Positions 1-64,000 of a DNA stretch of 64,000 nucleotides are shown piece after piece; positions within the stretch are counted from its first letter, which is position 1, and each line of letters begins with the position of its first letter. The stretch is taken from positions 1 through 64,000 of the forward strand of contig NZ_AOLQ01000067.1 in the NCBI RefSeq assembly GCF_000337775.1, read 5' to 3'. The translations under genes were made by a program, and so were the position numbers. This stretch comes from Haloarcula vallismortis ATCC 29715. Its GTDB lineage: Archaea > Halobacteriota > Halobacteria > Halobacteriales > Haloarculaceae. The notes beneath the pieces are model-generated. The model was given only the letters and a program-made list of their open reading frames with translations. It was not told where the DNA came from and ran no database searches.

Positions 1-64
1 ATCCGCGGCGGCGGATTCGTCTCCATCGCCAGTAACTCTTTGAGCAACCGGCACAACTTCCTCA

Positions 65-872
65 GTGAAGCGGGAGATTTGCGTCATAGGTAACCGCAGT
101 TTCCCGCTTCAACTCCTTTGGATTAGCGACCTATCCCGACGCCGTCTAGTGATTCAACACAGCCTTCTCAACTGTTTTCGGCTCGAAGACGGCCACAGCT
201 ACCGTGAAACGCCGAATCGGCTGAAGTACATGACCGAGATTTGTGACGCTCTTGCTCTAGATCCGGACGATCTGCCGGAGTTCACGACGATCTACAAATC
301 GTTCGCCGGCTGGAAATGTGGGTGTGGTGGGTGTTGCTGCGCATTTCCGCGCAGCAATACCTGCAATCTGGCCCTACTGCACTCGACAGCACGTTCTTCG
401 ACCGCCGCTCAGCTTCATCGTATTACCGCCCGCGGTCAGGAAGCAACGTCCGAACGCTAAAAGTCACGACGCTAACCGATAGAGAGTCGCTCGCCGTTCT
501 TGTCGTACACATCTCTGCCTGGTGGAAACACGATACGAAGACTGGGCTGCAGGTCGTCCGCATTCCGGCGGACGACCTGCTGTCCGTAGCTGCCGACAAA
601 GCCTTCCACAACTGGGTCACGAAGTACGAGTTCTACGCACTGGGCGTCAAGCCACTCATCTTACAGCGTGGATCGAGGCCACTCACGCTGGGACATAATA
701 CGCTCATCCGCGCAAAAGGCTACTCTCAGTGCTAGATGGCCGAGACTTCGTATTCGAAAACGGAGCGCTCGCTCGGCGAGCCGTGCGAGCGCTTGGCTGG
801 TATCGGCAGTTCCGTGAAATCGTCCTGATGTTCGCCATCTCGAACATAGAACCGCTCTGTGAGTCCCTGTAA
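65..872 (+). pseudogene. Degenerate IS5-type transposase
   Basis: Remnant of a DDE transposase of the haloarchaeal IS5 kind. The reading runs through three frames: about 65-320 (SYRETPNRL, ICDALALDPDDLPEFTT), 316-735 (WVWWVLLRISAQ, then ALDSTFFDRR carrying the first catalytic Asp and a conserved LSVAADKAF segment), and a short tail ending at 872 (ALGWYRQFREIVLMFAISNIEPL). Two frameshifts are therefore needed, and the expected catalytic Glu block before the tail is missing, so the gene is dead. Family assignment is from memory of related transposases, not a search. The 5' end may lie outside the window. Confidence 0.75.
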
Positions 873-917
873 CCGTAACTCAGCATCTATTCAACACCGC
901 AGATAATCCAGATCCTG

Positions 918-1274
918 TTACCACCACACCCGTCGGTGATACAGGTCCGGGTGTTCCTTCCGGTTGAGTTTCGCAGAGTGAACGGTGATCTCCCGCTGGT
1001 CGTCGTCGATATTCCGCATCTTCACGCGACTCATCTCGTCCGAACGCAGAGCCGTTTCCCAGAACAGGCGAACGATGAGTTCGTTGCGCGTCTGCGTGAA
1101 GTTACGTTTCCCCGGGACGTGCTCGAACAACGTGCGAACGTCCGCGGCGCTGGACGAAATGATGTCCGTCTTCCCCTCGTGATCTAGGACGCGGCCGTAC
1201 TCGGTAAGGTTCTTGATTCCGTAATCGCGCGGCAGCGAGATGTCCTCTGTCGGATTGTCGATCTCCTCCAGCAC
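918..1274 (-). pseudogene. Truncated tyrosine recombinase (integrase)
   Basis: A 118-residue piece of an XerC/D-like haloarchaeal integrase. It covers the end of the SAM-like core-binding domain (LPRDYGIKNLTEYGRVLDHEGK) and the start of the catalytic domain, including the first catalytic Arg in WETALRSDEMSRV, then stops at LYHRRVWW. The HxxR box and the catalytic Tyr are absent, and the N-terminal DNA-binding helices are also missing. It sits beside a dead transposase, so it is read as a remnant of an integrated element and cannot be a functional recombinase. Confidence 0.7.
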
Positions 1275-2108
1275 GAGACTATAGATATCTATGCGAATAT
1301 CGCCTTCGCAGTGGTGTTTAATAAGTGAACTTTTCGATGGAAGTCATTACCAGGTAGGTCTGCAAATCATCTGTGATAACTATATTCTAACAACACACGT
1401 TTGATGCGCCAGATGTTCGGATAGAACCTCAGAATATCTACATTGCTTTATTTATCAACTGCTGGTGAGCAGTTGTTTCGCATTTAATTTACCCACTACA
1501 GGGCGGTCGGAATTAGCCATGGCATCAATATCCCACACAAACATGGTGATAATCACATCTCCACCACCCACTGCCCGATCCCGCATTGAATCATGAACAA
1601 GCTACTTGTAGTCGGTTGTCCGTTCGGTTGCGACAGGCGTCGGGGTCTGTCCAGACTCGTTCAGTGCCAGTAGGGTGCACTCCATGACATTGTATGTCAT
1701 CGCGTCCCGCTGATTGCTCATTGAATGGCGGGGTGGGTCGTGGCCTTGACGACTCAGTTCTTGAGTTGCGGTACGTGGTATATGCTGTGGAAGATAGACT
1801 CTTGGATTGAACTGAGTTCATTGCTAAGGTTGCTGAGCTAACTTCTTCGGTAGTTTCACAGCGTCTATGTCGGACAAACCTACCATGGAGCATCTGCATC
1901 TTTCAGGCACCGCCCTGTGCGCCCCCGGAGAGTTTCGTATTGACCCCGCCGGCCTCAATGAACTCGACCAGAAGGAGAGTGTCTTTCGTGTGCATTCTGG
2001 CACACATCCTTGGAAACGGCCCGATGAGATAGAGAGGACGTATCGTATGCTTTCACTCAGCGTGCTTGGCGATTTCCGTTCAGGCTTCTGAAGGGAATAT
2101 TGTGCAAG
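1275..2108. other. Gene-free AT-rich region
   Basis: No convincing gene is seen. The first 300 bases are clearly more AT-rich than the rest of the window, which fits mobile or decayed DNA. A perfect 8-bp hairpin lies at 1456-1475. Open frames at 1591-1899 (minus) and 1867-2091 (plus) have no recognisable motifs and un-haloarchaeal composition, so they are not called. Confidence 0.5.
1456..1475. repeat. Perfect hairpin CAACTGCT/AGCAGTTG
   Basis: An 8-bp perfect inverted repeat with a 4-base loop (GGTG), followed by a short T run. It lies in gene-free AT-rich DNA between mobile-element debris and the next gene. It may be a transcription terminator, an insertion-sequence end, or debris; nothing in the sequence decides between them. 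Confidence 0.5.
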
Positions 2109-2558
2109 TCAGGACAGTTCGTCTTCGGTAGACTCTGAATCGTCCACCGTCGCGTTCCGCCGTTCTGGTGGCTCCGGTGGCGCCAACATTGCGGCTGCAA
2201 GCTCGTAGCCACGCGTCTCGGAAAGTGGAGCAAATACGTCTTCCACGAGTCGTTTGAAGACGCGCTCTGCGGCCGCTCCCACACGCGAGTGCTGCCATGC
2301 GTCCTCAATATGTGGGACGAGCTGGTCCAACAGCGTAATGAACGGACCGAAAGCGTACGTCTCCCGAAGATCGATAACGATGACGTCTGGGTCAGGCTCC
2401 TTCGTGAGCCAGCGATAGCAATACGACTCCTGAACGTACTCACTCACTAGAGCACTGATTGCCCGCCCGGCGCTGATGATCTGTGACCCGTCGCTAATTG
2501 CGTTTATTTTCTCCCCGACAGCCGCAGTAGTGTTTAGCGACCCGGATTCCTCGGACAT
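2109..2558 (-). CDS. Conserved haloarchaeal hypothetical protein
   Basis: 149 residues, acidic, no membrane segment. The start at MSEESGS is preferred over an upstream in-frame ATG that would overlap the preceding gene by 14 bases and add an un-haloarchaeal basic stretch (EQHHKRYIGPPK). The central part (VIVIDLRETYAFGPFITLLDQL, VFAPLSETRGYELAAAMLAP) is well structured, and the C-terminus is an acidic tail. The gene follows the DUF4330-type membrane protein closely on the same strand, so the two are probably co-transcribed. The function is unknown to me; the pairing suggests a soluble partner of that membrane protein. Confidence 0.7.
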   Translation of the reverse strand: MSEESGSLNTTAAVGEKINAISDGSQIISAGRAISALVSEYVQESYCYRWLTKEPDPDVIVIDLRETYAFGPFITLLDQLVPHIEDAWQHSRVGAAAERVFKRLVEDVFAPLSETRGYELAAAMLAPPEPPERRNATVDDSESTEDELS

Positions 2559-2607
2559 CCGATTATATACTGGTTTGGGTGGTCCGATATAGCGTTTGTG
2601 ATGTTGC

Positions 2608-4023
2608 TCAGAGCCCAACACTCACGACCGTCGCTTCGATAGTGATTGTCCCTAGATTGATCACGACTGCCGAGCCCTGTTGGAGAGGCTCGCGCTTGAA
2701 CTGCACACCGTCCATCGTCTCGCGGACCCGGAGCTCGGTTGTGATGGTGATGTCACGCAGGTACGGGTGGTCGGCGACGTTCACGGAGCCGTTGTCACCC
2801 GTCGTAATAATCACAGATGGCTCAGTACTGACGCGAGTGATGCGAGCGATTGTGTCGCCACCGCTGGTTTCGGTCATACCGGGCCTGATTGCGTCAGCCA
2901 TGTCTGCACGCACGTCGGTCATCCGCAGCGTTACTGTCCGGTTAGCGAGCGCTCCGCGTGGCTCAAGTGCACCAACACGCCTGATCGCCCCGGAGAGTTC
3001 ATAGCTTTCAGTCGAGATAGTGATATTGTTCCCGCGCTGGACAACGGCGTTGCCGAACCGCTGCTGGCCGTTGTCTTCCAGCGTAGCCAGCGAGAGGCCC
3101 ACGAGCACGCGTTTTCGGTCGGGATTCTGTGTCGCGTACGTGGTGACCGTCTTCACTTCGGCTGCCTCGTATCCGGCGACGGTAGTGACGTCGCCGGCAG
3201 CGATGCGGTCAGCCGTTTCTGCATCGACGGTCGCCTCAAGGAGAACGTCGGTCGTCGTTAGCTGGAGGCCGCTATCTATCTGTTCGATACGGCCGTTGAA
3301 CGTGTAATCCTCGGCCGGAAGTGTGACTGTCTGCCCGCGCCGAACCTGTGTGCCGCCGAACCGACGGTCGGACTGTTGTCTATACGTGTTGAGTTCTGCT
3401 TCGACGAAGACGGTCTGTTCGGTTGAGTTATATGTTGCATATGCGGCGACATCTTCGACAGTCGCGACAGTACGTCCGGCGAGTCGGATCTCATCACCGG
3501 CAGTAACGTCTCGCGCTTCGGCGGCAGTCATGGTGTCTCTGAGAACCACCGTCGTGTCTTCCTGAGCGAGGCTGTTGTCTCCACCCACTGCACGGATCTG
3601 GCCACTTACTTCGTAGCGGCTCGTCGCGATAGACAGCGACCGGCCGAGGCGTGGGGGGGCATTCGAATACGTGAGACTATCATCGCTAGGTGGTCCCCGA
3701 AGTGTGGCACGGAGAATGACGCGTGTCTGGTTGCCCTGTGGTGTTAACTGAACATCTGTGACTGTGAGCTCTGAATCACCGTTTGGACTGTACGTATCAC
3801 CTTCTGCTATTTCGGTGACGATGTATCCGGGTTGTGTCCCGAGGTCGAGAGTGACGTTGGTAGTGTTCGGAGCAGGTGGCTCTGGCTCCGGTTGGAGGAC
3901 AAGTGCGGCGCCTGCTACAACGACCGCAATGACGAGCAGGACGGCCAGCGCATCGACGATATTGACGAGGCCAAAGAGGTTCCCATCCTCGTCTAGGAGG
4001 GATGACGAACGACTATCTGCCAT
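2608..4023 (-). CDS. DUF4330-type membrane-anchored repeat protein
   Basis: 471 residues. After a short cytoplasmic N-terminus (LLDEDGNLFGLVNIVDAL) there is one transmembrane helix at about 24-43, then a large domain predicted outside the membrane. That domain holds three to four imperfect modules of roughly 105 residues. Each contains a D-(V/E)-T-AGD-like turn, a YATxN strand, an RFGG/RFGN-xxVxRG turn and a Y-(T/E)-x-x-G-x-I strand, giving a beta-rich array. The N-terminal signature matches DUF4330 proteins as I know them. No enzyme motif is seen. It leads a probable two-gene operon with the 149-residue protein downstream. Confidence 0.75.
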   Translation of the reverse strand: MADSRSSSLLDEDGNLFGLVNIVDALAVLLVIAVVVAGAALVLQPEPEPPAPNTTNVTLDLGTQPGYIVTEIAEGDTYSPNGDSELTVTDVQLTPQGNQTRVILRATLRGPPSDDSLTYSNAPPRLGRSLSIATSRYEVSGQIRAVGGDNSLAQEDTTVVLRDTMTAAEARDVTAGDEIRLAGRTVATVEDVAAYATYNSTEQTVFVEAELNTYRQQSDRRFGGTQVRRGQTVTLPAEDYTFNGRIEQIDSGLQLTTTDVLLEATVDAETADRIAAGDVTTVAGYEAAEVKTVTTYATQNPDRKRVLVGLSLATLEDNGQQRFGNAVVQRGNNITISTESYELSGAIRRVGALEPRGALANRTVTLRMTDVRADMADAIRPGMTETSGGDTIARITRVSTEPSVIITTGDNGSVNVADHPYLRDITITTELRVRETMDGVQFKREPLQQGSAVVINLGTITIEATVVSVGL

Positions 4024-4451
4024 GCTGCAAGCATTTCTTCCAAGTGGTTTGGGTGTTTCGTTGTCTGATGATGATCGAAAGCGGATTTCGTTTGCCTCAG
4101 CTCCGCCAATGTGACCCTTCGAGGCTCTTCAGAGACAGTCTCTTGTCGCCCCCTCCGATGTACTGGCCGGCTTAAACTGTCGGTGATCTGGTCCTGTGGC
4201 GCTTATTCTGTCCATCCGAGGACTGCAGCCGGAACCTGCTGCACCCTGTGCGCTGTGGTTGACCTGTTTACATCGTTGAAACGAGTGGCAGAGACATGCG
4301 AGGCAGGAGGCACCTGCGTGGCCGTCCCACTGAGCGATGTGCAAGCGGGAATAGAACGGGTCCCCACTGTGATTATCAATATAGCCTCTCCATCAGAGGG
4401 TGCTATTAATATAGTGACAATAGCCTTTCGTAGGATCCGTCTGGTGTCCGT
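4024..4451. other. Divergent intergenic region
   Basis: Separates the minus-strand DUF4330 gene from the plus-strand HTH_10 regulator and must carry both promoters. A spurious open frame crosses the region but has no protein-like character. Its notable content is an interrupted palindrome at 4381-4406 just upstream of an AT-rich TATA-like stretch. Confidence 0.5.
4381..4406. promoter_or_regulatory. Interrupted palindrome upstream of HTH_10 regulator
   Basis: Outer arms ATAGC and GCTAT enclose inner arms CCTCT and AGAGG. It ends about 45 bases before the ATG at 4452, next to TATTAATATAG, which can serve as the TATA element. The location fits an operator for activation or autoregulation; this is inference from symmetry and position only. 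Confidence 0.4.
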
Positions 4452-5210
4452 ATGCGCAACACCGGCGACCAGGGGTCGACAACCGAGGCAGACCAGCCAG
4501 TTGATGGTACTGGCTACGGGCCAGCAAGTCCATCGGAGACGGCTGGGACATCACGGGAGAAGAGCCTCGGTGTCGATCTGTGTCTGAGCCATCCAGAACT
4601 GATTCTGACGGATGCAATCGAGAGTAGTCCGGGCGTAACAGTCCGTCCGGAGCAGATGGTCGGCGACGGCACGTCGACCTTTCTGGTGATAGAGGCCGCA
4701 GGTGAAACCTTAGACCAGTTCGAAACGGCACTGGAGAGAGATAGTACAGTGTGTGACCCCCTCGTATTAGACTGGACGGAAACGAGTCGCGTCTATCGTG
4801 TCGAGGTGGCCGACAGCGCCGTCCGGGTCACGGACTCGCTTGTCCGTGCCGGTGGCCGGGCGCTCGACATCGAAGGGACGGGTGGACAGTGGCTTGTACA
4901 CGCCCAGTTTCGGTCACGGGCGGCGCTGTCGCAGTTCCGATCCGAGTGCTCTGAGCGGGATATCACGTTTCGACTTGATCGACTGTACTGGACCTCTGGA
5001 GAAGCCAACGCCGGTGCATGCGGGCTGACCGCAGACCAGCAAGTCGCACTTGAGACAGCACACAGAGAGGGGTATTTCGACGTTCCCCGTGGCATCTCAC
5101 AGGCTGAGTTGGCGGACGAACTCGGCATCTCACCGTCGGCGATGTCACAGCGGATTCGGCGCGGGATGGACCAGGTCGTTGGGGCGGAACTCGGACTCTC
5201 TGATGAGTAG
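4452..5210 (+). CDS. HTH_10 (Bat-like) transcription regulator
   Basis: 252 residues. After a 35-residue disordered acidic N-terminus, residues about 38-180 form a beta-rich domain of the kind found in haloarchaeal bacterio-opsin-activator-like regulators. Residues about 190-245 are the HTH_10 domain (GLTADQQVALETAHREGYF, then ISQAELADELGISPSAMSQRIRRGM). No PAS or GAF sensory domain is present, so it is a short-form family member. It probably activates or represses nearby or distant genes. The ATG lies about 45 bases after a symmetrical candidate operator. The target is unknown. Confidence 0.85.
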   Translation: MRNTGDQGSTTEADQPVDGTGYGPASPSETAGTSREKSLGVDLCLSHPELILTDAIESSPGVTVRPEQMVGDGTSTFLVIEAAGETLDQFETALERDSTVCDPLVLDWTETSRVYRVEVADSAVRVTDSLVRAGGRALDIEGTGGQWLVHAQFRSRAALSQFRSECSERDITFRLDRLYWTSGEANAGACGLTADQQVALETAHREGYFDVPRGISQAELADELGISPSAMSQRIRRGMDQVVGAELGLSDE

Positions 5211-5315
5211 GTAGCTTGGACGCAGAGAACATCATTGGAATGTCAGGTGTGTCTGGAAGTGACAGGGAAGCTATGTGCCAAAAAGGATATTGTCCCGCTA
5301 TGACACCTCCATTGT

Positions 5316-7019
5316 ATGAGACACCGGATCGTGAGCGGGATATGCGCTATATTCCTCCTCTTAGCAGCCGCGTCCGCATCCGTAGGTGTCGCTGCTGCAG
5401 CGGACGCCGGGCAGTCTGTTGAATACACAGCGACGGGCAACAAAACAGCGCCAGCGATACAATCGGCCGGTCCCACACAGGCTATTGGGGACGGGCCGAA
5501 CGGAACTGCGTTCGTCTGGAAACAGATAGACGGCGAGGGCCCCGGCGGGTACCGGATTGCAGTGACCGTTAGCTCGCCGCACGAGAACCTCTCGATCTGT
5601 GCGCGCGCAAATGGGTCGCTGAGCTGTACGCCGGTCGGCCCGAACGGAACTGCGGCCCTCACGACTCCCGGGACGACTGGACTTGGTGACCTCTCGGTCG
5701 CTCTCTACAACACGAGCACCGACACCACGCTAGATCGGCAACCGGTGTCTCTGCAGCCGATTCAGCGTGCCGGTGATATTGACGACGACGGGCTCAACAA
5801 CAGCCAGGAGGTAGCACAGGGTACGAATCTCACTGACGCCGACACTGACGGAGACGGGCTGTTAGACGGGACAGAGGTCCATCAGCACGGGACGACCCCC
5901 ACAGTTGCAGACACTGATGAAGATGGTGTCACCGACAGGACTGAGATCCAACAGGGCACCGACCCGCGGCAGGGCGATACGGATGGCGACGGGCTGGCCG
6001 ACGAACGCGAACTGACACTCGGGACGAATCCCACCGTCGCCGATACTGACGGCGATGGGTTGTCCGACCAGCGAGAGGCGTCCGGTAAGACCGACCCAAC
6101 CGATGCGGACACTGACGACGATGGCGTCGTTGACGGTCGGGAACTGGAAGTCGGGACGAACCCGATACAGGCCGATACCGACGCTGATGGGGTCGCTGAT
6201 GGCAGGGAGCTGGCTCTGGGCACAGACCCGACGGTCGCAGACACTGACGGTGATGGGATAGCCGACGGGACAGAACTCGAATCGGGGACCGCACCCACCG
6301 AGAGTGATACAGACAGTGACGGCCTCGACGACGGCAGGGAACTGGCAGCCGGCACGTCTCCGACCACCGTCGATACGGATGGCGACGGTCTCAGCGACGG
6401 ACGCGAGGTTTCGGACCTTGGAACGGACCCACTCGCGTCTGATTCGGACGGTGACTTCCTGACTGACCCGCAGGAAGTCACCTGGGGGACGAACCCGAAC
6501 AGCGTCCTGACGCCAGCCTGGGTAACGAGTTCACTTCTGGGGTTCCTGATAGGGACTGGGCTGTCAGTCACAGCAATCAGGCGTGGCTGGGTCACGAGGC
6601 TCTCCACGGCGGCCAGGCTGTTCATCTATCGCTCCCTCGAACTGGATCGGGACATACTCGAAGTTAACCGTGAAATCGAAGCCACAGAAGGGGAGGACGA
6701 GGCTGACAGTGCAGGCATCGACGTGGCCACTGCGGCTGAGGCGTTCGAGCAAGCCGATCAGGAGTTCACTCCTGACGCACGGCTCGTGAAACTGATGCTG
6801 CAGGTCGAGAGCGGCCGCATGCACCAGACCGCCATCGTTGAGGCGACGGACTGGTCGAAAGCGAAAGTCAGCCGCCTCCTCTCGAAGATGGTTGACGACG
6901 ACGAGGTCGTAAAGATACGTCTCGGCAGGGAGAACCTCATCTGTCTGGAGCGGGCAAAGCCCCAAGCGGCGGACTCGCCCCATGCGGGCGACATCAAGCC
7001 GCCGACCCCCGGCGGATAA
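5316..7019 (+). CDS. Calcium-repeat transmembrane protein with cytoplasmic winged helix
   Basis: 567 residues. Residues 1-29 are a Sec signal peptide (IFLLLAAASASVGVAAA). Residues 30-150 form a small extracellular domain. Residues about 153-395 hold eleven tandem units of about 22 residues built on DTDGDGLxD, the thrombospondin type-3-like calcium-binding repeat. A transmembrane helix follows at about 401-421 (SSLLGFLIGTGLSVTAI). The cytoplasmic tail ends in a winged-helix-like domain (HQTAIVEATDWSKAKVSRLL, then a KIRLGRENLI wing) at about 498-545. The layout suggests a one-component sensor that couples an external calcium-bound domain to DNA binding. The ligand and targets are unknown. Confidence 0.85.
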   Translation: MRHRIVSGICAIFLLLAAASASVGVAAAADAGQSVEYTATGNKTAPAIQSAGPTQAIGDGPNGTAFVWKQIDGEGPGGYRIAVTVSSPHENLSICARANGSLSCTPVGPNGTAALTTPGTTGLGDLSVALYNTSTDTTLDRQPVSLQPIQRAGDIDDDGLNNSQEVAQGTNLTDADTDGDGLLDGTEVHQHGTTPTVADTDEDGVTDRTEIQQGTDPRQGDTDGDGLADERELTLGTNPTVADTDGDGLSDQREASGKTDPTDADTDDDGVVDGRELEVGTNPIQADTDADGVADGRELALGTDPTVADTDGDGIADGTELESGTAPTESDTDSDGLDDGRELAAGTSPTTVDTDGDGLSDGREVSDLGTDPLASDSDGDFLTDPQEVTWGTNPNSVLTPAWVTSSLLGFLIGTGLSVTAIRRGWVTRLSTAARLFIYRSLELDRDILEVNREIEATEGEDEADSAGIDVATAAEAFEQADQEFTPDARLVKLMLQVESGRMHQTAIVEATDWSKAKVSRLLSKMVDDDEVVKIRLGRENLICLERAKPQAADSPHAGDIKPPTPGG

Positions 7020-7490
7020 GCCGACTACGGACCGCGCGAGTCGGGCTGCTAGTGGCATCACTGCACAGCAACGGGTGAATTTCGGTCAAGCACACCTGCC
7101 GGCGGCTGTCACGCTGGTCAAAAATAGGTTTACACACTGTCTAACAGATCCAATGGTCTCCTTTTTGCCGGCTGTTGTGGCTTCTACATGCGGAAAACGG
7201 CAGAACAGCTCCGTGGTTTGAGAATCTCCACAGTACAACAGTGTGGTTTTTCACACACTAGTTGCCGTTGAAGTGGTGAAACAATTCGGTATGGTGCGTG
7301 AAACAGTAATAGAAAGCAAGCCCGGTGTCGAAACCCGGTTATCTGACTGTATTACCCCTTTAGAAGCCACTTTTACTGTATCATCTTCAGAGTAAATTAG
7401 CCATTACTGACCTGCTAAATCGGTGAAACAGTCGCAATCGACGGAACAGTCGACCCGGTATATGTCGGTTGCTGAAAAAGGAACGGGTAC
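7020..7490. other. Intergenic region with repeated GTGAAACA motifs
   Basis: No gene is seen. The octamer GTGAAACA occurs at 7276-7283, 7298-7305 and 7423-7430, with a related GGAACAGTCG near 7443. An inverted repeat AGTGTG/CACACT lies at 7240-7259 around a T run and may be a terminator for the preceding gene. The GTGAAACA copies nearest the start at 7491 could be regulator sites. Confidence 0.4.
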
Positions 7491-8204
7491 ATGTCGATAG
7501 CTGAAACGGCGTCTGAACCCACGGAAACTGAGACAGCGGAGTCCACGACAGACGAGTCACTGTCTGGAGATTCCCCATCTGACGACGGCCTTACCCGCGA
7601 CGACCTCTTCCACGTCCTCCAGTGTCGTCGTCGCCGTCTAGTCCTCAAGTACCTCCACGAGCACCCCGGCGATGAGCCGGCCGATATGAGCGATATCGCA
7701 GAACACATCGCGGCGCTGGAACACGACACGACAGTCGACTCGCTTCGCTCGAAACAGCGCCAGCGCGTCTACATCGCGCTGTACCAGTCCCACCTCCCAA
7801 AGATGGACGATGCGGGCGTCATCAACTACAACCAGGACCGGGGACTCGTCGAAGCGACCGCGCTCGCGAACTCCTTCGACAAATATCTCGATGAGGAGCC
7901 ATCGCTCCTGTCGACACCGGCTGCGGAGTCAACGCTGTCGGCCGGGCCGGTAACTAATCACGGCCGGACTGATGGCCACACGTCTCCCAGTGAGCGGTGG
8001 TCGAGTCGGTATCTCGGGACTGCGTGTGCCACACTGGTTGCAGCCGGTGGACTCGCACTCAGCGAGACCACAGTGTCGGGTGTCGCAGTCGCACTCGTCG
8101 TGAGCGTGGTGTTCGTAGCACTGGCGGTGAGTCATCGGCTCTCACTGTCGACACCGAAGTCGCTTTCAGACCGGTTACGGGCCGCTCTTGGGACGGAGAG
8201 GTAA
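7491..8204 (+). CDS. DUF7344-like wHTH membrane protein
   Basis: 237 residues. After an acidic disordered N-terminus (1-38), residues about 40-125 resemble the haloarchaeal DUF7344 winged-helix domain: DLFHVLQCRRRRLVLKYL, SDIAEHIAALE, then a YIALYQSHLPKMDDAGVINY helix-and-wing segment. The C-terminal part has two membrane helices (about 178-195 and 198-216: ACATLVAAGGLAL, SGVAVALVVSVVFVALAV). It is probably a membrane-tethered transcription regulator. Its neighbour 44 bases downstream has the same architecture, so the pair looks like a tandem duplication. No sensory domain is visible. Confidence 0.75.
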   Translation: MSIAETASEPTETETAESTTDESLSGDSPSDDGLTRDDLFHVLQCRRRRLVLKYLHEHPGDEPADMSDIAEHIAALEHDTTVDSLRSKQRQRVYIALYQSHLPKMDDAGVINYNQDRGLVEATALANSFDKYLDEEPSLLSTPAAESTLSAGPVTNHGRTDGHTSPSERWSSRYLGTACATLVAAGGLALSETTVSGVAVALVVSVVFVALAVSHRLSLSTPKSLSDRLRAALGTER

Positions 8205-8247
8205 GCTACGCACTGGACAGATGCGTGCACACAGGGGTAAATAACAT

Positions 8248-8808
8248 ATGCGACCGACAGTGGGACTCGACGCCGTCCTTGGTACCGAGAAAACAACTGA
8301 GCCGCCAGAGCAGCACGGCCTCGATGACGCGACACTATTCGATAGCCTCGGTAACGAGCGCCGCCGCGCATGCTTGCGCTGCCTTGCTGAACACGGGGCA
8401 GCGATGTCCGTCAGTACGCTGGGCAAACAGGTGGCACGAGCTGTCGCCGATACAGAGGCTGATAGCGACGAACTCTACGACAGCGTGTACGTTTCACTCT
8501 GTCAGACTCATCTGCCAAAACTCGACGCTGTCGGGCTGGTAGAGTACGAGCAAAACCGAAAACGTGTCCGTCAGGGCCCCAGATTCAGCGCTATCAGGGA
8601 GCAGTTCGAAGCGGCCCGCGCACCGGAAAAGCAGGCAACTGAGAGTATTCAAGCCGAGCCCATCGTGAGTATTCTGACGGTGGCGATAGGCGCGGTCGCA
8701 GTCGTGAGTCCACCGATAGCCAGAACGGTCCTGCTTTTCGGACTCGTTGTGGTTCACCTTCTGGTTCTTATTTCTGGGTTCACATCTCCGTTCAGAAGTA
8801 GTGACTGA
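8248..8808 (+). CDS. DUF7344-like wHTH membrane protein, paralogue
   Basis: 186 residues, the second of a tandem pair. The wHTH region (about 25-115) has LFDSLGNERRRACLRCLAEHG, LGKQVARAVADTE, and VYVSLCQTHLPKLDAVGLVEY, aligning block by block with the upstream paralogue (QRVYIALYQSHLPKMDDAGVINY). Two C-terminal membrane helices follow (about 133-150 and 154-172). It lacks the long acidic N-terminus of its neighbour. A TATA-like AT stretch sits before the ATG (GGTAAATAACAT), so it may have its own promoter. The two products could dimerise; that is inference. Confidence 0.75.
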   Translation: MRPTVGLDAVLGTEKTTEPPEQHGLDDATLFDSLGNERRRACLRCLAEHGAAMSVSTLGKQVARAVADTEADSDELYDSVYVSLCQTHLPKLDAVGLVEYEQNRKRVRQGPRFSAIREQFEAARAPEKQATESIQAEPIVSILTVAIGAVAVVSPPIARTVLLFGLVVVHLLVLISGFTSPFRSSD

Positions 8809-9027
8809 GCGCATCCGTGTGGCCGGACGTAGCACTTACACTGGGCCAGTGGTGAAATAGTAGTCACCTGCTACCGTATAAACGCTCCACCGGGCGGCTG
8901 CTGGGCATTAAACGAGGCTGCAAACAAAGTTCCGTGTCGTAATGTGGCCACAGCCGTTGACGGTGGTTCCCTGAACTGAGCGACAGAAGTACGTGTCTAC
9001 CGGATAGATAGCGGGCGTAAAGAAGCA

Positions 9028-9033
9028 TATAAT
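9028..9033 (+). promoter_or_regulatory. TATA box, leaderless promoter
   Basis: TATAAT centred about 31 bases upstream of the ATG at 9062, the spacing expected for a leaderless or near-leaderless haloarchaeal transcript. It is the main support for the small gene that follows. Confidence 0.45.
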
Positions 9034-9061
9034 CAAACGGTGGGAGACAGAGGAAGCGTGT

Positions 9062-9190
9062 ATGACCGACTACGCCAGTATGCGGAAGGCGATCGAAGAG
9101 ACGAAAGAATCGTTCGATGCGGTCGAACGGTTCCAACGTCGGTCACCCCTCTGCCCTTGGTTGAATGTGCCGCCCCGAGATGAGCCATAA
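9062..9190 (+). CDS. Small 42-residue protein or gene remnant
   Basis: The frame encodes 42 residues. The first 27 (MTDYASMRKAIEETKESFDA and the VERFQRR that follows) look like an authentic acidic/basic amphipathic helix, but the last 15 (CPWLNVPPRDEP) do not. A well-placed TATA box precedes it. It is either a small protein or the 5' stub of a truncated gene. No function can be assigned. Confidence 0.4.
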   Translation: MTDYASMRKAIEETKESFDAVERFQRRSPLCPWLNVPPRDEP

Positions 9191-9348
9191 ACAGGCCACA
9201 GACCACAATTTGACCGGCGGACCGGCAGTTATCCGCGGCCGGGTCTGGTACCTGTTCGCTCTGATGGGACCGAGCCGCTGGCCGGATGAAAATACACTTC
9301 ACCCATCGGTGGAAAGCTGGTGCATATGTATCAGGCGGAGGCACAGCC

Positions 9349-10680
9349 GTGTACATCGTAATTGTCGGCGCGGGCGAGGTCGGTTCGAACATCGCCGAGA
9401 GCCTCGCTGAAAGCCACGAAGTCGCCGTCGTGGATATCGACCCCGACCGTGTGGAGGCACTGATGTACGAGGCCGATGTACTCGGCGTCGAAGGAGACGG
9501 TGCAGAACTCGACACCCTCTCACAGGCCGGCATCGAAAAAGCCGACGTACTCATCGCCAGCACCGACGACGACGAGACGAACATCGTCACCTGTGGGACG
9601 GCGGTAACGGCCGCTGACCCGTTCACCATTTCTCGCGTCAAGAGCGCGAAGTTCCTCCGGACATGGGAGAAGTCTGCGGGCGCTTTCGGGGTGGACCACA
9701 TGGTCGCCACGAACCTCCTCACTGCGGAGAATATTGCCCGCGTAATCGGGCTTCCCGGTGCGCGTGACGTTGAAACGTTCGTCGACGGGCAGGTCCAGAT
9801 GGGGGAGTTCGAGGTGCGTGAATCCAGCCCGATCACGAACCAGACCGTCGCGGAGGCTGACCGCTACGAGTCTCTGACCTTCGCTGCCGTCTTGCGCGAT
9901 GACGAAGTCATCATCCCGCGCGGGGAGACCGTAATCAAAGCAGGTGACGAGATCGTCGTCATCGGCAGCTGTGAAAGCGTTCGCCTGTTCGCGACTGAAA
10001 TCGCACCGGAGTCAAAATCGACCCAGAACGTCCTCGTCGTCGGCGGGAGCGATGTCGGCTATCACACTGCGCGGCTGCTCCAGGACAGAGGGATCAAACC
10101 CCGGCTTATCGAAAAGGACCACGACAGAGCACGCGAACTCGCGGAAGACCTTCAGGGAACCACCGTGCTGGAAAGCGACGCGACCGACAGCGAATTTCTA
10201 GAACGAGAACACGTCGAAGACGCTGACGCGGTGGTTGCGACGCTCGATAGCGACGAAAAGAACCTTCTGGTGACGCTGCTGGCCAAGCGACTCGGTGCGG
10301 AGCGAACCGTTGCCGTCGTCAACTCCGGCGAGTACGTCGGCCTGTTCGAGGCTGTCGGCGTCGACGTGGCCGTCAACCCCCGAGAGACGACCGCCGAGGA
10401 GATCACGCGATTCACCCGCGAGTACGACGCGACGAAGGTTGCCATCATCGAATCTGACCGCGCCGAGGTGCTGGAAATCGAGGTCTCTGCCGACAGCGTT
10501 CTGGCGGGGCGGCCGATCCAGGAGTCGGTACAGGAACTGCCGACCGGCGTGGTCATCGGCGCTATCAGCCGCGGCGGCGAACTGGTCATCCCCCGTGGTG
10601 ACACTGTCATCGAACCCGGCGACCACGTCGTGGTGTTCGTCGACGCCGACTGTCTGGAAGCGGTCAACGACAAACTGTAA
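9349..10680 (+). CDS. trkA: TrkA potassium uptake regulatory subunit
   Basis: 443 residues with two consecutive RCK_N plus RCK_C units. The first Rossmann domain opens with MYIVIVGAGEVGSNIAESL (GxGxxG, dinucleotide binding) and ends in its own TrkA_C domain (about 140-222). The second Rossmann domain starts near VLVVGGSDVGYHTARLL (about 226) with a second TrkA_C at about 360-443. The GTG start at 9349 is preferred because a GGAGG element lies about 8 bases upstream and the protein then begins exactly at the first beta strand. It gates K+ uptake through a TrkH-type channel in response to NAD(H) or nucleotide. No trkH is in the window. Confidence 0.92.
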   Translation: MYIVIVGAGEVGSNIAESLAESHEVAVVDIDPDRVEALMYEADVLGVEGDGAELDTLSQAGIEKADVLIASTDDDETNIVTCGTAVTAADPFTISRVKSAKFLRTWEKSAGAFGVDHMVATNLLTAENIARVIGLPGARDVETFVDGQVQMGEFEVRESSPITNQTVAEADRYESLTFAAVLRDDEVIIPRGETVIKAGDEIVVIGSCESVRLFATEIAPESKSTQNVLVVGGSDVGYHTARLLQDRGIKPRLIEKDHDRARELAEDLQGTTVLESDATDSEFLEREHVEDADAVVATLDSDEKNLLVTLLAKRLGAERTVAVVNSGEYVGLFEAVGVDVAVNPRETTAEEITRFTREYDATKVAIIESDRAEVLEIEVSADSVLAGRPIQESVQELPTGVVIGAISRGGELVIPRGDTVIEPGDHVVVFVDADCLEAVNDKL

Positions 10681-10733
10681 TCGTGGCAAGGCCGCTCCCG
10701 AGAGACTAAGCCTGACTCCGCCGTAGGTAGTGT

Positions 10734-11045
10734 ATGGCTTCCGTTGCGGACCGTATCGTCCTCTCGTTTGCCCCCAGCACCGCCGATGGAGACCCGTGGT
10801 CTGGCGTCGATACCGAGTGGATAGCCGACGAACTCCGCGGGGACACCTATCAACAGTACCTTCGACGCGCCCACGGCGGTCCGGTAGCCGCCGGCGAGGA
10901 GTGGGACGAGTTCGTGAGCTGTGGCTGCGCAACGCCACAGGACGTGGTGTTGCGCGTCGAGCGCGTCGAGGGCGGAACAATAGTCGGGGACGGGACGACG
11001 CTGGACGTTCATCCCCGTGACGACGCCGAGGTAGTGCCCCAGTAG
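10734..11045 (+). CDS. Conserved haloarchaeal hypothetical protein
   Basis: 103 residues, soluble. There is a Cys-Gly-Cys pair near the middle (EFVSCGCATPQDVVLRVERV) followed by a short beta-rich end. It lies between trkA and phoU on the same strand and has the acidic composition of a real haloarchaeal protein. I do not recognise the family. A regulatory or structural role near K+/phosphate genes would be a guess. Confidence 0.65.
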   Translation: MASVADRIVLSFAPSTADGDPWSGVDTEWIADELRGDTYQQYLRRAHGGPVAAGEEWDEFVSCGCATPQDVVLRVERVEGGTIVGDGTTLDVHPRDDAEVVPQ

Positions 11046-11171
11046 CTGTTTCTTCCTGCCGAGCGTGCCCGTCCCTGCGTAACACGCCCACTGTAACCGT
11101 CACGCCGGTCGGTGTCGGGAGATATTGGGAGAAGGGAAAGGCTGATGCATACCACCAGCACATTCCGGACT

Positions 11172-11852
11172 ATGCCACGCGATTCCTATCAGGAGGGACT
11201 GAACTCGCTCCGCGAAGATGTCCTCTATATGTCCGAAATCGTCCTCGAACGGTTGCGGCTTGGCCTGGATGCGCTCGAACAGAAAGACGAGGCGATGGCC
11301 CGGGAGGTCATCGAGGGCGACCACGAGATCAATCAGCTGTATCTCGACCTCGAACAGGACTGCATCGACCTGCTGGCGCTACAACAGCCGGTCGCCTCGG
11401 ACCTCCGGTTTATCGCCGCGTCGTTCAAGATTATCACTGACCTCGAACGGATCGGTGACCTCGCGACGAATCTGGGCGAGTACTCGCTGGAGGCCGAACG
11501 CGACGTGTACCCCGAGGTCGACATCCAGGACGTTGCCGACGTGACCATCGAGATGGTCGAAAACGCCATGGCGGCATACGGCGACGAGAACGCCGACCAG
11601 TGCTATACCATCGCCGACATCGACGACGAGGTCGACGAACGGTGCGAGGCCGCTTCCGAGATGGTGGTGCGCGACCTCATCGAGCGCGAAATCGACGCCG
11701 ATTCCAGCGAGGCCGAAATCGAACAGTTGATGGCCGATGTCTCCCGGCTGTTGCTGACGATTCGGGACATCGAGCGGGTCGGTGACCACGCCGTCAACAT
11801 CGCCGCGCGGACATTGTACATGGTCGAGAACGACGACGACCTCATTTACTAG
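11172..11852 (+). CDS. phoU: PhoU-domain protein
   Basis: 226 residues forming two PhoU three-helix bundles. Characteristic metal-binding helices with DLERIGDLATNLGEY (first half) and DIERVGDHAVNIAARTLY (second half) are present, along with the ALQQPVASDLRFIAASFKI segment. The start MPRDSYQEGL at 11172 is preferred over an upstream in-frame ATG, because it matches the usual PhoU N-terminus. PhoU proteins report phosphate status to Pst transporters or kinases. It is far from the pst operon at 31.8 kb and follows trkA, so a role in ion or phosphate signalling cannot be narrowed. Confidence 0.88.
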   Translation: MPRDSYQEGLNSLREDVLYMSEIVLERLRLGLDALEQKDEAMAREVIEGDHEINQLYLDLEQDCIDLLALQQPVASDLRFIAASFKIITDLERIGDLATNLGEYSLEAERDVYPEVDIQDVADVTIEMVENAMAAYGDENADQCYTIADIDDEVDERCEAASEMVVRDLIEREIDADSSEAEIEQLMADVSRLLLTIRDIERVGDHAVNIAARTLYMVENDDDLIY

Positions 11853-11856
11853 TACC

Positions 11857-11861
11857 TTTTT
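11857..11861 (+). terminator. Oligo-T terminator after phoU
   Basis: Five consecutive T residues five bases after the phoU stop codon, followed at once by a long GC-rich hairpin. Archaeal RNA polymerase terminates at such T runs. Confidence 0.4.
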
Positions 11862-12001
11862 ACTGCAGGGGGTTTCCTCGCGCCTGCGGCGCTGCGGGAA
11901 CCCCCCTTGCAAAAATCTACGCTAAAAACGACCTCCGAGACGCGGCCAGGGCCGCGCTCGGAGCGAAACCGCGCTCGCTCCGCTCGCGCGGTACGCATGA
12001 G

Positions 12002-12045
12002 ACAGCCACAGAACCGCGACAGCCACAAAACCGCGACAGCCACAC
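12002..12045 (+). repeat. 17-base tandem repeat, about 2.6 copies
   Basis: The unit ACAGCCACARAACCGCG is present twice in full, with the partial copy ACAGCCACA following it. It lies in noncoding DNA between phoU and radB. Confidence 0.6.
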
Positions 12046-12169
12046 GCCTCCCCAACCGACTGCGTTGCTCGGCTCGCTTTGCTCGCCTGTGCGACTCGTC
12101 CCTCGCGCTTGCGACGCGGCCGTCGCCGCGAGGGCGCGCGCCTGACAGCCGTATTTGTTATTGACTGAC

Positions 12170-12880
12170 TTACTGCGGCGTTTCGGGCGTATCGTCGCCC
12201 ACGAGTCCCGAATCGGTGATACGGAACTGGGCCGTCTCACCCGCGGGTTTGGCGCGGTGCTTCTCCAGCGTCGCGCGTCGGTTCCCGCCGCGAAAGCGGT
12301 CAAGGCGGACGATTGCGCCGGACCAGTGGTTCAGGGTGTGGCCACCAAGCGCCGTCGAGCGGTCACTGTCCGGGTCGGTGAACACCTGGTTCGTGTACAG
12401 GACGGCGATGTCGTGTTTGCGGGCCAGTGAGAGCAAATGGGTTATCTGGCGGGCCACGTCCCGGAGCGTCTCGCCGCCGTCCTCGTCGTCCCGGCGGAGC
12501 CGATAGAACCCGGTCGCGCTATCCAGCACGATGAGTTCGACCTCGGCGGCAAACTCCGCGGCGTCTTGGACGGCCTCGGCTTGCTCGTCGTAGTCCAGCG
12601 CTTCGGTGATGATGAGACGGCCGGCGAGGTCGTCGACAGTCTGGGCCGTCCCACGTGCGCGGCCGCTGGCGACTTGCTCCATCCGGTCGGCCGAGAGCCC
12701 TTCGGTGTCGATGTACAGCGCCGCGTCGCCGGCGGCGGCGACTTCCATCACCGCCGACAGGGCGAAGTTAGTCTTGCCGGCCGCCGGCGGGCCGTACACC
12801 TGCGTGACTGCGCCGCGTTCCAGCCCACCACCCAGAAGGTCGTCGATAGCGTCACACCCGGTCGAGACGTACTCGCTCAC
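12170..12880 (-). CDS. radB: RadB recombinase paralogue
   Basis: 236 residues. Single RecA-like core: STGCDAIDDLLGGGLERGAV, Walker A YGPPAAGKTN at about 38, Walker B ELIVLDSATGFY, and a TNQVFTD loop, ending in GAIVRLDRF. It lacks the N-terminal helix-hairpin-helix domain of RadA, which identifies RadB. The GTG start at 12880 is preferred: the sequence TTTTTATCC lies about 27 bases upstream and looks like its TATA box, whereas the longer frame would translate that box. RadB assists RadA in homologous recombination and DNA repair. Confidence 0.9.
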   Translation of the reverse strand: MSEYVSTGCDAIDDLLGGGLERGAVTQVYGPPAAGKTNFALSAVMEVAAAGDAALYIDTEGLSADRMEQVASGRARGTAQTVDDLAGRLIITEALDYDEQAEAVQDAAEFAAEVELIVLDSATGFYRLRRDDEDGGETLRDVARQITHLLSLARKHDIAVLYTNQVFTDPDSDRSTALGGHTLNHWSGAIVRLDRFRGGNRRATLEKHRAKPAGETAQFRITDSGLVGDDTPETPQ

Positions 12881-12934
12881 GGGCAGGGCTTGGTCAGGTT
12901 CGGATAAAAACACTGGTACCTGCCGGCACTGCTG

Positions 12935-13228
12935 TCAGTCGTCTGAAAGCCGCTCGGCCAGCGTCCACTCGGCGAGTGAGACGTCGTCGATTTCGGCCGT
13001 TGCAAACCGCAGGTCCGGTCCCCATTTGCGGGTGATAACGAGCGATTCAGGGTCGAGGTCGTACGACTGGAGGTCTGTCCAGGCGTAGAACCGTCTGGCG
13101 ACCGGCAGTCTGATTTCCAGACCGGCATCGGTCGCAACGGCGGTCCGGGTCCCGTCCGTCGGGAGGAGGACGAACCCGAACGGAAACAGTATCTGACCGA
13201 TGTACTGGAGGGCGGTGTGGTCGAACAC
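12935..13228 (-). CDS. Small membrane protein, possibly frameshifted at its start
   Basis: 97 residues from a GTG at 13228, with a hydrophobic segment (ALQYIGQILFPFGFVLLP) and a soluble beta-rich end (VATDAGLEIRLPVARRFYAW, LVITRKWGPDLRFATAEID). The same frame stays open upstream to 13324 and encodes a further membrane-helix-like stretch (LYLSGAVTAAATVGFAVGAV) but has no start codon there. An ATG overlapping the preceding gene's TGA at 13325 is out of frame by one. So either translation begins at 13228, or there is a frameshift between 13228 and 13325. Confidence 0.6.
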   Translation of the reverse strand: MFDHTALQYIGQILFPFGFVLLPTDGTRTAVATDAGLEIRLPVARRFYAWTDLQSYDLDPESLVITRKWGPDLRFATAEIDDVSLAEWTLAERLSDD

Positions 13229-13324
13229 TGCGCCGACGGCAAAGCCAACGGTCGCGGCGGCGGTGACGGCCCCACTGAGGTATAAGCGTCGCCGCCGTGC
13301 GGACTCGGGCCAGCTCGCTCGCCA

Positions 13325-13765
13325 TCAGGTCAGCTCATCTGTCCGGGCGGTGACCGCAGCGGTGTACCGTGTCTGTGCCATGACCGCGAGAGCGACTCCA
13401 AGCAGAAAGGCCAGCAGGCCGAAAAAGAACGCCAGCACGCCGCTGATGCCAGTCGTTCCCAGCGACACAAAGCCGGCGGCGGCGTACACGACCGCAATCG
13501 CCATCGGGAGCCAGCGTGTGCGAGTCGCCCCGAGTGTGACGGCCACCGGTGGTCGACCAGAGAGCACCCAGCCCGTCACAGCGGTCACAACGGCAAACGT
13601 TCCGATCAGCGCCAGGTATAGCGCCCAGGATTCAGTGACGCCGGCCCACTCCAGAGTCAGTATGGCTGGCGGTGCCAGAAGCAGGCCCAGATACGCGCCG
13701 CTGACGCCACCAAACAGCGGATCGGAGCCCGTATTCTCTCGGTCAGTGTCGGCCGCCGAACGCAT
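13325..13765 (-). CDS. Four-helix membrane protein
   Basis: 146 residues with four predicted membrane helices (about 22-38, 46-66, 87-104 and 109-130) and a short acidic N-terminus (AADTDRENTGSD). The ATG at 13765 is chosen; a GTG one codon earlier is also possible. Its stop overlaps an ATG for the next minus-strand frame, suggesting translational coupling. No functional motif is seen; it belongs to the many small haloarchaeal integral membrane proteins of unknown role. Confidence 0.7.
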   Translation of the reverse strand: MRSAADTDRENTGSDPLFGGVSGAYLGLLLAPPAILTLEWAGVTESWALYLALIGTFAVVTAVTGWVLSGRPPVAVTLGATRTRWLPMAIAVVYAAAGFVSLGTTGISGVLAFFFGLLAFLLGVALAVMAQTRYTAAVTARTDELT

Positions 13766-13922
13766 CACTCACAGTTCACTCACCTGTCACAAAAACCCTC
13801 TTAAACGTAATCGATGCTGGAACTGGGGCTATCTGACAGGGCGCTTCTCGCTACTCCCCGAGCCACAGACGCGGAGCACCGGACTCCCACATCTGTAAGT
13901 AATCGGCGTCCGAAATCCGGTC

Positions 13923-14690
13923 GTGATTGTCGTCGCCACCGAAGACTTCGAGGTGTACCACGGTGTCGTCAACGAGCTACGCGACCGTGGCGTGGCGTTC
14001 ACGACTATCGAACCGAGCGAGGACTGGCCCGATGAGGCGGATGTCGCGGTCATCGCGGAAGGGGAATCGGTCGAGATACCCGACGGCGTAGACCTTGTGC
14101 AGGCAGACCCGGACGCGCCGCGGCGGGCCGTCGAAGCCGTTATTTCGACGCTTCGGGGTGGCGACGGCCGTACCGTCATCGGTATCGATCCCGGCGAGCG
14201 ACCGGGCGTCGCGATTCTCCACGGCGAGATGGTCGTCGCAGCGTTTCAGGTGCCCGCAGCGGAAGCCGGAGAGATCGTCCGCGAGGAAGTCGAAGATGCT
14301 GTCAATCCGGTCGTTCGCATCGGCGACGGTGCGCGGCTCGTCGGCGCGCGCATTATCGACGATATCCAGTCCGTGCCGGTCGAGTTGGTCGACGAGACGG
14401 GCACAACGCCGTATCTCGGTTCCGGCGCGCGGGGGATGGGTGACGTGCTTGCCGCGGTCAACATCGCCCGTCTGGAGGGGGAGGAAATCGAGAGCCGGAC
14501 AATCGAGCCCACGGCCGGCGAACTCCAGAAAATCAAGGACCGTTCGCGAGAGAAAAGCGACACGAACCGGGCGATCAGCGAAGAGCTTGCCCGGCAGGTC
14601 GCGACCGGCGCGCTCACCGTTGAGGAGGCGCTGGTGGAACACAACAGCGACAGTTCGACCGACGACGAGGATGCACCCGACAACGAGTAG
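13923..14690 (+). CDS. RuvC/RNase H-fold protein of unknown function
   Basis: 255 residues, GTG start directly at the first beta strand (MIVVATEDFEVYHGVVNEL). Residues 1-80 look like a small alpha/beta domain. Residues about 84-190 carry a RuvC/YqgF-type signature: VIGIDPGERPGVAILHGEM with the conserved Asp, a second block RIGDGARLVGARIIDDI, and a late helix with Asp (GMGDVLAAVNIARL). The tail is helical and acidic. The family is probably archaeal and uncharacterised. A nuclease or Holliday-junction role is inference from the fold motif. It converges with larC, two bases apart. Confidence 0.75.
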   Translation: MIVVATEDFEVYHGVVNELRDRGVAFTTIEPSEDWPDEADVAVIAEGESVEIPDGVDLVQADPDAPRRAVEAVISTLRGGDGRTVIGIDPGERPGVAILHGEMVVAAFQVPAAEAGEIVREEVEDAVNPVVRIGDGARLVGARIIDDIQSVPVELVDETGTTPYLGSGARGMGDVLAAVNIARLEGEEIESRTIEPTAGELQKIKDRSREKSDTNRAISEELARQVATGALTVEEALVEHNSDSSTDDEDAPDNE

Positions 14691-14692
14691 CG

Positions 14693-16021
14693 CTACTCTC
14701 GGACCATCCGCTCGGCCCGCTGCATCACGTCGCGGACGGGGAGTCCGGTGGCGTCCGCGACCGCTGCGGCGTCGTCGTACTCCGCGCTCACGTCGAACAC
14801 CGTGCCGTCAGTGTCACTTGCGACCTTGACCGTCACCTCGAACTGCTCGCCGTCGGCGGAGAGCGTGACCGTCTCGTACTCACGGTCAGCGACCCAGCGG
14901 TGGCCGGCCCCGGACTCGCGGACGCCGAGCGTCCCGGTCGCTTCGGCGAGGCGGCGCGCGACCCGCTCGGCGTCGTCCGGTCTGCAGATGACTTTCACGA
15001 TGTGGCCGGGCCGGGACTTCTTCATCGTCGTCGGCACTATCGACACGTCGCGAGCGCCGACATCTTTCAGCGTTCGCTGGAGGTCACCAAGCACCTCGGG
15101 TGGAACGTCGTCGACGTTGGTTTCAAGCACCGTGATTTCGTCGCGGCGGAGCCGTCCCGCGCCGTCGCCGACCATCGCCCGCAGGACGTTGGGACGGTCG
15201 TCGAGGTCCCATCCGCCAGCGCCGTACCCCGACGCGTCGACGTCGAGCGGCGGCAGCGACTCGGTCCCCTCGGCGATGTGTGCGAGAATCGCCGCGCCGG
15301 TCGGCGTTGTTAGTTCCCTGTCGATGGGACCGCCCCGGAGCGACCAGTCGGCCCGTTCTGCGATCTCGACCACCGCCGGGGTCGGGACGGGGTAGGTCCC
15401 GTGGCTCATCTCCACGGTGCCGCCGCCGGCCGACACCGGTGTCGTCACGACCCGGTCTACGTCGAGGTCGTCCAGCAGGAGACAGGCGCCGACGATGTCG
15501 GCGATTGCGTCGTCGGCCCCGACCTCGTGGAAGTGTGTCCCGTCGAGGTCCGTCCCGTGGACCGACGCCTCGGCCTCGCCGAGGATCTCGAAAATCGCCA
15601 GCGCGTCCGCTCTGACGGCCGTCGGCAGGTCCATCTCTTCGACGAGTTCGACGACCTCGGCGTACGTGCGGCTCGGGCCGTGGCCCTCAGCGTGGGTGTG
15701 ATCGTGACTGTCGTGGCCATGGTCGTGACCGTCGTGGCTATCGTCGTGGTCGCCGTGGTCGTGGGAATGTGAGTGGTCGTCCCCAGTGTGGCCGTGTTCC
15801 TCGTCGTGGGAGACATCGCTGTCGCCATCAGCGTCGGTCAGCAGTACCTCGACGCGCGTGCCGGCGATGCCGCATCGGTCCACCTCTGAGACGGCGTACT
15901 CGATAGCGAGTGCGTCCTCGACCGGCGATAGGGCTTCGCGGTCGGCCCCGGCAGCCAGCAGCGCCCCCAGAAGCATGTCGCCGGCAGCGCCCATCCGGCC
16001 GTCGAAAGCGAGTGTTCGCAT
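14693..16021 (-). CDS. larC: LarC nickel insertion protein (nickel-pincer cofactor)
   Basis: 442 residues. The N-terminal MRTLAFDGRMGAAGDMLLGALLAAG and the FHEVGADDAIADIVGACLLL segment are diagnostic for LarC (DUF111), which inserts nickel into pyridinium-3,5-bisthiocarboxylic acid mononucleotide. The C-terminal half has LETNVDDVPPEVLG and TTMKKSRPGHIVKVI. Residues about 70-115 form an insert rich in His and Asp (SHSHDHGDH and similar), a likely nickel reservoir. larB, larE and a racemase are not in the window. Length is normal apart from the His-rich insert. Confidence 0.9.
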   Translation of the reverse strand: MRTLAFDGRMGAAGDMLLGALLAAGADREALSPVEDALAIEYAVSEVDRCGIAGTRVEVLLTDADGDSDVSHDEEHGHTGDDHSHSHDHGDHDDSHDGHDHGHDSHDHTHAEGHGPSRTYAEVVELVEEMDLPTAVRADALAIFEILGEAEASVHGTDLDGTHFHEVGADDAIADIVGACLLLDDLDVDRVVTTPVSAGGGTVEMSHGTYPVPTPAVVEIAERADWSLRGGPIDRELTTPTGAAILAHIAEGTESLPPLDVDASGYGAGGWDLDDRPNVLRAMVGDGAGRLRRDEITVLETNVDDVPPEVLGDLQRTLKDVGARDVSIVPTTMKKSRPGHIVKVICRPDDAERVARRLAEATGTLGVRESGAGHRWVADREYETVTLSADGEQFEVTVKVASDTDGTVFDVSAEYDDAAAVADATGLPVRDVMQRAERMVRE

Positions 16022-16094
16022 ACACGGGGCGTCGCGCCCCGCGAGTAAAAGCCCTCATACTACGACTCCATCGCGCGCGGCGCGTCGCCGGCGA

Positions 16095-16511
16095 TCAGGC
16101 CCGGCGAACGATGTGCACGTCGTAGGACTGGCCGTCGGTGACTTCGCCGATGGGGACGACGATGTCTTCCGTGTCGTCGCTGCCGAGGAACACGACGTCG
16201 GCGTCGACATCGCGGGCGGTCTGTCTGATCGTCGTCGACAGTTCACTGGTGGAGTGAGCGCTCACGTCGTCGTAGCGGAGTTCGGAGTCGTCGGTCGCCT
16301 CCTCGATTTTGCGCCGGAGGTCGTCCGCGGCAGTCTCGGCGGCGAAGTCCTCGGTGGGGTCGACGCGGCGGCGGCGCTCGGCGTAGTTGGCTCCGGTCGG
16401 GATGAACGCGACGGCGACGACGTCCTCGTCGAGTGCCGCGGCGTAGGAAACGGCACGGTCGAGCGCGGCGTCTGCGAGCGGTGACCCGTCGAAGGGAACG
16501 AGAAATACCAT
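16095..16511 (-). CDS. Universal stress protein (UspA family)
   Basis: 138 residues. MVFLVPFDGSPLADAALDRAVSYA is the classic UspA first strand and helix, and the end DADVVFLGSDDTEDIVVPIGEV replaces the canonical ATP-binding GxxGxxxxxxxGS(V/T) loop with a GSDDT version, so ATP binding is uncertain. The start at 16511 is preferred over a longer frame with a poor N-terminus. It sits upstream of and on the same strand as larC, with an 73-base gap. Confidence 0.85.
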   Translation of the reverse strand: MVFLVPFDGSPLADAALDRAVSYAAALDEDVVAVAFIPTGANYAERRRRVDPTEDFAAETAADDLRRKIEEATDDSELRYDDVSAHSTSELSTTIRQTARDVDADVVFLGSDDTEDIVVPIGEVTDGQSYDVHIVRRA

Positions 16512-16711
16512 ATCGGCGCTATCGCGTCCAGCCTTATGAAACGCGGCGATGGCGGCAGCCTGTGTCACCACTACCCAGGCCGGAGGATATTAGCCCCTGC
16601 TGTGCAGTGTGTTATTAGGTAACATATAAACCCGTCGCCCTGCGTCTTGGCCGCCGGTAGCATAAAGCATATCTCTGGGGCTACCCGAGTTCGTTGTAAG
16701 CAGGCTCTACT

Positions 16712-18937
16712 ATGAACGAAGTCCAATTGGAAGTGGCGAAGGCGTACCCGAACGACTCGGGACGTGGTATCGCCAGACTCGACCCCGATACGTTGTTGCA
16801 CCTCAAGCTCTCCCCCGGTGACATCATCGAGATCGAAGGGAGCGATACCACCGCGGCCAAGGTGTGGCGGGCCGACCGGCAGGACTGGAACACCGACACC
16901 GTCCGCATCGACGGTTTCACGCGCCAGAACGCCGACGTGGGTATCGGCGAACGCGTCACCATCCGCAAGGCCGAGGCCGAGAAGGCCGACAAGCTCGTCC
17001 TCGCGCCGCCCGAGGAGGCGTCGGTCCAGTTCGGCTCCGACGCCGCCGGCATGGTCAAACGGCAGATCCTCAAGCGGCCGGTCGTCGAGCGCGACATCGT
17101 TCCGGTGATGTCCTCGACGAACCACCCGTTCATGCGCTCGCCCGGACAGGCTATCCCGCTCATCGCCGTCGAGACCGAGCCAGAAGGCGTCTGTCTCATC
17201 ACTGAAGACACCGAGGTCGAACTCCGCGAGGAACCGATCTCCGGCTTCGAGAAGACCGGCGGCGGTATCACCTACGAGGACATCGGCGGGCTTCAGAACG
17301 AGATCCAGCGGGTGCGAGAGATGGTCGAGCTGCCGATGAAACACCCGCAGATCTTCAAGAAGCTCGGCATCGAGCCGCCACAGGGGGTCCTGCTCCACGG
17401 GCCGCCCGGTACCGGGAAGACCCTGCTCGCGAAGGCTGTCGCCAACGAGACCTCCGCCAGCTTCTTCTCTATTGCCGGTCCCGAGATTATCTCGAAGTAC
17501 TACGGGGAAAGCGAACAGCAGTTACGCGAGATATTCGAGGACGCCAGCGAGGAGTCGCCCTCGATTATCTTCATCGACGAACTGGACTCCATCGCGCCAA
17601 AGCGCGAGGACGTGACCGGCGAGGTCGAGCGCCGCGTCGTCGCCCAGCTGCTGACGATGATGGACGGTCTCGAATCCCGGGGTCAGGTCATCGTCATCGC
17701 TGCGACGAACCGCGTCGACAGCGTGGACCCGGCGCTGCGTCGCCCGGGCCGCTTCGACCGCGAGATCGAAATCGGCGTGCCGGACGAAGTGGGCCGCGAG
17801 GAGATCCTCCAGATCCACACCCGCGGCATGCCGCTGTCCGACGACGTGAACCTCGCCAAGCTGGCGACGGACACGCACGGCTTCGTCGGGGCCGACATCG
17901 AGAGCCTGACCAAGGAGGCCGCGATGAAGGCGCTGCGCCGGTACCTCCCCGAAATCGACCTCGACGAGGAGGACATCCCGCCGAGTCTCATCGACCGGAT
18001 GATCATCAAACGAGACGACTTCAAAGGGGCGCTCAACGAGGTGAGTCCGTCGGCGATGCGGGAAGTGCTGGTCGAGCTCCCGAAGATGTCCTGGGACAAC
18101 GTCGGCGGCCTCAGCGGCCCCAAAGAGCAGGTCCAGGAGGCCGTCGAGTGGCCGATGAACTCCCCGGAGAAGTTCGAACGCATGGGCGTGACGCCGCCGT
18201 CAGGCGTGTTGCTGTACGGCCCGCCCGGCACCGGGAAGACGCTCATGGCGAAAGCCGTCGCCAACGAGACCGACGCGAACTTCATCTCGGTCCGTGGCCC
18301 GCAACTGCTCAGCAAGTGGGTCGGCGAGAGCGAGAAGGCCATCCGCCAGACGTTCCGGAAGGCCCGCCAGGTCGCCCCGACCATCATCTTCTTCGACGAA
18401 CTCGACTCGCTGGCACCGGGTCGGGGCGGCGAGATGGGGTCGAACGTCTCCGAACGGGTCGTCAACCAACTGTTGACCGAACTCGACGGGCTGGAAGAGA
18501 TGGAGGACGTGATGGTCATCGGCGCGACCAACCGGCCGGACATGATCGACCCGGCGCTGATCCGCTCGGGCCGGTTCGACCGGCTGGTGATGATCGGCGA
18601 GCCCGACATCGAGGGCCGCGAGCAGATCTTGAAGATCCACACGGACGACACGCCGCTGTCGCCCGACGTGAGTCTGCGAGAGCTAGCCGAAGTCAGCGAC
18701 GGGTTCGTCGGCTCGGACCTCGAATCTATCGCCCGTGAAGCCGCCATCGAAGCGCTCCGCGAGGACGACGACGCGGAGGAAGTCGAGATGCGCCACTTCC
18801 GGCAGGCGATGGACAGTGTGCGTCCGACCATCACCGACGACATCCGCGAGTACTACGAGCAGATGGAAGAAGAGTTCAGAGGCGGTTCCAGCCCACAGCG
18901 TCAGGCCGGAACCGGTGGCCGGATCGGCTTCCAGTAA
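16712..18937 (+). CDS. cdc48: Cdc48/VAT AAA+ ATPase
   Basis: 741 residues. N-terminal double-psi barrel and substrate domain (1-about 185: [21 protein letters not shown] type opening), D1 AAA module with Walker [15 protein letters not shown] near residue 230 and Walker [15 protein letters not shown], then D2 with Walker [15 protein letters not shown] near residue 504 and Walker [15 protein letters not shown]. The second region of homology ([20 protein letters not shown]) is intact in both. It unfolds proteins for the proteasome or for quality control. The C-terminus ends in a flexible Gly/Gln tail. It is a monocistronic gene. Confidence 0.95.
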
Positions 18938-18958
18938 CGCCGGCGACCTCGACACCTG

Positions 18959-18963
18959 TTTTT
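18959..18963 (+). terminator. Oligo-T terminator after cdc48
   Basis: Run of five T residues 22 bases past the stop codon; a plausible archaeal termination signal. Confidence 0.35.
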
Positions 18964-19119
18964 CGCTGCGATTCGGACGCGGTTTCCGCTTCATTGCTCC
19001 CGGCCAGCGATGCGCCTCCCGTGGTTACGCAATATCCGTGCATAATTATTAGATAAACTATACAACCGGTGTTTGTTTCTCCTTTCGAAGCCCCCTTTCA
19101 GGTCCCAAGTGTATAGGGG

Positions 19120-20136
19120 ATGATGTCGAACACTAACCGCGTTTACAGGCTAGCAAAGCGGCCCGAAGGAACTCCAGACCACGATACGTTCGAGCTTTCC
19201 GAGGAAGAAATCCCGGAACCAGGTCCCGGCGAGGTACTCATCAAGACGCTGTACCTCTCTGTCGACCCGTATATGCGCGACCGGATGCGTGACAGCGAAT
19301 CGTACGAGGAGCCGTGGGACGTGGGCGACCCGCTCAAGGGTGCAGTCGTCGGTGAGGTTGTCGAATCCAACGGCGCACGCTTCGATGAAGGCGACGTTGT
19401 CACCGGCGAGCTAGAGTGGGCGGAGTATGCCACAGCACCCGGACCGGTGCTTACAGAAGTCAATCCGGAACTCGCACCAATCTCGACGGCGCTCGGTGTC
19501 CTAGGGATGCCGGGCCTGACAGCGTACTTCGGCACCCGAGAGGTGGCACAGCCGTCGGCCGGCGATACGTTCGTCGTTACCGGAGCTGCCGGGGCCGTCG
19601 GTTCTGTTGCGGGCCAGCTCGCCAAGCTTCAGGGCGCACGCGTCGTCGGTTTCGCCGGCTCCGACGAGAAGGTCTCGTTCCTCGAAGACGACCTCGGCTT
19701 CGACGCAGGCATCAACTACAAGACGACCGACGACTACCGGGCCGCGCTGGACGAGGCCGCGCCGGACGGCGTCGACGCGTACTTCGACAACGTCGGCGGA
19801 CCGATCACAGACGCGGTGTTTACGCGACTCAACACCGACGCCCGCGTCGCCGTCTGCGGACAGATATCGCTGTACAACAGCGAAGACATTCCGATGGGGC
19901 CGCGCAAGCTTACCCAAGTCATCCAGTCCCGGGCAACCGTCGAAGGGCTCCTCGTCTCTGACTTCGAGCCACGGTTCGAGGAAGCGACGAAGCAACTCGG
20001 CCAGTGGGTCGCCTCGGGCGACATCTCCTACCGAGAGACCGTCACCGAAGGCATCGAGAACGCGCCCGACGCGTTCCTCGGGCTGTTCGAGGGCGAGAAC
20101 ATCGGCAAGCAGCTCGTGCAGGTCGCCGAGCGATAG
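19120..20136 (+). CDS. Zinc-independent MDR oxidoreductase (CurA-like)
   Basis: 338 residues of the medium-chain dehydrogenase/reductase superfamily. The N-terminal GroES-like part has LSVDPYMRDRM, typical of the prostaglandin reductase / leukotriene B4 dehydrogenase / CurA group. The NADPH-binding Rossmann part has VTGAAGAVGSVAGQLAKLQGARVVG (AxxGxxG). Catalytic zinc cysteines are absent, as expected. It reduces an activated C=C bond, probably of an enone, using NADPH; the substrate is unknown. Two ATGs are adjacent at the start (19120 and 19123). Confidence 0.88.
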   Translation: MMSNTNRVYRLAKRPEGTPDHDTFELSEEEIPEPGPGEVLIKTLYLSVDPYMRDRMRDSESYEEPWDVGDPLKGAVVGEVVESNGARFDEGDVVTGELEWAEYATAPGPVLTEVNPELAPISTALGVLGMPGLTAYFGTREVAQPSAGDTFVVTGAAGAVGSVAGQLAKLQGARVVGFAGSDEKVSFLEDDLGFDAGINYKTTDDYRAALDEAAPDGVDAYFDNVGGPITDAVFTRLNTDARVAVCGQISLYNSEDIPMGPRKLTQVIQSRATVEGLLVSDFEPRFEEATKQLGQWVASGDISYRETVTEGIENAPDAFLGLFEGENIGKQLVQVAER

Positions 20137-20154
20137 AAAAGAACGAGTCCCCGG

Positions 20155-21297
20155 TTACAGTTCGCCGAGTTTGCGGAGGAGCTGGCCGCGGTACTCCTCG
20201 TCGGCCTGCACGCCTTTCAGTTCGAGGACGTTGCGCTCTAGCTTGTCGAGTGCGACGTTGAACGCGGTTTCAGCGCCGTAGCCTTCGCCGGAGCCGGCCG
20301 CCTGACCTTTGTTGGTCCGCAGGCGGATCTGACACTGGATAAGCGGCGTGCCACGGAGCTTCTCCTTGTGTTCGTGGAACCGGACGTGGGCGTGCTGGAC
20401 CTGCATCGCGCCGTACTTGTCCGCCACCGTCTCGATGTCCGACCGGATGTCCGCTCGAGGGATAGTGTCCAGCAGTTTGATGTTCGTGATCTGGACGTCC
20501 ATGTGTTCTTCTTCCGTGTAGGTCAGGGCACGGAGCACGTCGGTCTTCGTGAGGATGCCGGCGACGTGGGTGTCATCGTCCTCAGGCGTGACGACGAGCC
20601 CGGCGAAGTCGTTTTGGAGCATCCGCGCGACGGCGTCCTCGACGGAGTCACCGAGCTTCGCCGTCTCCACCGGGCTGCTCATCACGTCGTAGACCGGCAT
20701 GTCGAGCACGCGCTCGACTTCGCCGGAGCGGTCGCCCCGCGTCGTCTTGTTCATGTCTCGGACAACCACGTCGACGATATCGTGGCGCGTGACCATTCCG
20801 GTCAGGCCGTCGTCGTCGCCGAGCACCGGAAGCCGGGAGATGCCGTGTTTCCGGAGGAGATTGACGACTTGGCCGACGTTGGTGTCTTCAGAGACCGTGA
20901 TGACATCCTGCGTGTAGATGTCCTCGACGCGCAGCGCGTCGAGGTTGTCGAGAACTGCGTCGAGGATATCGTCCTCAGTGACGATACCCCAGAGCTCGCC
21001 TGCCTCGAACACCGGCGCGAGCTTGACACCACCCTCGACGAGGACGCGCGCGACTTCGCGCACGTCGTCGGTGCGCTCGACTTTCGGCGCCGAGCGCGTC
21101 ATCGCCCCCGCTTTCGCGTTGTCCTCGACATGGGACTGGACCAGCTGTTTCTGCGTGATAACGCCAGCGTAGTCACCGTCTTCCGTGACGATGATGCCCT
21201 TGGGGTTCTCGCGCTCGAAGATAGACCGGACTTTCCCCAGGCGCTTGTTGGCGTCAACCTCGACAAATTCTCTGGTGGCGATATCAGCAATATCCAT
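20155..21297 (-). CDS. Four-CBS protein with HPF/RaiA-like C-terminus
   Basis: 380 residues. Four CBS motifs fill about 1-255 (each with a GIVTEDDIL-, GMVTRHDIV- or GILTKTDVL-like end), forming two Bateman modules that usually bind adenine nucleotides. Residues about 265-380 form a separate domain (VQITNIKLLD, YGAMQVQHAHVRFHEHKEKL, CQIRLRTNKGQAAGSGEGYG, AFNVALDKLERNVLE). Its strand-helix order resembles the S30AE/HPF ribosome-hibernation fold. A link between nucleotide sensing and ribosome silencing is inferred. It is divergent from the small lycopene-cyclase-like gene. Confidence 0.8.
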   Translation of the reverse strand: MDIADIATREFVEVDANKRLGKVRSIFERENPKGIIVTEDGDYAGVITQKQLVQSHVEDNAKAGAMTRSAPKVERTDDVREVARVLVEGGVKLAPVFEAGELWGIVTEDDILDAVLDNLDALRVEDIYTQDVITVSEDTNVGQVVNLLRKHGISRLPVLGDDDGLTGMVTRHDIVDVVVRDMNKTTRGDRSGEVERVLDMPVYDVMSSPVETAKLGDSVEDAVARMLQNDFAGLVVTPEDDDTHVAGILTKTDVLRALTYTEEEHMDVQITNIKLLDTIPRADIRSDIETVADKYGAMQVQHAHVRFHEHKEKLRGTPLIQCQIRLRTNKGQAAGSGEGYGAETAFNVALDKLERNVLELKGVQADEEYRGQLLRKLGEL

Positions 21298-21378
21298 CGT
21301 TCTTCACGATTCGTAGATTCGACGTGTGGGGTTATCAAGGTTGGTTTAGTCCCCGGAAACCGAGAGACTAACTAAGCT

Positions 21379-21396
21379 TTAGGCCCTTGGGTCTAA
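21379..21396. promoter_or_regulatory. 18-bp palindrome before lycopene-cyclase-like gene
   Basis: TTAGGCCCTTGGGTCTAA is symmetric except for one mismatched pair. It ends nine bases before the ATG at 21406, around the expected transcription start, so it may be an operator. It lies in the divergent region shared with the CBS-protein gene. Confidence 0.4.
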
Positions 21397-21405
21397 GGTC
21401 GCTGT

Positions 21406-21726
21406 ATGCTGCCCGACATTGGTGTCTTCGGCCCTTACACGTATCTGGTCACGGAGGTAATTTGGGGGAGTATTGCCCTCGTGTTGCTCTGGCGCGCGAA
21501 CGCCCTCCGGATGGCGGCCAAGACCATCGTCGTGCTCTATCCGATCGCCTACGTCTGGGACTGGTACACGCTTACCGTCGGTGTCTTCGAAATCAAACTC
21601 CGGACCGGTGTCGACCTGCTCGGAATCCCGATTGAGGAGCACATCTTCATGATCGTCGTTCCAGCGCTTATTCTCGGGATCCACGAGAACCTCCACGGTT
21701 TTTCGTCTGGGTCAAACGCCGACTAG
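21406..21726 (+). CDS. Lycopene-cyclase-domain membrane protein (half-size)
   Basis: 106 residues with three predicted membrane helices and the diagnostic PIEEHIFMIVVPALILGIHENL motif of the heterodimeric CrtYc/CrtYd (CarR-like) lycopene cyclase fold, near DLLGIPIEEH. Bacterial and archaeal cyclases combine two such domains; this is a single one. It could pair with another subunit elsewhere, act as a homodimer, or catalyse another carotenoid step. No carotenoid genes flank it. Confidence 0.75.
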   Translation: MLPDIGVFGPYTYLVTEVIWGSIALVLLWRANALRMAAKTIVVLYPIAYVWDWYTLTVGVFEIKLRTGVDLLGIPIEEHIFMIVVPALILGIHENLHGFSSGSNAD

Positions 21727-21907
21727 TCAGCAATCGTACACTGGTTTCAGCTGTTAACCACTTCTGCGTCAGCGTTACAACTGGAAGCGAATCTGCTCAC
21801 AGATACTGCTGATTTCACGCGCATACAGTCCTCTAGAGCCTATCTGTACTATGCAGACATTTCTCACGGTATCTATATGTGTCAGCCGGGAGTCCGGTCC
21901 GATAGTC

Positions 21908-22399
21908 ATGAGTGATACTAACCCGACACCTCATATCGAGCTATATGTCCGGTCGATGCTGCCCGACGGCGCACACGAACGACAGGAAGCGGTCATCGAC
22001 CGCCTCCAGACGCTCGACGAGAACGACCACATCGACGGGTTCAACGTCATCGTCTGGGGCAAACAGATTGCACCGCAGTCGGCCGCCGCACGGACTGAAG
22101 AGGGCAAATACATCCTGAACCGCGTCGCCGAATTCAAGCAGTGGGCACTGAGCAACAATGTTTCGCTGGACTCTTTCTATCAGGACACAACCGTTGACTC
22201 TGAAGTGGCGGAGTCGGCATACGACGCCATGGCGTTGCCAGTCATGGGGCTGGCCGAATACGACGGCAGCGAACTCGTCCACGTCGCTCCCTGTACGAAA
22301 AACGACGTCGTCCACACGATTATGGACCGACTCGAACGTCTCGAAGCGGGCCAGCCACCCGCTCTCGATCAGGAGCGCGGCGGCGTGAGCGTCGTCTAA
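21908..22399 (+). CDS. Conserved haloarchaeal acidic protein
   Basis: 163 residues, soluble. The start at 21908 (MSDTNPTPHIELYVRSMLPDGA) is preferred over an upstream ATG that would add an un-haloarchaeal stretch. A strand-rich first part (HIELYVRSM, GFNVIVWGKQI), a basic/acidic helix (GKYILNRVAEFKQWALSN), and a C-terminal helix (VVHTIMDRLERLEAG) are visible. It resembles small haloarchaeal proteins with a thiosulfate-sulfurtransferase-free fold that I recognise only as conserved. No catalytic motif is visible. Confidence 0.65.
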   Translation: MSDTNPTPHIELYVRSMLPDGAHERQEAVIDRLQTLDENDHIDGFNVIVWGKQIAPQSAAARTEEGKYILNRVAEFKQWALSNNVSLDSFYQDTTVDSEVAESAYDAMALPVMGLAEYDGSELVHVAPCTKNDVVHTIMDRLERLEAGQPPALDQERGGVSVV

Positions 22400-22412
22400 C
22401 GAGGAGTGTCAG

Positions 22413-22766
22413 TTACGAGGACCAGACTGCCTCGACGTACGGCTCAAACTCGTTGGTCTCTGACAGCGCTTCGAGGACTTCTTCCGAGTCCCCAGCCAGT
22501 TCGTACCCCGGCCGCCCTTTCCCTGTTGGTGACTCCGTCTTTTCGGTGAGTAACAGCCCCTTGTCGGCGAGCTGGCCCAGCGCCGAGATGACTTCTTGGC
22601 GCTCGACGCCGCCGAACGGCTGTCGGTCGATATCTGCGAGATGTGCTTTTGCCGTCTGCGTCACGTGATAGGAGTGGGCTGGCGTTTCGCCGGCCGTTTC
22701 GAGTTCTGCGACTGCCAGCAACACGAACTGTTCGAACGCGTCCGCCGACTGGACCTGATCTCTCAT
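22413..22766 (-). CDS. Winged-helix protein (Cdc6 C-terminal-like)
   Basis: 117 residues. A winged helix resembling the C-terminal domain of Orc1/Cdc6 or PadR-like regulators: FEQFVLLAVAELETAGETPAHSYHV, VERQEVISALGQLADKGLLL, then TGKGRPGYELAGD as wing. The start at 22766 (MRDQVQSADAF) is preferred; the longer frame has a low-complexity, un-haloarchaeal extension. No AAA+ ATPase part is present. It may be a DNA-binding regulator. The gene converges with the plus-strand neighbour. Confidence 0.7.
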   Translation of the reverse strand: MRDQVQSADAFEQFVLLAVAELETAGETPAHSYHVTQTAKAHLADIDRQPFGGVERQEVISALGQLADKGLLLTEKTESPTGKGRPGYELAGDSEEVLEALSETNEFEPYVEAVWSS

Positions 22767-22881
22767 ATAGATGACTCTAACGCGGTTAGGGCAAGAAACT
22801 ATGGGACGTAATCTGTCCGTCCCGTTTCGATTCTGTTGACCCGGACGCTGATGTCGGACCCACAGTCTTGATGCCGGTAGA

Positions 22882-23019
22882 AGTGGGTTCGGCCGGGTTT
22901 GGACCGAAGATGACTCGCTCCGCTCATCGGTTGCGTCGTCAGAAATGGGTTCGGGCGGATCGTGAACCACGGTCGTTCCGCTTCGCTGCACTCCCTGGTT
23001 CAAATCGCCCTCACGAACG
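22882..23019. repeat. Decayed copies of the tRNA-Val 3' end
   Basis: A 25-base stretch at 22882-22906 matches the 3'-end side of the adjacent tRNA gene with only three differences. A second copy at about 22941-22970 shares CAGAAAT plus GGGTTCGGGCGGAT and GAACC with it. A third piece (GGTTCAAATCGCCC) at about 22997-23010 is in the opposite orientation. They look like remains of repeated insertion and excision of elements at this tRNA. Confidence 0.6.
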
Positions 23020-23055
23020 ATTTCGTCGCTCCCGAATTGGTCGCGACAGAAATAG

Positions 23056-23130
23056 TGGGTTCGGGCGGATTTGAACCGCCGGCCTCCTCCATGTCAAGGA
23101 GGTGTCATAACCGACCTAGACCACGAACCC
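23056..23130 (-). tRNA. tRNA-Val(GAC)
   Basis: 75 bases on the minus strand: acceptor GGGTTCG/CGAACCC with discriminator A, D arm with GTC/GAC, anticodon stem CCTCC/GGAGG around loop TTGACAT (anticodon GAC, valine), and T arm GGCGG/CCGCC around TTCAAAT. CCA is not encoded, and no intron is seen. It sits just upstream of the trp operon on the opposite strand. Confidence 0.95.
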
Positions 23131-23259
23131 TCACTGCGAGGTACACCACATTGTTTCCGGTGGGTATAATTGAAGGTTTCGGATTCCGTATCGCCACGTT
23201 GTCTGTTGATTGCCCACACAGATACGTCAACGAGTCGGAGTCCCGATAGGCTTAAGTCA

Positions 23260-23277
23260 ATGTACGGATTTGTACAT
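23260..23277. promoter_or_regulatory. Palindromic operator candidate before trpD
   Basis: ATGTAC and GTACAT separated by six bases (18 bp overall), perfectly symmetric. It lies just after a CTTAAG TATA-like element (23251-23256) and 31 bases before the trpD ATG, where a repressor could block transcription. Tryptophan-dependent control is plausible but unproven. Confidence 0.5.
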
Positions 23278-23308
23278 CATAACACGAAATAGTCCATTGG
23301 TGAATACA

Positions 23309-24304
23309 ATGAAAGAGTATATCGAACGCGTCACCGACGGTGACGACTTGACACAGGACGAGGCCCGGGCTGTTGCGACGACCGTCTTCGAGGATGCGAC
23401 AGAGGCACAGATCGGTGCGCTCCTGACGGCGCTGCGGGCGAAGGGGGAGACGGAGGCCGAGATTGCCGGCTTTGCCGAGGGGATGCGCGACGCCGCACGG
23501 ACCATCCGACCCGACCGTGAGGGGCTTGTCGACACCTGCGGGACCGGCGGCGACGACTACAACACGATCAACGTCTCGACGACGAGCGCCATCGTCGCGG
23601 CCGGGGCCGGCGTCCCCATCGCCAAACACGGCAACTATTCTGTCTCTTCGTCTTCTGGGAGTGCCGATGTGCTCGAAGAGGTCGGCGTCGACATCGAGGC
23701 CGAACCGCCGGACGTTGAGGAGACCATCGAGCGCGAGGGCATCGGGTTCATGCTCGCGCCCGTGTTCCACCCGGCGATGAAGGCCGTTATCGGCCCGCGT
23801 CAGGAACTCGGGATGCGGACTATGTTCAACATCCTTGGGCCGCTGACGAACCCCGCTGACGCGGACGCCCAAGTCCTTGGCGTCTACGACCCGGACCTCG
23901 TGCCCGTGATGGCAGAGGCACTTGCCCGACTTGATGTCGAGCGGGCGCTGGTCGTCCACGGCGACGGTCTCGACGAGATTGCAATCCACGGCGAGACCGT
24001 TGTCGCGGAGGTCACCGGCGACCGAATCGCGGAGTACACCATCACTCCAGAGGACATGGGTCTGGAAACGCACGAGATCGAGGATATTTCGGGCGGCGAG
24101 CCAGCGGAGAACGCCGCCGACCTCCGTGGTATCGTCACCGGTGAGGTCACCGGCGCGAAGCGGGACATCATCCTCGCAAACGCTGGCGCGGCCATCTACG
24201 TCGCCGGTGTCGCCGACACACACGAGGAAGGCGTCGAGATGGCCCGCAACGCCATCGAGTCAGGCGCGGCGGCCGACAAACTCGACGATCTGATCGGGGC
24301 ATGA
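23309..24304 (+). CDS. trpD: Anthranilate phosphoribosyltransferase
   Basis: 331 residues. Phosphoribosyl-pyrophosphate and anthranilate binding blocks are present: LVDTCGTGGDDYNTINVST, KHGNYSVSSSSGSADVLEEVG, FHPAMKAVIGPRQELGMRTMFNILGPLTNP. The start MKEYIERVTDGD at 23309 matches the family N-terminus; a longer frame starting at 23210 runs through the promoter and palindrome. It catalyses transfer of the phosphoribosyl group to anthranilate in tryptophan synthesis. It is the first gene of trpDFEG and overlaps trpF by four bases (ATGA). Confidence 0.95.
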   Translation: MKEYIERVTDGDDLTQDEARAVATTVFEDATEAQIGALLTALRAKGETEAEIAGFAEGMRDAARTIRPDREGLVDTCGTGGDDYNTINVSTTSAIVAAGAGVPIAKHGNYSVSSSSGSADVLEEVGVDIEAEPPDVEETIEREGIGFMLAPVFHPAMKAVIGPRQELGMRTMFNILGPLTNPADADAQVLGVYDPDLVPVMAEALARLDVERALVVHGDGLDEIAIHGETVVAEVTGDRIAEYTITPEDMGLETHEIEDISGGEPAENAADLRGIVTGEVTGAKRDIILANAGAAIYVAGVADTHEEGVEMARNAIESGAAADKLDDLIGA

Positions 24305-24945
24305 CGCGCGTGAAGATTTGCGGTGTGACGTGCGATGCGGACCGCGACGCCGTCGTTGCGGCCGGCACTGACGCAGTCGGCGTCATCCACGGCGTCCCGG
24401 TCGACACACCGCGCGAGGTCGACGAGGACACCGCTGAGACGCTCGTCGAGGGTGTTCCGCCGTTCGTGACGAGCGTGCTGGTGACGATGCCGACGACGGT
24501 CCAGGAGGCCGTCCGGCGAATCGACAGCATCGAACCCGACGCAGTGCAGGTCCACGACGGGCTCTCGCCGGCGGAACTCGGGGCCCTCGACAGTCGAATC
24601 ACTCAGGACATCGTCGCCGTCGTCGAGGCAGACGCCCCGGCAATCGAGGACTACGCTACCCACGCCGACGCCCTGCTCGTCGATTCGGTCGACGCCGACG
24701 GCGGCGGCGGCACGGGCGAGACACACGACTGGGAGCGCACGCGCGGCCTCGTCGACTCGCTGGACGTCCCTATCGTGCTGGCGGGCGGCCTGACGCCGGA
24801 GAACGTGGCCGAGGGCGTCGAGACGGTCGAGCCATTCGCCGTCGACGTGGCCAGCGGTGTCGAGTCCGCCGGCGGCACGAAAGACCACGACGCGATCAGG
24901 CGGTTCGTCCGGAACGCCACGCGAGCGTCGGGAGGCGCGGTATGA
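24301..24945 (+). CDS. trpF: Phosphoribosylanthranilate isomerase
   Basis: 214 residues, TIM barrel. The N-terminus VKICGVTCDADRDAVVAAG carries the conserved catalytic Cys, and LAGGLTPENVAEGVETV with DVASGVESAGGTKDHDAIRRF forms the phosphate-binding end with the catalytic Asp. It isomerises N-(5'-phosphoribosyl)anthranilate to the carboxyphenylamino deoxyribulose phosphate. It overlaps trpD and trpE by four bases each, so translation is coupled. Confidence 0.94.
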   Translation: MTRVKICGVTCDADRDAVVAAGTDAVGVIHGVPVDTPREVDEDTAETLVEGVPPFVTSVLVTMPTTVQEAVRRIDSIEPDAVQVHDGLSPAELGALDSRITQDIVAVVEADAPAIEDYATHADALLVDSVDADGGGGTGETHDWERTRGLVDSLDVPIVLAGGLTPENVAEGVETVEPFAVDVASGVESAGGTKDHDAIRRFVRNATRASGGAV

Positions 24946-26555
24946 CCCTCGATATCTCCCGCGAGGAGTTCGTCGAGCACGCAAAGGCAGACCGGCCAGT
25001 CGTCGTCCGCGCCGCCGCGGAGCTGGACGTCGACGTGGAGCCGCTGACCGCATACGCAGCATTGACCGGTCGTACGAGCGACGTGGCCGCAAACGACTAC
25101 ACGTTCCTGCTGGAAAGCGCCGAGAAAGTCGCTTCCAGCGACCCCGACGGCGCGTTCGCGCCGGAGACGGACGACCGTCACGCCCGCTTCTCCTTTGTCG
25201 GCTACGACCCGCGCGCCGTCGTCACGGTGACCGGCGACGAAAGCGAGGTCGAGGCCTTCGACGACCGCTACGCCGACCTCGTGACGACCGACGGCGGCGA
25301 CGTGGTGGACGACCTCCGAGCGGCGATGCCCGACGTGGCGCTACGGAACTTCCCCGAGATGGACCGCCAGCACCTCGAAGGCGGCCTCGTCGGCTTCCTC
25401 TCGTATGACGCCGTCTACGACCTCTGGCTCGACGAGGTCGGTCTGGACCGCCCGGACTCGCGGTTCCCCGACGCCCAGTTCGTCCTGACCACATCGACGG
25501 TCCGCTTCGACCACGTCGAGGAGACTGTCTCGCTGGTGTTCACGCCCGTCGTTAGACAGGACGAGGACGCCGGCGAGCGCTACGATGAACTGGTCGCCGA
25601 GGCCGAGCGGGTCGAGGCAGTGCTCTCGGACCTCGCCCCACTCTCGACCGGTGGCTTCCGCCGCGAGGACGAAGTAGCCGGCCCACAGGACGAATACGAG
25701 GACGCCGTCGAGCGCGCCAAGGAGTACGTCCTCTCGGGCGACATCTATCAGGGCGTCATCTCGCGGACCCGCGAACTGCACGGCGAGGTCGACCCGCTGG
25801 GCTTCTACGAGGCGCTCCGTGACGTGAACCCATCGCCGTACATGTACCTGCTTGGCTACGACGACCTGACTATCGTCGGCGCGAGCCCCGAGACGCTCGT
25901 CTCGGTCGCGGGCGACCACGTCGTCTCGAACCCCATCGCGGGGACGTGCCCGCGCGGGACCTCCCCCGTCGAGGACCGACGCCTCGCCGGCGAGATGCTC
26001 GCCGACGGGAAGGAGCGCGCCGAACACACGATGCTCGTCGACCTCGCGCGCAACGACGTGCGCCGGGTCGCCGAGGCCGGCAGCGTCCGCGTCCCGGAGT
26101 TCATGAACGTCCTCAAGTACAGCCACGTCCAGCACATCGAGTCCACGGTGACGGGGCGACTCGCCGCGGACAAGGACGCCTTCGACGCCGCCCGCGCGAC
26201 GTTCCCAGCAGGGACACTCTCGGGCGCGCCGAAGATCCGCGCCATGGAGATAATCGACGAACTCGAACGCTCGCCGCGTGGCCCCTACGGCGGCGGCGTC
26301 GGCTACTTCGACTGGGACGGCGACACCGATTTCGCCATCGTCATCCGCTCGGCGACGGTCGAAGACGAGGGCAACCGGGACCGCATCACCGTGCAGGCCG
26401 GGGCCGGCATCGTCGCGGATTCGGACCCTGAAAGCGAGTACGTCGAGACCGAGCAGAAGATGGACGGCGTGCTGACGGCGCTCGAAGAGATCGAAGACGT
26501 GGGCGACCAGTCGTCCGCTGATGCCGACGCTGACCCCGAGGAGGTGACCCGATGA
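24942..26555 (+). CDS. trpE: Anthranilate synthase component I
   Basis: 537 residues. N-terminal feedback domain with LLESAEK near residue 50 and a chorismate-binding C-terminal half: GDIYQGVISRTREL, NPIAGTCPRGTSPVEDRRLAGEML, DLARNDVRRVAEAGSV, ATFPAGTLSGAPKIRAMEIIDELE, YGGGVGYFDWDGDTDFAIVIRSA and the GAGIVADSDPESEYVETEQKM end. It aminates chorismate with ammonia delivered by TrpG. It overlaps trpF and trpG by four bases each. Confidence 0.95.
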   Translation: MTLDISREEFVEHAKADRPVVVRAAAELDVDVEPLTAYAALTGRTSDVAANDYTFLLESAEKVASSDPDGAFAPETDDRHARFSFVGYDPRAVVTVTGDESEVEAFDDRYADLVTTDGGDVVDDLRAAMPDVALRNFPEMDRQHLEGGLVGFLSYDAVYDLWLDEVGLDRPDSRFPDAQFVLTTSTVRFDHVEETVSLVFTPVVRQDEDAGERYDELVAEAERVEAVLSDLAPLSTGGFRREDEVAGPQDEYEDAVERAKEYVLSGDIYQGVISRTRELHGEVDPLGFYEALRDVNPSPYMYLLGYDDLTIVGASPETLVSVAGDHVVSNPIAGTCPRGTSPVEDRRLAGEMLADGKERAEHTMLVDLARNDVRRVAEAGSVRVPEFMNVLKYSHVQHIESTVTGRLAADKDAFDAARATFPAGTLSGAPKIRAMEIIDELERSPRGPYGGGVGYFDWDGDTDFAIVIRSATVEDEGNRDRITVQAGAGIVADSDPESEYVETEQKMDGVLTALEEIEDVGDQSSADADADPEEVTR

Positions 26556-27175
26556 GCGCGTCACAGCCCGCTGGCGAAGACGCTGTCAGGGACGATCTCC
26601 GAGTGTTGTTCGTGGACAACTTCGACTCGTTTACCTACAACCTCGTCGAGTACGTCTCCGAACACGCCGAGACTGAAGTCGTCCGCAACACCGCGACGCT
26701 CGACGAGGTCGAGGCGTTCGACCCCGATGCAATCATCCTTTCCCCGGGTCCGGGCCACCCGAAGAACGAACGCGATGTCGGCGTCACGCTCGATGTCCTC
26801 CGGGAGGTCAGCCCCGACGTGCCGACGCTCGGTGTCTGTCTCGGCCTCGAATCGGCGGTGTACGCCTACGGCGGCACCATCGGCCGCGCGCCAGAGCCGA
26901 TTCACGGCAAGGCGTTCCCCATCGACCACGACGAGCAAGGCGTTTTTGCTGGACTCGAACAGGGATTCCAGGGCGGGCGCTACCACTCACTCATTGCTGA
27001 AGAAGTTCCAGCGGAGTTCGTCGTCAGCGCGACGACGGAGACAGAGGACGGCACGGAACTGGTGATGGGCGTCCGCCACCGCGAGTATCCCATCGAAGCC
27101 GTGCAGTTCCATCCGGAATCGGTCCTGACCGCGGTCGGCCACGACGTGATTCGGAACTTCCTGTCCGGACTCTAA
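26552..27175 (+). CDS. trpG: Anthranilate synthase glutaminase component
   Basis: 207 residues, class I glutamine amidotransferase. LFVDNFDSFTYNLVEYV opening, oxyanion-loop PGPGHPKNERD, nucleophile elbow LGVCLGLESA with the catalytic Cys, and QFHPESVLT with His and Glu. The usual HQ after GVCLG is replaced by LE, which I know from other haloarchaeal TrpG proteins. It supplies ammonia to TrpE. It ends the operon; a small membrane-protein gene converges with its 3' end, overlapping by four bases. Confidence 0.93.
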   Translation: MSASQPAGEDAVRDDLRVLFVDNFDSFTYNLVEYVSEHAETEVVRNTATLDEVEAFDPDAIILSPGPGHPKNERDVGVTLDVLREVSPDVPTLGVCLGLESAVYAYGGTIGRAPEPIHGKAFPIDHDEQGVFAGLEQGFQGGRYHSLIAEEVPAEFVVSATTETEDGTELVMGVRHREYPIEAVQFHPESVLTAVGHDVIRNFLSGL

Positions 27176-27357
27176 ATGACCTGAAAGCCCAGCATTCCGA
27201 GTATCCAGAGGACGGCGACCGCGATGATAGCGATGATGACGAGCCGCCACGCCACCTTCATCACGAGTCGACCGACCAGTAGCACCACAGCGATAGCTAG
27301 CAAGCCGACGAGTATTGCTGGCGGTGAGAGTGACCCGAGCTGAAGGAGCGGCAACAT
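27172..27357 (-). CDS. Small two-helix membrane protein
   Basis: 61 residues, almost entirely hydrophobic: two helices at about 11-30 and 36-56 (LVGLLAIAVVLLVGRLVM, LVIIAIIAVAVLWILGML). The ATG at 27357 is preferred; a TTG nine codons upstream is an alternative. No functional motif; the 3' end overlaps the end of trpG on the opposite strand. Confidence 0.6.
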   Translation of the reverse strand: MLPLLQLGSLSPPAILVGLLAIAVVLLVGRLVMKVAWRLVIIAIIAVAVLWILGMLGFQVI

Positions 27358-27489
27358 ACTAGAGAGAGGAATGCCCACGGTCAAATACTTCGTGGCCAGC
27401 CAGAGGTGGCTGTCCCGGCCCAGAGTTGCTGAACCACTGCACGCTCACACCGCCAAAGATTCAAACAGTCAGCTATGCTACCCACTACC

Positions 27490-27690
27490 ATGAGCGTCGC
27501 CGGACTGTGTGAACTCTGTGAGCGCCCTGACGTTGACCACTCCTGTGACAGATGTGGACGGCTCGTCTGTGACCGCCACTGGGACGACGACACCGGCATG
27601 TGTGTCGAATGTGGCGCGGAGGTTGGCCGGCCAGGCGACCGCGTCTCGCCGGAAGACATGCCCGACGGCGTGGACACGTACCGCTTTTAG
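27490..27690 (+). CDS. Small zinc-finger protein
   Basis: 66 residues with a HIT/B-box-like arrangement: CELCERPDVDHSCDRCGRLVCDRHWDDDTGMCVECG, enough Cys and His for two zinc sites. The ATG at 27490 is preferred because the shorter form starts at MSVAGLCELC; another in-frame ATG lies five codons upstream. It may bind nucleic acid or protein. It meets pyrF tail to tail with no spacer. Confidence 0.72.
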   Translation: MSVAGLCELCERPDVDHSCDRCGRLVCDRHWDDDTGMCVECGAEVGRPGDRVSPEDMPDGVDTYRF

Positions 27691-28524
27691 CTACCGGAAC
27701 TGGTTCAGCCGCTGTTTGAGCTGTTTTGCGGACTGGCCGGCGGCCTTGAAGAACGCGTCGCCGGAGTCGTCACGCCGCGTGTCGGCGTCCTCGCCGGCGA
27801 AGATGATACCGCGAGAGGAGTTGACGAGACCGACGCCATCGGCGAGGCCGTGTTCGACGGCCGCTTCGGCGTCGCCACCCTGTGCGCCGACGCCGGGGAC
27901 GAGAAACGGGATGTCCGGGACCAGTTCTCGGATTTCTTCGAGTTCGTCGGGGTTGGTCGCGCCGACAACGAGACCGACGTTGCCGTTCCCGTTCCAGAGG
28001 TCCGCGAGGTGGACGACACGCTCGTACAGTTTCTCACCGGAGGCCAGTTCGAGGTCCTGCAGGTCCTCGCCGCCGGGGTTCGAGGTGCGCCCGAGGACGA
28101 ACACGCCCTTTTCGGCGCGCTGGAGGAACGGCTCAAGCGAGTCCCGGCCGAGGAAGGGGTTAACCGTGATAGCGTCGGCGGACGGCCCCCCGTCGTCGTC
28201 GAGAATCTGGGCGTACTGCCGCGCCGTGTTGCCGATGTCGCCCCGCTTGGCGTCCAGCAGGACGGGCACGTCCTTGCCGTGTGCGTAGGCGATGGTTTCT
28301 TCGAGGGCGCGCCAGCCGTCTGGGTCCTCATAGAAGGCGGCGTTTGGCTTGTAGCAGGCGGCGTGTTCGTGGGTCGCGTCGATGATCCGGCGATTGAACT
28401 GCCAGCGCGGCAGGTCGGCGTCCAGCACGCTGTCCGGGAGTCGAGCGGGGTCCGGGTCAAGCCCGACCGACACCACGCTGTCGGCGGCTGCGATGCGGTC
28501 CGCGAGGCGGTCGAAGAAGTGCAT
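27691..28524 (-). CDS. pyrF: Orotidine 5'-phosphate decarboxylase
   Basis: 277 residues, the longer type-2 OMP decarboxylase. LLDAKRGDIGNTARQYA contains the catalytic Lys-Asp pair, and VGATNPDELEEIRELVPDIPFLVPGVGAQGG and VNSSRGIIFAG close the barrel's phosphate site. It converts OMP to UMP in pyrimidine synthesis. Length and motif order match the bacterial type-2 form also present in haloarchaea. No other pyr genes are nearby. Confidence 0.95.
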   Translation of the reverse strand: MHFFDRLADRIAAADSVVSVGLDPDPARLPDSVLDADLPRWQFNRRIIDATHEHAACYKPNAAFYEDPDGWRALEETIAYAHGKDVPVLLDAKRGDIGNTARQYAQILDDDGGPSADAITVNPFLGRDSLEPFLQRAEKGVFVLGRTSNPGGEDLQDLELASGEKLYERVVHLADLWNGNGNVGLVVGATNPDELEEIRELVPDIPFLVPGVGAQGGDAEAAVEHGLADGVGLVNSSRGIIFAGEDADTRRDDSGDAFFKAAGQSAKQLKQRLNQFR

Positions 28525-28621
28525 AGATACCGCGGCGGTTGGCAGCGATACAAGCGTTTCCCTCTCACGCCGCTCCCTGTTGGAATCAGATTTGATATTT
28601 TCTCCCCTGTCTATTTGCCAC

Positions 28622-28639
28622 CGCGGGTAGAAGCCCGCG
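28622..28639 (+). promoter_or_regulatory. Start-proximal hairpin
   Basis: CGCGGG and CCCGCG pair around a six-base loop and end one base before the ATG at 28641. In RNA it would hold the start region in a stem, possibly affecting translation; it may also be an operator. Confidence 0.35.
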
Positions 28640-28640
28640 T

Positions 28641-29123
28641 ATGGACCGCTTCATGGATGTCGGCCACGTGGCCGAGACCCTTCCAGACCTGAGCGAAGCC
28701 CTGGACGACCCACGGCTGCGGCAGTTCGGACTCGTCGGCGGTGTCGTGCTCGTGGCCCTCGGCGCGCTTTTGTCGCTTGCGCCCGCGTCCGAGCAGTGGC
28801 TGTTCTGGTCGTACGCTGTCGCCGCGACGCTGGTGTTCATCGGCGTTCCGCTGCTGTGTCTCGGCCTCGCCGCCCCCGACCCGGAGCCCGGGTCGCTGTT
28901 CCATCTCGGCATCGAACTGACCCAGACACAGCGCCGGGCCGTCGCGCTGGGCTCGCTCTGTATCACAGTGACACCGATTGTCATCGCCGTCGGAACGCCG
29001 CTCGGCCTCCCGACGCTGGTGCTCGCTATCGCAGCCGTAACAGCCATACTCGGGTCCGTGCTCATCCTCACCGGGTTCGTCGCATGGATGTCCGCAGCTA
29101 TCGCTGAGCCGAGCCGCCACTGA
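28641..29123 (+). CDS. Four-helix membrane protein
   Basis: 160 residues, four predicted membrane helices (about 30-47, 52-75, 101-120 and 123-148) after an amphipathic N-terminus (DVGHVAETLPDLSEALDDP). A second in-frame ATG lies five codons in. Conserved-looking but without a functional motif. Monocistronic. Confidence 0.7.
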   Translation: MDRFMDVGHVAETLPDLSEALDDPRLRQFGLVGGVVLVALGALLSLAPASEQWLFWSYAVAATLVFIGVPLLCLGLAAPDPEPGSLFHLGIELTQTQRRAVALGSLCITVTPIVIAVGTPLGLPTLVLAIAAVTAILGSVLILTGFVAWMSAAIAEPSRH

Positions 29124-29173
29124 TTGCAGGTGTTTTAGCCGGTGTCCAGTTGTTTTCGCCCGTGGAAAACCGT

Positions 29174-29518
29174 CTACCCCGAGAGGGTCTGCTCAAGCAC
29201 GTCGACCGCGGCTTTCACCGCCGCGCCGCTGTGAACAACAACGGTTGCCCCGTCGGTCGTGATATCGTCTCGCTCCGGCACGAGTACGGGCCCCTCGCTC
29301 AGAACCAGACGGGCCGTCTCCGGTGTCACTTCGACGACCGCCACTTCGGTGTCCGCAGCCGTCACGCGGTAGGCGAAGGCCCCTTCAGGTGTCGGGTCAA
29401 CGTCCCTGTCGGCATCGACGACAGAAACCTCTGAGAGCGGTCCGCGTTGGAGACCGGTCAGTTCCGAGGCGAGTAACTGCCCGATTCGCCGGCCGTCAGC
29501 AATCCTGTCTTTGACCAT
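29174..29518 (-). CDS. Small haloarchaeal hypothetical protein
   Basis: 114 residues, soluble, alpha/beta. Opens MVKDRIADGRRIGQLLASELTG and has two beta-rich segments (FAYRVTAADTEVAVVEV, GATVVVHSGAAVKAAVDVLEQ). Its ATG overlaps the stop codon of the upstream DUF2240 gene (TAATG), so the two form a coupled pair. No function known to me. Confidence 0.7.
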   Translation of the reverse strand: MVKDRIADGRRIGQLLASELTGLQRGPLSEVSVVDADRDVDPTPEGAFAYRVTAADTEVAVVEVTPETARLVLSEGPVLVPERDDITTDGATVVVHSGAAVKAAVDVLEQTLSG

Positions 29519-29958
29519 TAGAGTTCCTCCCGAACGTCCGCAGCGACGGCTTCGACGTCGACACCCTCATTGCGCGCGTACACAACGGCCGCAGCTTCCA
29601 GCGTGACGCCGATGTCGGACTGAAGTGCGTTGATGCCGGCGACGGCTGTCTGTTTTTCGATGCCGGCCTCGACGACAGCGTCGAGCACCCGCTCGAACGT
29701 CGACCGCGACTGCAGGATTTCCTCGCCGGGCGTGAACCCGTCTGGAATCTCGGTGTGTGTGGCGTCGAAGGCGACGACGAGGTCATCGTCGTCCCGTTCG
29801 ACCAACCCTTCACTCGCGGCCACATCGACCAGTGTCTTGGCCTGGTCGGGCGAGAACCAGTTCCGGTCCAGCGAGAGCGCAACGACGAACTCGCTTTCCG
29901 CCATCCTGTCGGTGCCACGCTGGCGGAACGGTGCAGCGACGGCCGTCTTCAGACTCAT
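29518..29958 (-). CDS. DUF2240-family protein
   Basis: 146 residues, helical. MSLKTAVAAPFRQRGTDRM, FSPDQAKTLVDVAASEGLVE and FTPGEEILQSRSTFERVLDA match the DUF2240 archaeal family as I know it. The start at 29958 is preferred to an ATG three codons earlier. Residues 20-60 have a winged-helix look, so nucleic-acid binding is possible. It is coupled to the following gene by an overlapping TAATG. Confidence 0.78.
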   Translation of the reverse strand: MSLKTAVAAPFRQRGTDRMAESEFVVALSLDRNWFSPDQAKTLVDVAASEGLVERDDDDLVVAFDATHTEIPDGFTPGEEILQSRSTFERVLDAVVEAGIEKQTAVAGINALQSDIGVTLEAAAVVYARNEGVDVEAVAADVREEL

Positions 29959-30048
29959 CGTCAGCACAACTGGGCGGCGCTGGGGTAACGATTACGATGG
30001 CGAGTCGGCATCGAACGGTTCAAGTAGCCGCTGGGTCTTCCTTCCCGT

Positions 30049-30420
30049 ATGAAAGACCAGGGACGCTCCCCTCGCAAGCGGACAGGTGGACGCCGACGAC
30101 CGAACCACAAAAAGAAGAAACACGAGCTCGGGAAGGACACCGTCGAGACGCAGGTCGGTGAGCAGCGACTGAAGACTGTCGACTCCCGCGGCAACACACA
30201 GAAGGTCCGTGCGGTCAAGACCAACGTTGCGAGCATCGCCGACGGCGCGGAAACCATCGAAGCGACCATCGAGAACGTCGTCGAGAACCCGTCGAACCCC
30301 AACTACGCCCGGCGAAACATCATCACGAAAGGCGCTATCCTCGAAACCTCCGAGGGACAGGCCCGCGTGACCTCCCGTCCCGGACAGCACGGTCAGGTCA
30401 ACGCCGTGCTGGTCGAGTAA
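30049..30420 (+). CDS. rps8e: Ribosomal protein S8e
   Basis: 123 residues. The N-terminus is typical (GRSPRKRTGGRRRPNHKKKK), as are VETQVGEQRLKTVDSRGN and the NPNYARRNIITKGAI...GQARVTSRPGQHGQVNAVLV end. It is a small-subunit protein shared by archaea and eukaryotes. It stands alone, convergent with the AbrB-PhoU gene. Confidence 0.95.
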   Translation: MKDQGRSPRKRTGGRRRPNHKKKKHELGKDTVETQVGEQRLKTVDSRGNTQKVRAVKTNVASIADGAETIEATIENVVENPSNPNYARRNIITKGAILETSEGQARVTSRPGQHGQVNAVLVE

Positions 30421-30468
30421 TCCGGCACGCAATCAGATTCTTCAGCTGTCCAGAGTCCGAAGCGACAG

Positions 30469-31467
30469 CTATGGCCGTGGAGCTGCCTTCTGGAGTGCGC
30501 TTTCGGCGATGTTGCCGCCGTAGTCTGCAGTCCGGGACAGCGAGTCCACCACGCGGCCAAGTAGCTGCGCACTCTGTGGGTCTAGCTCCCTGACCTTTCC
30601 ATCGACCTCGCGGGCGGTTTCGTCGACTTCGGGAATGCGGGAACGAGCCTTGTTTGCCAGTTCGACGGCCTCGTCGGAGTCTTCGGTCAACAGCGCATCC
30701 ATCGCGGTTTCGGGGACGGCGATGGCTTCGGTCTCCAGTTGGTCGAGGAGGTCGGCGGTTTCCCCAGTTATCTCTCCGATCTCCTGAGAGAGGCTGGCGA
30801 TCTTGGTCGCGTGGTCGGCGATGCGCTCTAATTGGCGGGCGCTTGACTGATAATCGAACACTGTCTCGCGTGGGAAGCCAATCTCGTTGGCAGCCGTCGG
30901 ATTGCGAAGGACGGTTCGGAACACACGCGACACCATGTACCAGAGCCGGTCCACGTCGTCGTCGCGTTGTATCACGTCCGCCGCGAGGTCGTTGTCGTCC
31001 TCGATGAGCGCCTCGACAGCGTCAGAGAGCATCGTCAGCGACACGAGTCGCATTCGTGTTATCGCGTTGAGAACAGAGAGCTCCGAGGAGTCGAGCAGGT
31101 CCTGCAGAACGACCCGGTCAGCAGTTTCCTCGATCATCTCTAGGCCGACCAGTCCCTGCGTCGCATCGCGGATGATGCGTCGCTGCTCGGCCGTGATTCG
31201 AGCGGCCTCCAGCCGGATGATGTCGAAACCGCTGACATACATCGTCATCACTGCCCGCGTAAGTTCGTGCCTGTTTTCGAGACCGGTCACGTCCAGCGTT
31301 CCCTCGACGTGGTCGTCGCCGTGCTGTGGCGAGACCAGTAACAGGTCGTCTTCAGCGTAAAATTCGACGATACTGCCGCTCTCGACGTCGTTCTCTGTCG
31401 CCCACTCCTTCGGTAATGAGACAGTGTACGTGGACCCGCCCGTCAGCTGTACTTTGCGCGTCTCCAT
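30469..31467 (-). CDS. AbrB-PhoU transcription regulator
   Basis: 332 residues. Residues 1-50 are a SpoVT/AbrB-like DNA-binding domain (METRKVQLTGGSTYTVSLPKEWA, GSIVEFYAEDDLLLVSP). Residues about 110-325 are two PhoU bundles (ARQLERIADHATKIASLSQ, SLSRTADYGGNIAESAL). Fusion of a swapped-hairpin DNA-binding domain with PhoU, and divergence from pstSCAB, indicate a phosphate-responsive repressor or co-regulator of the transporter, as in related halophiles. Confidence 0.88.
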   Translation of the reverse strand: METRKVQLTGGSTYTVSLPKEWATENDVESGSIVEFYAEDDLLLVSPQHGDDHVEGTLDVTGLENRHELTRAVMTMYVSGFDIIRLEAARITAEQRRIIRDATQGLVGLEMIEETADRVVLQDLLDSSELSVLNAITRMRLVSLTMLSDAVEALIEDDNDLAADVIQRDDDVDRLWYMVSRVFRTVLRNPTAANEIGFPRETVFDYQSSARQLERIADHATKIASLSQEIGEITGETADLLDQLETEAIAVPETAMDALLTEDSDEAVELANKARSRIPEVDETAREVDGKVRELDPQSAQLLGRVVDSLSRTADYGGNIAESALQKAAPRP

Positions 31468-31776
31468 AGTACTACGAATACGCGCTGCGGATTTATAAAA
31501 TATGCTTTGACTATATATTACTAATCGAAACTCTGAGCTGGGATGGCATGAGACAACGACGCACGCTGCGGGCGCTAACCCATGCGGTATGGTGGCACTA
31601 TCAGAACTAACGAGTTATTTCCTGAGGAGGCCGCTATCGGGTTTAGACGCCCGTTAGATAGTTTTAGACGGGTGAGATAGCAGCGCCATCAAAAGTATAT
31701 AGCAATATATAGTATTTATATCCGGATATAGGGCTAATAGTAGGGTACTTACCCGCTCTGTAACTTCCATCAGGTA
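31468..31776. other. Divergent phosphate-control region
   Basis: Holds the promoters for the AbrB-PhoU gene (leftward) and pstS (rightward). The part nearest pstS (31640-31776) is strongly AT-rich and contains direct repeats, a TATCCGGATA palindrome near 31720 and GGGTACTTACCC near 31743, all within reach of a pst promoter. The part nearer 31500 shows nothing notable. Confidence 0.5.
31643..31680. promoter_or_regulatory. Direct repeats, candidate phosphate operator
   Basis: TTAGACG occurs at 31643-31649 and 31664-31670, exactly 21 bases apart (two helical turns), each followed by a GATAG-like tail. The region also contains CCCGT/ACGGG symmetry. Its position upstream of pstS suits a phosphate-dependent regulator site. 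Confidence 0.45.
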
Positions 31777-32772
31777 ATGACAGATTCACCGAGCAGTGGT
31801 CTCTCACGCCGCCGATTTTTAACAAGTTCCGGTACAATCGGAGCGCTGGCACTGGCCGGTTGTACGCAGAACACGAGCCGTGACGGCGACGGTGGCTCCG
31901 CTGACAGCGGGTCTGACGGCCTCTCGGGGCAGGTCATTATCAAGGGTAGCAGTACTGTGTTCCCCATCTCCGACGCGATGGCCGAAGCGTTCATGGACGA
32001 ACACGGAAGCGTCAACGTGACTGTCGACTCCACGGGGAGCGGGGGCGGCTTCGAGAACTGGTTCTGCCCCGGCGACTCTGATATCAACGGGGCGTCCCGC
32101 CCTATCACGGACGCCGAGGTAGAGCAGTGTTCGAGCAACGACGTCGAACCGGTCGAGTTCGAAATCGCGGGCGACGCCCTGACCGTCGCGGTCAACAACG
32201 ACGCCGACTGGGTCGACTGTCTGACCTTTGAGGAACTTCGCCAGATCTGGAGCGACGAAGCGGGCGTCACGAACTGGTCAGACGTGCGCGACGAGTGGCC
32301 CGACATGGAAATCGAGCGCTACGGCCCGGCGTCGACCTCTGGGACGTTCGATTACTTCAACGGGAACGTCGTCGGCGAGGACACTGAACACACGACTGAG
32401 TACCAGCCGACCGAGGAAGACGAGACCATCGTTCAGGGCATCCGCGATAACGAAGGCGGCATGGGGTACTTCGGGTTTGCCTACTACAACTCGAACTCCG
32501 AGGCGGTGAAAGCCGTCGAAGTCAAGGCCGAGAATGACGACGAATGTACGCCGCCGAGCCTGGCAAACGCCAAGGACGGCTCCTACCCGCTGGCCCGGCC
32601 GCTGTTCCTCTATGTGGCCGAGTCGGCCCTCCAGACGGAGGCGGTCTCTGAGTTCATTCGCTTCTACCTCGAACAGGCCGAAACCGATGTCGTTCAGGAT
32701 ATCGGGTACGTGCCGTCGAGCGCCGAGCAGCGCGACGAGAACCTCGAAAAGCTGGACGAGATCGCCGGCTAA
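31777..32772 (+). CDS. pstS: Phosphate-binding lipoprotein PstS
   Basis: 331 residues. Twin-arginine lipoprotein signal (LSRRRFLTSSGTIGALALAGC, lipobox Cys near residue 29). The mature part has the PstS phosphate loops: GSSTVFPISDAMAEAF, STGSGGGFENWF, GASRPITDAEVEQC, and ASTSGTFDYF. Substrate-binding protein of the high-affinity phosphate ABC transporter, anchored outside the membrane. First gene of pstSCAB, divergent from the AbrB-PhoU regulator. Confidence 0.94.
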   Translation: MTDSPSSGLSRRRFLTSSGTIGALALAGCTQNTSRDGDGGSADSGSDGLSGQVIIKGSSTVFPISDAMAEAFMDEHGSVNVTVDSTGSGGGFENWFCPGDSDINGASRPITDAEVEQCSSNDVEPVEFEIAGDALTVAVNNDADWVDCLTFEELRQIWSDEAGVTNWSDVRDEWPDMEIERYGPASTSGTFDYFNGNVVGEDTEHTTEYQPTEEDETIVQGIRDNEGGMGYFGFAYYNSNSEAVKAVEVKAENDDECTPPSLANAKDGSYPLARPLFLYVAESALQTEAVSEFIRFYLEQAETDVVQDIGYVPSSAEQRDENLEKLDEIAG

Positions 32773-32823
32773 CACGGTCGAGAGTCGGCTTACTCACATG
32801 AGCACATTATGAGAGACAACACA

Positions 32824-33756
32824 ATGAGTACCGAGACGACCGGGCCGGATATTACGTCCAGACCGAGCGGGCGTGCAGCACGCGAGCGTATGTACCGATA
32901 CGTCCTGCTCCTGTGTGCTGCCGCGTCGATTCTCGTCACCGTCAGCATCGTCGTGTTGCTCGCGCGCGACGCGGTCACGTTCTTCACGCTGGTGAACCCG
33001 GTCGACTTCTTCACCGGGACGGAGTTTCTCATCAGCCGGAACGTCTACGGGTTGCTCCCGCTGTTGAGCGGCACGCTGTTGGTCACGGTGATCTCCGCTG
33101 TCATCGCGCTCCCGACGGGTGTCGCGGCCGCGGTCTATCTCAGCGAGTACGCCAGCGACCAGATGCGGTCGGTGCTGAAACCTGGGCTTGAAATTCTGGC
33201 TGGTATCCCGACCGTCGTCTACGGTATCTTCGCGCTCGTGTACGTGACGCCGTTCCTCCAGGCCATCGGGCTCCCGGTGAACACGTTCAACATCCTCAGC
33301 GCCTCCATCATGGTCGGTATCATGATCATCCCGATGGTCTCCAGCCTGAGCGAAGACGCGATGAGCGCCGTCCCGGATTCGTTGCGCCGGGCCGGCTACG
33401 GGATGGGCGCGACGAAGTTCGAGGTGACCACCGGCGTCGTCGTCCCCGCGGCGGCCTCGGGTATCTTCTCCTCGTTCATTCTCGCCCTGTCACGGGCCAT
33501 CGGCGAGACGATGATTGTCGTCGTCGCGGCTGGTAGCCGGCCCCGGATGCTGAACCTCTCGGACCCACTGGCGAACCTCTTCCAGGGGTACCAGCCAATG
33601 ACGGCGGCAATGGTCCAGATCAACAGCGCCGACAGCGTCAGTCAACTGGGCTTTACCAGTCTCTTCGCTATCGGCCTGACGCTATTCGTCATTACGTTCC
33701 TGTTGAACTTGCTGAGCAACCGAATCGCGGCGCGCTACCGGGAGGAGTACGAATGA
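32824..33756 (+). CDS. pstC: Phosphate ABC permease PstC
   Basis: 310 residues, about six membrane helices. The ABC-permease coupling loop (SLRRAGYGMGATKFEVTTGVVVPAAASGI) and the AGIPTVVYGIFALVY motif are diagnostic. The ATG at 32824 gives MSTETTGPD; an ATG five codons upstream is also possible. Forms the membrane channel with PstA. Confidence 0.92.
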   Translation: MSTETTGPDITSRPSGRAARERMYRYVLLLCAAASILVTVSIVVLLARDAVTFFTLVNPVDFFTGTEFLISRNVYGLLPLLSGTLLVTVISAVIALPTGVAAAVYLSEYASDQMRSVLKPGLEILAGIPTVVYGIFALVYVTPFLQAIGLPVNTFNILSASIMVGIMIIPMVSSLSEDAMSAVPDSLRRAGYGMGATKFEVTTGVVVPAAASGIFSSFILALSRAIGETMIVVVAAGSRPRMLNLSDPLANLFQGYQPMTAAMVQINSADSVSQLGFTSLFAIGLTLFVITFLLNLLSNRIAARYREEYE

Positions 33757-33775
33757 TCACTGGGGGACTGAACTG

Positions 33776-35476
33776 ATGGCAACGCGAAAACCTGAAACGG
33801 GCTGGCACGGGGAGAACAGCGACGTCAACCACCTGCGCGGCCGTGCCTTCGAGGCGACCTGTCTGGCACTGACCGCGTTTGGACTCGTCTCCGTCATGTT
33901 GCTCCTACTGTTCGTCGCCAACGACGCGTTTCGGCCCCTTTCGGCGGACGTAGGGTGGCTGGCGACCTACGCCGTGACCGTGGTGGTGCCGCTGGCCGCA
34001 CTGGCCGTCTACTACTATCGACTTGATGAACCGGCCGGCGAAGTCGCTTACGTCGCCAGCGGGCTCCCGGTCGTCGGCCTCCTGCTCACGGGCGGGTTTG
34101 CGGTCCTGTTCACCGAACTACTCTCAGTCCTTGAATGGTTCGCGCTCCTCATCTCGCTGGTCGCGGCTGCCGGCCTGATCGTCGCACACGGCCGATTGCG
34201 ACCGAAGGCCGCGCTCGAACGCCTCGTGGTCGTACTCCTCGCCCCGGTCGTCACGGTGTTCGGTCTGCCACCCACCAGATTCAACTGGCTCGTCACCGAC
34301 GCCGCCGCAGCGCTTGGTCTCGATTTCGGGCTGTACTACCGCGTGATCAGCCTCCGGGAAGCGATCATGCTGCTCCCGTTCGTGCCCACGGACTGGGTCA
34401 TGCTACTCCTGACGCTCGTGCTCCCGGCCGCCGGTGCCGCAGGCTGGTTTGTCGAACAGCGACGCGAGTCACGGCGTGACGGGCTGGCCGTCGTCGGGCT
34501 GACGACGGTCGCTGCGGTACTGGGCGTCGTCGCCGGGCCGCTACTCGGTATCGGGGCTGACGTGTGGCTGCTCGTAGTCACATTCGCCGTACTCCCACTG
34601 GGCGTCTACGTCGAAGGCGTACTCCGTCGCGGTGAGGGCGTCCGCGGCCTCGCGTTCCCGGTTGTTGCCGTGCTTGGCGTCGTCGCAGGTAGCCTCATCA
34701 CCGGCGCGCTCGGGTTCGCCGGACCGGACCCCTGGCTCGACTGGGGGTTCCTGACGAGCGCGACCTCACGGACTGCCGCCGATGCCGGCATCTACCCCTC
34801 GATGGTCGGTTCGGTGATGATGATTATCGTGATCGTGCTCACCGCGTTCCCGGTCGGCGTCGGGGCGGCGATCTACCTCGAAGAGTACGCCCCCTCACAG
34901 GGGCTGATGGGCAAGTTTGTCACGCTCATCGAGATCAACATCGGGAACCTCGCCGGTGTCCCATCGGTCGTGTACGGCCTGCTCGGACTGGCGCTTTTCA
35001 TCCGGGTTCTCCAGTGGCCACAGGGCTCTATCATCGTTGCCGGCCTCGCGGTCGGTCTGTTGATCCTCCCGATTGTGATTATTTCTGCCCAGGAAGCGAT
35101 TCGATCCGTTCCCGACTCGTTCCGACAGGCCTCTTACGGGATGGGGGCGACCCGCTGGCAGACGATCCGTCAGGTCGTCCTTCCAGAAGCCCTGCCGGGC
35201 ATTCTAACCGGGACGATTCTGGCGCTGGGTCGAGCCATCGGCGAGACGGCCCCGCTGCTGATGATCGGGGCAGCGGCGTCGGTCCGGCTCGCGCCGAACA
35301 GCTTCTTCGACGTGGGTAGTATGATGCCCCGCCAGATCTTCTCGTGGTCGTCGGAACTGGAGCCCGCGTTTCGCCACGGCGTGCTGGCGGCCGGCGTAAT
35401 TACACTGCTTGCGGTGTTGCTGGTGATGAACGCGACAGCGATTGTCATCCGGAACCGGTATCAGCGAACAGGATAA
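33776..35476 (+). CDS. pstA: Phosphate ABC permease PstA, extended
   Basis: 566 residues, almost twice the usual bacterial PstA. The C-terminal 250 residues carry the normal domain (NLAGVPSVVYGLLGLALF, FRQASYGMGATRWQTIRQVVLPEALPGIL). The N-terminal 300 residues contain several additional hydrophobic helices with an arginine-rich cytoplasmic loop (VEQRRESRRDGLAVVG). This extension is also known in some halophile PstA proteins. It pairs with PstC. Confidence 0.9.
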   Translation: MATRKPETGWHGENSDVNHLRGRAFEATCLALTAFGLVSVMLLLLFVANDAFRPLSADVGWLATYAVTVVVPLAALAVYYYRLDEPAGEVAYVASGLPVVGLLLTGGFAVLFTELLSVLEWFALLISLVAAAGLIVAHGRLRPKAALERLVVVLLAPVVTVFGLPPTRFNWLVTDAAAALGLDFGLYYRVISLREAIMLLPFVPTDWVMLLLTLVLPAAGAAGWFVEQRRESRRDGLAVVGLTTVAAVLGVVAGPLLGIGADVWLLVVTFAVLPLGVYVEGVLRRGEGVRGLAFPVVAVLGVVAGSLITGALGFAGPDPWLDWGFLTSATSRTAADAGIYPSMVGSVMMIIVIVLTAFPVGVGAAIYLEEYAPSQGLMGKFVTLIEINIGNLAGVPSVVYGLLGLALFIRVLQWPQGSIIVAGLAVGLLILPIVIISAQEAIRSVPDSFRQASYGMGATRWQTIRQVVLPEALPGILTGTILALGRAIGETAPLLMIGAAASVRLAPNSFFDVGSMMPRQIFSWSSELEPAFRHGVLAAGVITLLAVLLVMNATAIVIRNRYQRTG

Positions 35477-35479
35477 TTC

Positions 35480-36379
35480 ATGACACAGAACGAGATGACG
35501 AGCAACGACAGTACCGAGCCCACACCGACCACTGAAACGGCCGCGTCGTCACCGGACCCGTCTGGTGACCCCCTCATCGAACAGTCGATTGACGTGGATG
35601 GAACCGACGCGACCGCGGCCGAGACCGGGGAGCCAGTCATCGAATCCCGCGACCTGAACGTGTTCTACGGCGAGACGCAGGCGCTGCAGAGTATCAATCT
35701 GGCCATCCCTGAAAAACAGGTGACGGCTATGATCGGTCCCTCCGGCTGTGGGAAGTCCACGTTCCTGCGGTGTATCAACCGCATGAACGACCTCATCGAC
35801 GCGGCGCGGGTCGAGGGAGACCTCTATTTCGAGGGGAAAAACGTCTACGATGCCGACGTGGACCCGGTGGCGCTGCGGCGACGAATCGGGATGGTGTTCC
35901 AGCATCCGAACCCCTTCCCCAAGAGCATCTACGACAACGTTGCTTACGGTCTCCGGATTCAGGACCAGACGGAGAACATAGACGAGAAAGTCGAGACGGC
36001 ACTCAAGCGCGCCGCGCTGTGGGACGAAGTCAAAGACCAGTTGGACAAGAGCGCGCTCGACCTTTCGGGCGGCCAGCAACAACGGCTCTGCATCGCCCGC
36101 GCCATCGCTGTCGACCCGGATGTCATTCTGATGGACGAACCGGCGTCGGCGCTGGACCCGATTGCCACCTCGAAGATTGAGGACCTCATCGAGGAGCTGG
36201 CCGAGGAGTTCACCGTCGTCATCGTCACGCACAACATGCAACAGGCGGCCCGCATCTCCGACAAGACGGCCGTCTTCCTCACCGGCGGCGAGCTGGTCGA
36301 GTTTGACGATACCGACAAGATATTCGAGAACCCCGAAAGCCAGCGCGTCGAAGACTACATCACCGGCAAGTTTGGATAG
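35480..36379 (+). CDS. pstB: Phosphate ABC ATPase PstB
   Basis: 299 residues. A disordered acidic stretch of about 50 residues precedes the ABC domain. Walker [11 protein letters not shown]-loop region, signature LSGGQQQRL, and Walker [13 protein letters not shown] are intact, with the PstB-typical [12 protein letters not shown] and [19 protein letters not shown]. It powers phosphate import. The extra acidic N-terminus is typical of haloarchaeal adaptation. Last gene of the operon. Confidence 0.94.
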
Positions 36380-36400
36380 CTGCCTCCTTCGAATCGGCCG

Positions 36401-36405
36401 TTTTT
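36401..36405 (+). terminator. Oligo-T terminator after pstB
   Basis: Five T residues 22 bases after the pstB stop, in the short gap before the convergent TatD gene; a plausible end for the pst transcript. Confidence 0.4.
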
Positions 36406-36413
36406 ATCACCGC

Positions 36414-37259
36414 TTACCGGTCCAGCGTCGCTTCAGTGTCAATACCGTACACCGCTTTCGGTGTCTCGACGTGTGCCGTTCTGACTGCCTCTTCGTGTCC
36501 GTTTTCGAGTAGCCAGCGGACGCGCCGCGGGACGGTCTTCGGCCCAAGTACCGCGCCGGGGCGGTCCGGGTCGTCGATATAGTCGGTCTCCATCAGGAAC
36601 GGCTCGTCGGACTCGACCGCGATTTCCAGTTCGTCTTTGTCCGCAAGCACTGATTTGACCGGGCCACGGAGCCGTCCGCCGGAGTAGTGTTTGACGACCT
36701 GCGTTCGGTCGAGACCGCGCTTTTCGGCCCACTGCGCGACGTCTTCGAAGTCCTCGCCGCCCTCGGTGTGCAGCTGTATCGCACAGCCCACGTCGGCGGC
36801 ACGCTCGAACCCGTGACACATCACTTCGTTCGAGGCCGCCCAGATGGCGTCGTCCACGTCGTAATGTGGTCGACCGGACTTCATCGCGAGCGCCTCGCCG
36901 TCGGCGACGTACTCCGCTGCCACGTCGAGGCCGGTCTGCATGATGTCCCGCGCCTCCGACGGCGTGTAGCCGTCATCAACGAGTTTCGAAATCAACGCCG
37001 GGTGGACGCCGAGGACTGGCCAGGTACGGCCGTCCAGTACGTCGGTCGCTTCGGCGGCGGCCTCAACAGTGAGGTCGAACACCTCGCGGAAGATTGCCTC
37101 GTCGGTGGCCTTCTCGACGAGGTGCCAAGACGGCTTGTTGAGTACCAACAGGTGTGTGCCGCCCTGTGCCGCAAATTCCTCGGCTGCCGCGACGTTCCGG
37201 CCGTTGACCGGATCGAGATGGAGGTGGTTGTCCAGTACCGGCGTATCGTCGATGTTCAT
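36414..37259 (-). CDS. TatD-family metal-dependent hydrolase
   Basis: 281 residues, TIM-barrel amidohydrolase. DNHLHLDP metal-binding His pair near the N-terminus, LGVHPALISKL, CAIQLHTEGG, KHYSGG and a final ETDYIDDPDR loop with the metal-binding Asp. Likely a nuclease or amidohydrolase; a more specific substrate is not deducible. Convergent with pstB. Confidence 0.85.
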   Translation of the reverse strand: MNIDDTPVLDNHLHLDPVNGRNVAAAEEFAAQGGTHLLVLNKPSWHLVEKATDEAIFREVFDLTVEAAAEATDVLDGRTWPVLGVHPALISKLVDDGYTPSEARDIMQTGLDVAAEYVADGEALAMKSGRPHYDVDDAIWAASNEVMCHGFERAADVGCAIQLHTEGGEDFEDVAQWAEKRGLDRTQVVKHYSGGRLRGPVKSVLADKDELEIAVESDEPFLMETDYIDDPDRPGAVLGPKTVPRRVRWLLENGHEEAVRTAHVETPKAVYGIDTEATLDR

Positions 37260-37312
37260 ACGTGCTCAATAGCACTGGCGGAAAAAACAGTTGGCGTCAT
37301 GAGCGTCGAATC

Positions 37313-37759
37313 TTAGAGTGTCACTGCGTCTTCAGCTGCGTTGCGTAACGCATCGGAGCGGCCATACTCTCCCGGCGCGATAGCGACCGTCCTGACTCCA
37401 TCCCGTGCAGCCACTTCCAGCGCCGGCTTGAAATCCGTGTCTCGTGAGGCAATGGCCAGTACGTCGATCTGTCCGGCAACGGCGGCGTCTGTCGCGTCAA
37501 CGGCCAACCGGACATCGACATCACCGCTGGTAGTCCGGACCTCGAAGCCTCGTGCCTCGGCGGCCTGAATGAGTCCCGGCGAGGCGTTCTGGTCGACATA
37601 GAGACGAGTAACTGCCAGTGGACCATATTCGGCTGCGACATCCCGGACCGCATCCAGATCGACATCGAACTCGGACCTGAGGACGTTTGGCCCGTCGACG
37701 AATAGGCCGACGCGCTGTGGTCCGTCTTTCTCCTCGAATATCCGACGGAATAGCTCCAT
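37313..37759 (-). CDS. NYN-domain (TIGR00288-like) putative RNase
   Basis: 148 residues. The NYN/PIN-like core: VGLFVDGPNVLRSEFDVDLDAV with the first catalytic Asp, VTRLYVDQNASPGL, VDVRLAVDATDAAV with a second acidic cluster, and LAIASRDTDFKPALEVAARDGV with the third Asp. Family members are predicted metal-dependent RNases. The gene ends before the TatD gene, on the same strand. Confidence 0.85.
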   Translation of the reverse strand: MELFRRIFEEKDGPQRVGLFVDGPNVLRSEFDVDLDAVRDVAAEYGPLAVTRLYVDQNASPGLIQAAEARGFEVRTTSGDVDVRLAVDATDAAVAGQIDVLAIASRDTDFKPALEVAARDGVRTVAIAPGEYGRSDALRNAAEDAVTL

Positions 37760-37923
37760 GCGCCTCTTTCCCTGCCCAGCCCGCTTATGCGTGCCGCTTC
37801 AGTCTGTAAACCACTCCCCGCTATATAGAACGGTATGGCACAAAGCTTAGGATGATACCTCTCTCACACTACGGACGCAGTTCCATCCGCAGTCGGCCAG
37901 CAACAATGCGTGGTATTTGACAT

Positions 37924-39720
37924 ATGAGTGAAGGACATCTTCACGACCAAGACGTACTAGACGGGCTCTGTGAGATAATTTCGGATCCAGCTATGGTCCT
38001 CGACGCCGACGGCGTCTTTGCCGATGTCATTCACAACGCCCACAACGGGGCATTGTTTTTCAAAGATCCGGAAACACTGCTGGGAGCGGATCTCTGGGAT
38101 ATCTTCTCGACAGCACAGGCCGATCAGTTCCACGCGACTATCGAGGATGTCTTAGAAACGGGTGAACAGCAGCATATCGAGTACCAGCTATCGCTCGATC
38201 ACGGAGAGCGATACTTCGAGGCTCGTGTTACGCCGGTCGGCGGTGATAATGCGGGGCGCGTGCTGTGGCTGGCGGAGGATATCACACAGCGTAAACGGCG
38301 GGAAAGAAAGCAAGCCCTCATCGAGCGGGTGTTTGAGGTCAGCCCGGTCGGTATCGTCGTCGTCGAACGGTCTGGCAGAATTTCGCTAGCTAACGAGCGC
38401 GCCGAGGAACTGCTGGGTCTCGAACGCGAAGAACTCACTCAGAGACGATACAACCAACCTGAGTGGAACATATACTACGAAGACGGGACGCCAATCCCCA
38501 ATTCGGAACACCCGGTCACGCAAGTGCTTGACTCGGGTGAACCGATATTCGGGTTCGAGCACTGGATCGAACTGGTTGACGGGAGCGAGCGGTGGCTTTC
38601 GAGCAATGCCGCGCCGATACTGAGTGATGACGGGACAGTTGAGCGCGTTGTCGTTGGTCTAGACGACGCAACGGGATTGAAACAGCGGGAAGAGCAACTA
38701 GAGTGGCTTGTCGGAACTGAAACCCTGGCCGACGTTGGCGGGTGGGAACTCGATCTGGAGACGGATATGATAGAGGGAACTACGGGGATGCAGCGCCTCT
38801 ACGGAACGCCTGACTACAACCCCACGCTTGAGGAGGCCATCGAGCAGTACCACCCCGACGATAGAGCGGCCGTTCGCGACGCGATCAAGACCTGTTGTGA
38901 AACCGGTGAACCGATGGAACTAGAGGCACGCCGCCAGACCGCTGCCGAAACCGAGCGCTGGTTCCGACTCCGGGCTGAAAAGACTGTCCGGAACGGGACG
39001 CCGAAACTGCGAGGCATCGTTCGAGACATCACGCAGGACAAGGAGCGAGAGCAGCGGCTCATGGTCATGAGTCGGATTCTCCGGCACAACATCCGGAACA
39101 AGCTAACAGTGATACGGGGCAATTCGAGACTCCTCAAGGAAGCCCTCACTTCGTCTGAACCCCCCGTTGATACCGCTATGGGACACATCGACAGAATCGA
39201 GAGCGCGTCGAAAGAGCTCGATTCACTGGCCGAACGAGCACGGACGTTCGACCGTGTCATCGAGCGAGACCTCCGAGGCGGGACAGTCCATCTCCAGCAG
39301 GTATTCAATGATGTCCGAGATGACCTCACAGAACAGCACCCCAGAGTCACCATCAAAGTCGCACCCACTGACGCGGAGATATCGGGTGACAGGATGGCTA
39401 TCGACCTGATACTGGAGATCGTTCTCGAGAACGCTCTGGAATACAGTGACCAGTCCGACCCGACAATCAAGCTTACAGCCGAAGAATCGCCGCTTGGACA
39501 GGCGACAGTCAGCATCGATACCGATGGCGCTGCGATCCCCGATATGGAGCGCAATGTCTTGACTTCGGAGATCGAGGGACCAGTGGCACATAGCCGTGGG
39601 CTCGGACTGTGGGCAGTCATGTGGCTTGTCCGACGGCTCGGCGGGTCCGTGACGATGGACGAGGACCACGACGACGGAACGCGCGTCGAACTCGTGTTCC
39701 CGCAGGCGCGAAGCGAGTAA
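37924..39720 (+). CDS. PAS sensor histidine kinase
   Basis: 598 residues, soluble. Three PAS domains: about 12-120, 130-250 and 255-375. The H-box follows (SRILRHNIRNKLTVIRG, phosphoacceptor His near residue 384), then a HATPase domain with N-box ILEIVLENALEY and G2 box SRGLGLWAV. The G1 box reads DTDGAAIPD instead of DNGPGIPD, missing its glycines, so ATP binding may be altered. The signal is unknown. The promoter region contains TATATAG near 37830. Confidence 0.85.
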   Translation: MSEGHLHDQDVLDGLCEIISDPAMVLDADGVFADVIHNAHNGALFFKDPETLLGADLWDIFSTAQADQFHATIEDVLETGEQQHIEYQLSLDHGERYFEARVTPVGGDNAGRVLWLAEDITQRKRRERKQALIERVFEVSPVGIVVVERSGRISLANERAEELLGLEREELTQRRYNQPEWNIYYEDGTPIPNSEHPVTQVLDSGEPIFGFEHWIELVDGSERWLSSNAAPILSDDGTVERVVVGLDDATGLKQREEQLEWLVGTETLADVGGWELDLETDMIEGTTGMQRLYGTPDYNPTLEEAIEQYHPDDRAAVRDAIKTCCETGEPMELEARRQTAAETERWFRLRAEKTVRNGTPKLRGIVRDITQDKEREQRLMVMSRILRHNIRNKLTVIRGNSRLLKEALTSSEPPVDTAMGHIDRIESASKELDSLAERARTFDRVIERDLRGGTVHLQQVFNDVRDDLTEQHPRVTIKVAPTDAEISGDRMAIDLILEIVLENALEYSDQSDPTIKLTAEESPLGQATVSIDTDGAAIPDMERNVLTSEIEGPVAHSRGLGLWAVMWLVRRLGGSVTMDEDHDDGTRVELVFPQARSE

Positions 39721-39865
39721 GCGAAACGACGGCTCATTTTCTTTCTTGACCTCGTCGTCCTGTCTGACACAATCGTCGATTTGATATCGTCGTATATGAT
39801 TTATCAGCGGTTCGCAGGCGGCGGAGGGCCAAACGGTAAGACCACGCGGTTCGAGAGGGTCGCGT

Positions 39866-40957
39866 ATGACACTGCGGGCACCACCGCTTTCTGCGGTTCA
39901 CCAGCGAGCCGACGCTTCGTTCACCGATTTCGGCGGGTGGGAGATGCCGGTCGAGTTCGAATCGATTCGCACGGAACACGAGGCAGTCCGGGACGAAGCC
40001 GGGAAGTTCGACGTTTCACACATGGGACAGATAACCGTGGCCGGTCCGGACGCGGCGACGCTGACACAGCGGCTGACCACGAACGACGTGACTGTGCTGG
40101 ACCCGGGCGAGGCCCAGTATGGAGCCATCACAGACGAAGACGGGATTATGCTGGACGACATCGTCCTCTACCGGTTGCCCGAAGGCGCGGCCGATGAGTT
40201 CCTGTTCATCCCAAACGCCGGGAACGACGGAGAGATGACCGAACGGTGGCTCTCCGAGCGGGACGAGCGGGGGCTTGACGCGAGTGTGATGAATCGGACC
40301 GAGGAGTACGCGATGATCGCCGTCCAGGGGCCTGACGCGCCGGACCTGCTGGCGGCCGAGACAGATATCTCGCTCGCCGGCCTGTCACGGTTTGAGGTAG
40401 CTGACGGGGCTGTCGCTGGCGTTGACTCACTGATTGCTCAGACAGGATACACGGGCGAGCGCGGCTTCGAAATCCTCTGTCCGCCAGACGAGGCTGAGGC
40501 GGTCTGGGGCGCGCTTGAGTGCCAGCCCTGCGGACTCGGTGCGCGCGACACCCTCCGTCTAGAAATGGGATTTCTGCTCTCTGGGCAGGAGTTCCATCCG
40601 GTCGACGAGCCCAGAACGCCCTATGAGGCCGGTATCGGCTGGACAGTCAAGCTCGATACGGAGTTTACCGGTCGAGACGCATTAGCGGGCGTCGCCGCGG
40701 ACGGTCCCGAGGAGAAGCTCATCGGCATCGAACTCATCGACCGTGGCGTCCCGCGCCACGGGTACGACGTGACGACGCCGGACGGGGAGCCGATTGGTCA
40801 CATCACCAGCGGAACGATGAGTCCGACGCTGGGGTCGCCAATCGCCCTCGCATATGTCCCAGCGGCGTACGCCGAACCGGACACGTCCGTCCGCGTTGTC
40901 GTCCGCGGTGAACCGAAGAAAGCACGTACCAGGAGCACACCATTCCTCGATAGATGA
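39866..40957 (+). CDS. gcvT: Glycine cleavage T protein (aminomethyltransferase)
   Basis: 363 residues. [37 protein letters not shown] opening, [15 protein letters not shown] substrate/tetrahydrofolate block, and a [14 protein letters not shown] region. It transfers the aminomethyl group from H protein to tetrahydrofolate. It overlaps gcvH by four bases (ATGA). First gene of the glycine cleavage operon. Confidence 0.95.
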
Positions 40958-41337
40958 GCTTCGACGTTCCCGATGACCTGCGATATCTGGAGTCACACGA
41001 ATGGGTACGCGTCGCCGGCGATACGGCCGCAGTCGGTATCACGGCGTTCGCACAGGACGAGCTCGGCGACGTGGTGTTCGTCGAGCTACCCGAGGAAGGG
41101 GCGGAGCTGGCCGCTGGTGAAGACTTCGGCGTCGTGGAGTCTATCAAAGCTGTGTCTGACGTGTACGCCCCCGTATCCGGCACCGTCACAGCAGTCAACG
41201 ACCGGCTCCGTGACGAGCCGGAACTGCTGAACGAGGACCCGTTCGGTGACGGCTGGATGCTTGAGGTCGAGGTGGCTGATGAGAGTGAAGTCGACGACCT
41301 GCTCTCACCCGACGCGTACCGCGACCAGATCGAGTAA
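40954..41337 (+). CDS. gcvH: Glycine cleavage H protein
   Basis: 127 residues. The lipoylation motif [20 protein letters not shown] contains the target Lys. [34 protein letters not shown] opening is typical. It carries the aminomethyl group between P and T proteins. Confidence 0.96.
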
Positions 41338-41443
41338 CCCCTGTGGCAGCGGTCCCCGGCAGGGGTGAAAGGAGTAACCTAATGTGGGCACGGTCGCTAG
41401 CTGTCGATATCATGTCACCCCGCCGCTACTGGGTGGTTCTCCA

Positions 41444-42787
41444 ATGAGCAATAGTGATTCACACACAACAGGCAGTCCGTACGCACCGCAGACGGCTGCA
41501 GAGACCGCGACGATGCTTGAGGCAGTCGGGGCCGACGACCTCGAATCGCTGTTCGACGTTCCCGAGTCCGTTGCCTTCGACGGCGAGTTCGGCATCGACG
41601 CCCGAAGCGAACGGGCGGCGCGCCGGGAAGTCGCGCGCCTCCTGGGTCGGAACGCCGACCTTACCGAATTTCTCGGTCGTGGCCACTACGACCACTACGT
41701 CCCGAGCGTCGTCGACGACCTCGCGAGCCGGTCGGAGTTCCTGACCTCCTACACGCAGTATCAGCCCGAGGTCGCACAGGGCTTTCTGCAGGCCCTCTTC
41801 GAGTTCCAGTCGATGCTGGTGGAACTCACGGGACTGGGCGTTGCCAACTGCTCGATGTATGACGACGCGACGGCGCTGGGGGAGGCGGCGACGCTCTCCC
41901 AGCGCGTCCGCTCTGTGTCCGGGGACCGGATTCTGGTTCCCGAACACCTCCGGGAGGGCAAACGCGCCGTGCTGTCGAACTACGCCGATGGACCGGAGCT
42001 CACGGTCGAGTCCTATCCGATGACCGACGGCGTCGTCGACGTCCCGGCGCTGACTGACGAGATAGGCGACGACACCGCGATGGTGTACGCCGAGTCGCCG
42101 ACGGTCCGTGGCGTTATCGAAGAACGCCTCAGCGCTATCGGCGATCTGGCGCACGACCACGAGGCGCTGTTCTGTCTCGGCTCGGACCCGGTTGCGCTGT
42201 CCCTGCTTGAGCGTCCGGTCGATGTCGGGGCTGACGTGGTCGTCGGTGACGCCGCGTCGCTGGGGACCGGCACCGCCTACGGCTTCGGGCTGGGGATGTT
42301 CGTCACCCGCGAGGAGTACCTGCGGCAGGTCCCCGGGCGGCTGGTCGGGGCTAGCGAAGACGCCGCCGACCGCCGTGCGTACACGTTGACACTCCAGACC
42401 CGGGAGCAACACATCAGGAAGGAACGGGCCACGTCCAACATCTGTACGAATCAGGCATGGGTCGCGCTTCGAACCGCGATGCACGCCGCCTGGCTCGGCC
42501 CGGACGGACTGGTCGACCTCGCAGAGGACTGTGTGACCCGCGCCCGTGATCTGGCCGACCGCCTCGACGACATCGTCGGCGTGAAAGCACCGGTTCACGG
42601 CCGCCATCATTTCCGGGAGTTCCTCGCCCATACGGACCAGCCCGCAAGCGCCATCGTTGCCGATCTCGCAGCGGAGGGGTTCGCGGTCCACGCCGTCGGC
42701 GATCATCTGGTGCAGGTGTGTGCGACCGAGACCACTGCCGACGCGACAGACGAGTTTGTCGCGGCACTCCGGGAGGTGGCGAAATGA
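41444..42787 (+). CDS. gcvPA: Glycine dehydrogenase subunit 1
   Basis: 447 residues, N-terminal half of the split P protein. [64 protein letters not shown] and [14 protein letters not shown] are diagnostic. The start at 41444 ([10 protein letters not shown]) is preferred; the longer frame adds a Cys/His-containing leader. Its TGA overlaps an ATG (ATGA) for a mini-frame that leads to gcvPB. Confidence 0.94.
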
Positions 42788-42873
42788 CGCCCGTCTCGCG
42801 GTACTCGGCGAACCACTGTGAGACAGACTGCGTCCCACAGGCGTCACGCTCGACACGGGGGTGTCTCGCGTGA
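42784..42873 (+). CDS. Possible coupling mini-ORF between gcvPA and gcvPB
   Basis: 29 residues ([20 protein letters not shown] and a Cys-containing tail). Its ATG overlaps the gcvPA stop and its TGA overlaps the GTG of gcvPB. It may be a real peptide, a translational coupler, or chance. Confidence 0.3.
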
Positions 42874-44291
42874 AATACGACCAGGCGCGCTGGACCGACG
42901 ACAACGAGGACCGGTACGAACCGCTGCTCTCGGAGAAAGCGAGCCAAACGGTCGACATCGACGACTCGCCGCTGCCCGATGACCTGACGCGCGACAGTCT
43001 CTCACTGCCGGACCCGGCAGAGCCCGAGCTGGCCCGCCACTACACGCGCCTCTCGCAGATGAACTACGGCGTCGAGAGCGGGCCCTTCCCGCTTGGCTCG
43101 TGTACGATGAAGTACAACCCCTCCTTCACCGAGGACGTGGCTGCACGGGCGGACGCCGCTATCCACCCGGATCGACCCGATTCGACAACGCAGGGGACGC
43201 TGGCGCTGTGTCACCGGCTACAGGACTATCTGGGCCGAATCGGCGGGATGGACGCCGTGACGCTGCAGCCGCCGGCCGGCGCGGCCGGCGAGTTCACCGG
43301 CATCCAAATCGCGAAGGCCTACCACGAGCACAACGACGACGAGCGCTCGGAGGTCATCATCCCGGACTCGGCACATGGGACGAACTTCGCGACGGCGGCG
43401 ATGGCCGGCTACGATGTCGTGGAGCTACCGAGCGGCGACGACGGTCGGGTCGACATTGAGGCGCTGGAGGCGGCCGTCGGTGATGAAACCGCCGCGTTGA
43501 TGCTCACAAACCCCAACACACTGGGGCTGTTTGAGCGCGATATCGAACACGTCGCCGACATCGTCCACGACGCCGGCGGCCTGCTGTACTACGATGGCGC
43601 GAACCTCAACGCACTGTTGGGACGCGCTCGCCCCGGCGATATGGGCTTTGACGTGATGCACTACAACGTCCACAAGACGTTCGCGACGCCCCACGGCGGC
43701 GGCGGCCCCGGTGCCGGCCCGGTCGGCGTCCGCGAGGAACTGGCACAGTTCCTCCCGAACCCACACGTCAGGGAGCGCGGCGGCAACTTCGAACACTACG
43801 AGCCGGACCACTCAATCGGGAAGGTGCATGGCTTCTATGGCAACTGGCCGGTCCTGCTCAAGACCTTCGCGTACATCGCCAGACTCGGCGACGAGGGGCT
43901 CCGGGACGCCAGCGCCAAGGCCGTACTGAACGCGAACTATCTCGCTGAGCAGATCGAGTACGAGGTCCCCTTTGGCCCGTTCCATCACGAGTTCGTCGCC
44001 AGCGCGGGCGAACAGGACGCCGCCGACGCGGCCAAGCGGATGCTCGACTACGGCGTCCATCCGCCGACGACGAAGTGGCCCGAAATCGTCGACGAGGCGC
44101 TGATGACCGAACCGACAGAGGGTGAGACCAAACGGTCGCTGGACCAGCTTGCGGCCGCGTTCAACGCTGTGGCCGGTGACTCGGACGCCGAACTGGCCGA
44201 CGCGCCGTCGCGTCCGACGGCGAAACGCATCGACCAGGCGACTGCGGCCCGGAACCCGCGGCTCTCCTGGCAGGCGCTTGACGACACGTAG
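42870..44291 (+). CDS. gcvPB: Glycine dehydrogenase subunit 2 (PLP)
   Basis: 473 residues from the GTG at 42870; another in-frame GTG lies three codons upstream. C-terminal half of the split P protein. The PLP-lysine is in DVMHYNVHKTFATPHGGGGPGAGPVGV, and SRYYTRLS-like LARHYTRLSQMNYGVESGPFPLGSCTMKYNP and QPPAGAAGEFTGI are present. With GcvPA it decarboxylates glycine onto H protein lipoate. Confidence 0.94.
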   Translation: MKYDQARWTDDNEDRYEPLLSEKASQTVDIDDSPLPDDLTRDSLSLPDPAEPELARHYTRLSQMNYGVESGPFPLGSCTMKYNPSFTEDVAARADAAIHPDRPDSTTQGTLALCHRLQDYLGRIGGMDAVTLQPPAGAAGEFTGIQIAKAYHEHNDDERSEVIIPDSAHGTNFATAAMAGYDVVELPSGDDGRVDIEALEAAVGDETAALMLTNPNTLGLFERDIEHVADIVHDAGGLLYYDGANLNALLGRARPGDMGFDVMHYNVHKTFATPHGGGGPGAGPVGVREELAQFLPNPHVRERGGNFEHYEPDHSIGKVHGFYGNWPVLLKTFAYIARLGDEGLRDASAKAVLNANYLAEQIEYEVPFGPFHHEFVASAGEQDAADAAKRMLDYGVHPPTTKWPEIVDEALMTEPTEGETKRSLDQLAAAFNAVAGDSDAELADAPSRPTAKRIDQATAARNPRLSWQALDDT

Positions 44292-44310
44292 CCGCTCGTT
44301 TCGACATTTG

Positions 44311-44330
44311 ATACTCTCGCCCGAGCGTAT
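44311..44330. promoter_or_regulatory. Inverted repeat between gcvPB and kinase gene
   Basis: ATACTCTCG and CGAGCGTAT flank two bases with one mismatch. A second short hairpin CCAC/GTGG at 44334-44344 follows. They may terminate the gcv transcript or control the kinase gene at 44368. Confidence 0.35.
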
Positions 44331-44367
44331 ATGCCACCCCGTGGTATAGCAATTACAACGGAACGCT

Positions 44368-47300
44368 ATGTCCGATATGCCGCATTTGTTGTACGTAGGC
44401 GCTGCTGGCGATGACGCGGACACAGCCATGCCCGACGCGCCGGCCTCGGTCACGTCAGTTACCGGCGTGGCGGACGCGCTGTCTGAACTGGCCGAACACG
44501 CTTACGACGCCGTCGTCTGTGAACAGCAACTGCCGGGGGCAGAAACTGGTCTGGAGGCACTGGCAGCGATACGTGAGCAGTACGACGCACTTCCGGTCGT
44601 TCTCTGTACGGCCGAACCGGACGGCTCGGTCGCCGCTCGCGCAACACGGCTCAACGTGACCGAGTACGTTCCTCGCAGCGAAGTGTCGCTGGCGGATCGC
44701 GTGTACGACATCGTGACGCAGGGACGTGACCCGACGGGCCGTGGCAACGGGAGTAGCTCACCGGCCGCTACCGGTGACCGACCGACGCGGCTTCCACCGG
44801 AACTCGCGGACCCCTTCGACGCTATCGCCGGGAGTATCTCCGATGCCGTCGTCACAATCGACGCCGACAGCGAGGTCGTGTACGCCAACGACGAGGCCGC
44901 TGAGCTGACGGGCTATGACCGTGAGGAGCTGGTCGGTGACGATTTCGCCAAAGTCATCCCTGAACATTTGCGCAGTTCTCACTTCGAGGGGATGGACCGG
45001 TACCGCCGGACCGGTGACCGGAACGTCGACTGGGACTACCTCGAACTCCCGCTCGTCACCGCTGCCGGCGACCAGCTGACCGTCGCGGTGTCGTTCGGTG
45101 ATTTCGAGCGCAACGGGCAGTGGTTCTGTACGGGCGTTCTCAGGAATATCTCAGATCGGAAAGAGCGCGAACGGGCGCTTGAAGAGACGAACCAGCGGCT
45201 CGACCTCGCGCTGGACGGAACAGACACCGGTGTCTACGAGTGGAATCTGAGCACCGGCGAGATGGTGTGGGACGAAGCGACTGCGGAACTCTTCGGAACG
45301 ACGCCGACGGCCTTCGAAGGCACCGTCTCGGCGTTCTACGAGTACGTCCATCCGGAGGACCGCCAGTCGCTCGAAGCGGCCTTCGAGCGGGTGTCGGAGA
45401 GCGGCGAACGGGTCGACGCCGAGTTCCGTACCGATGTCGACGGAGAGACGCGATGGCTCCGGACAAGCGGCGTTATCGAGGACCGGGACGCACAGGCCCC
45501 GCGCCTTGTCGCCATCGCCACGGATATCACAGAGCGCAAGAAGCGCGAACAGACGTTACGCGCCAACAACGACTCGTTGCAGGAGCTGACACAGCTTGCA
45601 ACCGGGAACGGACTCAGCGAGGCCGAAACCGTCGGCCGAGTCATCGAAATCGGGCTGGACCGACTCGACATGGCGTTTGGCTATCTGAGCCGCATCGAAG
45701 ACGGAGTCCACGAAATCCAGATGGTCAGCGGGAACTCCCCTCTCGAAGCCGGGACACAGACGCCGCTTGAAGACACGTACTGCCAGCAAGTGCTCGAATC
45801 CGGTGACCTCTACGCAATTACCGATGCCACCGCCGCGGATGGACACGCGGCTGACGTGTACCAGAAAAGCGGCGTCGCGTGCTACGCCGGTGGCCTCATC
45901 ACTGTCGACGGCGAGCCGTACGGAACGCTCTGTTTCGGCGATGAACGGCCACGGTCGGAGTCGTTCTCCGAGAGCGAGGAGGCGTTCATGAAAGTCCTCG
46001 TAGAGTGGGTGAACCACGAACTCGAACGCCGCCACCGCGAGGACGAACTCGAACGCTACGAGAACATCATCGAAGCGGTCGACGACGGCGTGTACGCGCT
46101 CGACTCGGAGGGGTATTTCGAGTTCGTCAATCAGGCGATGACTGACCTTACAGGCTACTCCGAGTCGGAACTGCTTGGCTCCTACACTGGCTTCATCAAA
46201 AACGACGGCGTCGTCGAGCGGGCCGAATCCATCGTGCAGGAGATGATATTCGAGGACCGTGACGACGAGGAAACGTTCGAGCTGGAGATTCAGCAGGCCT
46301 CTGGAAACTCGTTCCCTGCGCAGGACCACATGACGCTGCTGTACGACGACGACGGCCGATTCGACGGGACCGCAGGCGTCGTTCGGGATATCACTGAGCA
46401 GAAACAGCGCGACGAGGCTCTGGCCGGGCTGCTGGATACGACCCGCTCGCTCATGCAGGCCCAGACGGCTCAGGAGGTCGCCGAAACAGTTATTCAGGCG
46501 ACCGAGTCGGACCTCGGATTCGACCACTCGCTCGTCAGGCTGTACGACGCGGAGACGGACACACTCCGGCCGGCCGCCGCAAGCGACAAGGTCCCGGAGC
46601 GACCGGTGTACGACGCTGATGAGGGATTCCCCGGCGACGCGTTCCAGCGCGGTGACCCGCTGGTCGTTGACGAGTTCGGCCGGATTGACAACTACGACTC
46701 CGATGTTCTGACAGCGGTCATGTACCTCCCGATGGGTGACCACGGGGTCGTGAGCATCGGTGCACAGCGGGGCCACGAGTTCACCGAATCGGACGTCTCT
46801 GTTGGGAAGATTCTCGCGTCCAATGCAGCCGCTGCGTTCGACCGGGTCGAGCGTGAACGGAGCCTGTTACGCTACGAATCAGTGGTCGAGAACGTCCGTG
46901 ACATGATGTACGTCCTCGACGACGAAGGTCGGTTCCAGCTTGTCACCGAACCGCTTGCGGAGTGGCTCGGCTACGAGCGGGCGACGCTTCTTGGCCAGCA
47001 CCCACGCATTGTTCTCGACCAGAACGCCATCGACGAGTTCGCCTGCCGTATCGGTGACCTCTGCCAGCAGGGCGGCACCGGCGCGGTCCAGCTCGAAACG
47101 GCGCTGGAAACGGCCAGCGGAGAGAAGCGTCCGGCAGAAATCGAGGTGTCGTTGATCGACGCGGACCAGTTCCGCGGCACCGTCGGTGTCGTCCGGGACC
47201 TGACCGAACTCAAGCAGGCGCGGGCAGAACTGAAAGACGAGCGCGACCGGTTCTCGTACCTGTTCAACACGCTCCCCGACGCTGTCATCGAAACGGAGAC

Positions 47301-48255
47301 CGTTGCAGACGAGTCCGTCGTCAGGTCTGTCAACCCCGCGTTCTCTGACGTGTTCGGCTACGGTCAGGACGCGGCTGTAGACAGTCCCCTTTCCGAGCTC
47401 CTCCGACCGCCGGACACTGCGCGCGACGAACTGCCCCAGTTCGACGACCGACAGGCGGACGGCGACCCCTTCCAGACCGAACTCCGACTAATGACCGAGA
47501 CAGGGTTCCGTGACTTCCTCTTCCGGGGCGTGCCGTACAGCCGGGACGGAGACAGCGTCCGCGGGTTCGGCATCTATACTGACATCACTGACCAGCGGGA
47601 GCGTGAACGTCGGTTGAAACTGCTCAACCGCGTCCTCCGGCACAACCTCAGGAATGACCTGACTGTCGTTCTTGGCATGGCTGATGCGCTGGACAAGCGG
47701 ATCGACGACCCGGAGCGCGCCGACATTCTCGACAGGCTCCAGCGAAAGGCCGAGGAGATGGCGTCACTGAGCGAGCGCGCACGCGACATGGAGCGATCCG
47801 TCCGCCGCGACCAGTTCGGCACGGACCCGGTCGATGTGTCCGCGGCTGTCACGGATATCGTCTCATCGTATCGTGACAAGCACACCGGTAGAATCGAAAC
47901 GGACCTCCCGGATACGTCGGTGACAGCGGGCGACGGGCGATTACATCGGATTCTGGGTGAACTCATCGAAAACAGCCTCGAACACTCCGGCGACGAGCCG
48001 TCGGTCCGCATCGAGGTGACGACGGACCAGCGAACCGTCTCGATCACGGTCGCCGACGACGGCCCGGGCATTCCACAGCACGAACTCGACGTCGTGACCG
48101 GTGACGAACCGATTACGCAACTACGCCACGGGACCGGGCTCGGCCTGTGGCTGGTCGTCTGGGTCGCCGAAACCTACGGCGGCACAGTGAACTTCGGTAG
48201 CGGGCCGGACGGCGGGGCGGTCGTCACGCTGGAGTTGCCTCGGATAGACCTCTAG
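44368..48255 (+). CDS. Large multi-PAS/GAF sensor histidine kinase
   Basis: 1295 residues, soluble. Order: receiver-like domain (about 1-118), PAS (about 150-265), PAS (275-390), GAF (400-550), PAS (560-680), GAF (690-835), PAS (850-965), PAS (975-1085), DHp with NRVLRHNLRNDLTVV (about 1090), HATPase with DDGPGIPQHEL and GTGLGLWLVVWV. The receiver-like domain has AVVCEQQLPG, with Glu at the phosphoacceptor position. It is convergent with a receiver gene; cognate pairing is only suggested by proximity. Confidence 0.88.
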   Translation: MSDMPHLLYVGAAGDDADTAMPDAPASVTSVTGVADALSELAEHAYDAVVCEQQLPGAETGLEALAAIREQYDALPVVLCTAEPDGSVAARATRLNVTEYVPRSEVSLADRVYDIVTQGRDPTGRGNGSSSPAATGDRPTRLPPELADPFDAIAGSISDAVVTIDADSEVVYANDEAAELTGYDREELVGDDFAKVIPEHLRSSHFEGMDRYRRTGDRNVDWDYLELPLVTAAGDQLTVAVSFGDFERNGQWFCTGVLRNISDRKERERALEETNQRLDLALDGTDTGVYEWNLSTGEMVWDEATAELFGTTPTAFEGTVSAFYEYVHPEDRQSLEAAFERVSESGERVDAEFRTDVDGETRWLRTSGVIEDRDAQAPRLVAIATDITERKKREQTLRANNDSLQELTQLATGNGLSEAETVGRVIEIGLDRLDMAFGYLSRIEDGVHEIQMVSGNSPLEAGTQTPLEDTYCQQVLESGDLYAITDATAADGHAADVYQKSGVACYAGGLITVDGEPYGTLCFGDERPRSESFSESEEAFMKVLVEWVNHELERRHREDELERYENIIEAVDDGVYALDSEGYFEFVNQAMTDLTGYSESELLGSYTGFIKNDGVVERAESIVQEMIFEDRDDEETFELEIQQASGNSFPAQDHMTLLYDDDGRFDGTAGVVRDITEQKQRDEALAGLLDTTRSLMQAQTAQEVAETVIQATESDLGFDHSLVRLYDAETDTLRPAAASDKVPERPVYDADEGFPGDAFQRGDPLVVDEFGRIDNYDSDVLTAVMYLPMGDHGVVSIGAQRGHEFTESDVSVGKILASNAAAAFDRVERERSLLRYESVVENVRDMMYVLDDEGRFQLVTEPLAEWLGYERATLLGQHPRIVLDQNAIDEFACRIGDLCQQGGTGAVQLETALETASGEKRPAEIEVSLIDADQFRGTVGVVRDLTELKQARAELKDERDRFSYLFNTLPDAVIETETVADESVVRSVNPAFSDVFGYGQDAAVDSPLSELLRPPDTARDELPQFDDRQADGDPFQTELRLMTETGFRDFLFRGVPYSRDGDSVRGFGIYTDITDQRERERRLKLLNRVLRHNLRNDLTVVLGMADALDKRIDDPERADILDRLQRKAEEMASLSERARDMERSVRRDQFGTDPVDVSAAVTDIVSSYRDKHTGRIETDLPDTSVTAGDGRLHRILGELIENSLEHSGDEPSVRIEVTTDQRTVSITVADDGPGIPQHELDVVTGDEPITQLRHGTGLGLWLVVWVAETYGGTVNFGSGPDGGAVVTLELPRIDL

Positions 48256-48620
48256 ATGGTGTCGCGAATCCGGTCGGCGAGTACGCCGTACTGCTCCGTA
48301 CCTGTGCCTTTCTGGACGACAGCGGTGACGCCGTGTTCCGTGGCGGCATCTGCTACATCATCGTGTTCACGGGCCGTAAACAGCAGGAACGGGATGTCGA
48401 CGCCGGTGTCCCGGAGCGCGGCACACAGCTCCATCCCGTCGAGCCGGGGCATCTTGTAGTCACTGACGACGGCGTCGAAATCGCCGTCAGCTGCCAGGTC
48501 CAGTGCCGCTTCTGGGTCGTCCTCCGTTGTTATCTCGAACCCGTCTTCCTGTCCCAGAAACGTCCCGACGATCTCCAGAACGTCTACGTCTTCGTCTACC
48601 AGTAGCACCTCGATACTCAT
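48252..48620 (-). CDS. Single-domain response regulator
   Basis: 122 residues, receiver only. LLVDEDVDVLEIVG, phosphoacceptor in DAVVSDYKMPRLDGMELC, FLLFTAREHDD and the final QKGTG Lys are all present. The start at 48620 (MSIEVLL) is preferred to a longer frame. It overlaps the end of the convergent kinase gene by four bases. Likely phosphorylated by that kinase or another PAS kinase. Confidence 0.9.
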   Translation of the reverse strand: MSIEVLLVDEDVDVLEIVGTFLGQEDGFEITTEDDPEAALDLAADGDFDAVVSDYKMPRLDGMELCAALRDTGVDIPFLLFTAREHDDVADAATEHGVTAVVQKGTGTEQYGVLADRIRDTI

Positions 48621-48658
48621 CGGTTCTATGTCCGTGGTTCCCCGGTAAAAACTCTCGG

Positions 48659-48862
48659 TCACCGCATCGCGGCTAAGCCGACGACAACCTCCTTGTTGAC
48701 GGTCATCCACGTCGACAGCTTGGCGACGCCGGAGAGTCCGCGCGGTGACACGGTGCACCGGTCCGGTTCACTGGTGTACTCAACCACGGTCATCGACAGC
48801 TCGTGCGGGGCTTGCGTTCGCTCGGTGGTTGCACTCCCTGCACCGTCCGGGTCGAGGCTCAT
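48659..48862 (-). CDS. DUF7511-like small protein
   Basis: 67 residues. HELSMTVVEYTSEPDRCTVSP and LSTWMTVNKEVVVGLAAMR match a small haloarchaeal family I know as DUF7511, of unknown function. The ATG at 48862 is the only good start. Confidence 0.68.
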   Translation of the reverse strand: MSLDPDGAGSATTERTQAPHELSMTVVEYTSEPDRCTVSPRGLSGVAKLSTWMTVNKEVVVGLAAMR

Positions 48863-48930
48863 CGGTGGCAGATGCTTCTTGGTGACCGTGTAAAACGGCT
48901 GCTAAGAGGTCTCTATACCGCTCCGGAGAG

Positions 48931-49101
48931 CTATGCCGCCTGCCCGGTGTCGACTTCGCCGTTGATGCGGACGAACCCGTAGTCACACTCCGGGCAGTGC
49001 CACTTGACCTTGGTCCCCAGATGCATCGTCGTGCTCGCGACCTTCCAGAAATCGCGGTACTCTTCGCATTCAGGACAGTAGTGTTCGAGTTCGAGGCTCA
49101 T
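48931..49101 (-). CDS. Small zinc-ribbon protein
   Basis: 56 residues with two CxxC pairs (YCPECEEYRDFW, WHCPECDYGFVRI), a short zinc ribbon of the DUF7838 kind. The start at 49101 (MSLELEHYC) is preferred; the longer frame is a shadow of the region upstream. Function unknown. Confidence 0.75.
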   Translation of the reverse strand: MSLELEHYCPECEEYRDFWKVASTTMHLGTKVKWHCPECDYGFVRINGEVDTGQAA

Positions 49102-49193
49102 ACCGAGTTGTTTCCGTGGGGGTACAGTTGAATTTCCCGGTTCCACGCGGGGGCGTCGAAGGGGGCAAACCGCTCGAACCCCTGTATCCCAGT

Positions 49194-49862
49194 ATGACTC
49201 AGAGTGCGTATGAGCCGACTCATCCAACAGCACTGGCTGTCGATGCCGAGGCACCGCCACCGTCGGAGACAGTAACGGCGACGTTCGGCATGGGCTGTTT
49301 CTGGGGCCCGGACGCCCGATTCGGCGCGATGCCGGGTGTGGTCAGGACGCGAGTCGGCTACGCTGGCGGCACTGAACCAGACCCCAGTTACTACTCGCTG
49401 GGCGACCACACCGAGGTCGTACAGGTCGAGTACGACCCGGACGTGGTGAGTTACACAGACCTGCTTGACGTGTTCTGGGCGAACCACACGCCGTTTTCTA
49501 CCCCACGGAAACGGCAGTACCGCGGCGTGGTCTTGGCACACAGCGACCGACAGCGCGAGACCGCAGAACGGACGCGCGAAGCGCTGGAAGCACGGACGGG
49601 GACGGCTGTCGAGACGACAATCGAAACCCTCGACCGGTTCTATCTGGCGGAGGACTATCATCAAAAATACGAGCTCCGGTCGACGCCGGTGGTCGCCGAC
49701 GAACTCGAAGATATTTACGGCGATGCCTTCGTCGATTCGACGGTCGCCGCCCGGCTCAACGGCTTTGTTGCTGGCCACGGCGAGGACGACGAACGCGAAG
49801 CGCTGTTTGCCAAACTGGATATCCCACCGGCCGCGCTCTCCGAGGTCCGCCGTCGGCTCTGA
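49194..49862 (+). CDS. msrA: Peptide methionine sulfoxide reductase A
   Basis: 222 residues. Catalytic Cys in FGMGCFWGPDARFGAMPGV, TRVGYAGGTEPDPSYYSLGDHTEVVQVEYDP, and a FWANHTPFSTPRKRQYRG region. It repairs oxidised methionines. The start at 49194 (MTQSAYEP) is preferred. No MsrB in the window. It has a long N-terminal extension of about 30 residues. Confidence 0.93.
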   Translation: MTQSAYEPTHPTALAVDAEAPPPSETVTATFGMGCFWGPDARFGAMPGVVRTRVGYAGGTEPDPSYYSLGDHTEVVQVEYDPDVVSYTDLLDVFWANHTPFSTPRKRQYRGVVLAHSDRQRETAERTREALEARTGTAVETTIETLDRFYLAEDYHQKYELRSTPVVADELEDIYGDAFVDSTVAARLNGFVAGHGEDDEREALFAKLDIPPAALSEVRRRL

Positions 49863-49949
49863 GCGCGGTGCTAGCGGTCCCTGCCACGGCTGTCCGCTCC
49901 CCAACGATTCGCCCACGGCTATAAGACGCTGGCAGTGCCAGATTCAGCT

Positions 49950-50486
49950 ATGACTATCTATACCGGTCGCGGCGACCAGGGCCAGACGGATCTCCGGAAC
50001 ATGGAACGGGTATCGAAGGACAGCCGCCGTATCGAGGCGTACGGCACCGTCGACGAGGTGAACGCGCTGGTCGGCGTCGTCAGGCCGACCGGCCACGACG
50101 ACATCGATGAAAAGCTCCGCGTCGTCCAGAACCACCTCCACATCGTGCAGGCCGATTTCGCCAACCCCAGCCCAGAGGAGGACGACCCGCGGATACAGGA
50201 GTCCCACGTCGAAACGCTCGAAGACCTCATCGACGAGGCTGACGACGAACTGGACCCGCTCGAATCGTTCATCCTTCCCTCGGGGTCAGAGCCGGGGGCA
50301 AAACTCCACCACGCCCGCGCGGTCTGTCGCCGCGCCGAGCGCCGCTGTGTCTCTTTCGCCGCCGAGGAGGCCGGCGTCAACGAGACAGCTATCATCTACC
50401 TGAACCGGCTCTCTGACGCGCTGTTCACGCTCGCCCGACTCGTCAACAAGCGCGAGGGCATCCGAGAGGAGAACCCCGAGTACTGA
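49950..50486 (+). CDS. PduO-type cob(I)alamin adenosyltransferase
   Basis: 178 residues. TGRGDQGQTDLRNMERVSKDSRRIEAYGTVDEVNALVG is the ATP-binding signature, and HHARAVCRRAERRCV with YLNRLSDALFTLARLVN forms the rest of the active site. It adenosylates cobalamin. The start at 49950 is preferred to a codon five earlier. No other B12 genes are in the window. Confidence 0.92.
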   Translation: MTIYTGRGDQGQTDLRNMERVSKDSRRIEAYGTVDEVNALVGVVRPTGHDDIDEKLRVVQNHLHIVQADFANPSPEEDDPRIQESHVETLEDLIDEADDELDPLESFILPSGSEPGAKLHHARAVCRRAERRCVSFAAEEAGVNETAIIYLNRLSDALFTLARLVNKREGIREENPEY

Positions 50487-50590
50487 CGACCGCACCACGT
50501 TTTCTTCCACAGGCAGTCGTCAGCGACGCAACGTCAACGCCAGCGCCGGCGGTTCGCAATAGCAAAGTGACCGGCCCGGAAGGGTGAGGT

Positions 50591-51565
50591 ATGAAAGCGA
50601 CCGCGAAGGCACATCCGATTCAGGGGCTGGTCAAGTACCACGGGATGCGCGACGAGGAACTGCGACTGCCGTACCACGACAGCATCTCCGTCTGTACCGC
50701 GCCGAGCCACTCGAAGACGACGGCCGCCTTCGAACCGGACCGTGAGGAGGACGTGTACGTCATCGACGGCGAGGAAGTCACCGGCCGCGGGGCCGAGCGC
50801 ATCGACGCCGTCGTCGACCACGTCCGCGACCTCGCGGGCATCGACCACGGCGTCCGCTTCGAGTCGGCGAACAACTTCCCGACGAACATCGGCTTTGGCT
50901 CCTCCTCGTCGGGCTTTGCCGCCGCGGCGATGGCCCTCGTCGAGGCTGCAGGCCTAGACATGACCCGACCCGAGATCTCGACTGTCGCGCGCCGCGGCTC
51001 CTCCTCGGCCGCCCGTGCCGTGACGGGTGCGTTCTCCCACCTGCGGACCGGCATGAACGACAAAGACTGCCGGAGCGAGCGCATCGAGACGGACCTCGAA
51101 GACGACCTGCGCATCGTCGCCGGTATGGTCCCATCCTACAAGGAAACCGAGGAAGCCCACAAGGAGGCCGCCGAGAGCCACATGTTCGAGTCGCGCATGG
51201 CCCATATCCACGGCCAGATCTCGGACATGCGCGACGCACTGTACGAGGCTGATTTCGACGCCGTCTTCGACCTCGCGGAAAAGGATTCGCTCTCGCTGGC
51301 CGCCGCGACGATGACTGGGCCGGCCGGTTGGGTGTACTGGCAGCCCCGCACCATCGAGATATTCAACGCCGTCCGGGAGCTCCGCAACAGCGAGGACGTA
51401 CCGGTGTACTTCTCCGTCGACACCGGCGCGAGCGTCTACATTAACACGACCGAGGCGTACGTCGACCGCGTCGAGGAGACGGTCGCCGACTGCGGCGTCG
51501 ACACTCGCGTCTGGGATGTCGGCGGCCCCGCACAGGTTCTCAGCGAAGACAAAGCGCTGTTCTGA
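50591..51565 (+). CDS. mvaD: Phosphomevalonate decarboxylase
   Basis: 324 residues, GHMP kinase fold. AKAHPIQGLVKYHGMRDEELRLPYHDSIS, NFPTNIGFGSSSSGFAAAAMALVEAAGLDM (phosphate-binding loop), and RRGSSSAARAVTGAFSHLRTG. In haloarchaea such enzymes act on phosphomevalonate in the alternative mevalonate route to isopentenyl phosphate. The next enzymes, isopentenyl phosphate kinase and others, lie elsewhere. Confidence 0.88.
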   Translation: MKATAKAHPIQGLVKYHGMRDEELRLPYHDSISVCTAPSHSKTTAAFEPDREEDVYVIDGEEVTGRGAERIDAVVDHVRDLAGIDHGVRFESANNFPTNIGFGSSSSGFAAAAMALVEAAGLDMTRPEISTVARRGSSSAARAVTGAFSHLRTGMNDKDCRSERIETDLEDDLRIVAGMVPSYKETEEAHKEAAESHMFESRMAHIHGQISDMRDALYEADFDAVFDLAEKDSLSLAAATMTGPAGWVYWQPRTIEIFNAVRELRNSEDVPVYFSVDTGASVYINTTEAYVDRVEETVADCGVDTRVWDVGGPAQVLSEDKALF

Positions 51566-51566
51566 G

Positions 51567-52787
51567 TCAGCCGACTGGCCGCCGGAGGCGAATCTCTACT
51601 TCGGTCCCGCCGAACCGGCTCTCAGACACCGAAACCGACCCGTCTGACTCGCGGACGATCCACTGAGTGAGCCACAGCCCAGTGCCCGTGCTGTGAGCAA
51701 GTGGCGTCTCCGTGCCAGTTGTCAGAACCGACTGCTCCGTCTCAGGGAGCCCCGGGCCGTTATCGGCCACCCGAAGGACAACCCGGTCGCTTCGGTCTGC
51801 TGGCTCGGCTACCACATCGATGCGAGGTGGTGTGGCGTCATTGTGCTCCACTGCGTTGTCGAGGACATTATCGAGCGCGTAGGGGAAGAGTTCGTGACCG
51901 ACGACGCGGCCATCTACTTGTACGTCCTGCCGGAGTTCGATGGCCGCGTGCTCCGCTCGTAGGCGGCCGACCCGGTCGGAGAGAACTGCACGCGGGTCGA
52001 AGGTGGTCTGTTCTGTCTCGTCGCTGTTCTGTAGTTGCTCGATCTGCTGTGCAGCCTCGCTCAGGCTACGGATGTCCTCGATACGGTCCGCAATGATGTC
52101 GATATGCTCACTCTCTTGTTCGTCGCTGAGCAGATCCAGATGTCCGCGGATGACGGTCACGTCGTTGCGGATGTTATGCCGGAACAGACGGTTAAGTACT
52201 GTAAGCCGCTGCTCGCGTTGTTTCTGCTCCGAGATGTCGTGAACGAACAGCGATGCACCGTCCGTGCTGTCGCCGGTGAGTGGCGCACCCCACAGCCGCA
52301 CGTCAAGTGATGACCCATTGGCGTGGCGGTGACAGGACTCAACGCCGGTGAGCGATTCACCGTCGACAAGTGACGACAGCAGCCTGTCGAGCGCCTCCGG
52401 TGATTCGGCCAGCGTGTCGGCATACGAGCGGCCGGTTACCTGACTCTCGTCCCAGCCAAACAGCCGCTTGGCACCGTCGTTCCAGAACTGAATCGACCTG
52501 TCAGCGTCCAGTACGACCACTGCGGCAGGTATTGACTGGACCATAGCTGAGAAGCGCTCCGTTAGCGACCCGACCGAATTCGCCAGTATTTCGACCTCCG
52601 TCTCGCGGTCGAGCCGAGCATCTAGCAGCGCCAGCAGCTCAGACAACAACGTTCGGGAGAGTGCCTCTCGCTCACGGACGGCGCTGTTCTGATATACGTT
52701 CAACAGCGCTTCGCGCGTCTCCGTCTGTCCCTCTTCAGCTAGCGACTGGAACAGCTCTCCAACGAGTAACTCGGCGCCGTCGTCCAT
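51567..52787 (-). CDS. PAS sensor histidine kinase
   Basis: 406 residues, soluble. A helical N-terminus (about 1-65), one PAS domain (about 70-185), H-box NRLFRHNIRNDVTVIRG (His near 206), and a HATPase domain with DNVLDNAVEHND, ADNGPGLPETE and STGTGLWLTQWIV, all intact. Immediately upstream of its ATG is a perfect DtxR-type palindrome, hinting at iron control. Confidence 0.87.
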   Translation of the reverse strand: MDDGAELLVGELFQSLAEEGQTETREALLNVYQNSAVREREALSRTLLSELLALLDARLDRETEVEILANSVGSLTERFSAMVQSIPAAVVVLDADRSIQFWNDGAKRLFGWDESQVTGRSYADTLAESPEALDRLLSSLVDGESLTGVESCHRHANGSSLDVRLWGAPLTGDSTDGASLFVHDISEQKQREQRLTVLNRLFRHNIRNDVTVIRGHLDLLSDEQESEHIDIIADRIEDIRSLSEAAQQIEQLQNSDETEQTTFDPRAVLSDRVGRLRAEHAAIELRQDVQVDGRVVGHELFPYALDNVLDNAVEHNDATPPRIDVVAEPADRSDRVVLRVADNGPGLPETEQSVLTTGTETPLAHSTGTGLWLTQWIVRESDGSVSVSESRFGGTEVEIRLRRPVG

Positions 52788-52788
52788 T

Positions 52789-52802
52789 TTAGGCTAGCCT
52801 AA
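52789..52802. promoter_or_regulatory. DtxR-family-like iron box
   Basis: TTAGGCTAGCCTAA is a perfect 14-bp palindrome, very close to the DtxR/IdeR operator consensus (TTAGGTTAGGCTAACC type) and to the haloarchaeal Idr-type motif. It begins two bases before the ATG of the minus-strand kinase, between that ATG and a TTTATATTC TATA-like element at about 52818-52826. It would block that promoter when occupied. It also lies upstream of the plus-strand NDH-2-like gene. Confidence 0.6.
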
Positions 52803-52895
52803 CCGGGGAGATACATGAATATAAATGGTGCGATGGGAGCCACCTCGCGGCTCTCTGGAGATAGGTCTTTCAGCGTCTAGTCCCAACCAGACGGC

Positions 52896-54041
52896 ATGCG
52901 CGTCGCCGTTCTCGGAGCCGGATACGCCGGGCTCACGCTCGCCAGAAAGCTCCACCAGACACTTCCCGAGACCGTCTCGCTGGTCGTCGTCGACGAACAG
53001 GCTGAACATCTCGTTCAGCACGAACTCCACCGGGTCGTCCGGCAGCCGTCGCTGGCCGACGAGATTACCGTCGACCTCGACGCCGTTCTCGACTGCGAAA
53101 TCCGACAAGCGACGGTCACGGATGTCGACCCGGATGCCGGTGTTGCGACGCTGGACGGGTCGGAGACGCTGTCCTACGACGTGGGTGCGGTGTGTCTCGG
53201 CGCGCAGACGGCCTTTTATGACCTACCGGGCGTGCGCGAGCACGCGACGCCGCTGAAGCGCCTCGACGACGCCCACGAGATCCGCGAGCGGTTCCACGAC
53301 CTCAGTGACGGCGACCGCGTGGTCGTCGGCGGCGCGGGCCTGTCGGGCGTACAGGTGGCCGGCGAACTGGCCGAGATGCGCGATGATAGTGATATCGAGG
53401 TCCTGCTGCTCGAACAGGAGGACGCCGTCGCGCCGTCGTTCCCGGCGTCGTTCCAGTCGGCCGTCCACGACGCGCTGGTCGACGCCGGTGTGACAGTCAG
53501 GACCGGAACGGGTGTAGCCGGCGCGGACGCCGACCTCATTACGCTTGAGGATGGGTCGGAACTGGCGACGGACCAGTTCGTCTGGACCGGCGGTATCGAG
53601 GGGTCGCCGGCGCTTGACGCCGACCGGCCCGTCGTCCGGGCGGACCTCCGACTCGGCGAGTCGACGTTCGCCGTCGGCGACGCCGCCCGGGTCGTCGACA
53701 GCGACGGCGAGGCTGTGCCGGCGAGCGCGGCGGCGGCCATCCGCGAGGCTCGCGTCGCCGCGGACAACATCGGGACGCTGGTCGGGCGGCAACAGGGCAG
53801 TTCTGTCGAGTTCCAGCCCCGACTGACCCAGTACCAGTTCAACGTGCCCGGCTGGCTCGTCTCGGTCGGCGACGACGCCGTGGCGAAGGTCGGCCCCTCT
53901 GTCCTCACCGGCCGGGCCGCGCTGGCGCTCAAGACCACCGTCGGCGCGGGCTATCTTGGAACGGTCGGTGCCGTCCAGAACGCGGTCGACCTCGTGAGCG
54001 AAGAACTGAACCTCGATACAGGGGAGACAGAGCCCGAATAG
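52896..54041 (+). CDS. NDH-2-like FAD/NAD(P) oxidoreductase
   Basis: 381 residues. First dinucleotide motif VAVLGAGYAGLTLARKL, second VVVGGAGLSGVQVAGELAEM, and the ATP/FAD-binding end ADLRLGESTFAVGDAARV. The order matches type II NADH dehydrogenases or sulfide:quinone-like flavoproteins. The canonical conserved cysteines of SQR are not seen. A quinone-reducing role at the membrane is inferred. The iron box upstream may also affect this gene. Confidence 0.85.
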   Translation: MRVAVLGAGYAGLTLARKLHQTLPETVSLVVVDEQAEHLVQHELHRVVRQPSLADEITVDLDAVLDCEIRQATVTDVDPDAGVATLDGSETLSYDVGAVCLGAQTAFYDLPGVREHATPLKRLDDAHEIRERFHDLSDGDRVVVGGAGLSGVQVAGELAEMRDDSDIEVLLLEQEDAVAPSFPASFQSAVHDALVDAGVTVRTGTGVAGADADLITLEDGSELATDQFVWTGGIEGSPALDADRPVVRADLRLGESTFAVGDAARVVDSDGEAVPASAAAAIREARVAADNIGTLVGRQQGSSVEFQPRLTQYQFNVPGWLVSVGDDAVAKVGPSVLTGRAALALKTTVGAGYLGTVGAVQNAVDLVSEELNLDTGETEPE

Positions 54042-54069
54042 AATACCGCGAAAACCGTAGTCCGGTGCG

Positions 54070-55044
54070 TCAGTCCTCGTCGTCCGCGGTCGCGTTTCCG
54101 AGGACGTCGTCGGGCTCGATCCAGATGACGAACTCGTCTTCGCCGTCGCGGTCGACGACGCCGTTGATGTACTCGCCGTCGACCGGGGCGGTGTTCACTT
54201 CGGATTCGGCGACGGGGACGACCTGCCGGACCTCGTCGACGATCCAGCCCATCGCGCCCTGTTCCTCGAACACACCCGCGTCGAAGACGACGATGAGGTT
54301 CTCCGTTCCGTCGCTGTCGATGTCCATCATCGCCTTGGGGTTGAGAATCGTCGTAATCTGGCCCCGAAGGTCGACGACGCCCTCGACGTAGTCCTCGGTG
54401 TTGGGGACGCGGGTGACCGTTTCGCGTTTGACGATTTCCTCGACGTAGTCGATGTCGAGACAGTAGTACTCGTCGCCGAGCGCGAATTCGAGGACCCGGA
54501 CCAGTTCCTCTGTCTGGGTCGCGCCGTCGTCGATAGCCGCAGCACGAGCGCCACCCTCGGTCGTTGCGGTGTTGTCCGACGCCATCGCCTCCTCGATGAG
54601 TTCCTGATCCGGCAACTCGACGCCGGTCGGTCCCTGCATCGGGCTGGCCGACGCCGAAAGGTCATCCGTCGGCTGGTCGGCGACGCCGGCGTCGACGTTT
54701 TCACTGGTCATCTGTGCGGAGGTCTCTGCCGCTCGCTGTGCGGCGGCCATCGCGTCAGTGTCGTTCTGGGCAGTCGCTTTGCCGTCGGAGTCAGTGTCGC
54801 TGTCGCCGTCGTTGGTACCCTGTCCATCAGCCGCAGCCGCTTCGTCAGGCGCGTCGCCGCTGTCGGTGGCTGCTGACTCCGCAGGGGCTGTCTCCTCGGC
54901 CTCGCCCGCCCCGTCGGGCTGCTCACCGGACCCGTCTGCGGAGGCGTTGTCCGCCTCCTCGGTGTCGTCGGTAGTCTCTGCTTTGTTCCCCTCGCGCATC
55001 TGCCGGATGCGCTCTGCCCTGTCCATACGTTCGTCGTCACTCAT
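54070..55044 (-). CDS. CheW-domain protein with long disordered N-terminus
   Basis: 324 residues, more than twice a typical CheW (about 150-165). Residues 1-20 include a basic helix (DRAERIRQMREGNK). Residues about 21-175 are extremely acidic and low-complexity. Residues about 178-320 are a CheW domain (LEFALGDEYYCLDIDYVEEIVKRE, EDYVEGVVDLRGQITTILN, MGWIVDEVRQVV). It overlaps the upstream parA by four bases, giving tight coupling. The pairing resembles ParP/ParC of bacterial chemoreceptor arrays, a hypothesis developed in the findings. Confidence 0.85.
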   Translation of the reverse strand: MSDDERMDRAERIRQMREGNKAETTDDTEEADNASADGSGEQPDGAGEAEETAPAESAATDSGDAPDEAAAADGQGTNDGDSDTDSDGKATAQNDTDAMAAAQRAAETSAQMTSENVDAGVADQPTDDLSASASPMQGPTGVELPDQELIEEAMASDNTATTEGGARAAAIDDGATQTEELVRVLEFALGDEYYCLDIDYVEEIVKRETVTRVPNTEDYVEGVVDLRGQITTILNPKAMMDIDSDGTENLIVVFDAGVFEEQGAMGWIVDEVRQVVPVAESEVNTAPVDGEYINGVVDRDGEDEFVIWIEPDDVLGNATADDED

Positions 55045-55946
55045 GCTGGTACCTCTGTATCGGTAAAGCCGAACTGCTCGTCGAGTTCTGCGGCGATGTC
55101 CTCGAAGACAGCCGCCATGTCACACGATTCCTCGGTCGCAAAGATAGACTGGCCGGCGCTGAACGCGCGCTGGAGCGCCACCCGTTTGCGGACCTCCCAG
55201 ACCGGACTGTCCGGGAACGCCATGTTGAACCACTCGAGCATCGTCTCGTCTTCGGACGTGGTCTCGACGCGGTTGGCGACGACGCCGAGCGTGTTGATCG
55301 ACGCGTCGGTCTGGCGCTCCATCGCGGCCATCTGGTCCATCAGTAGTTCGATGGCCCGCTCTGAGGTCGCTTCAGTCAGCGCGGGGATGAGAACGTTCTG
55401 TGCGGCGTACATGCCGGTATCGGTCAGCTTCCCGTAGAACGGCGGGCAGTCGATGATAACGTAGTCGTAGTCGGTATCGAGCGTCGACAGCGCCCGGTCG
55501 AGCGTGTCGAGCGCGTGTGACCCCGTGACCATCTCCGGCGTGATGTTGATAGCGAACGAGGCCAGCGCGGCCTGGTCGATATCCCCGCCCCGGGTGTTGA
55601 CCCGTGCGATGAGGTCGGCGATGGTCAGTTCGTGCTCGGCCTGAAGCATATCGATGCTGGAGGGGATCACGTCCATCTCCTCGCCCTCACAGATTAGCTC
55701 ACCCAGCGCCGATGGGTCGCCGGTCAGTGCGTCGAACAGCGTCGGCGGGTCGGCGTCGTACGCCTCGACGAGGCCGACGCCCTCCGTGGCGTTGCCCTGC
55801 GGGTCGAGGTCGATGAAGAGGACGTCCCGGCCGCGGTCGTTCAGTGCACCGGCTACGTTGATAGCAACTGTCGTCTTTCCGGTCCCGCCTTTCGCGTTGG
55901 TTACACAGAAGCGGGCTGGACCGGTTTCTGATTGCCGGTTCGTCAT
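55041..55946 (-). CDS. ParA-family ATPase
   Basis: 301 residues. Deviant Walker A NAKGGTGKTTVAINVAG near the N-terminus with the signature Lys, Walker A' FIDLDPQGNATEGVG, and Walker B YVIIDCPPFY. There is no N-terminal DNA-binding domain, so it resembles MinD/ParC-type positioning ATPases more than plasmid ParA. No ParB or centromere is seen. Together with the overlapping CheW it may position chemosensory complexes. The promoter has a TATAAAAA box about 33 bases upstream. Confidence 0.87.
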   Translation of the reverse strand: MTNRQSETGPARFCVTNAKGGTGKTTVAINVAGALNDRGRDVLFIDLDPQGNATEGVGLVEAYDADPPTLFDALTGDPSALGELICEGEEMDVIPSSIDMLQAEHELTIADLIARVNTRGGDIDQAALASFAINITPEMVTGSHALDTLDRALSTLDTDYDYVIIDCPPFYGKLTDTGMYAAQNVLIPALTEATSERAIELLMDQMAAMERQTDASINTLGVVANRVETTSEDETMLEWFNMAFPDSPVWEVRKRVALQRAFSAGQSIFATEESCDMAAVFEDIAAELDEQFGFTDTEVPA

Positions 55947-55963
55947 CTAAGTATCCACAGGTC

Positions 55964-55974
55964 GACTCCGAGTC
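55964..55974. promoter_or_regulatory. Palindrome in the parA promoter
   Basis: GACTCCGAGTC, five-base arms around one base, lies between the parA TATA box (TATAAAAA at 55977-55984) and its ATG at 55946. An autoregulatory operator is possible. Confidence 0.35.
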
Positions 55975-56116
55975 ACTATAAAAATGTGGTCCCGATTATC
56001 AACGTCGCAACTGGGGGACGGAACGCGGGCGAGACGGAAACGCCCGCGAGCGTGTGCATGACGGCCGTCTGACGGTGTGCAAGATTTATGATTGTGTAGA
56101 TTGAAGGGTAAGTATC

Positions 56117-56602
56117 ATGACCATCAACCCGCGCGATTACGACCTCGACGAGTTACGGAAGATGGCTCGTCAGCGGGGGAACGGGATGAGCGATGAAGAT
56201 GTCCCGGACCCGACGGACCTCGACATGGGGCTTGACGACTCCGATGAAGAGGTGCTTGCGGGGAGTTCGTTCCGCTCCGGGCTGTACCGCGAACTGCTGC
56301 CGTTCCTCGGCGGCGAGGCCCAGGAGAAGCCCTATCTCGAAACACTGCCCGAGACCTACGCCGCGGAGTTCGTCGTCTTCGAGTGGCTCGAGTTCCTGCT
56401 GATGCATTCCGGGTATCAGGGGGCCGACGAAGCGCTCGATTACTACTGCTCTATCGACTGGATAACCGAAGACGTGCAGGACGACCTCTCGGATTACCTG
56501 CTTGGCATCGACGAGTCCGCGACCAACGACGACAACGAACTGAGCGTCGACGACCATATGCTGAGTCTCGTCTACATCGCGAAGCTCACCGCGATGACGT
56601 AA
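56117..56602 (+). CDS. ArlD/E-like (FlaD/FlaE) archaellum accessory protein
   Basis: 161 residues. The core (about 70-150: KPYLETLPETYAAEFVVFEWLEFLLMHSG, EALDYYCSIDWITEDVQDDLSDYLLG) matches the FlaD/E domain of the archaellum motor-switch complex, which binds CheF and phospho-CheY. The N-terminus has a basic helix (LDELRKMARQRGN). It is outside an archaellum operon in this window, so it may be a solitary paralogue. It shares a divergent region with parA. Confidence 0.82.
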   Translation: MTINPRDYDLDELRKMARQRGNGMSDEDVPDPTDLDMGLDDSDEEVLAGSSFRSGLYRELLPFLGGEAQEKPYLETLPETYAAEFVVFEWLEFLLMHSGYQGADEALDYYCSIDWITEDVQDDLSDYLLGIDESATNDDNELSVDDHMLSLVYIAKLTAMT

Positions 56603-56708
56603 CGTCTGTTTTCAGCAGCAATTCTCCCGTTCAATGTCTGATACCGAGGGGGTTTCAGTATCAGCTACCCGAGGGGACAGCTATCAGTCCTGAATACTAG
56701 GGAGAGGA

Positions 56709-56715
56709 TATATAT
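56709..56715 (+). promoter_or_regulatory. TATA box of the actin-like gene
   Basis: TATATAT about 30 bases upstream of the ATG at 56742. An inverted repeat (CGGTCG/CGACCG with a 7-base spacer, 56720-56738) lies between it and the start codon and could act as an operator. Confidence 0.5.
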
Positions 56716-56741
56716 CGGGCGGTCGACAAGGACGACCGTAT

Positions 56742-57836
56742 ATGAGTGACGAGGATGCGGACGATGACACCGGGTCCGAATCGGACGCCGGTGTGTCGTC
56801 AGACGGCGCTGCTGCCGTTCCGGTCGGGGTCAAGCTCGGGAGCACCCGGACTGTCATTGCCCTGCCGGGCGAACACGGCACGGAGAACCGGATTATCAAG
56901 ACACTGACGTGCATGGCGACGTACGAGGACGCCCTGACCGGCGAAGAGAAAATCCTCTACGGCGAGGAGGCGGCCCGCGAGTATCCTGACCGCGTCGAGT
57001 ACATGCTTCGGTCGGGGCTCCCCGAGGACGCTGACCGGGCCGAGATGACCAAGACGTTCTTCGAAGCGATCATCGACGAGCACGACATCCCGGCAAACAG
57101 CGGTGTCGTGTACGCGATCCCGACTATCGACAATCCGACCGGGCTGGAGAACCTGCAGAACGTCATCGAAAACTCCTCTATCGGGCTGGAACTTGTCGAG
57201 AGCTATCCGGAGTCGCTGTGTGGTTCCATCCCGGCCTTCGGCGACGACCTCGAAGCCATCGACGAGATCTTCGTCGCGGTCAACATGGGGTCGACGAATC
57301 TCGAAGCCTCCGCGTACCGACGGGGCGAACAGCTGTCTCCCTTCACAACGGGCGCGGTGACCGGGAACGAAGTCGACCGGATGATCGCCAACTACGTCGA
57401 GGAGGAAACGCAGGGCCGTGTCAACATCGACAACCAGACCGCCCGCGAGTACAAGGAAGAACACGCCGACTTCGTCGATTTCGAGCCCTTTACTGACATC
57501 ATCCAGCAGCCCGGCGGCGGCTCACACGAGTTCACTATCGAGCGCTCGGTGATGGACGCGGTCAACGAGTACCTGGACGACGCCGTCGATGAACTGGCAA
57601 ACACGTTCCTCCCGGAGCTGGCCAACGACTACATGAAAGTGTACCAGCTAGCACTGGACCGCCCGATTGCTATCACCGGCGGCATGGCCTGCATCCCCGG
57701 TATCGTCGACGAGTTCGAGGAGCGACTCAGCGCAGAACTGAACCGCGACATCGACGTCATCGCTGCCGACGAACCGGACATCGCGCCGACCATCGGCGCA
57801 CAGCGGATCGCGGCCCGTCTCGTCGAGACCAACTAG
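56742..57836 (+). CDS. Actin-family ATPase (haloarchaeal)
   Basis: 364 residues. An acidic 25-residue tail precedes the actin fold. Phosphate-1 motif VPVGVKLGSTRTVIAL, phosphate-2 motif IFVAVNMGSTNLEASAY, and adenosine motif AITGGMACIPGIVDEFEERL are clear, and a middle subdomain includes FIERS-like HEFTIERSVMDAV. It resembles MreB/ParM-type filament actins and the halophile actin homologues reported as salactin and volactin; exact orthology is not established here. It follows an ArlD/E-like gene on the same strand. Confidence 0.87.
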   Translation: MSDEDADDDTGSESDAGVSSDGAAAVPVGVKLGSTRTVIALPGEHGTENRIIKTLTCMATYEDALTGEEKILYGEEAAREYPDRVEYMLRSGLPEDADRAEMTKTFFEAIIDEHDIPANSGVVYAIPTIDNPTGLENLQNVIENSSIGLELVESYPESLCGSIPAFGDDLEAIDEIFVAVNMGSTNLEASAYRRGEQLSPFTTGAVTGNEVDRMIANYVEEETQGRVNIDNQTAREYKEEHADFVDFEPFTDIIQQPGGGSHEFTIERSVMDAVNEYLDDAVDELANTFLPELANDYMKVYQLALDRPIAITGGMACIPGIVDEFEERLSAELNRDIDVIAADEPDIAPTIGAQRIAARLVETN

Positions 57837-58018
57837 GGATTCCGCCAGCAGTCCAGCCACCGTTCGATTCTGGGTTCGGACTGTGCCATCTTGTGACCGC
57901 GACCGGCCGAGAGCAGTTCGAATACGTCAGTATCGATTCCGAGGCCGGTCGCGTCAGTTGCGAGGTCACCACCCCGTCGCTTCTGCGACCGGCTCCCTCC
58001 AAGACGAGTACGTGGCAT
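57833..58018 (-). CDS. Small basic/acidic protein, uncertain
   Basis: 61 residues (MPRTRLGGSRSQKRRGGDLA, then a TDVFELLSAGRGHKMAQSEP segment and a WLDCW end). A TATA-like element lies about 28 bases upstream. It overlaps the end of the actin gene by four bases, convergently. It may be genuine; no family recognised. Confidence 0.45.
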   Translation of the reverse strand: MPRTRLGGSRSQKRRGGDLATDATGLGIDTDVFELLSAGRGHKMAQSEPRIERWLDCWRNP

Positions 58019-58228
58019 GTGCGCTGCTATGGGTGCCTGAAACCTAAAGCCAAGTCAGACAGCCGTCTGCCGGCTGACGGACGAGGTGATGAGATACGCG
58101 GTCTATCGACGGCCGCGGCCTACCGGGAACGCGACAGCGTAATTCATGCGAAGATTGCAGTAATTTACTACGCCAGTATCAGAATAGATAAGTCAAACTC
58201 AAGTCTGCAGCTGTATTCTGCCCCGATA

Positions 58229-59722
58229 ATGGGAAAAATTATCAAATTAAATAATTTGGAGGAGCCACCCGATATTCTCACCAGTACCGGTCCGGGCGGG
58301 CTCTTCTCGACTGGCTATCTCCACGACGAGCCAGCACTGGCAGCCGTTGATGACGACGAAACCCCACGGTTCGCTCTCACCAGCCGCAAGCACGGCGTCG
58401 AAATCGGTACGTCGAAGTCGGGTGAGACGGTGCGGCCGGGACGCAACTACCGCATGGTCGGCGTCGTGACCGACAGGCGACTCATACTGCTGGTGGGCAC
58501 CGACGACGGCGACAGGCGGTTCGCTGTCCCGCATGTCGATATCGATCAGGTCGCGGGAGACCACTCGCTGGGACACGGCCAGGTCACGTTCCGGCGGCGT
58601 GGCGGGACGGAGTGGCGGGTTCACTGTGGCAAGCAGGGAATCGTCGACCTGACCGCGTATCTCTCCCACGCGTCACAGGCGTGGGTCCGCGTCGAAAACA
58701 TCATAGACGAGGTCAAACGGATGCTCGTGACGGCGACAGAAGAGCGCAATCACGGAGACTACGAGCAGGCACTGGCGACGGTGCTGGAAGCCGAGGACCG
58801 CCTCGATGCGGCCGACGAGACGGCCACCGAGTTCGGACCGCCCGGCGGTACGAACGCGCTCGAAGGGCGTATTACCACGGTCCGGGAGCGCCACGTTGGG
58901 ACGCTCGCGGAGATCCGCCGGAGCCGCGCCCGGCGGGCGGTCGACACCGGGGAGCAGCACTGGCGGGAGAACGAGTTCGAGGCCGCGTACGACGCCTACG
59001 ACGCAGCACGGGCAGAGTACGAGGCGATCTTCTCGCTTCCGACGGAGGCCGTTCCCGACCTCACCGCCATCCGGGCCGAACGGGACCGGCTCGATTCCGT
59101 CGTCGAAGACCTCGAACGGTCGCCGCTCCGTATTGCGGTCGAAGCTGACAACGAGGCCGTCGCGGCGGAAGACCCAGAAGCTGCCGCCGGACACTGGGCC
59201 GAGGCGCTCGAAGCCTACCGAGATGTCCTCGAACTCGACTGGGGTGCAAACGAACAGCGGTTCGCTGGCGACTCCGAGAGGATCCGAGACCGACTGGCCA
59301 CCGTTGCAGAGAATCTCGTCACTGCGCGGCGGACGGTCGCGACGGACGCGATGGAGGCAGGGGACTGGTACGCCGACGCCAGCCAGCCTGACGCCGCATT
59401 AGCAGAGTACGAGACGGCACAGGCGGCGTTCGAAACTGCGCTGGCGGCAGCCAAGGACTGCTACCCGGATGCCACCGATCATCTGGAAGCCGAACTCGAC
59501 GCCGTCGAGCAGCGACTCTCGCGGACGGAGGCCAGACTCGACGGCGAACGCGTCGACGTGGATGAACGCTTCGACGAGACCGCGACAACGCCGGACTTGG
59601 ACTTCACGGCGGCCGACAAGCACTCGCCGTCACCGGCTGACACGACCGAGCTCGCGGATATCGAGGGCCGCAATGACGGAACTGAGTCGAAAGTCGACCC
59701 GACGGGACACAACGAGTCGTAG
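58229..59722 (+). CDS. PH-like/helical-repeat protein
   Basis: 497 residues. The start at 58229 (MGKIIKLNNL) is preferred; the longer frame runs through an AT-rich promoter. Residues about 45-150 are beta-rich and PH-like (RNYRMVGVVTDRRLILLVG, HGQVTFRRRGGTEWRVHCG). Residues about 165-440 are long helices in TPR/coiled-coil style (KRMLVTATEERNHGDYEQAL, AARAEYEAIFSLPTE, YETAQAAFETALAAAKD). The C-terminus is acidic and disordered. It may be a scaffold; membrane or lipid binding is inferred from the PH-like part. It follows the actin gene. Confidence 0.7.
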   Translation: MGKIIKLNNLEEPPDILTSTGPGGLFSTGYLHDEPALAAVDDDETPRFALTSRKHGVEIGTSKSGETVRPGRNYRMVGVVTDRRLILLVGTDDGDRRFAVPHVDIDQVAGDHSLGHGQVTFRRRGGTEWRVHCGKQGIVDLTAYLSHASQAWVRVENIIDEVKRMLVTATEERNHGDYEQALATVLEAEDRLDAADETATEFGPPGGTNALEGRITTVRERHVGTLAEIRRSRARRAVDTGEQHWRENEFEAAYDAYDAARAEYEAIFSLPTEAVPDLTAIRAERDRLDSVVEDLERSPLRIAVEADNEAVAAEDPEAAAGHWAEALEAYRDVLELDWGANEQRFAGDSERIRDRLATVAENLVTARRTVATDAMEAGDWYADASQPDAALAEYETAQAAFETALAAAKDCYPDATDHLEAELDAVEQRLSRTEARLDGERVDVDERFDETATTPDLDFTAADKHSPSPADTTELADIEGRNDGTESKVDPTGHNES

Positions 59723-59943
59723 TCCCTACCGACATTCTGTTCCCCACCGAATTTTCTATCGGGGGCGTCAGTTCGGGCTCCGGAGAGACTGGTCAGCGGT
59801 GGCTCTCTTGCCATCGGTTGCGGCTGTTTAATCAGTACTATGTGACGAGGTACCAAAATACAGGCGTTTCAGACCGTATTACGCCCGAACCGACTATGAT
59901 CAGGCGAAAGTTTATATCCCCTTGTGGAATATATACAATTATA

Positions 59944-60078
59944 ATGGATTGCACCAACTGTGGCACACGGATGTCATACAACGACCAGACGACAAAGCTC
60001 ACCGAGTTCGTCTGTCCCAGTTGTCACGAAACCGTCATCGACTGGAAGGCCGAGGCCCGCAACGCCCGCGTTCACTGA
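59944..60078 (+). CDS. Small zinc-ribbon protein
   Basis: 44 residues with two CxxC pairs (DCTNCGTRM, FVCPSCHETVIDW). The ATG at 59944 directly follows an AT-rich promoter (AGTTTATATCC, GGAATATATAC). Function unknown; nucleic-acid or metal binding is likely. Confidence 0.72.
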   Translation: MDCTNCGTRMSYNDQTTKLTEFVCPSCHETVIDWKAEARNARVH

Positions 60079-60252
60079 CCGGTTCTGTCCGCTTTTTGAC
60101 CGATAGTCTCCCTTCAGCCACCGCTCCGGCCAGTGCCCCTTCTCAGTATTTCCGCATCCGTGTGAGCCCATGCTGATGTTGCACGGTAAGCCGCTGATGG
60201 GCTGTTGGACGCTTCGCTGACCGAATCGGGGACAGAATCCACAAAAGCGTGC

Positions 60253-60281
60253 ATATTCGAACAGAAACAATTGCCGAATAT
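60253..60281. promoter_or_regulatory. Inverted repeat upstream of GH32 gene
   Basis: ATATTCG and CGAATAT are perfect arms separated by 15 bases, overlapping the start of a TATTTTTATATT TATA element. A sugar-responsive regulator could bind here. ATG at 60311. Confidence 0.45.
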
Positions 60282-60304
60282 TTTTATATTTCAGGAGGGG
60301 ATAA

Positions 60305-62422
<2,118 letters not shown>

Positions 62423-62459
62423 CCGGGTATCGCTACGCGAACGGACCGTTTCAGTGCCC

Positions 62460-63797
62460 TTACTCCGACTGCGTCCCGGTTCGCGCGCCGTAGTTGCTGG
62501 AGCCAGCAGCGTTGCTTTTCCCGCGCCGGATCAGTTCACGGTCCGTCGGCGGGAGCGTCTCGTCGTCCAGGGGTATGTGCCAGTGTCCGAGCGCCCCGAT
62601 GATGCGCGTTCGGCTCCCCTCGACATCGAGTCGGAGCGTCGGGCCGAGCGAGCCGCCGAACCGGCGCATCTGTTCGGAGTCAGACAGGTGCGCAATTTCG
62701 TCCAGTGTGTCGCCGTCGAAGTCGTAGTAGTTGAAGAAGCTCTGGACCAGCACCTCTTCGCCGTGGGGAAAGGCCATCCACGAGTAGGACTGGAACGGCG
62801 CGTTCTCGGGGTTCGTGGCGACAAGTCCCGAGTCGTTCAGCGGGACGTAGTCGCCGCGGAGCTCCTCGGCGACGAAGCCATACAGCGCGTCGAACCCTTC
62901 TAGCCCCGGCGCAAAGGTGTGGAGGTGGCTGGAGATGAACAGGTAGTACAGGCCGCCCCGATACACGATGTGTGGCCGTTCGAGCTCCTGATTGACGCCC
63001 ACAGCGTCTAATAGCGGGTCTTCGAGGTCCCACTCCAGCGGGTCGCCCGTCGGCGAGCGCGCGATGCCGACGCTGCCGTTGAACTCCTGTAGCGCGGCGT
63101 CGCCACCGCAGACGTCGCTCCCTTCGGGCACCGGCGTGTTCGCCTCGAACAGGAGCCACGTCTCGCCCGTCTCGGGGTCCTCGAAGAACCACGGGTCGCG
63201 GAAGGTGTATATCATCCCGCGAGACTGGTCTTCGCGCTCGTAGCGGTCGCCGTCGGGCTGGAGCAGTTCGTGGTGGGTCCACGGCCCCGAGAGCTCGAAC
63301 CCGTCGGCCGTCTCAATGCGCCCGCCGCCCGCGCCGACAATTCGCTGCGTATAGGTCAGGTCTTCGGCGCCCTCCTCGCCAGCTGCGGTGTAAAAGAGAT
63401 AGACGCTGCCGTCGTCGTCGTACAGCGCCGAGCCGGCCCACTGACGCTGGCCCAGGGCGTCCTCGAACACCGGGCCGGCGCTGTGCCAGTTCCGGCCGTC
63501 GTCGGAGTAGAAACAGCGGATGGTCGCCACGTCGTGGCGTTTGCCGGGCAGCAGGTCCGACGGGGCGGTCAGCGAGAAACAGACCCGGTAGCCGTCGACT
63601 GTCGCCAGTGTGCCGTCACGGTTCCGGAGGAACCAGGTATCCCAGATATGGACCTCCGGAATCTGTTCAGTGGCGGGCGGGTAGACGATGGGGGCGACGG
63701 TGTCGTCGGTCCGCTCGATCCGACTCGCCTGCTCGCGTGTCCACCCGGCGCGTCCTCTCGTCCCGGGACGACTCTCGCCGAGCGCCTCGTTTGTCAT
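62460..63797 (-). CDS. GH68 levansucrase/inulosucrase
   Basis: 445 residues. Catalytic Asp in VHIWDTWFLRNRDG, transition-state Asp in YTFRDPWFFEDPE, and acid/base Glu in NQELERPHIVYRG are all present. FSLTAPSDLLPGK, WAGSALYDDDGSVYLFYT and FQSYSWMAFP support the family. The ATG at 63797 follows a CTATAAATG element 28 bases upstream, giving a leaderless start; a GTG upstream is less likely. No signal peptide is seen, unusual for a fructan-synthesising enzyme. It converges with GH32. Confidence 0.9.
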   Translation of the reverse strand: MTNEALGESRPGTRGRAGWTREQASRIERTDDTVAPIVYPPATEQIPEVHIWDTWFLRNRDGTLATVDGYRVCFSLTAPSDLLPGKRHDVATIRCFYSDDGRNWHSAGPVFEDALGQRQWAGSALYDDDGSVYLFYTAAGEEGAEDLTYTQRIVGAGGGRIETADGFELSGPWTHHELLQPDGDRYEREDQSRGMIYTFRDPWFFEDPETGETWLLFEANTPVPEGSDVCGGDAALQEFNGSVGIARSPTGDPLEWDLEDPLLDAVGVNQELERPHIVYRGGLYYLFISSHLHTFAPGLEGFDALYGFVAEELRGDYVPLNDSGLVATNPENAPFQSYSWMAFPHGEEVLVQSFFNYYDFDGDTLDEIAHLSDSEQMRRFGGSLGPTLRLDVEGSRTRIIGALGHWHIPLDDETLPPTDRELIRRGKSNAAGSSNYGARTGTQSE

Positions 63798-63941
63798 ACC
63801 CCACGTTGGGCCGACCACGGCTATAAATGTTTTCAGGCGGGTACTACAGGTGTTGTATGAAAGATATGCAATATGACAGCACCGGGGCGGCGCTAGCAGA
63901 GAAAACTGATAGTACGTAATTAAGAGGAGCCGATCAGCGCG

Positions 63942-64000
63942 TTACTCGCCCGAGTCCTCACTCCCGCTGACGCCCTCTGGGCCGGTGATATCGAGCGGCC
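63942..64000 (-). CDS. 3' end of a gene (partial)
   Basis: Only the last 18 codons are inside the window, reading PLDITGPEGVSGSEDSGE then stop. The acidic tail is haloarchaeal. Since it lies just upstream of the levansucrase on the same strand, it may belong to the same sugar-use cluster; identity cannot be given. Confidence 0.45.
   Translation of the reverse strand, partial: PLDITGPEGVSGSEDSGE

Follow-up and report, generated by a model that had tools for sequence, protein, structure and literature searches.

At positions 5316–7019 (+), the stretch of 64,000 nucleotides that we analysed (hereafter, the window) carries a gene for a 567-aa protein that we read, at somewhat better than even confidence, as a one-component membrane regulator. 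An external sensor on a stalk of TSP3 repeats would be joined to a DUF7343 domain that binds boxes in the promoter of the neighboring gene D1, and D1 and D2 would relay the response. The proposed mechanism starts with a small beta-rich, probably disulphide-closed domain that would face outside on a calcium-stiffened stalk of eleven repeats. A single helix would cross the membrane and link this ectodomain to the cytosolic DUF7343 winged helix, which, probably as a dimer or oligomer, would bind GTGAAAC/GGAAC boxes just upstream of the D1 TATA box. Binding would adjust the transcription of D1, and the products of D1 and D2, which are predicted to be membrane-anchored HTH-type proteins, would pass the response on.

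Domain architecture and predicted topology

The gene opens with ATG, and its domains were assigned from the translated sequence. The hydrophobic N-terminus is a predicted signal peptide (residues ~1–33, positions 5316–5414, with the cleavage site judged by eye), followed by an N-terminal ectodomain of ~115 aa that contains the pair Cys95/Cys104 (residues 34–152, positions 5415–5771). Eleven TSP3 calcium-type repeats (residues 154–396, positions 5775–6503) lead to a single membrane helix, recognized by hydropathy and positive-inside bias (residues ~403–421, positions 6522–6578, with RR just after it). A charged cytosolic juxtamembrane segment and a variable linker, delimited by alignment (positions 6585–6767), precede the DUF7343 winged-helix domain (residues 491–544, positions 6786–6947). 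This domain includes a putative recognition helix, WSKAKVSRLLS (residues 513–523, positions 6852–6884), and a putative wing, RLGRENLICL (residues 535–544, positions 6918–6947), both in alignment columns that are invariant or nearly so. All these features lie on the forward strand.

The original prediction described a secreted domain with eleven calcium-type repeats, and the repeats were recovered in that number. The Pfam profile PF18884 (TSP3_bac) matched 11 stretches (E 4.2e-51, 170.8 bits against a cut-off of 25), which start at residues 154, 176, 199, 221, 243, 265, 287, 309, 331, 353 and 376, and the calcium-ligand pattern DxDxDG..D..E occurs 11 times. In 2000 shuffles of the protein, the motif appeared 0.001 times on average and at most once; chance repeats are ruled out by this test together with the profile E-value.

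The same prediction placed one membrane helix between the repeats and a cytoplasmic winged helix. The only hydrophobic segments of the protein are the N-terminal signal (residues 1–19) and the inner segment at ~403–421, which is flanked by no Lys/Arg before it and by four after it. Positive charge is greater on the DUF7343 side in all 18 TSP3-type proteins (18/18), compared with 6 of 12 other DUF7343 proteins. By the positive-inside rule, this charge bias puts the repeats outside and the DUF7343 tail inside. Hydropathy and charge therefore predict the topology that had been proposed: external repeats, one crossing and a cytosolic winged helix.

The winged helix belongs to a recognized family, PF24034 (DUF7343; E 1.9e-22, 79.3 bits against a curated cut-off of 27.6). 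MarR_2 and IclR HTH profiles also matched the C-terminal domain, more weakly and below cut-off. The WSKAKVSRLLS helix and the GRENLICL part of the wing are nearly invariant in other families, even in genera whose overall identity is about 40%. Because of these weak MarR/IclR matches and the near-invariance of the recognition helix and wing, we read DUF7343 as a putative regulator domain; from its winged-helix profile the tail would bind DNA, and a candidate operator is described below. AlphaFold models were poor (mean pLDDT 36 for the full-length protein and 53 for the tail), and the order of helices and strands in the tail model fits a winged helix. A Foldseek search with the tail returned nothing significant; its matches, at E about 1, included several winged-helix repressors (ArsR, PagR and MarR).

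No kinase or receiver family was matched by the Pfam and NCBIfam profiles, which agrees, at the level of sequence, with the proposed absence of a kinase step. A predicted sensor and a predicted DNA-binding domain thus share one membrane polypeptide that has no matched kinase or receiver, as in one-component regulators. Response-regulator matches in the PDB (E about 0.02) were taken as chance because Pfam shows no receiver domain. A lone-gene chimera or frameshift artefact is ruled out, since the protein can be aligned over its whole length with 17 full-length orthologues.

Taken as a whole, the original observation on this open reading frame is confirmed and its interpretation is partly supported; surface contact as a signal, and the passage of any signal across the membrane, are hypotheses. 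Calcium binding by the repeats is a prediction that ligand conservation supports well, whereas calcium sensing, as distinct from binding, is unsupported. Our analysis also revealed features beyond that interpretation, namely the ectodomain at residues 34–152 with Cys95/Cys104, and a downstream pair of DUF7344 genes with a conserved promoter.

Linkage to D1 and D2

D1 (7491–8204, +; PF24035, E 4.4e-29) begins after a gap of about 470 bp and is followed by D2 (8248–8808, +; PF24035, E 2.7e-23). Both encode DUF7344 proteins with C-terminal hydrophobic helices, predicted to be membrane-anchored HTH-type regulators, and D1 is the candidate target or partner of the TSP3–DUF7343 protein. It lies downstream on the same strand in 16 of the 16 orthologous loci compared, and it is adjacent in every TSP3-gene genome of the window's family whose positions were compared (21/21), as well as in families f4, f7 and f17 (five genomes). 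When fourteen loci representing eight lineages were compared, D1 was the neighbour common to all and D2 was common to several; other neighbours were found only in subsets. No D1 was found beside the TSP3–DUF7343 genes of family f5. We note that the conserved synteny partly reflects shared descent. One genome (G029) was left out of the assessment of TSP3-gene presence and absence because a run of N covers the site upstream of and beside its D1 orthologue where the gene would lie (L152, 6683–8484).

Other neighbours vary among loci. Directly upstream of the TSP3 gene is a BAT/HTH_10 regulator gene (4452–5210, +) that is kept in the Haloarcula orthologues and not in more distant loci, and a DUF4330 protein encoded at 2608–4023 (−) is conserved in some Haloarcula loci. 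In L060, the genes immediately upstream of the TSP3 gene are GlmS-like and asparagine-synthase-like (11775–15349, −). Such neighbours occur in three lineages (L060/L061, L062 and L064/L065), and a glycan link is possible.

A candidate operator at the D1 promoter

The TSP3 gene is preceded, ~25–40 bp before its ATG, by a BRE/TATA-like element, GCCAAAAAGGATATTG (5276–5293, +), that is near-invariant in 11 aligned orthologues. A promoter role for GCCAAAAAGGATATTG is suggested by this position and conservation, and the promoter is likely leaderless.

Conservation in the gap upstream of D1 is poor outside one block, which runs up to and includes the TATA box. In the window this block reads GTGAAACAGTCGCAATCGACGGAACAGTCGACCCGGTATATG; it is kept throughout Haloarcula and recognizable in other genera. 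The D1 promoter combines conserved GTGAAAC/GGAAC boxes with a TATA element placed by alignment at 7459–7463 (+), and the operator-like block GTGAAACAGTCG...CGGAACAGTCG (7423–7452, +) is conserved in orthologues. Farther upstream are two GTGAAACA boxes at 7276–7283 and 7298–7305 (both +), the second lying 22 bp from the first and conserved in the alignment. The GTGAAACA box occurs three times in the window, always inside the 470-bp gap before D1. The boxes may resemble the site of the GvpE activator, a similarity on which our reading does not draw.

The exact GTGAAACAGTCG...CGGAACAGTCG pair has a single match in the source genome. Two looser operator patterns matched no more than once in any of 17 genomes, and a reversed control gave no match; the matches sit at D1 with one exception, in a genome (G012) that lacks the TSP3/D1 pair. 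Because the linkage to D1 is conserved, and because the promoter block is both conserved and nearly genome-unique, we read the D1 promoter as the candidate target of the TSP3–DUF7343 protein. The sequence itself shows the domains, the predicted topology, the constraint, the linkage and the promoter block; DNA binding by the tail, the identity of the operator, which way control runs and the nature of the signal are our inferences.

A genome without the TSP3 gene offers a natural experiment. G079 has D1, D2 and an AsnB-like gene that shares 63% identity with its counterpart next to the L060 TSP3 gene, but the interval from AsnB to D1 holds no TSP3 gene. Its gap before D1 contains no GTGAAAC box; part of the TATA-proximal box remains. 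This one case favours the TSP3 protein as the reader of the GTGAAAC boxes. Against our reading we counted the partial box in G079, the box arrays that have diverged in f4, f7 and f17, the f5 genes without D1 and the match in G012.

The GTGAAAC boxes might instead serve autoregulation of D1, or another factor, with the TSP3–DUF7343 protein acting at other promoters or through contact with the D1 protein. We consider this unlikely. In its favour, D1 is predicted to encode an HTH-type protein and its own promoter carries the boxes, and the TATA-proximal box partly persists in G079, where there is no TSP3 gene. Against it, the GTGAAAC boxes are gone from G079, which keeps D1, and none precedes the other DUF7344 genes of the source genome.

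Two further arrangements were seen. L155 of G012 carries, around position 1500, a GTGAAAC...CGGAACTGTCGACCGGTTATAT block though the genome has no TSP3 gene, which may be a relic or chance. In L139 / L062 (G063), an operator-like unit appears to be duplicated in tandem before D1.

Sequence constraint and the likely sensor

Among ten Haloarcula orthologues, dN/dS was 0.13 for both the repeats and DUF7343, about 0.24 for the linker and 0.33 for the N-terminal domain. All predicted calcium-ligand positions are identical in these ten orthologues (44/44), compared with 85% identity at other repeat positions. The ligand residues and the putative DNA-contact elements are thus among the most constrained parts of the protein.

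The ectodomain at residues 34–152 has no significant relatives in Pfam or the PDB, and is predicted from a low-confidence model to be beta-rich. Cys95 and Cys104 are kept in most orthologues, with Cys104 lost in L064/L065, and they probably form an external disulphide. As the sensing part, with the repeats as its stalk, this domain is a candidate equally good as or better than the repeats themselves. Relatives carry anywhere between about 5 and 14 repeats, with a distinct domain at the outer end, and a stalk bearing a sensor fits this pattern. In our opinion, calcium mainly stabilizes the stalk and sensing falls to the N-terminal domain; calcium itself is a possible signal.

If the protein were a true sensor of calcium or divalent cations, occupancy of the repeats would alter the shape of the stalk, and the change would be transmitted to the winged helix. 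The eleven canonical repeats and their invariant ligand positions in the ten orthologues are as expected for such a sensor, but a structural stalk would show equal ligand conservation. The variable repeat number and the presence of a separate conserved ectodomain also argue against it, and the sites may always be full in haloarchaeal brines, which are rich in divalent ions. We regard this explanation as improbable. More improbable still is a surface adhesin or cell-wall spacer whose winged helix is no longer regulatory and serves, for example, to contact proteins or to anchor the chromosome. TSP3 repeats are widespread among proteins of the cell surface and DNA binding by DUF7343 is a prediction, but the recognition helix and wing hardly vary and the gene stays linked to HTH-type genes, with a promoter block that is conserved.

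The DUF7343 class and comparison with known systems

The C-terminal DUF7343 profile was matched in 386 of 392 genomes of the order, and the source genome encodes three DUF7343 paralogues in which the ectodomain is DUF7345 and a single helix crosses the membrane. Because the domain is near-universal and these paralogues share the same plan, the protein is not a lone oddity, and the one-component idea would apply to a large uncharacterized class. Within this membrane-bound one-component class, the TSP3 form is a variant set apart by its special ectodomain. The domain tree, built on 61 columns and to be taken only as a guide, groups most TSP3-type proteins in a single clade (99/98) that spans the window's family plus four further families of the order; the shorter TSP3 type of family f5 (L093, L095 and L096) falls outside it.

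Routes from an outside signal to DNA are poorly known in haloarchaea, where DUF7343 proteins, many of them membrane-bound, occur in nearly every genome of the order. The TSP3–DUF7343 member comes with a candidate target promoter whose boxes are defined, which makes DNA binding, target and signal for the DUF7343 class directly testable in a culturable genus. Orthologues are present in the laboratory species H. japonica, H. argentinensis and H. amylolytica. Its interest lies in this ready-made promoter and in the size of the uncharacterized class. We tentatively propose, as a possibility less likely than not, a conserved surface-to-DNA relay in which a calcium-repeat protein would bind, while in the membrane, essentially a single operator per genome, before a dedicated DUF7344 gene. 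This would start a cascade in which as many as three DNA-binding proteins, all anchored in the membrane, act without phosphorylation. Our literature search on DUF7343, DUF7344, COG2512 and TSP3 in haloarchaea found nothing relevant, and no relatives of the protein were found on viral contigs.

The DUF7345–TM–DUF7343 paralogues resemble the protein in having a signal peptide, an ectodomain, one membrane helix and a cytosolic C-terminal DUF7343. They differ in that their ectodomain is DUF7345, which had no Pfam match in the TSP3–DUF7343 protein, and in that they lack TSP3 repeats and form a separate clade in the domain tree. Their recognition helix mostly reads SKSKVSM, compared with SKAKVSR in the TSP3 type.

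Regulators of the ToxR/CadC type are single-pass proteins with an external sensor, an internal N-terminal winged helix of the OmpR type and no kinase. The predicted plan of the TSP3–DUF7343 protein is alike, with a single pass, an external sensor, an internal winged helix and no kinase, but the domain order is opposite, with the HTH at the C-terminus, and Pfam found no OmpR-type winged helix (Trans_reg_C) in the 567-aa protein. ArnR and ArnR1 of Sulfolobus acidocaldarius are archaeal membrane-bound one-component regulators that bind the promoters of surface structures (PMC6396743), and the protein described here is likewise predicted to be an archaeal membrane-bound one-component regulator. 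The layout described for ArnR comprises an N-terminal HTH, HAMP-like and sensor domains and two C-terminal membrane helices, with phosphorylation by ArnC and without TSP3 repeats (PMC6396743), whereas the TSP3–DUF7343 protein has a C-terminal winged helix and one inner membrane helix.

TSP3 surface proteins such as MtsD/CglD share the repeats, and the NCBIfam matches to them are repeat-driven and fall well short of the curated thresholds (57 of 800 bits and 88 of 400 bits), with no C-terminal DNA-binding domain matched. The source genome has two other open reading frames with TSP3 repeats, at C37:19489–21921 (1876 aa) and C65:278093–278203 (351 aa), where the lengths are those of the open frames.
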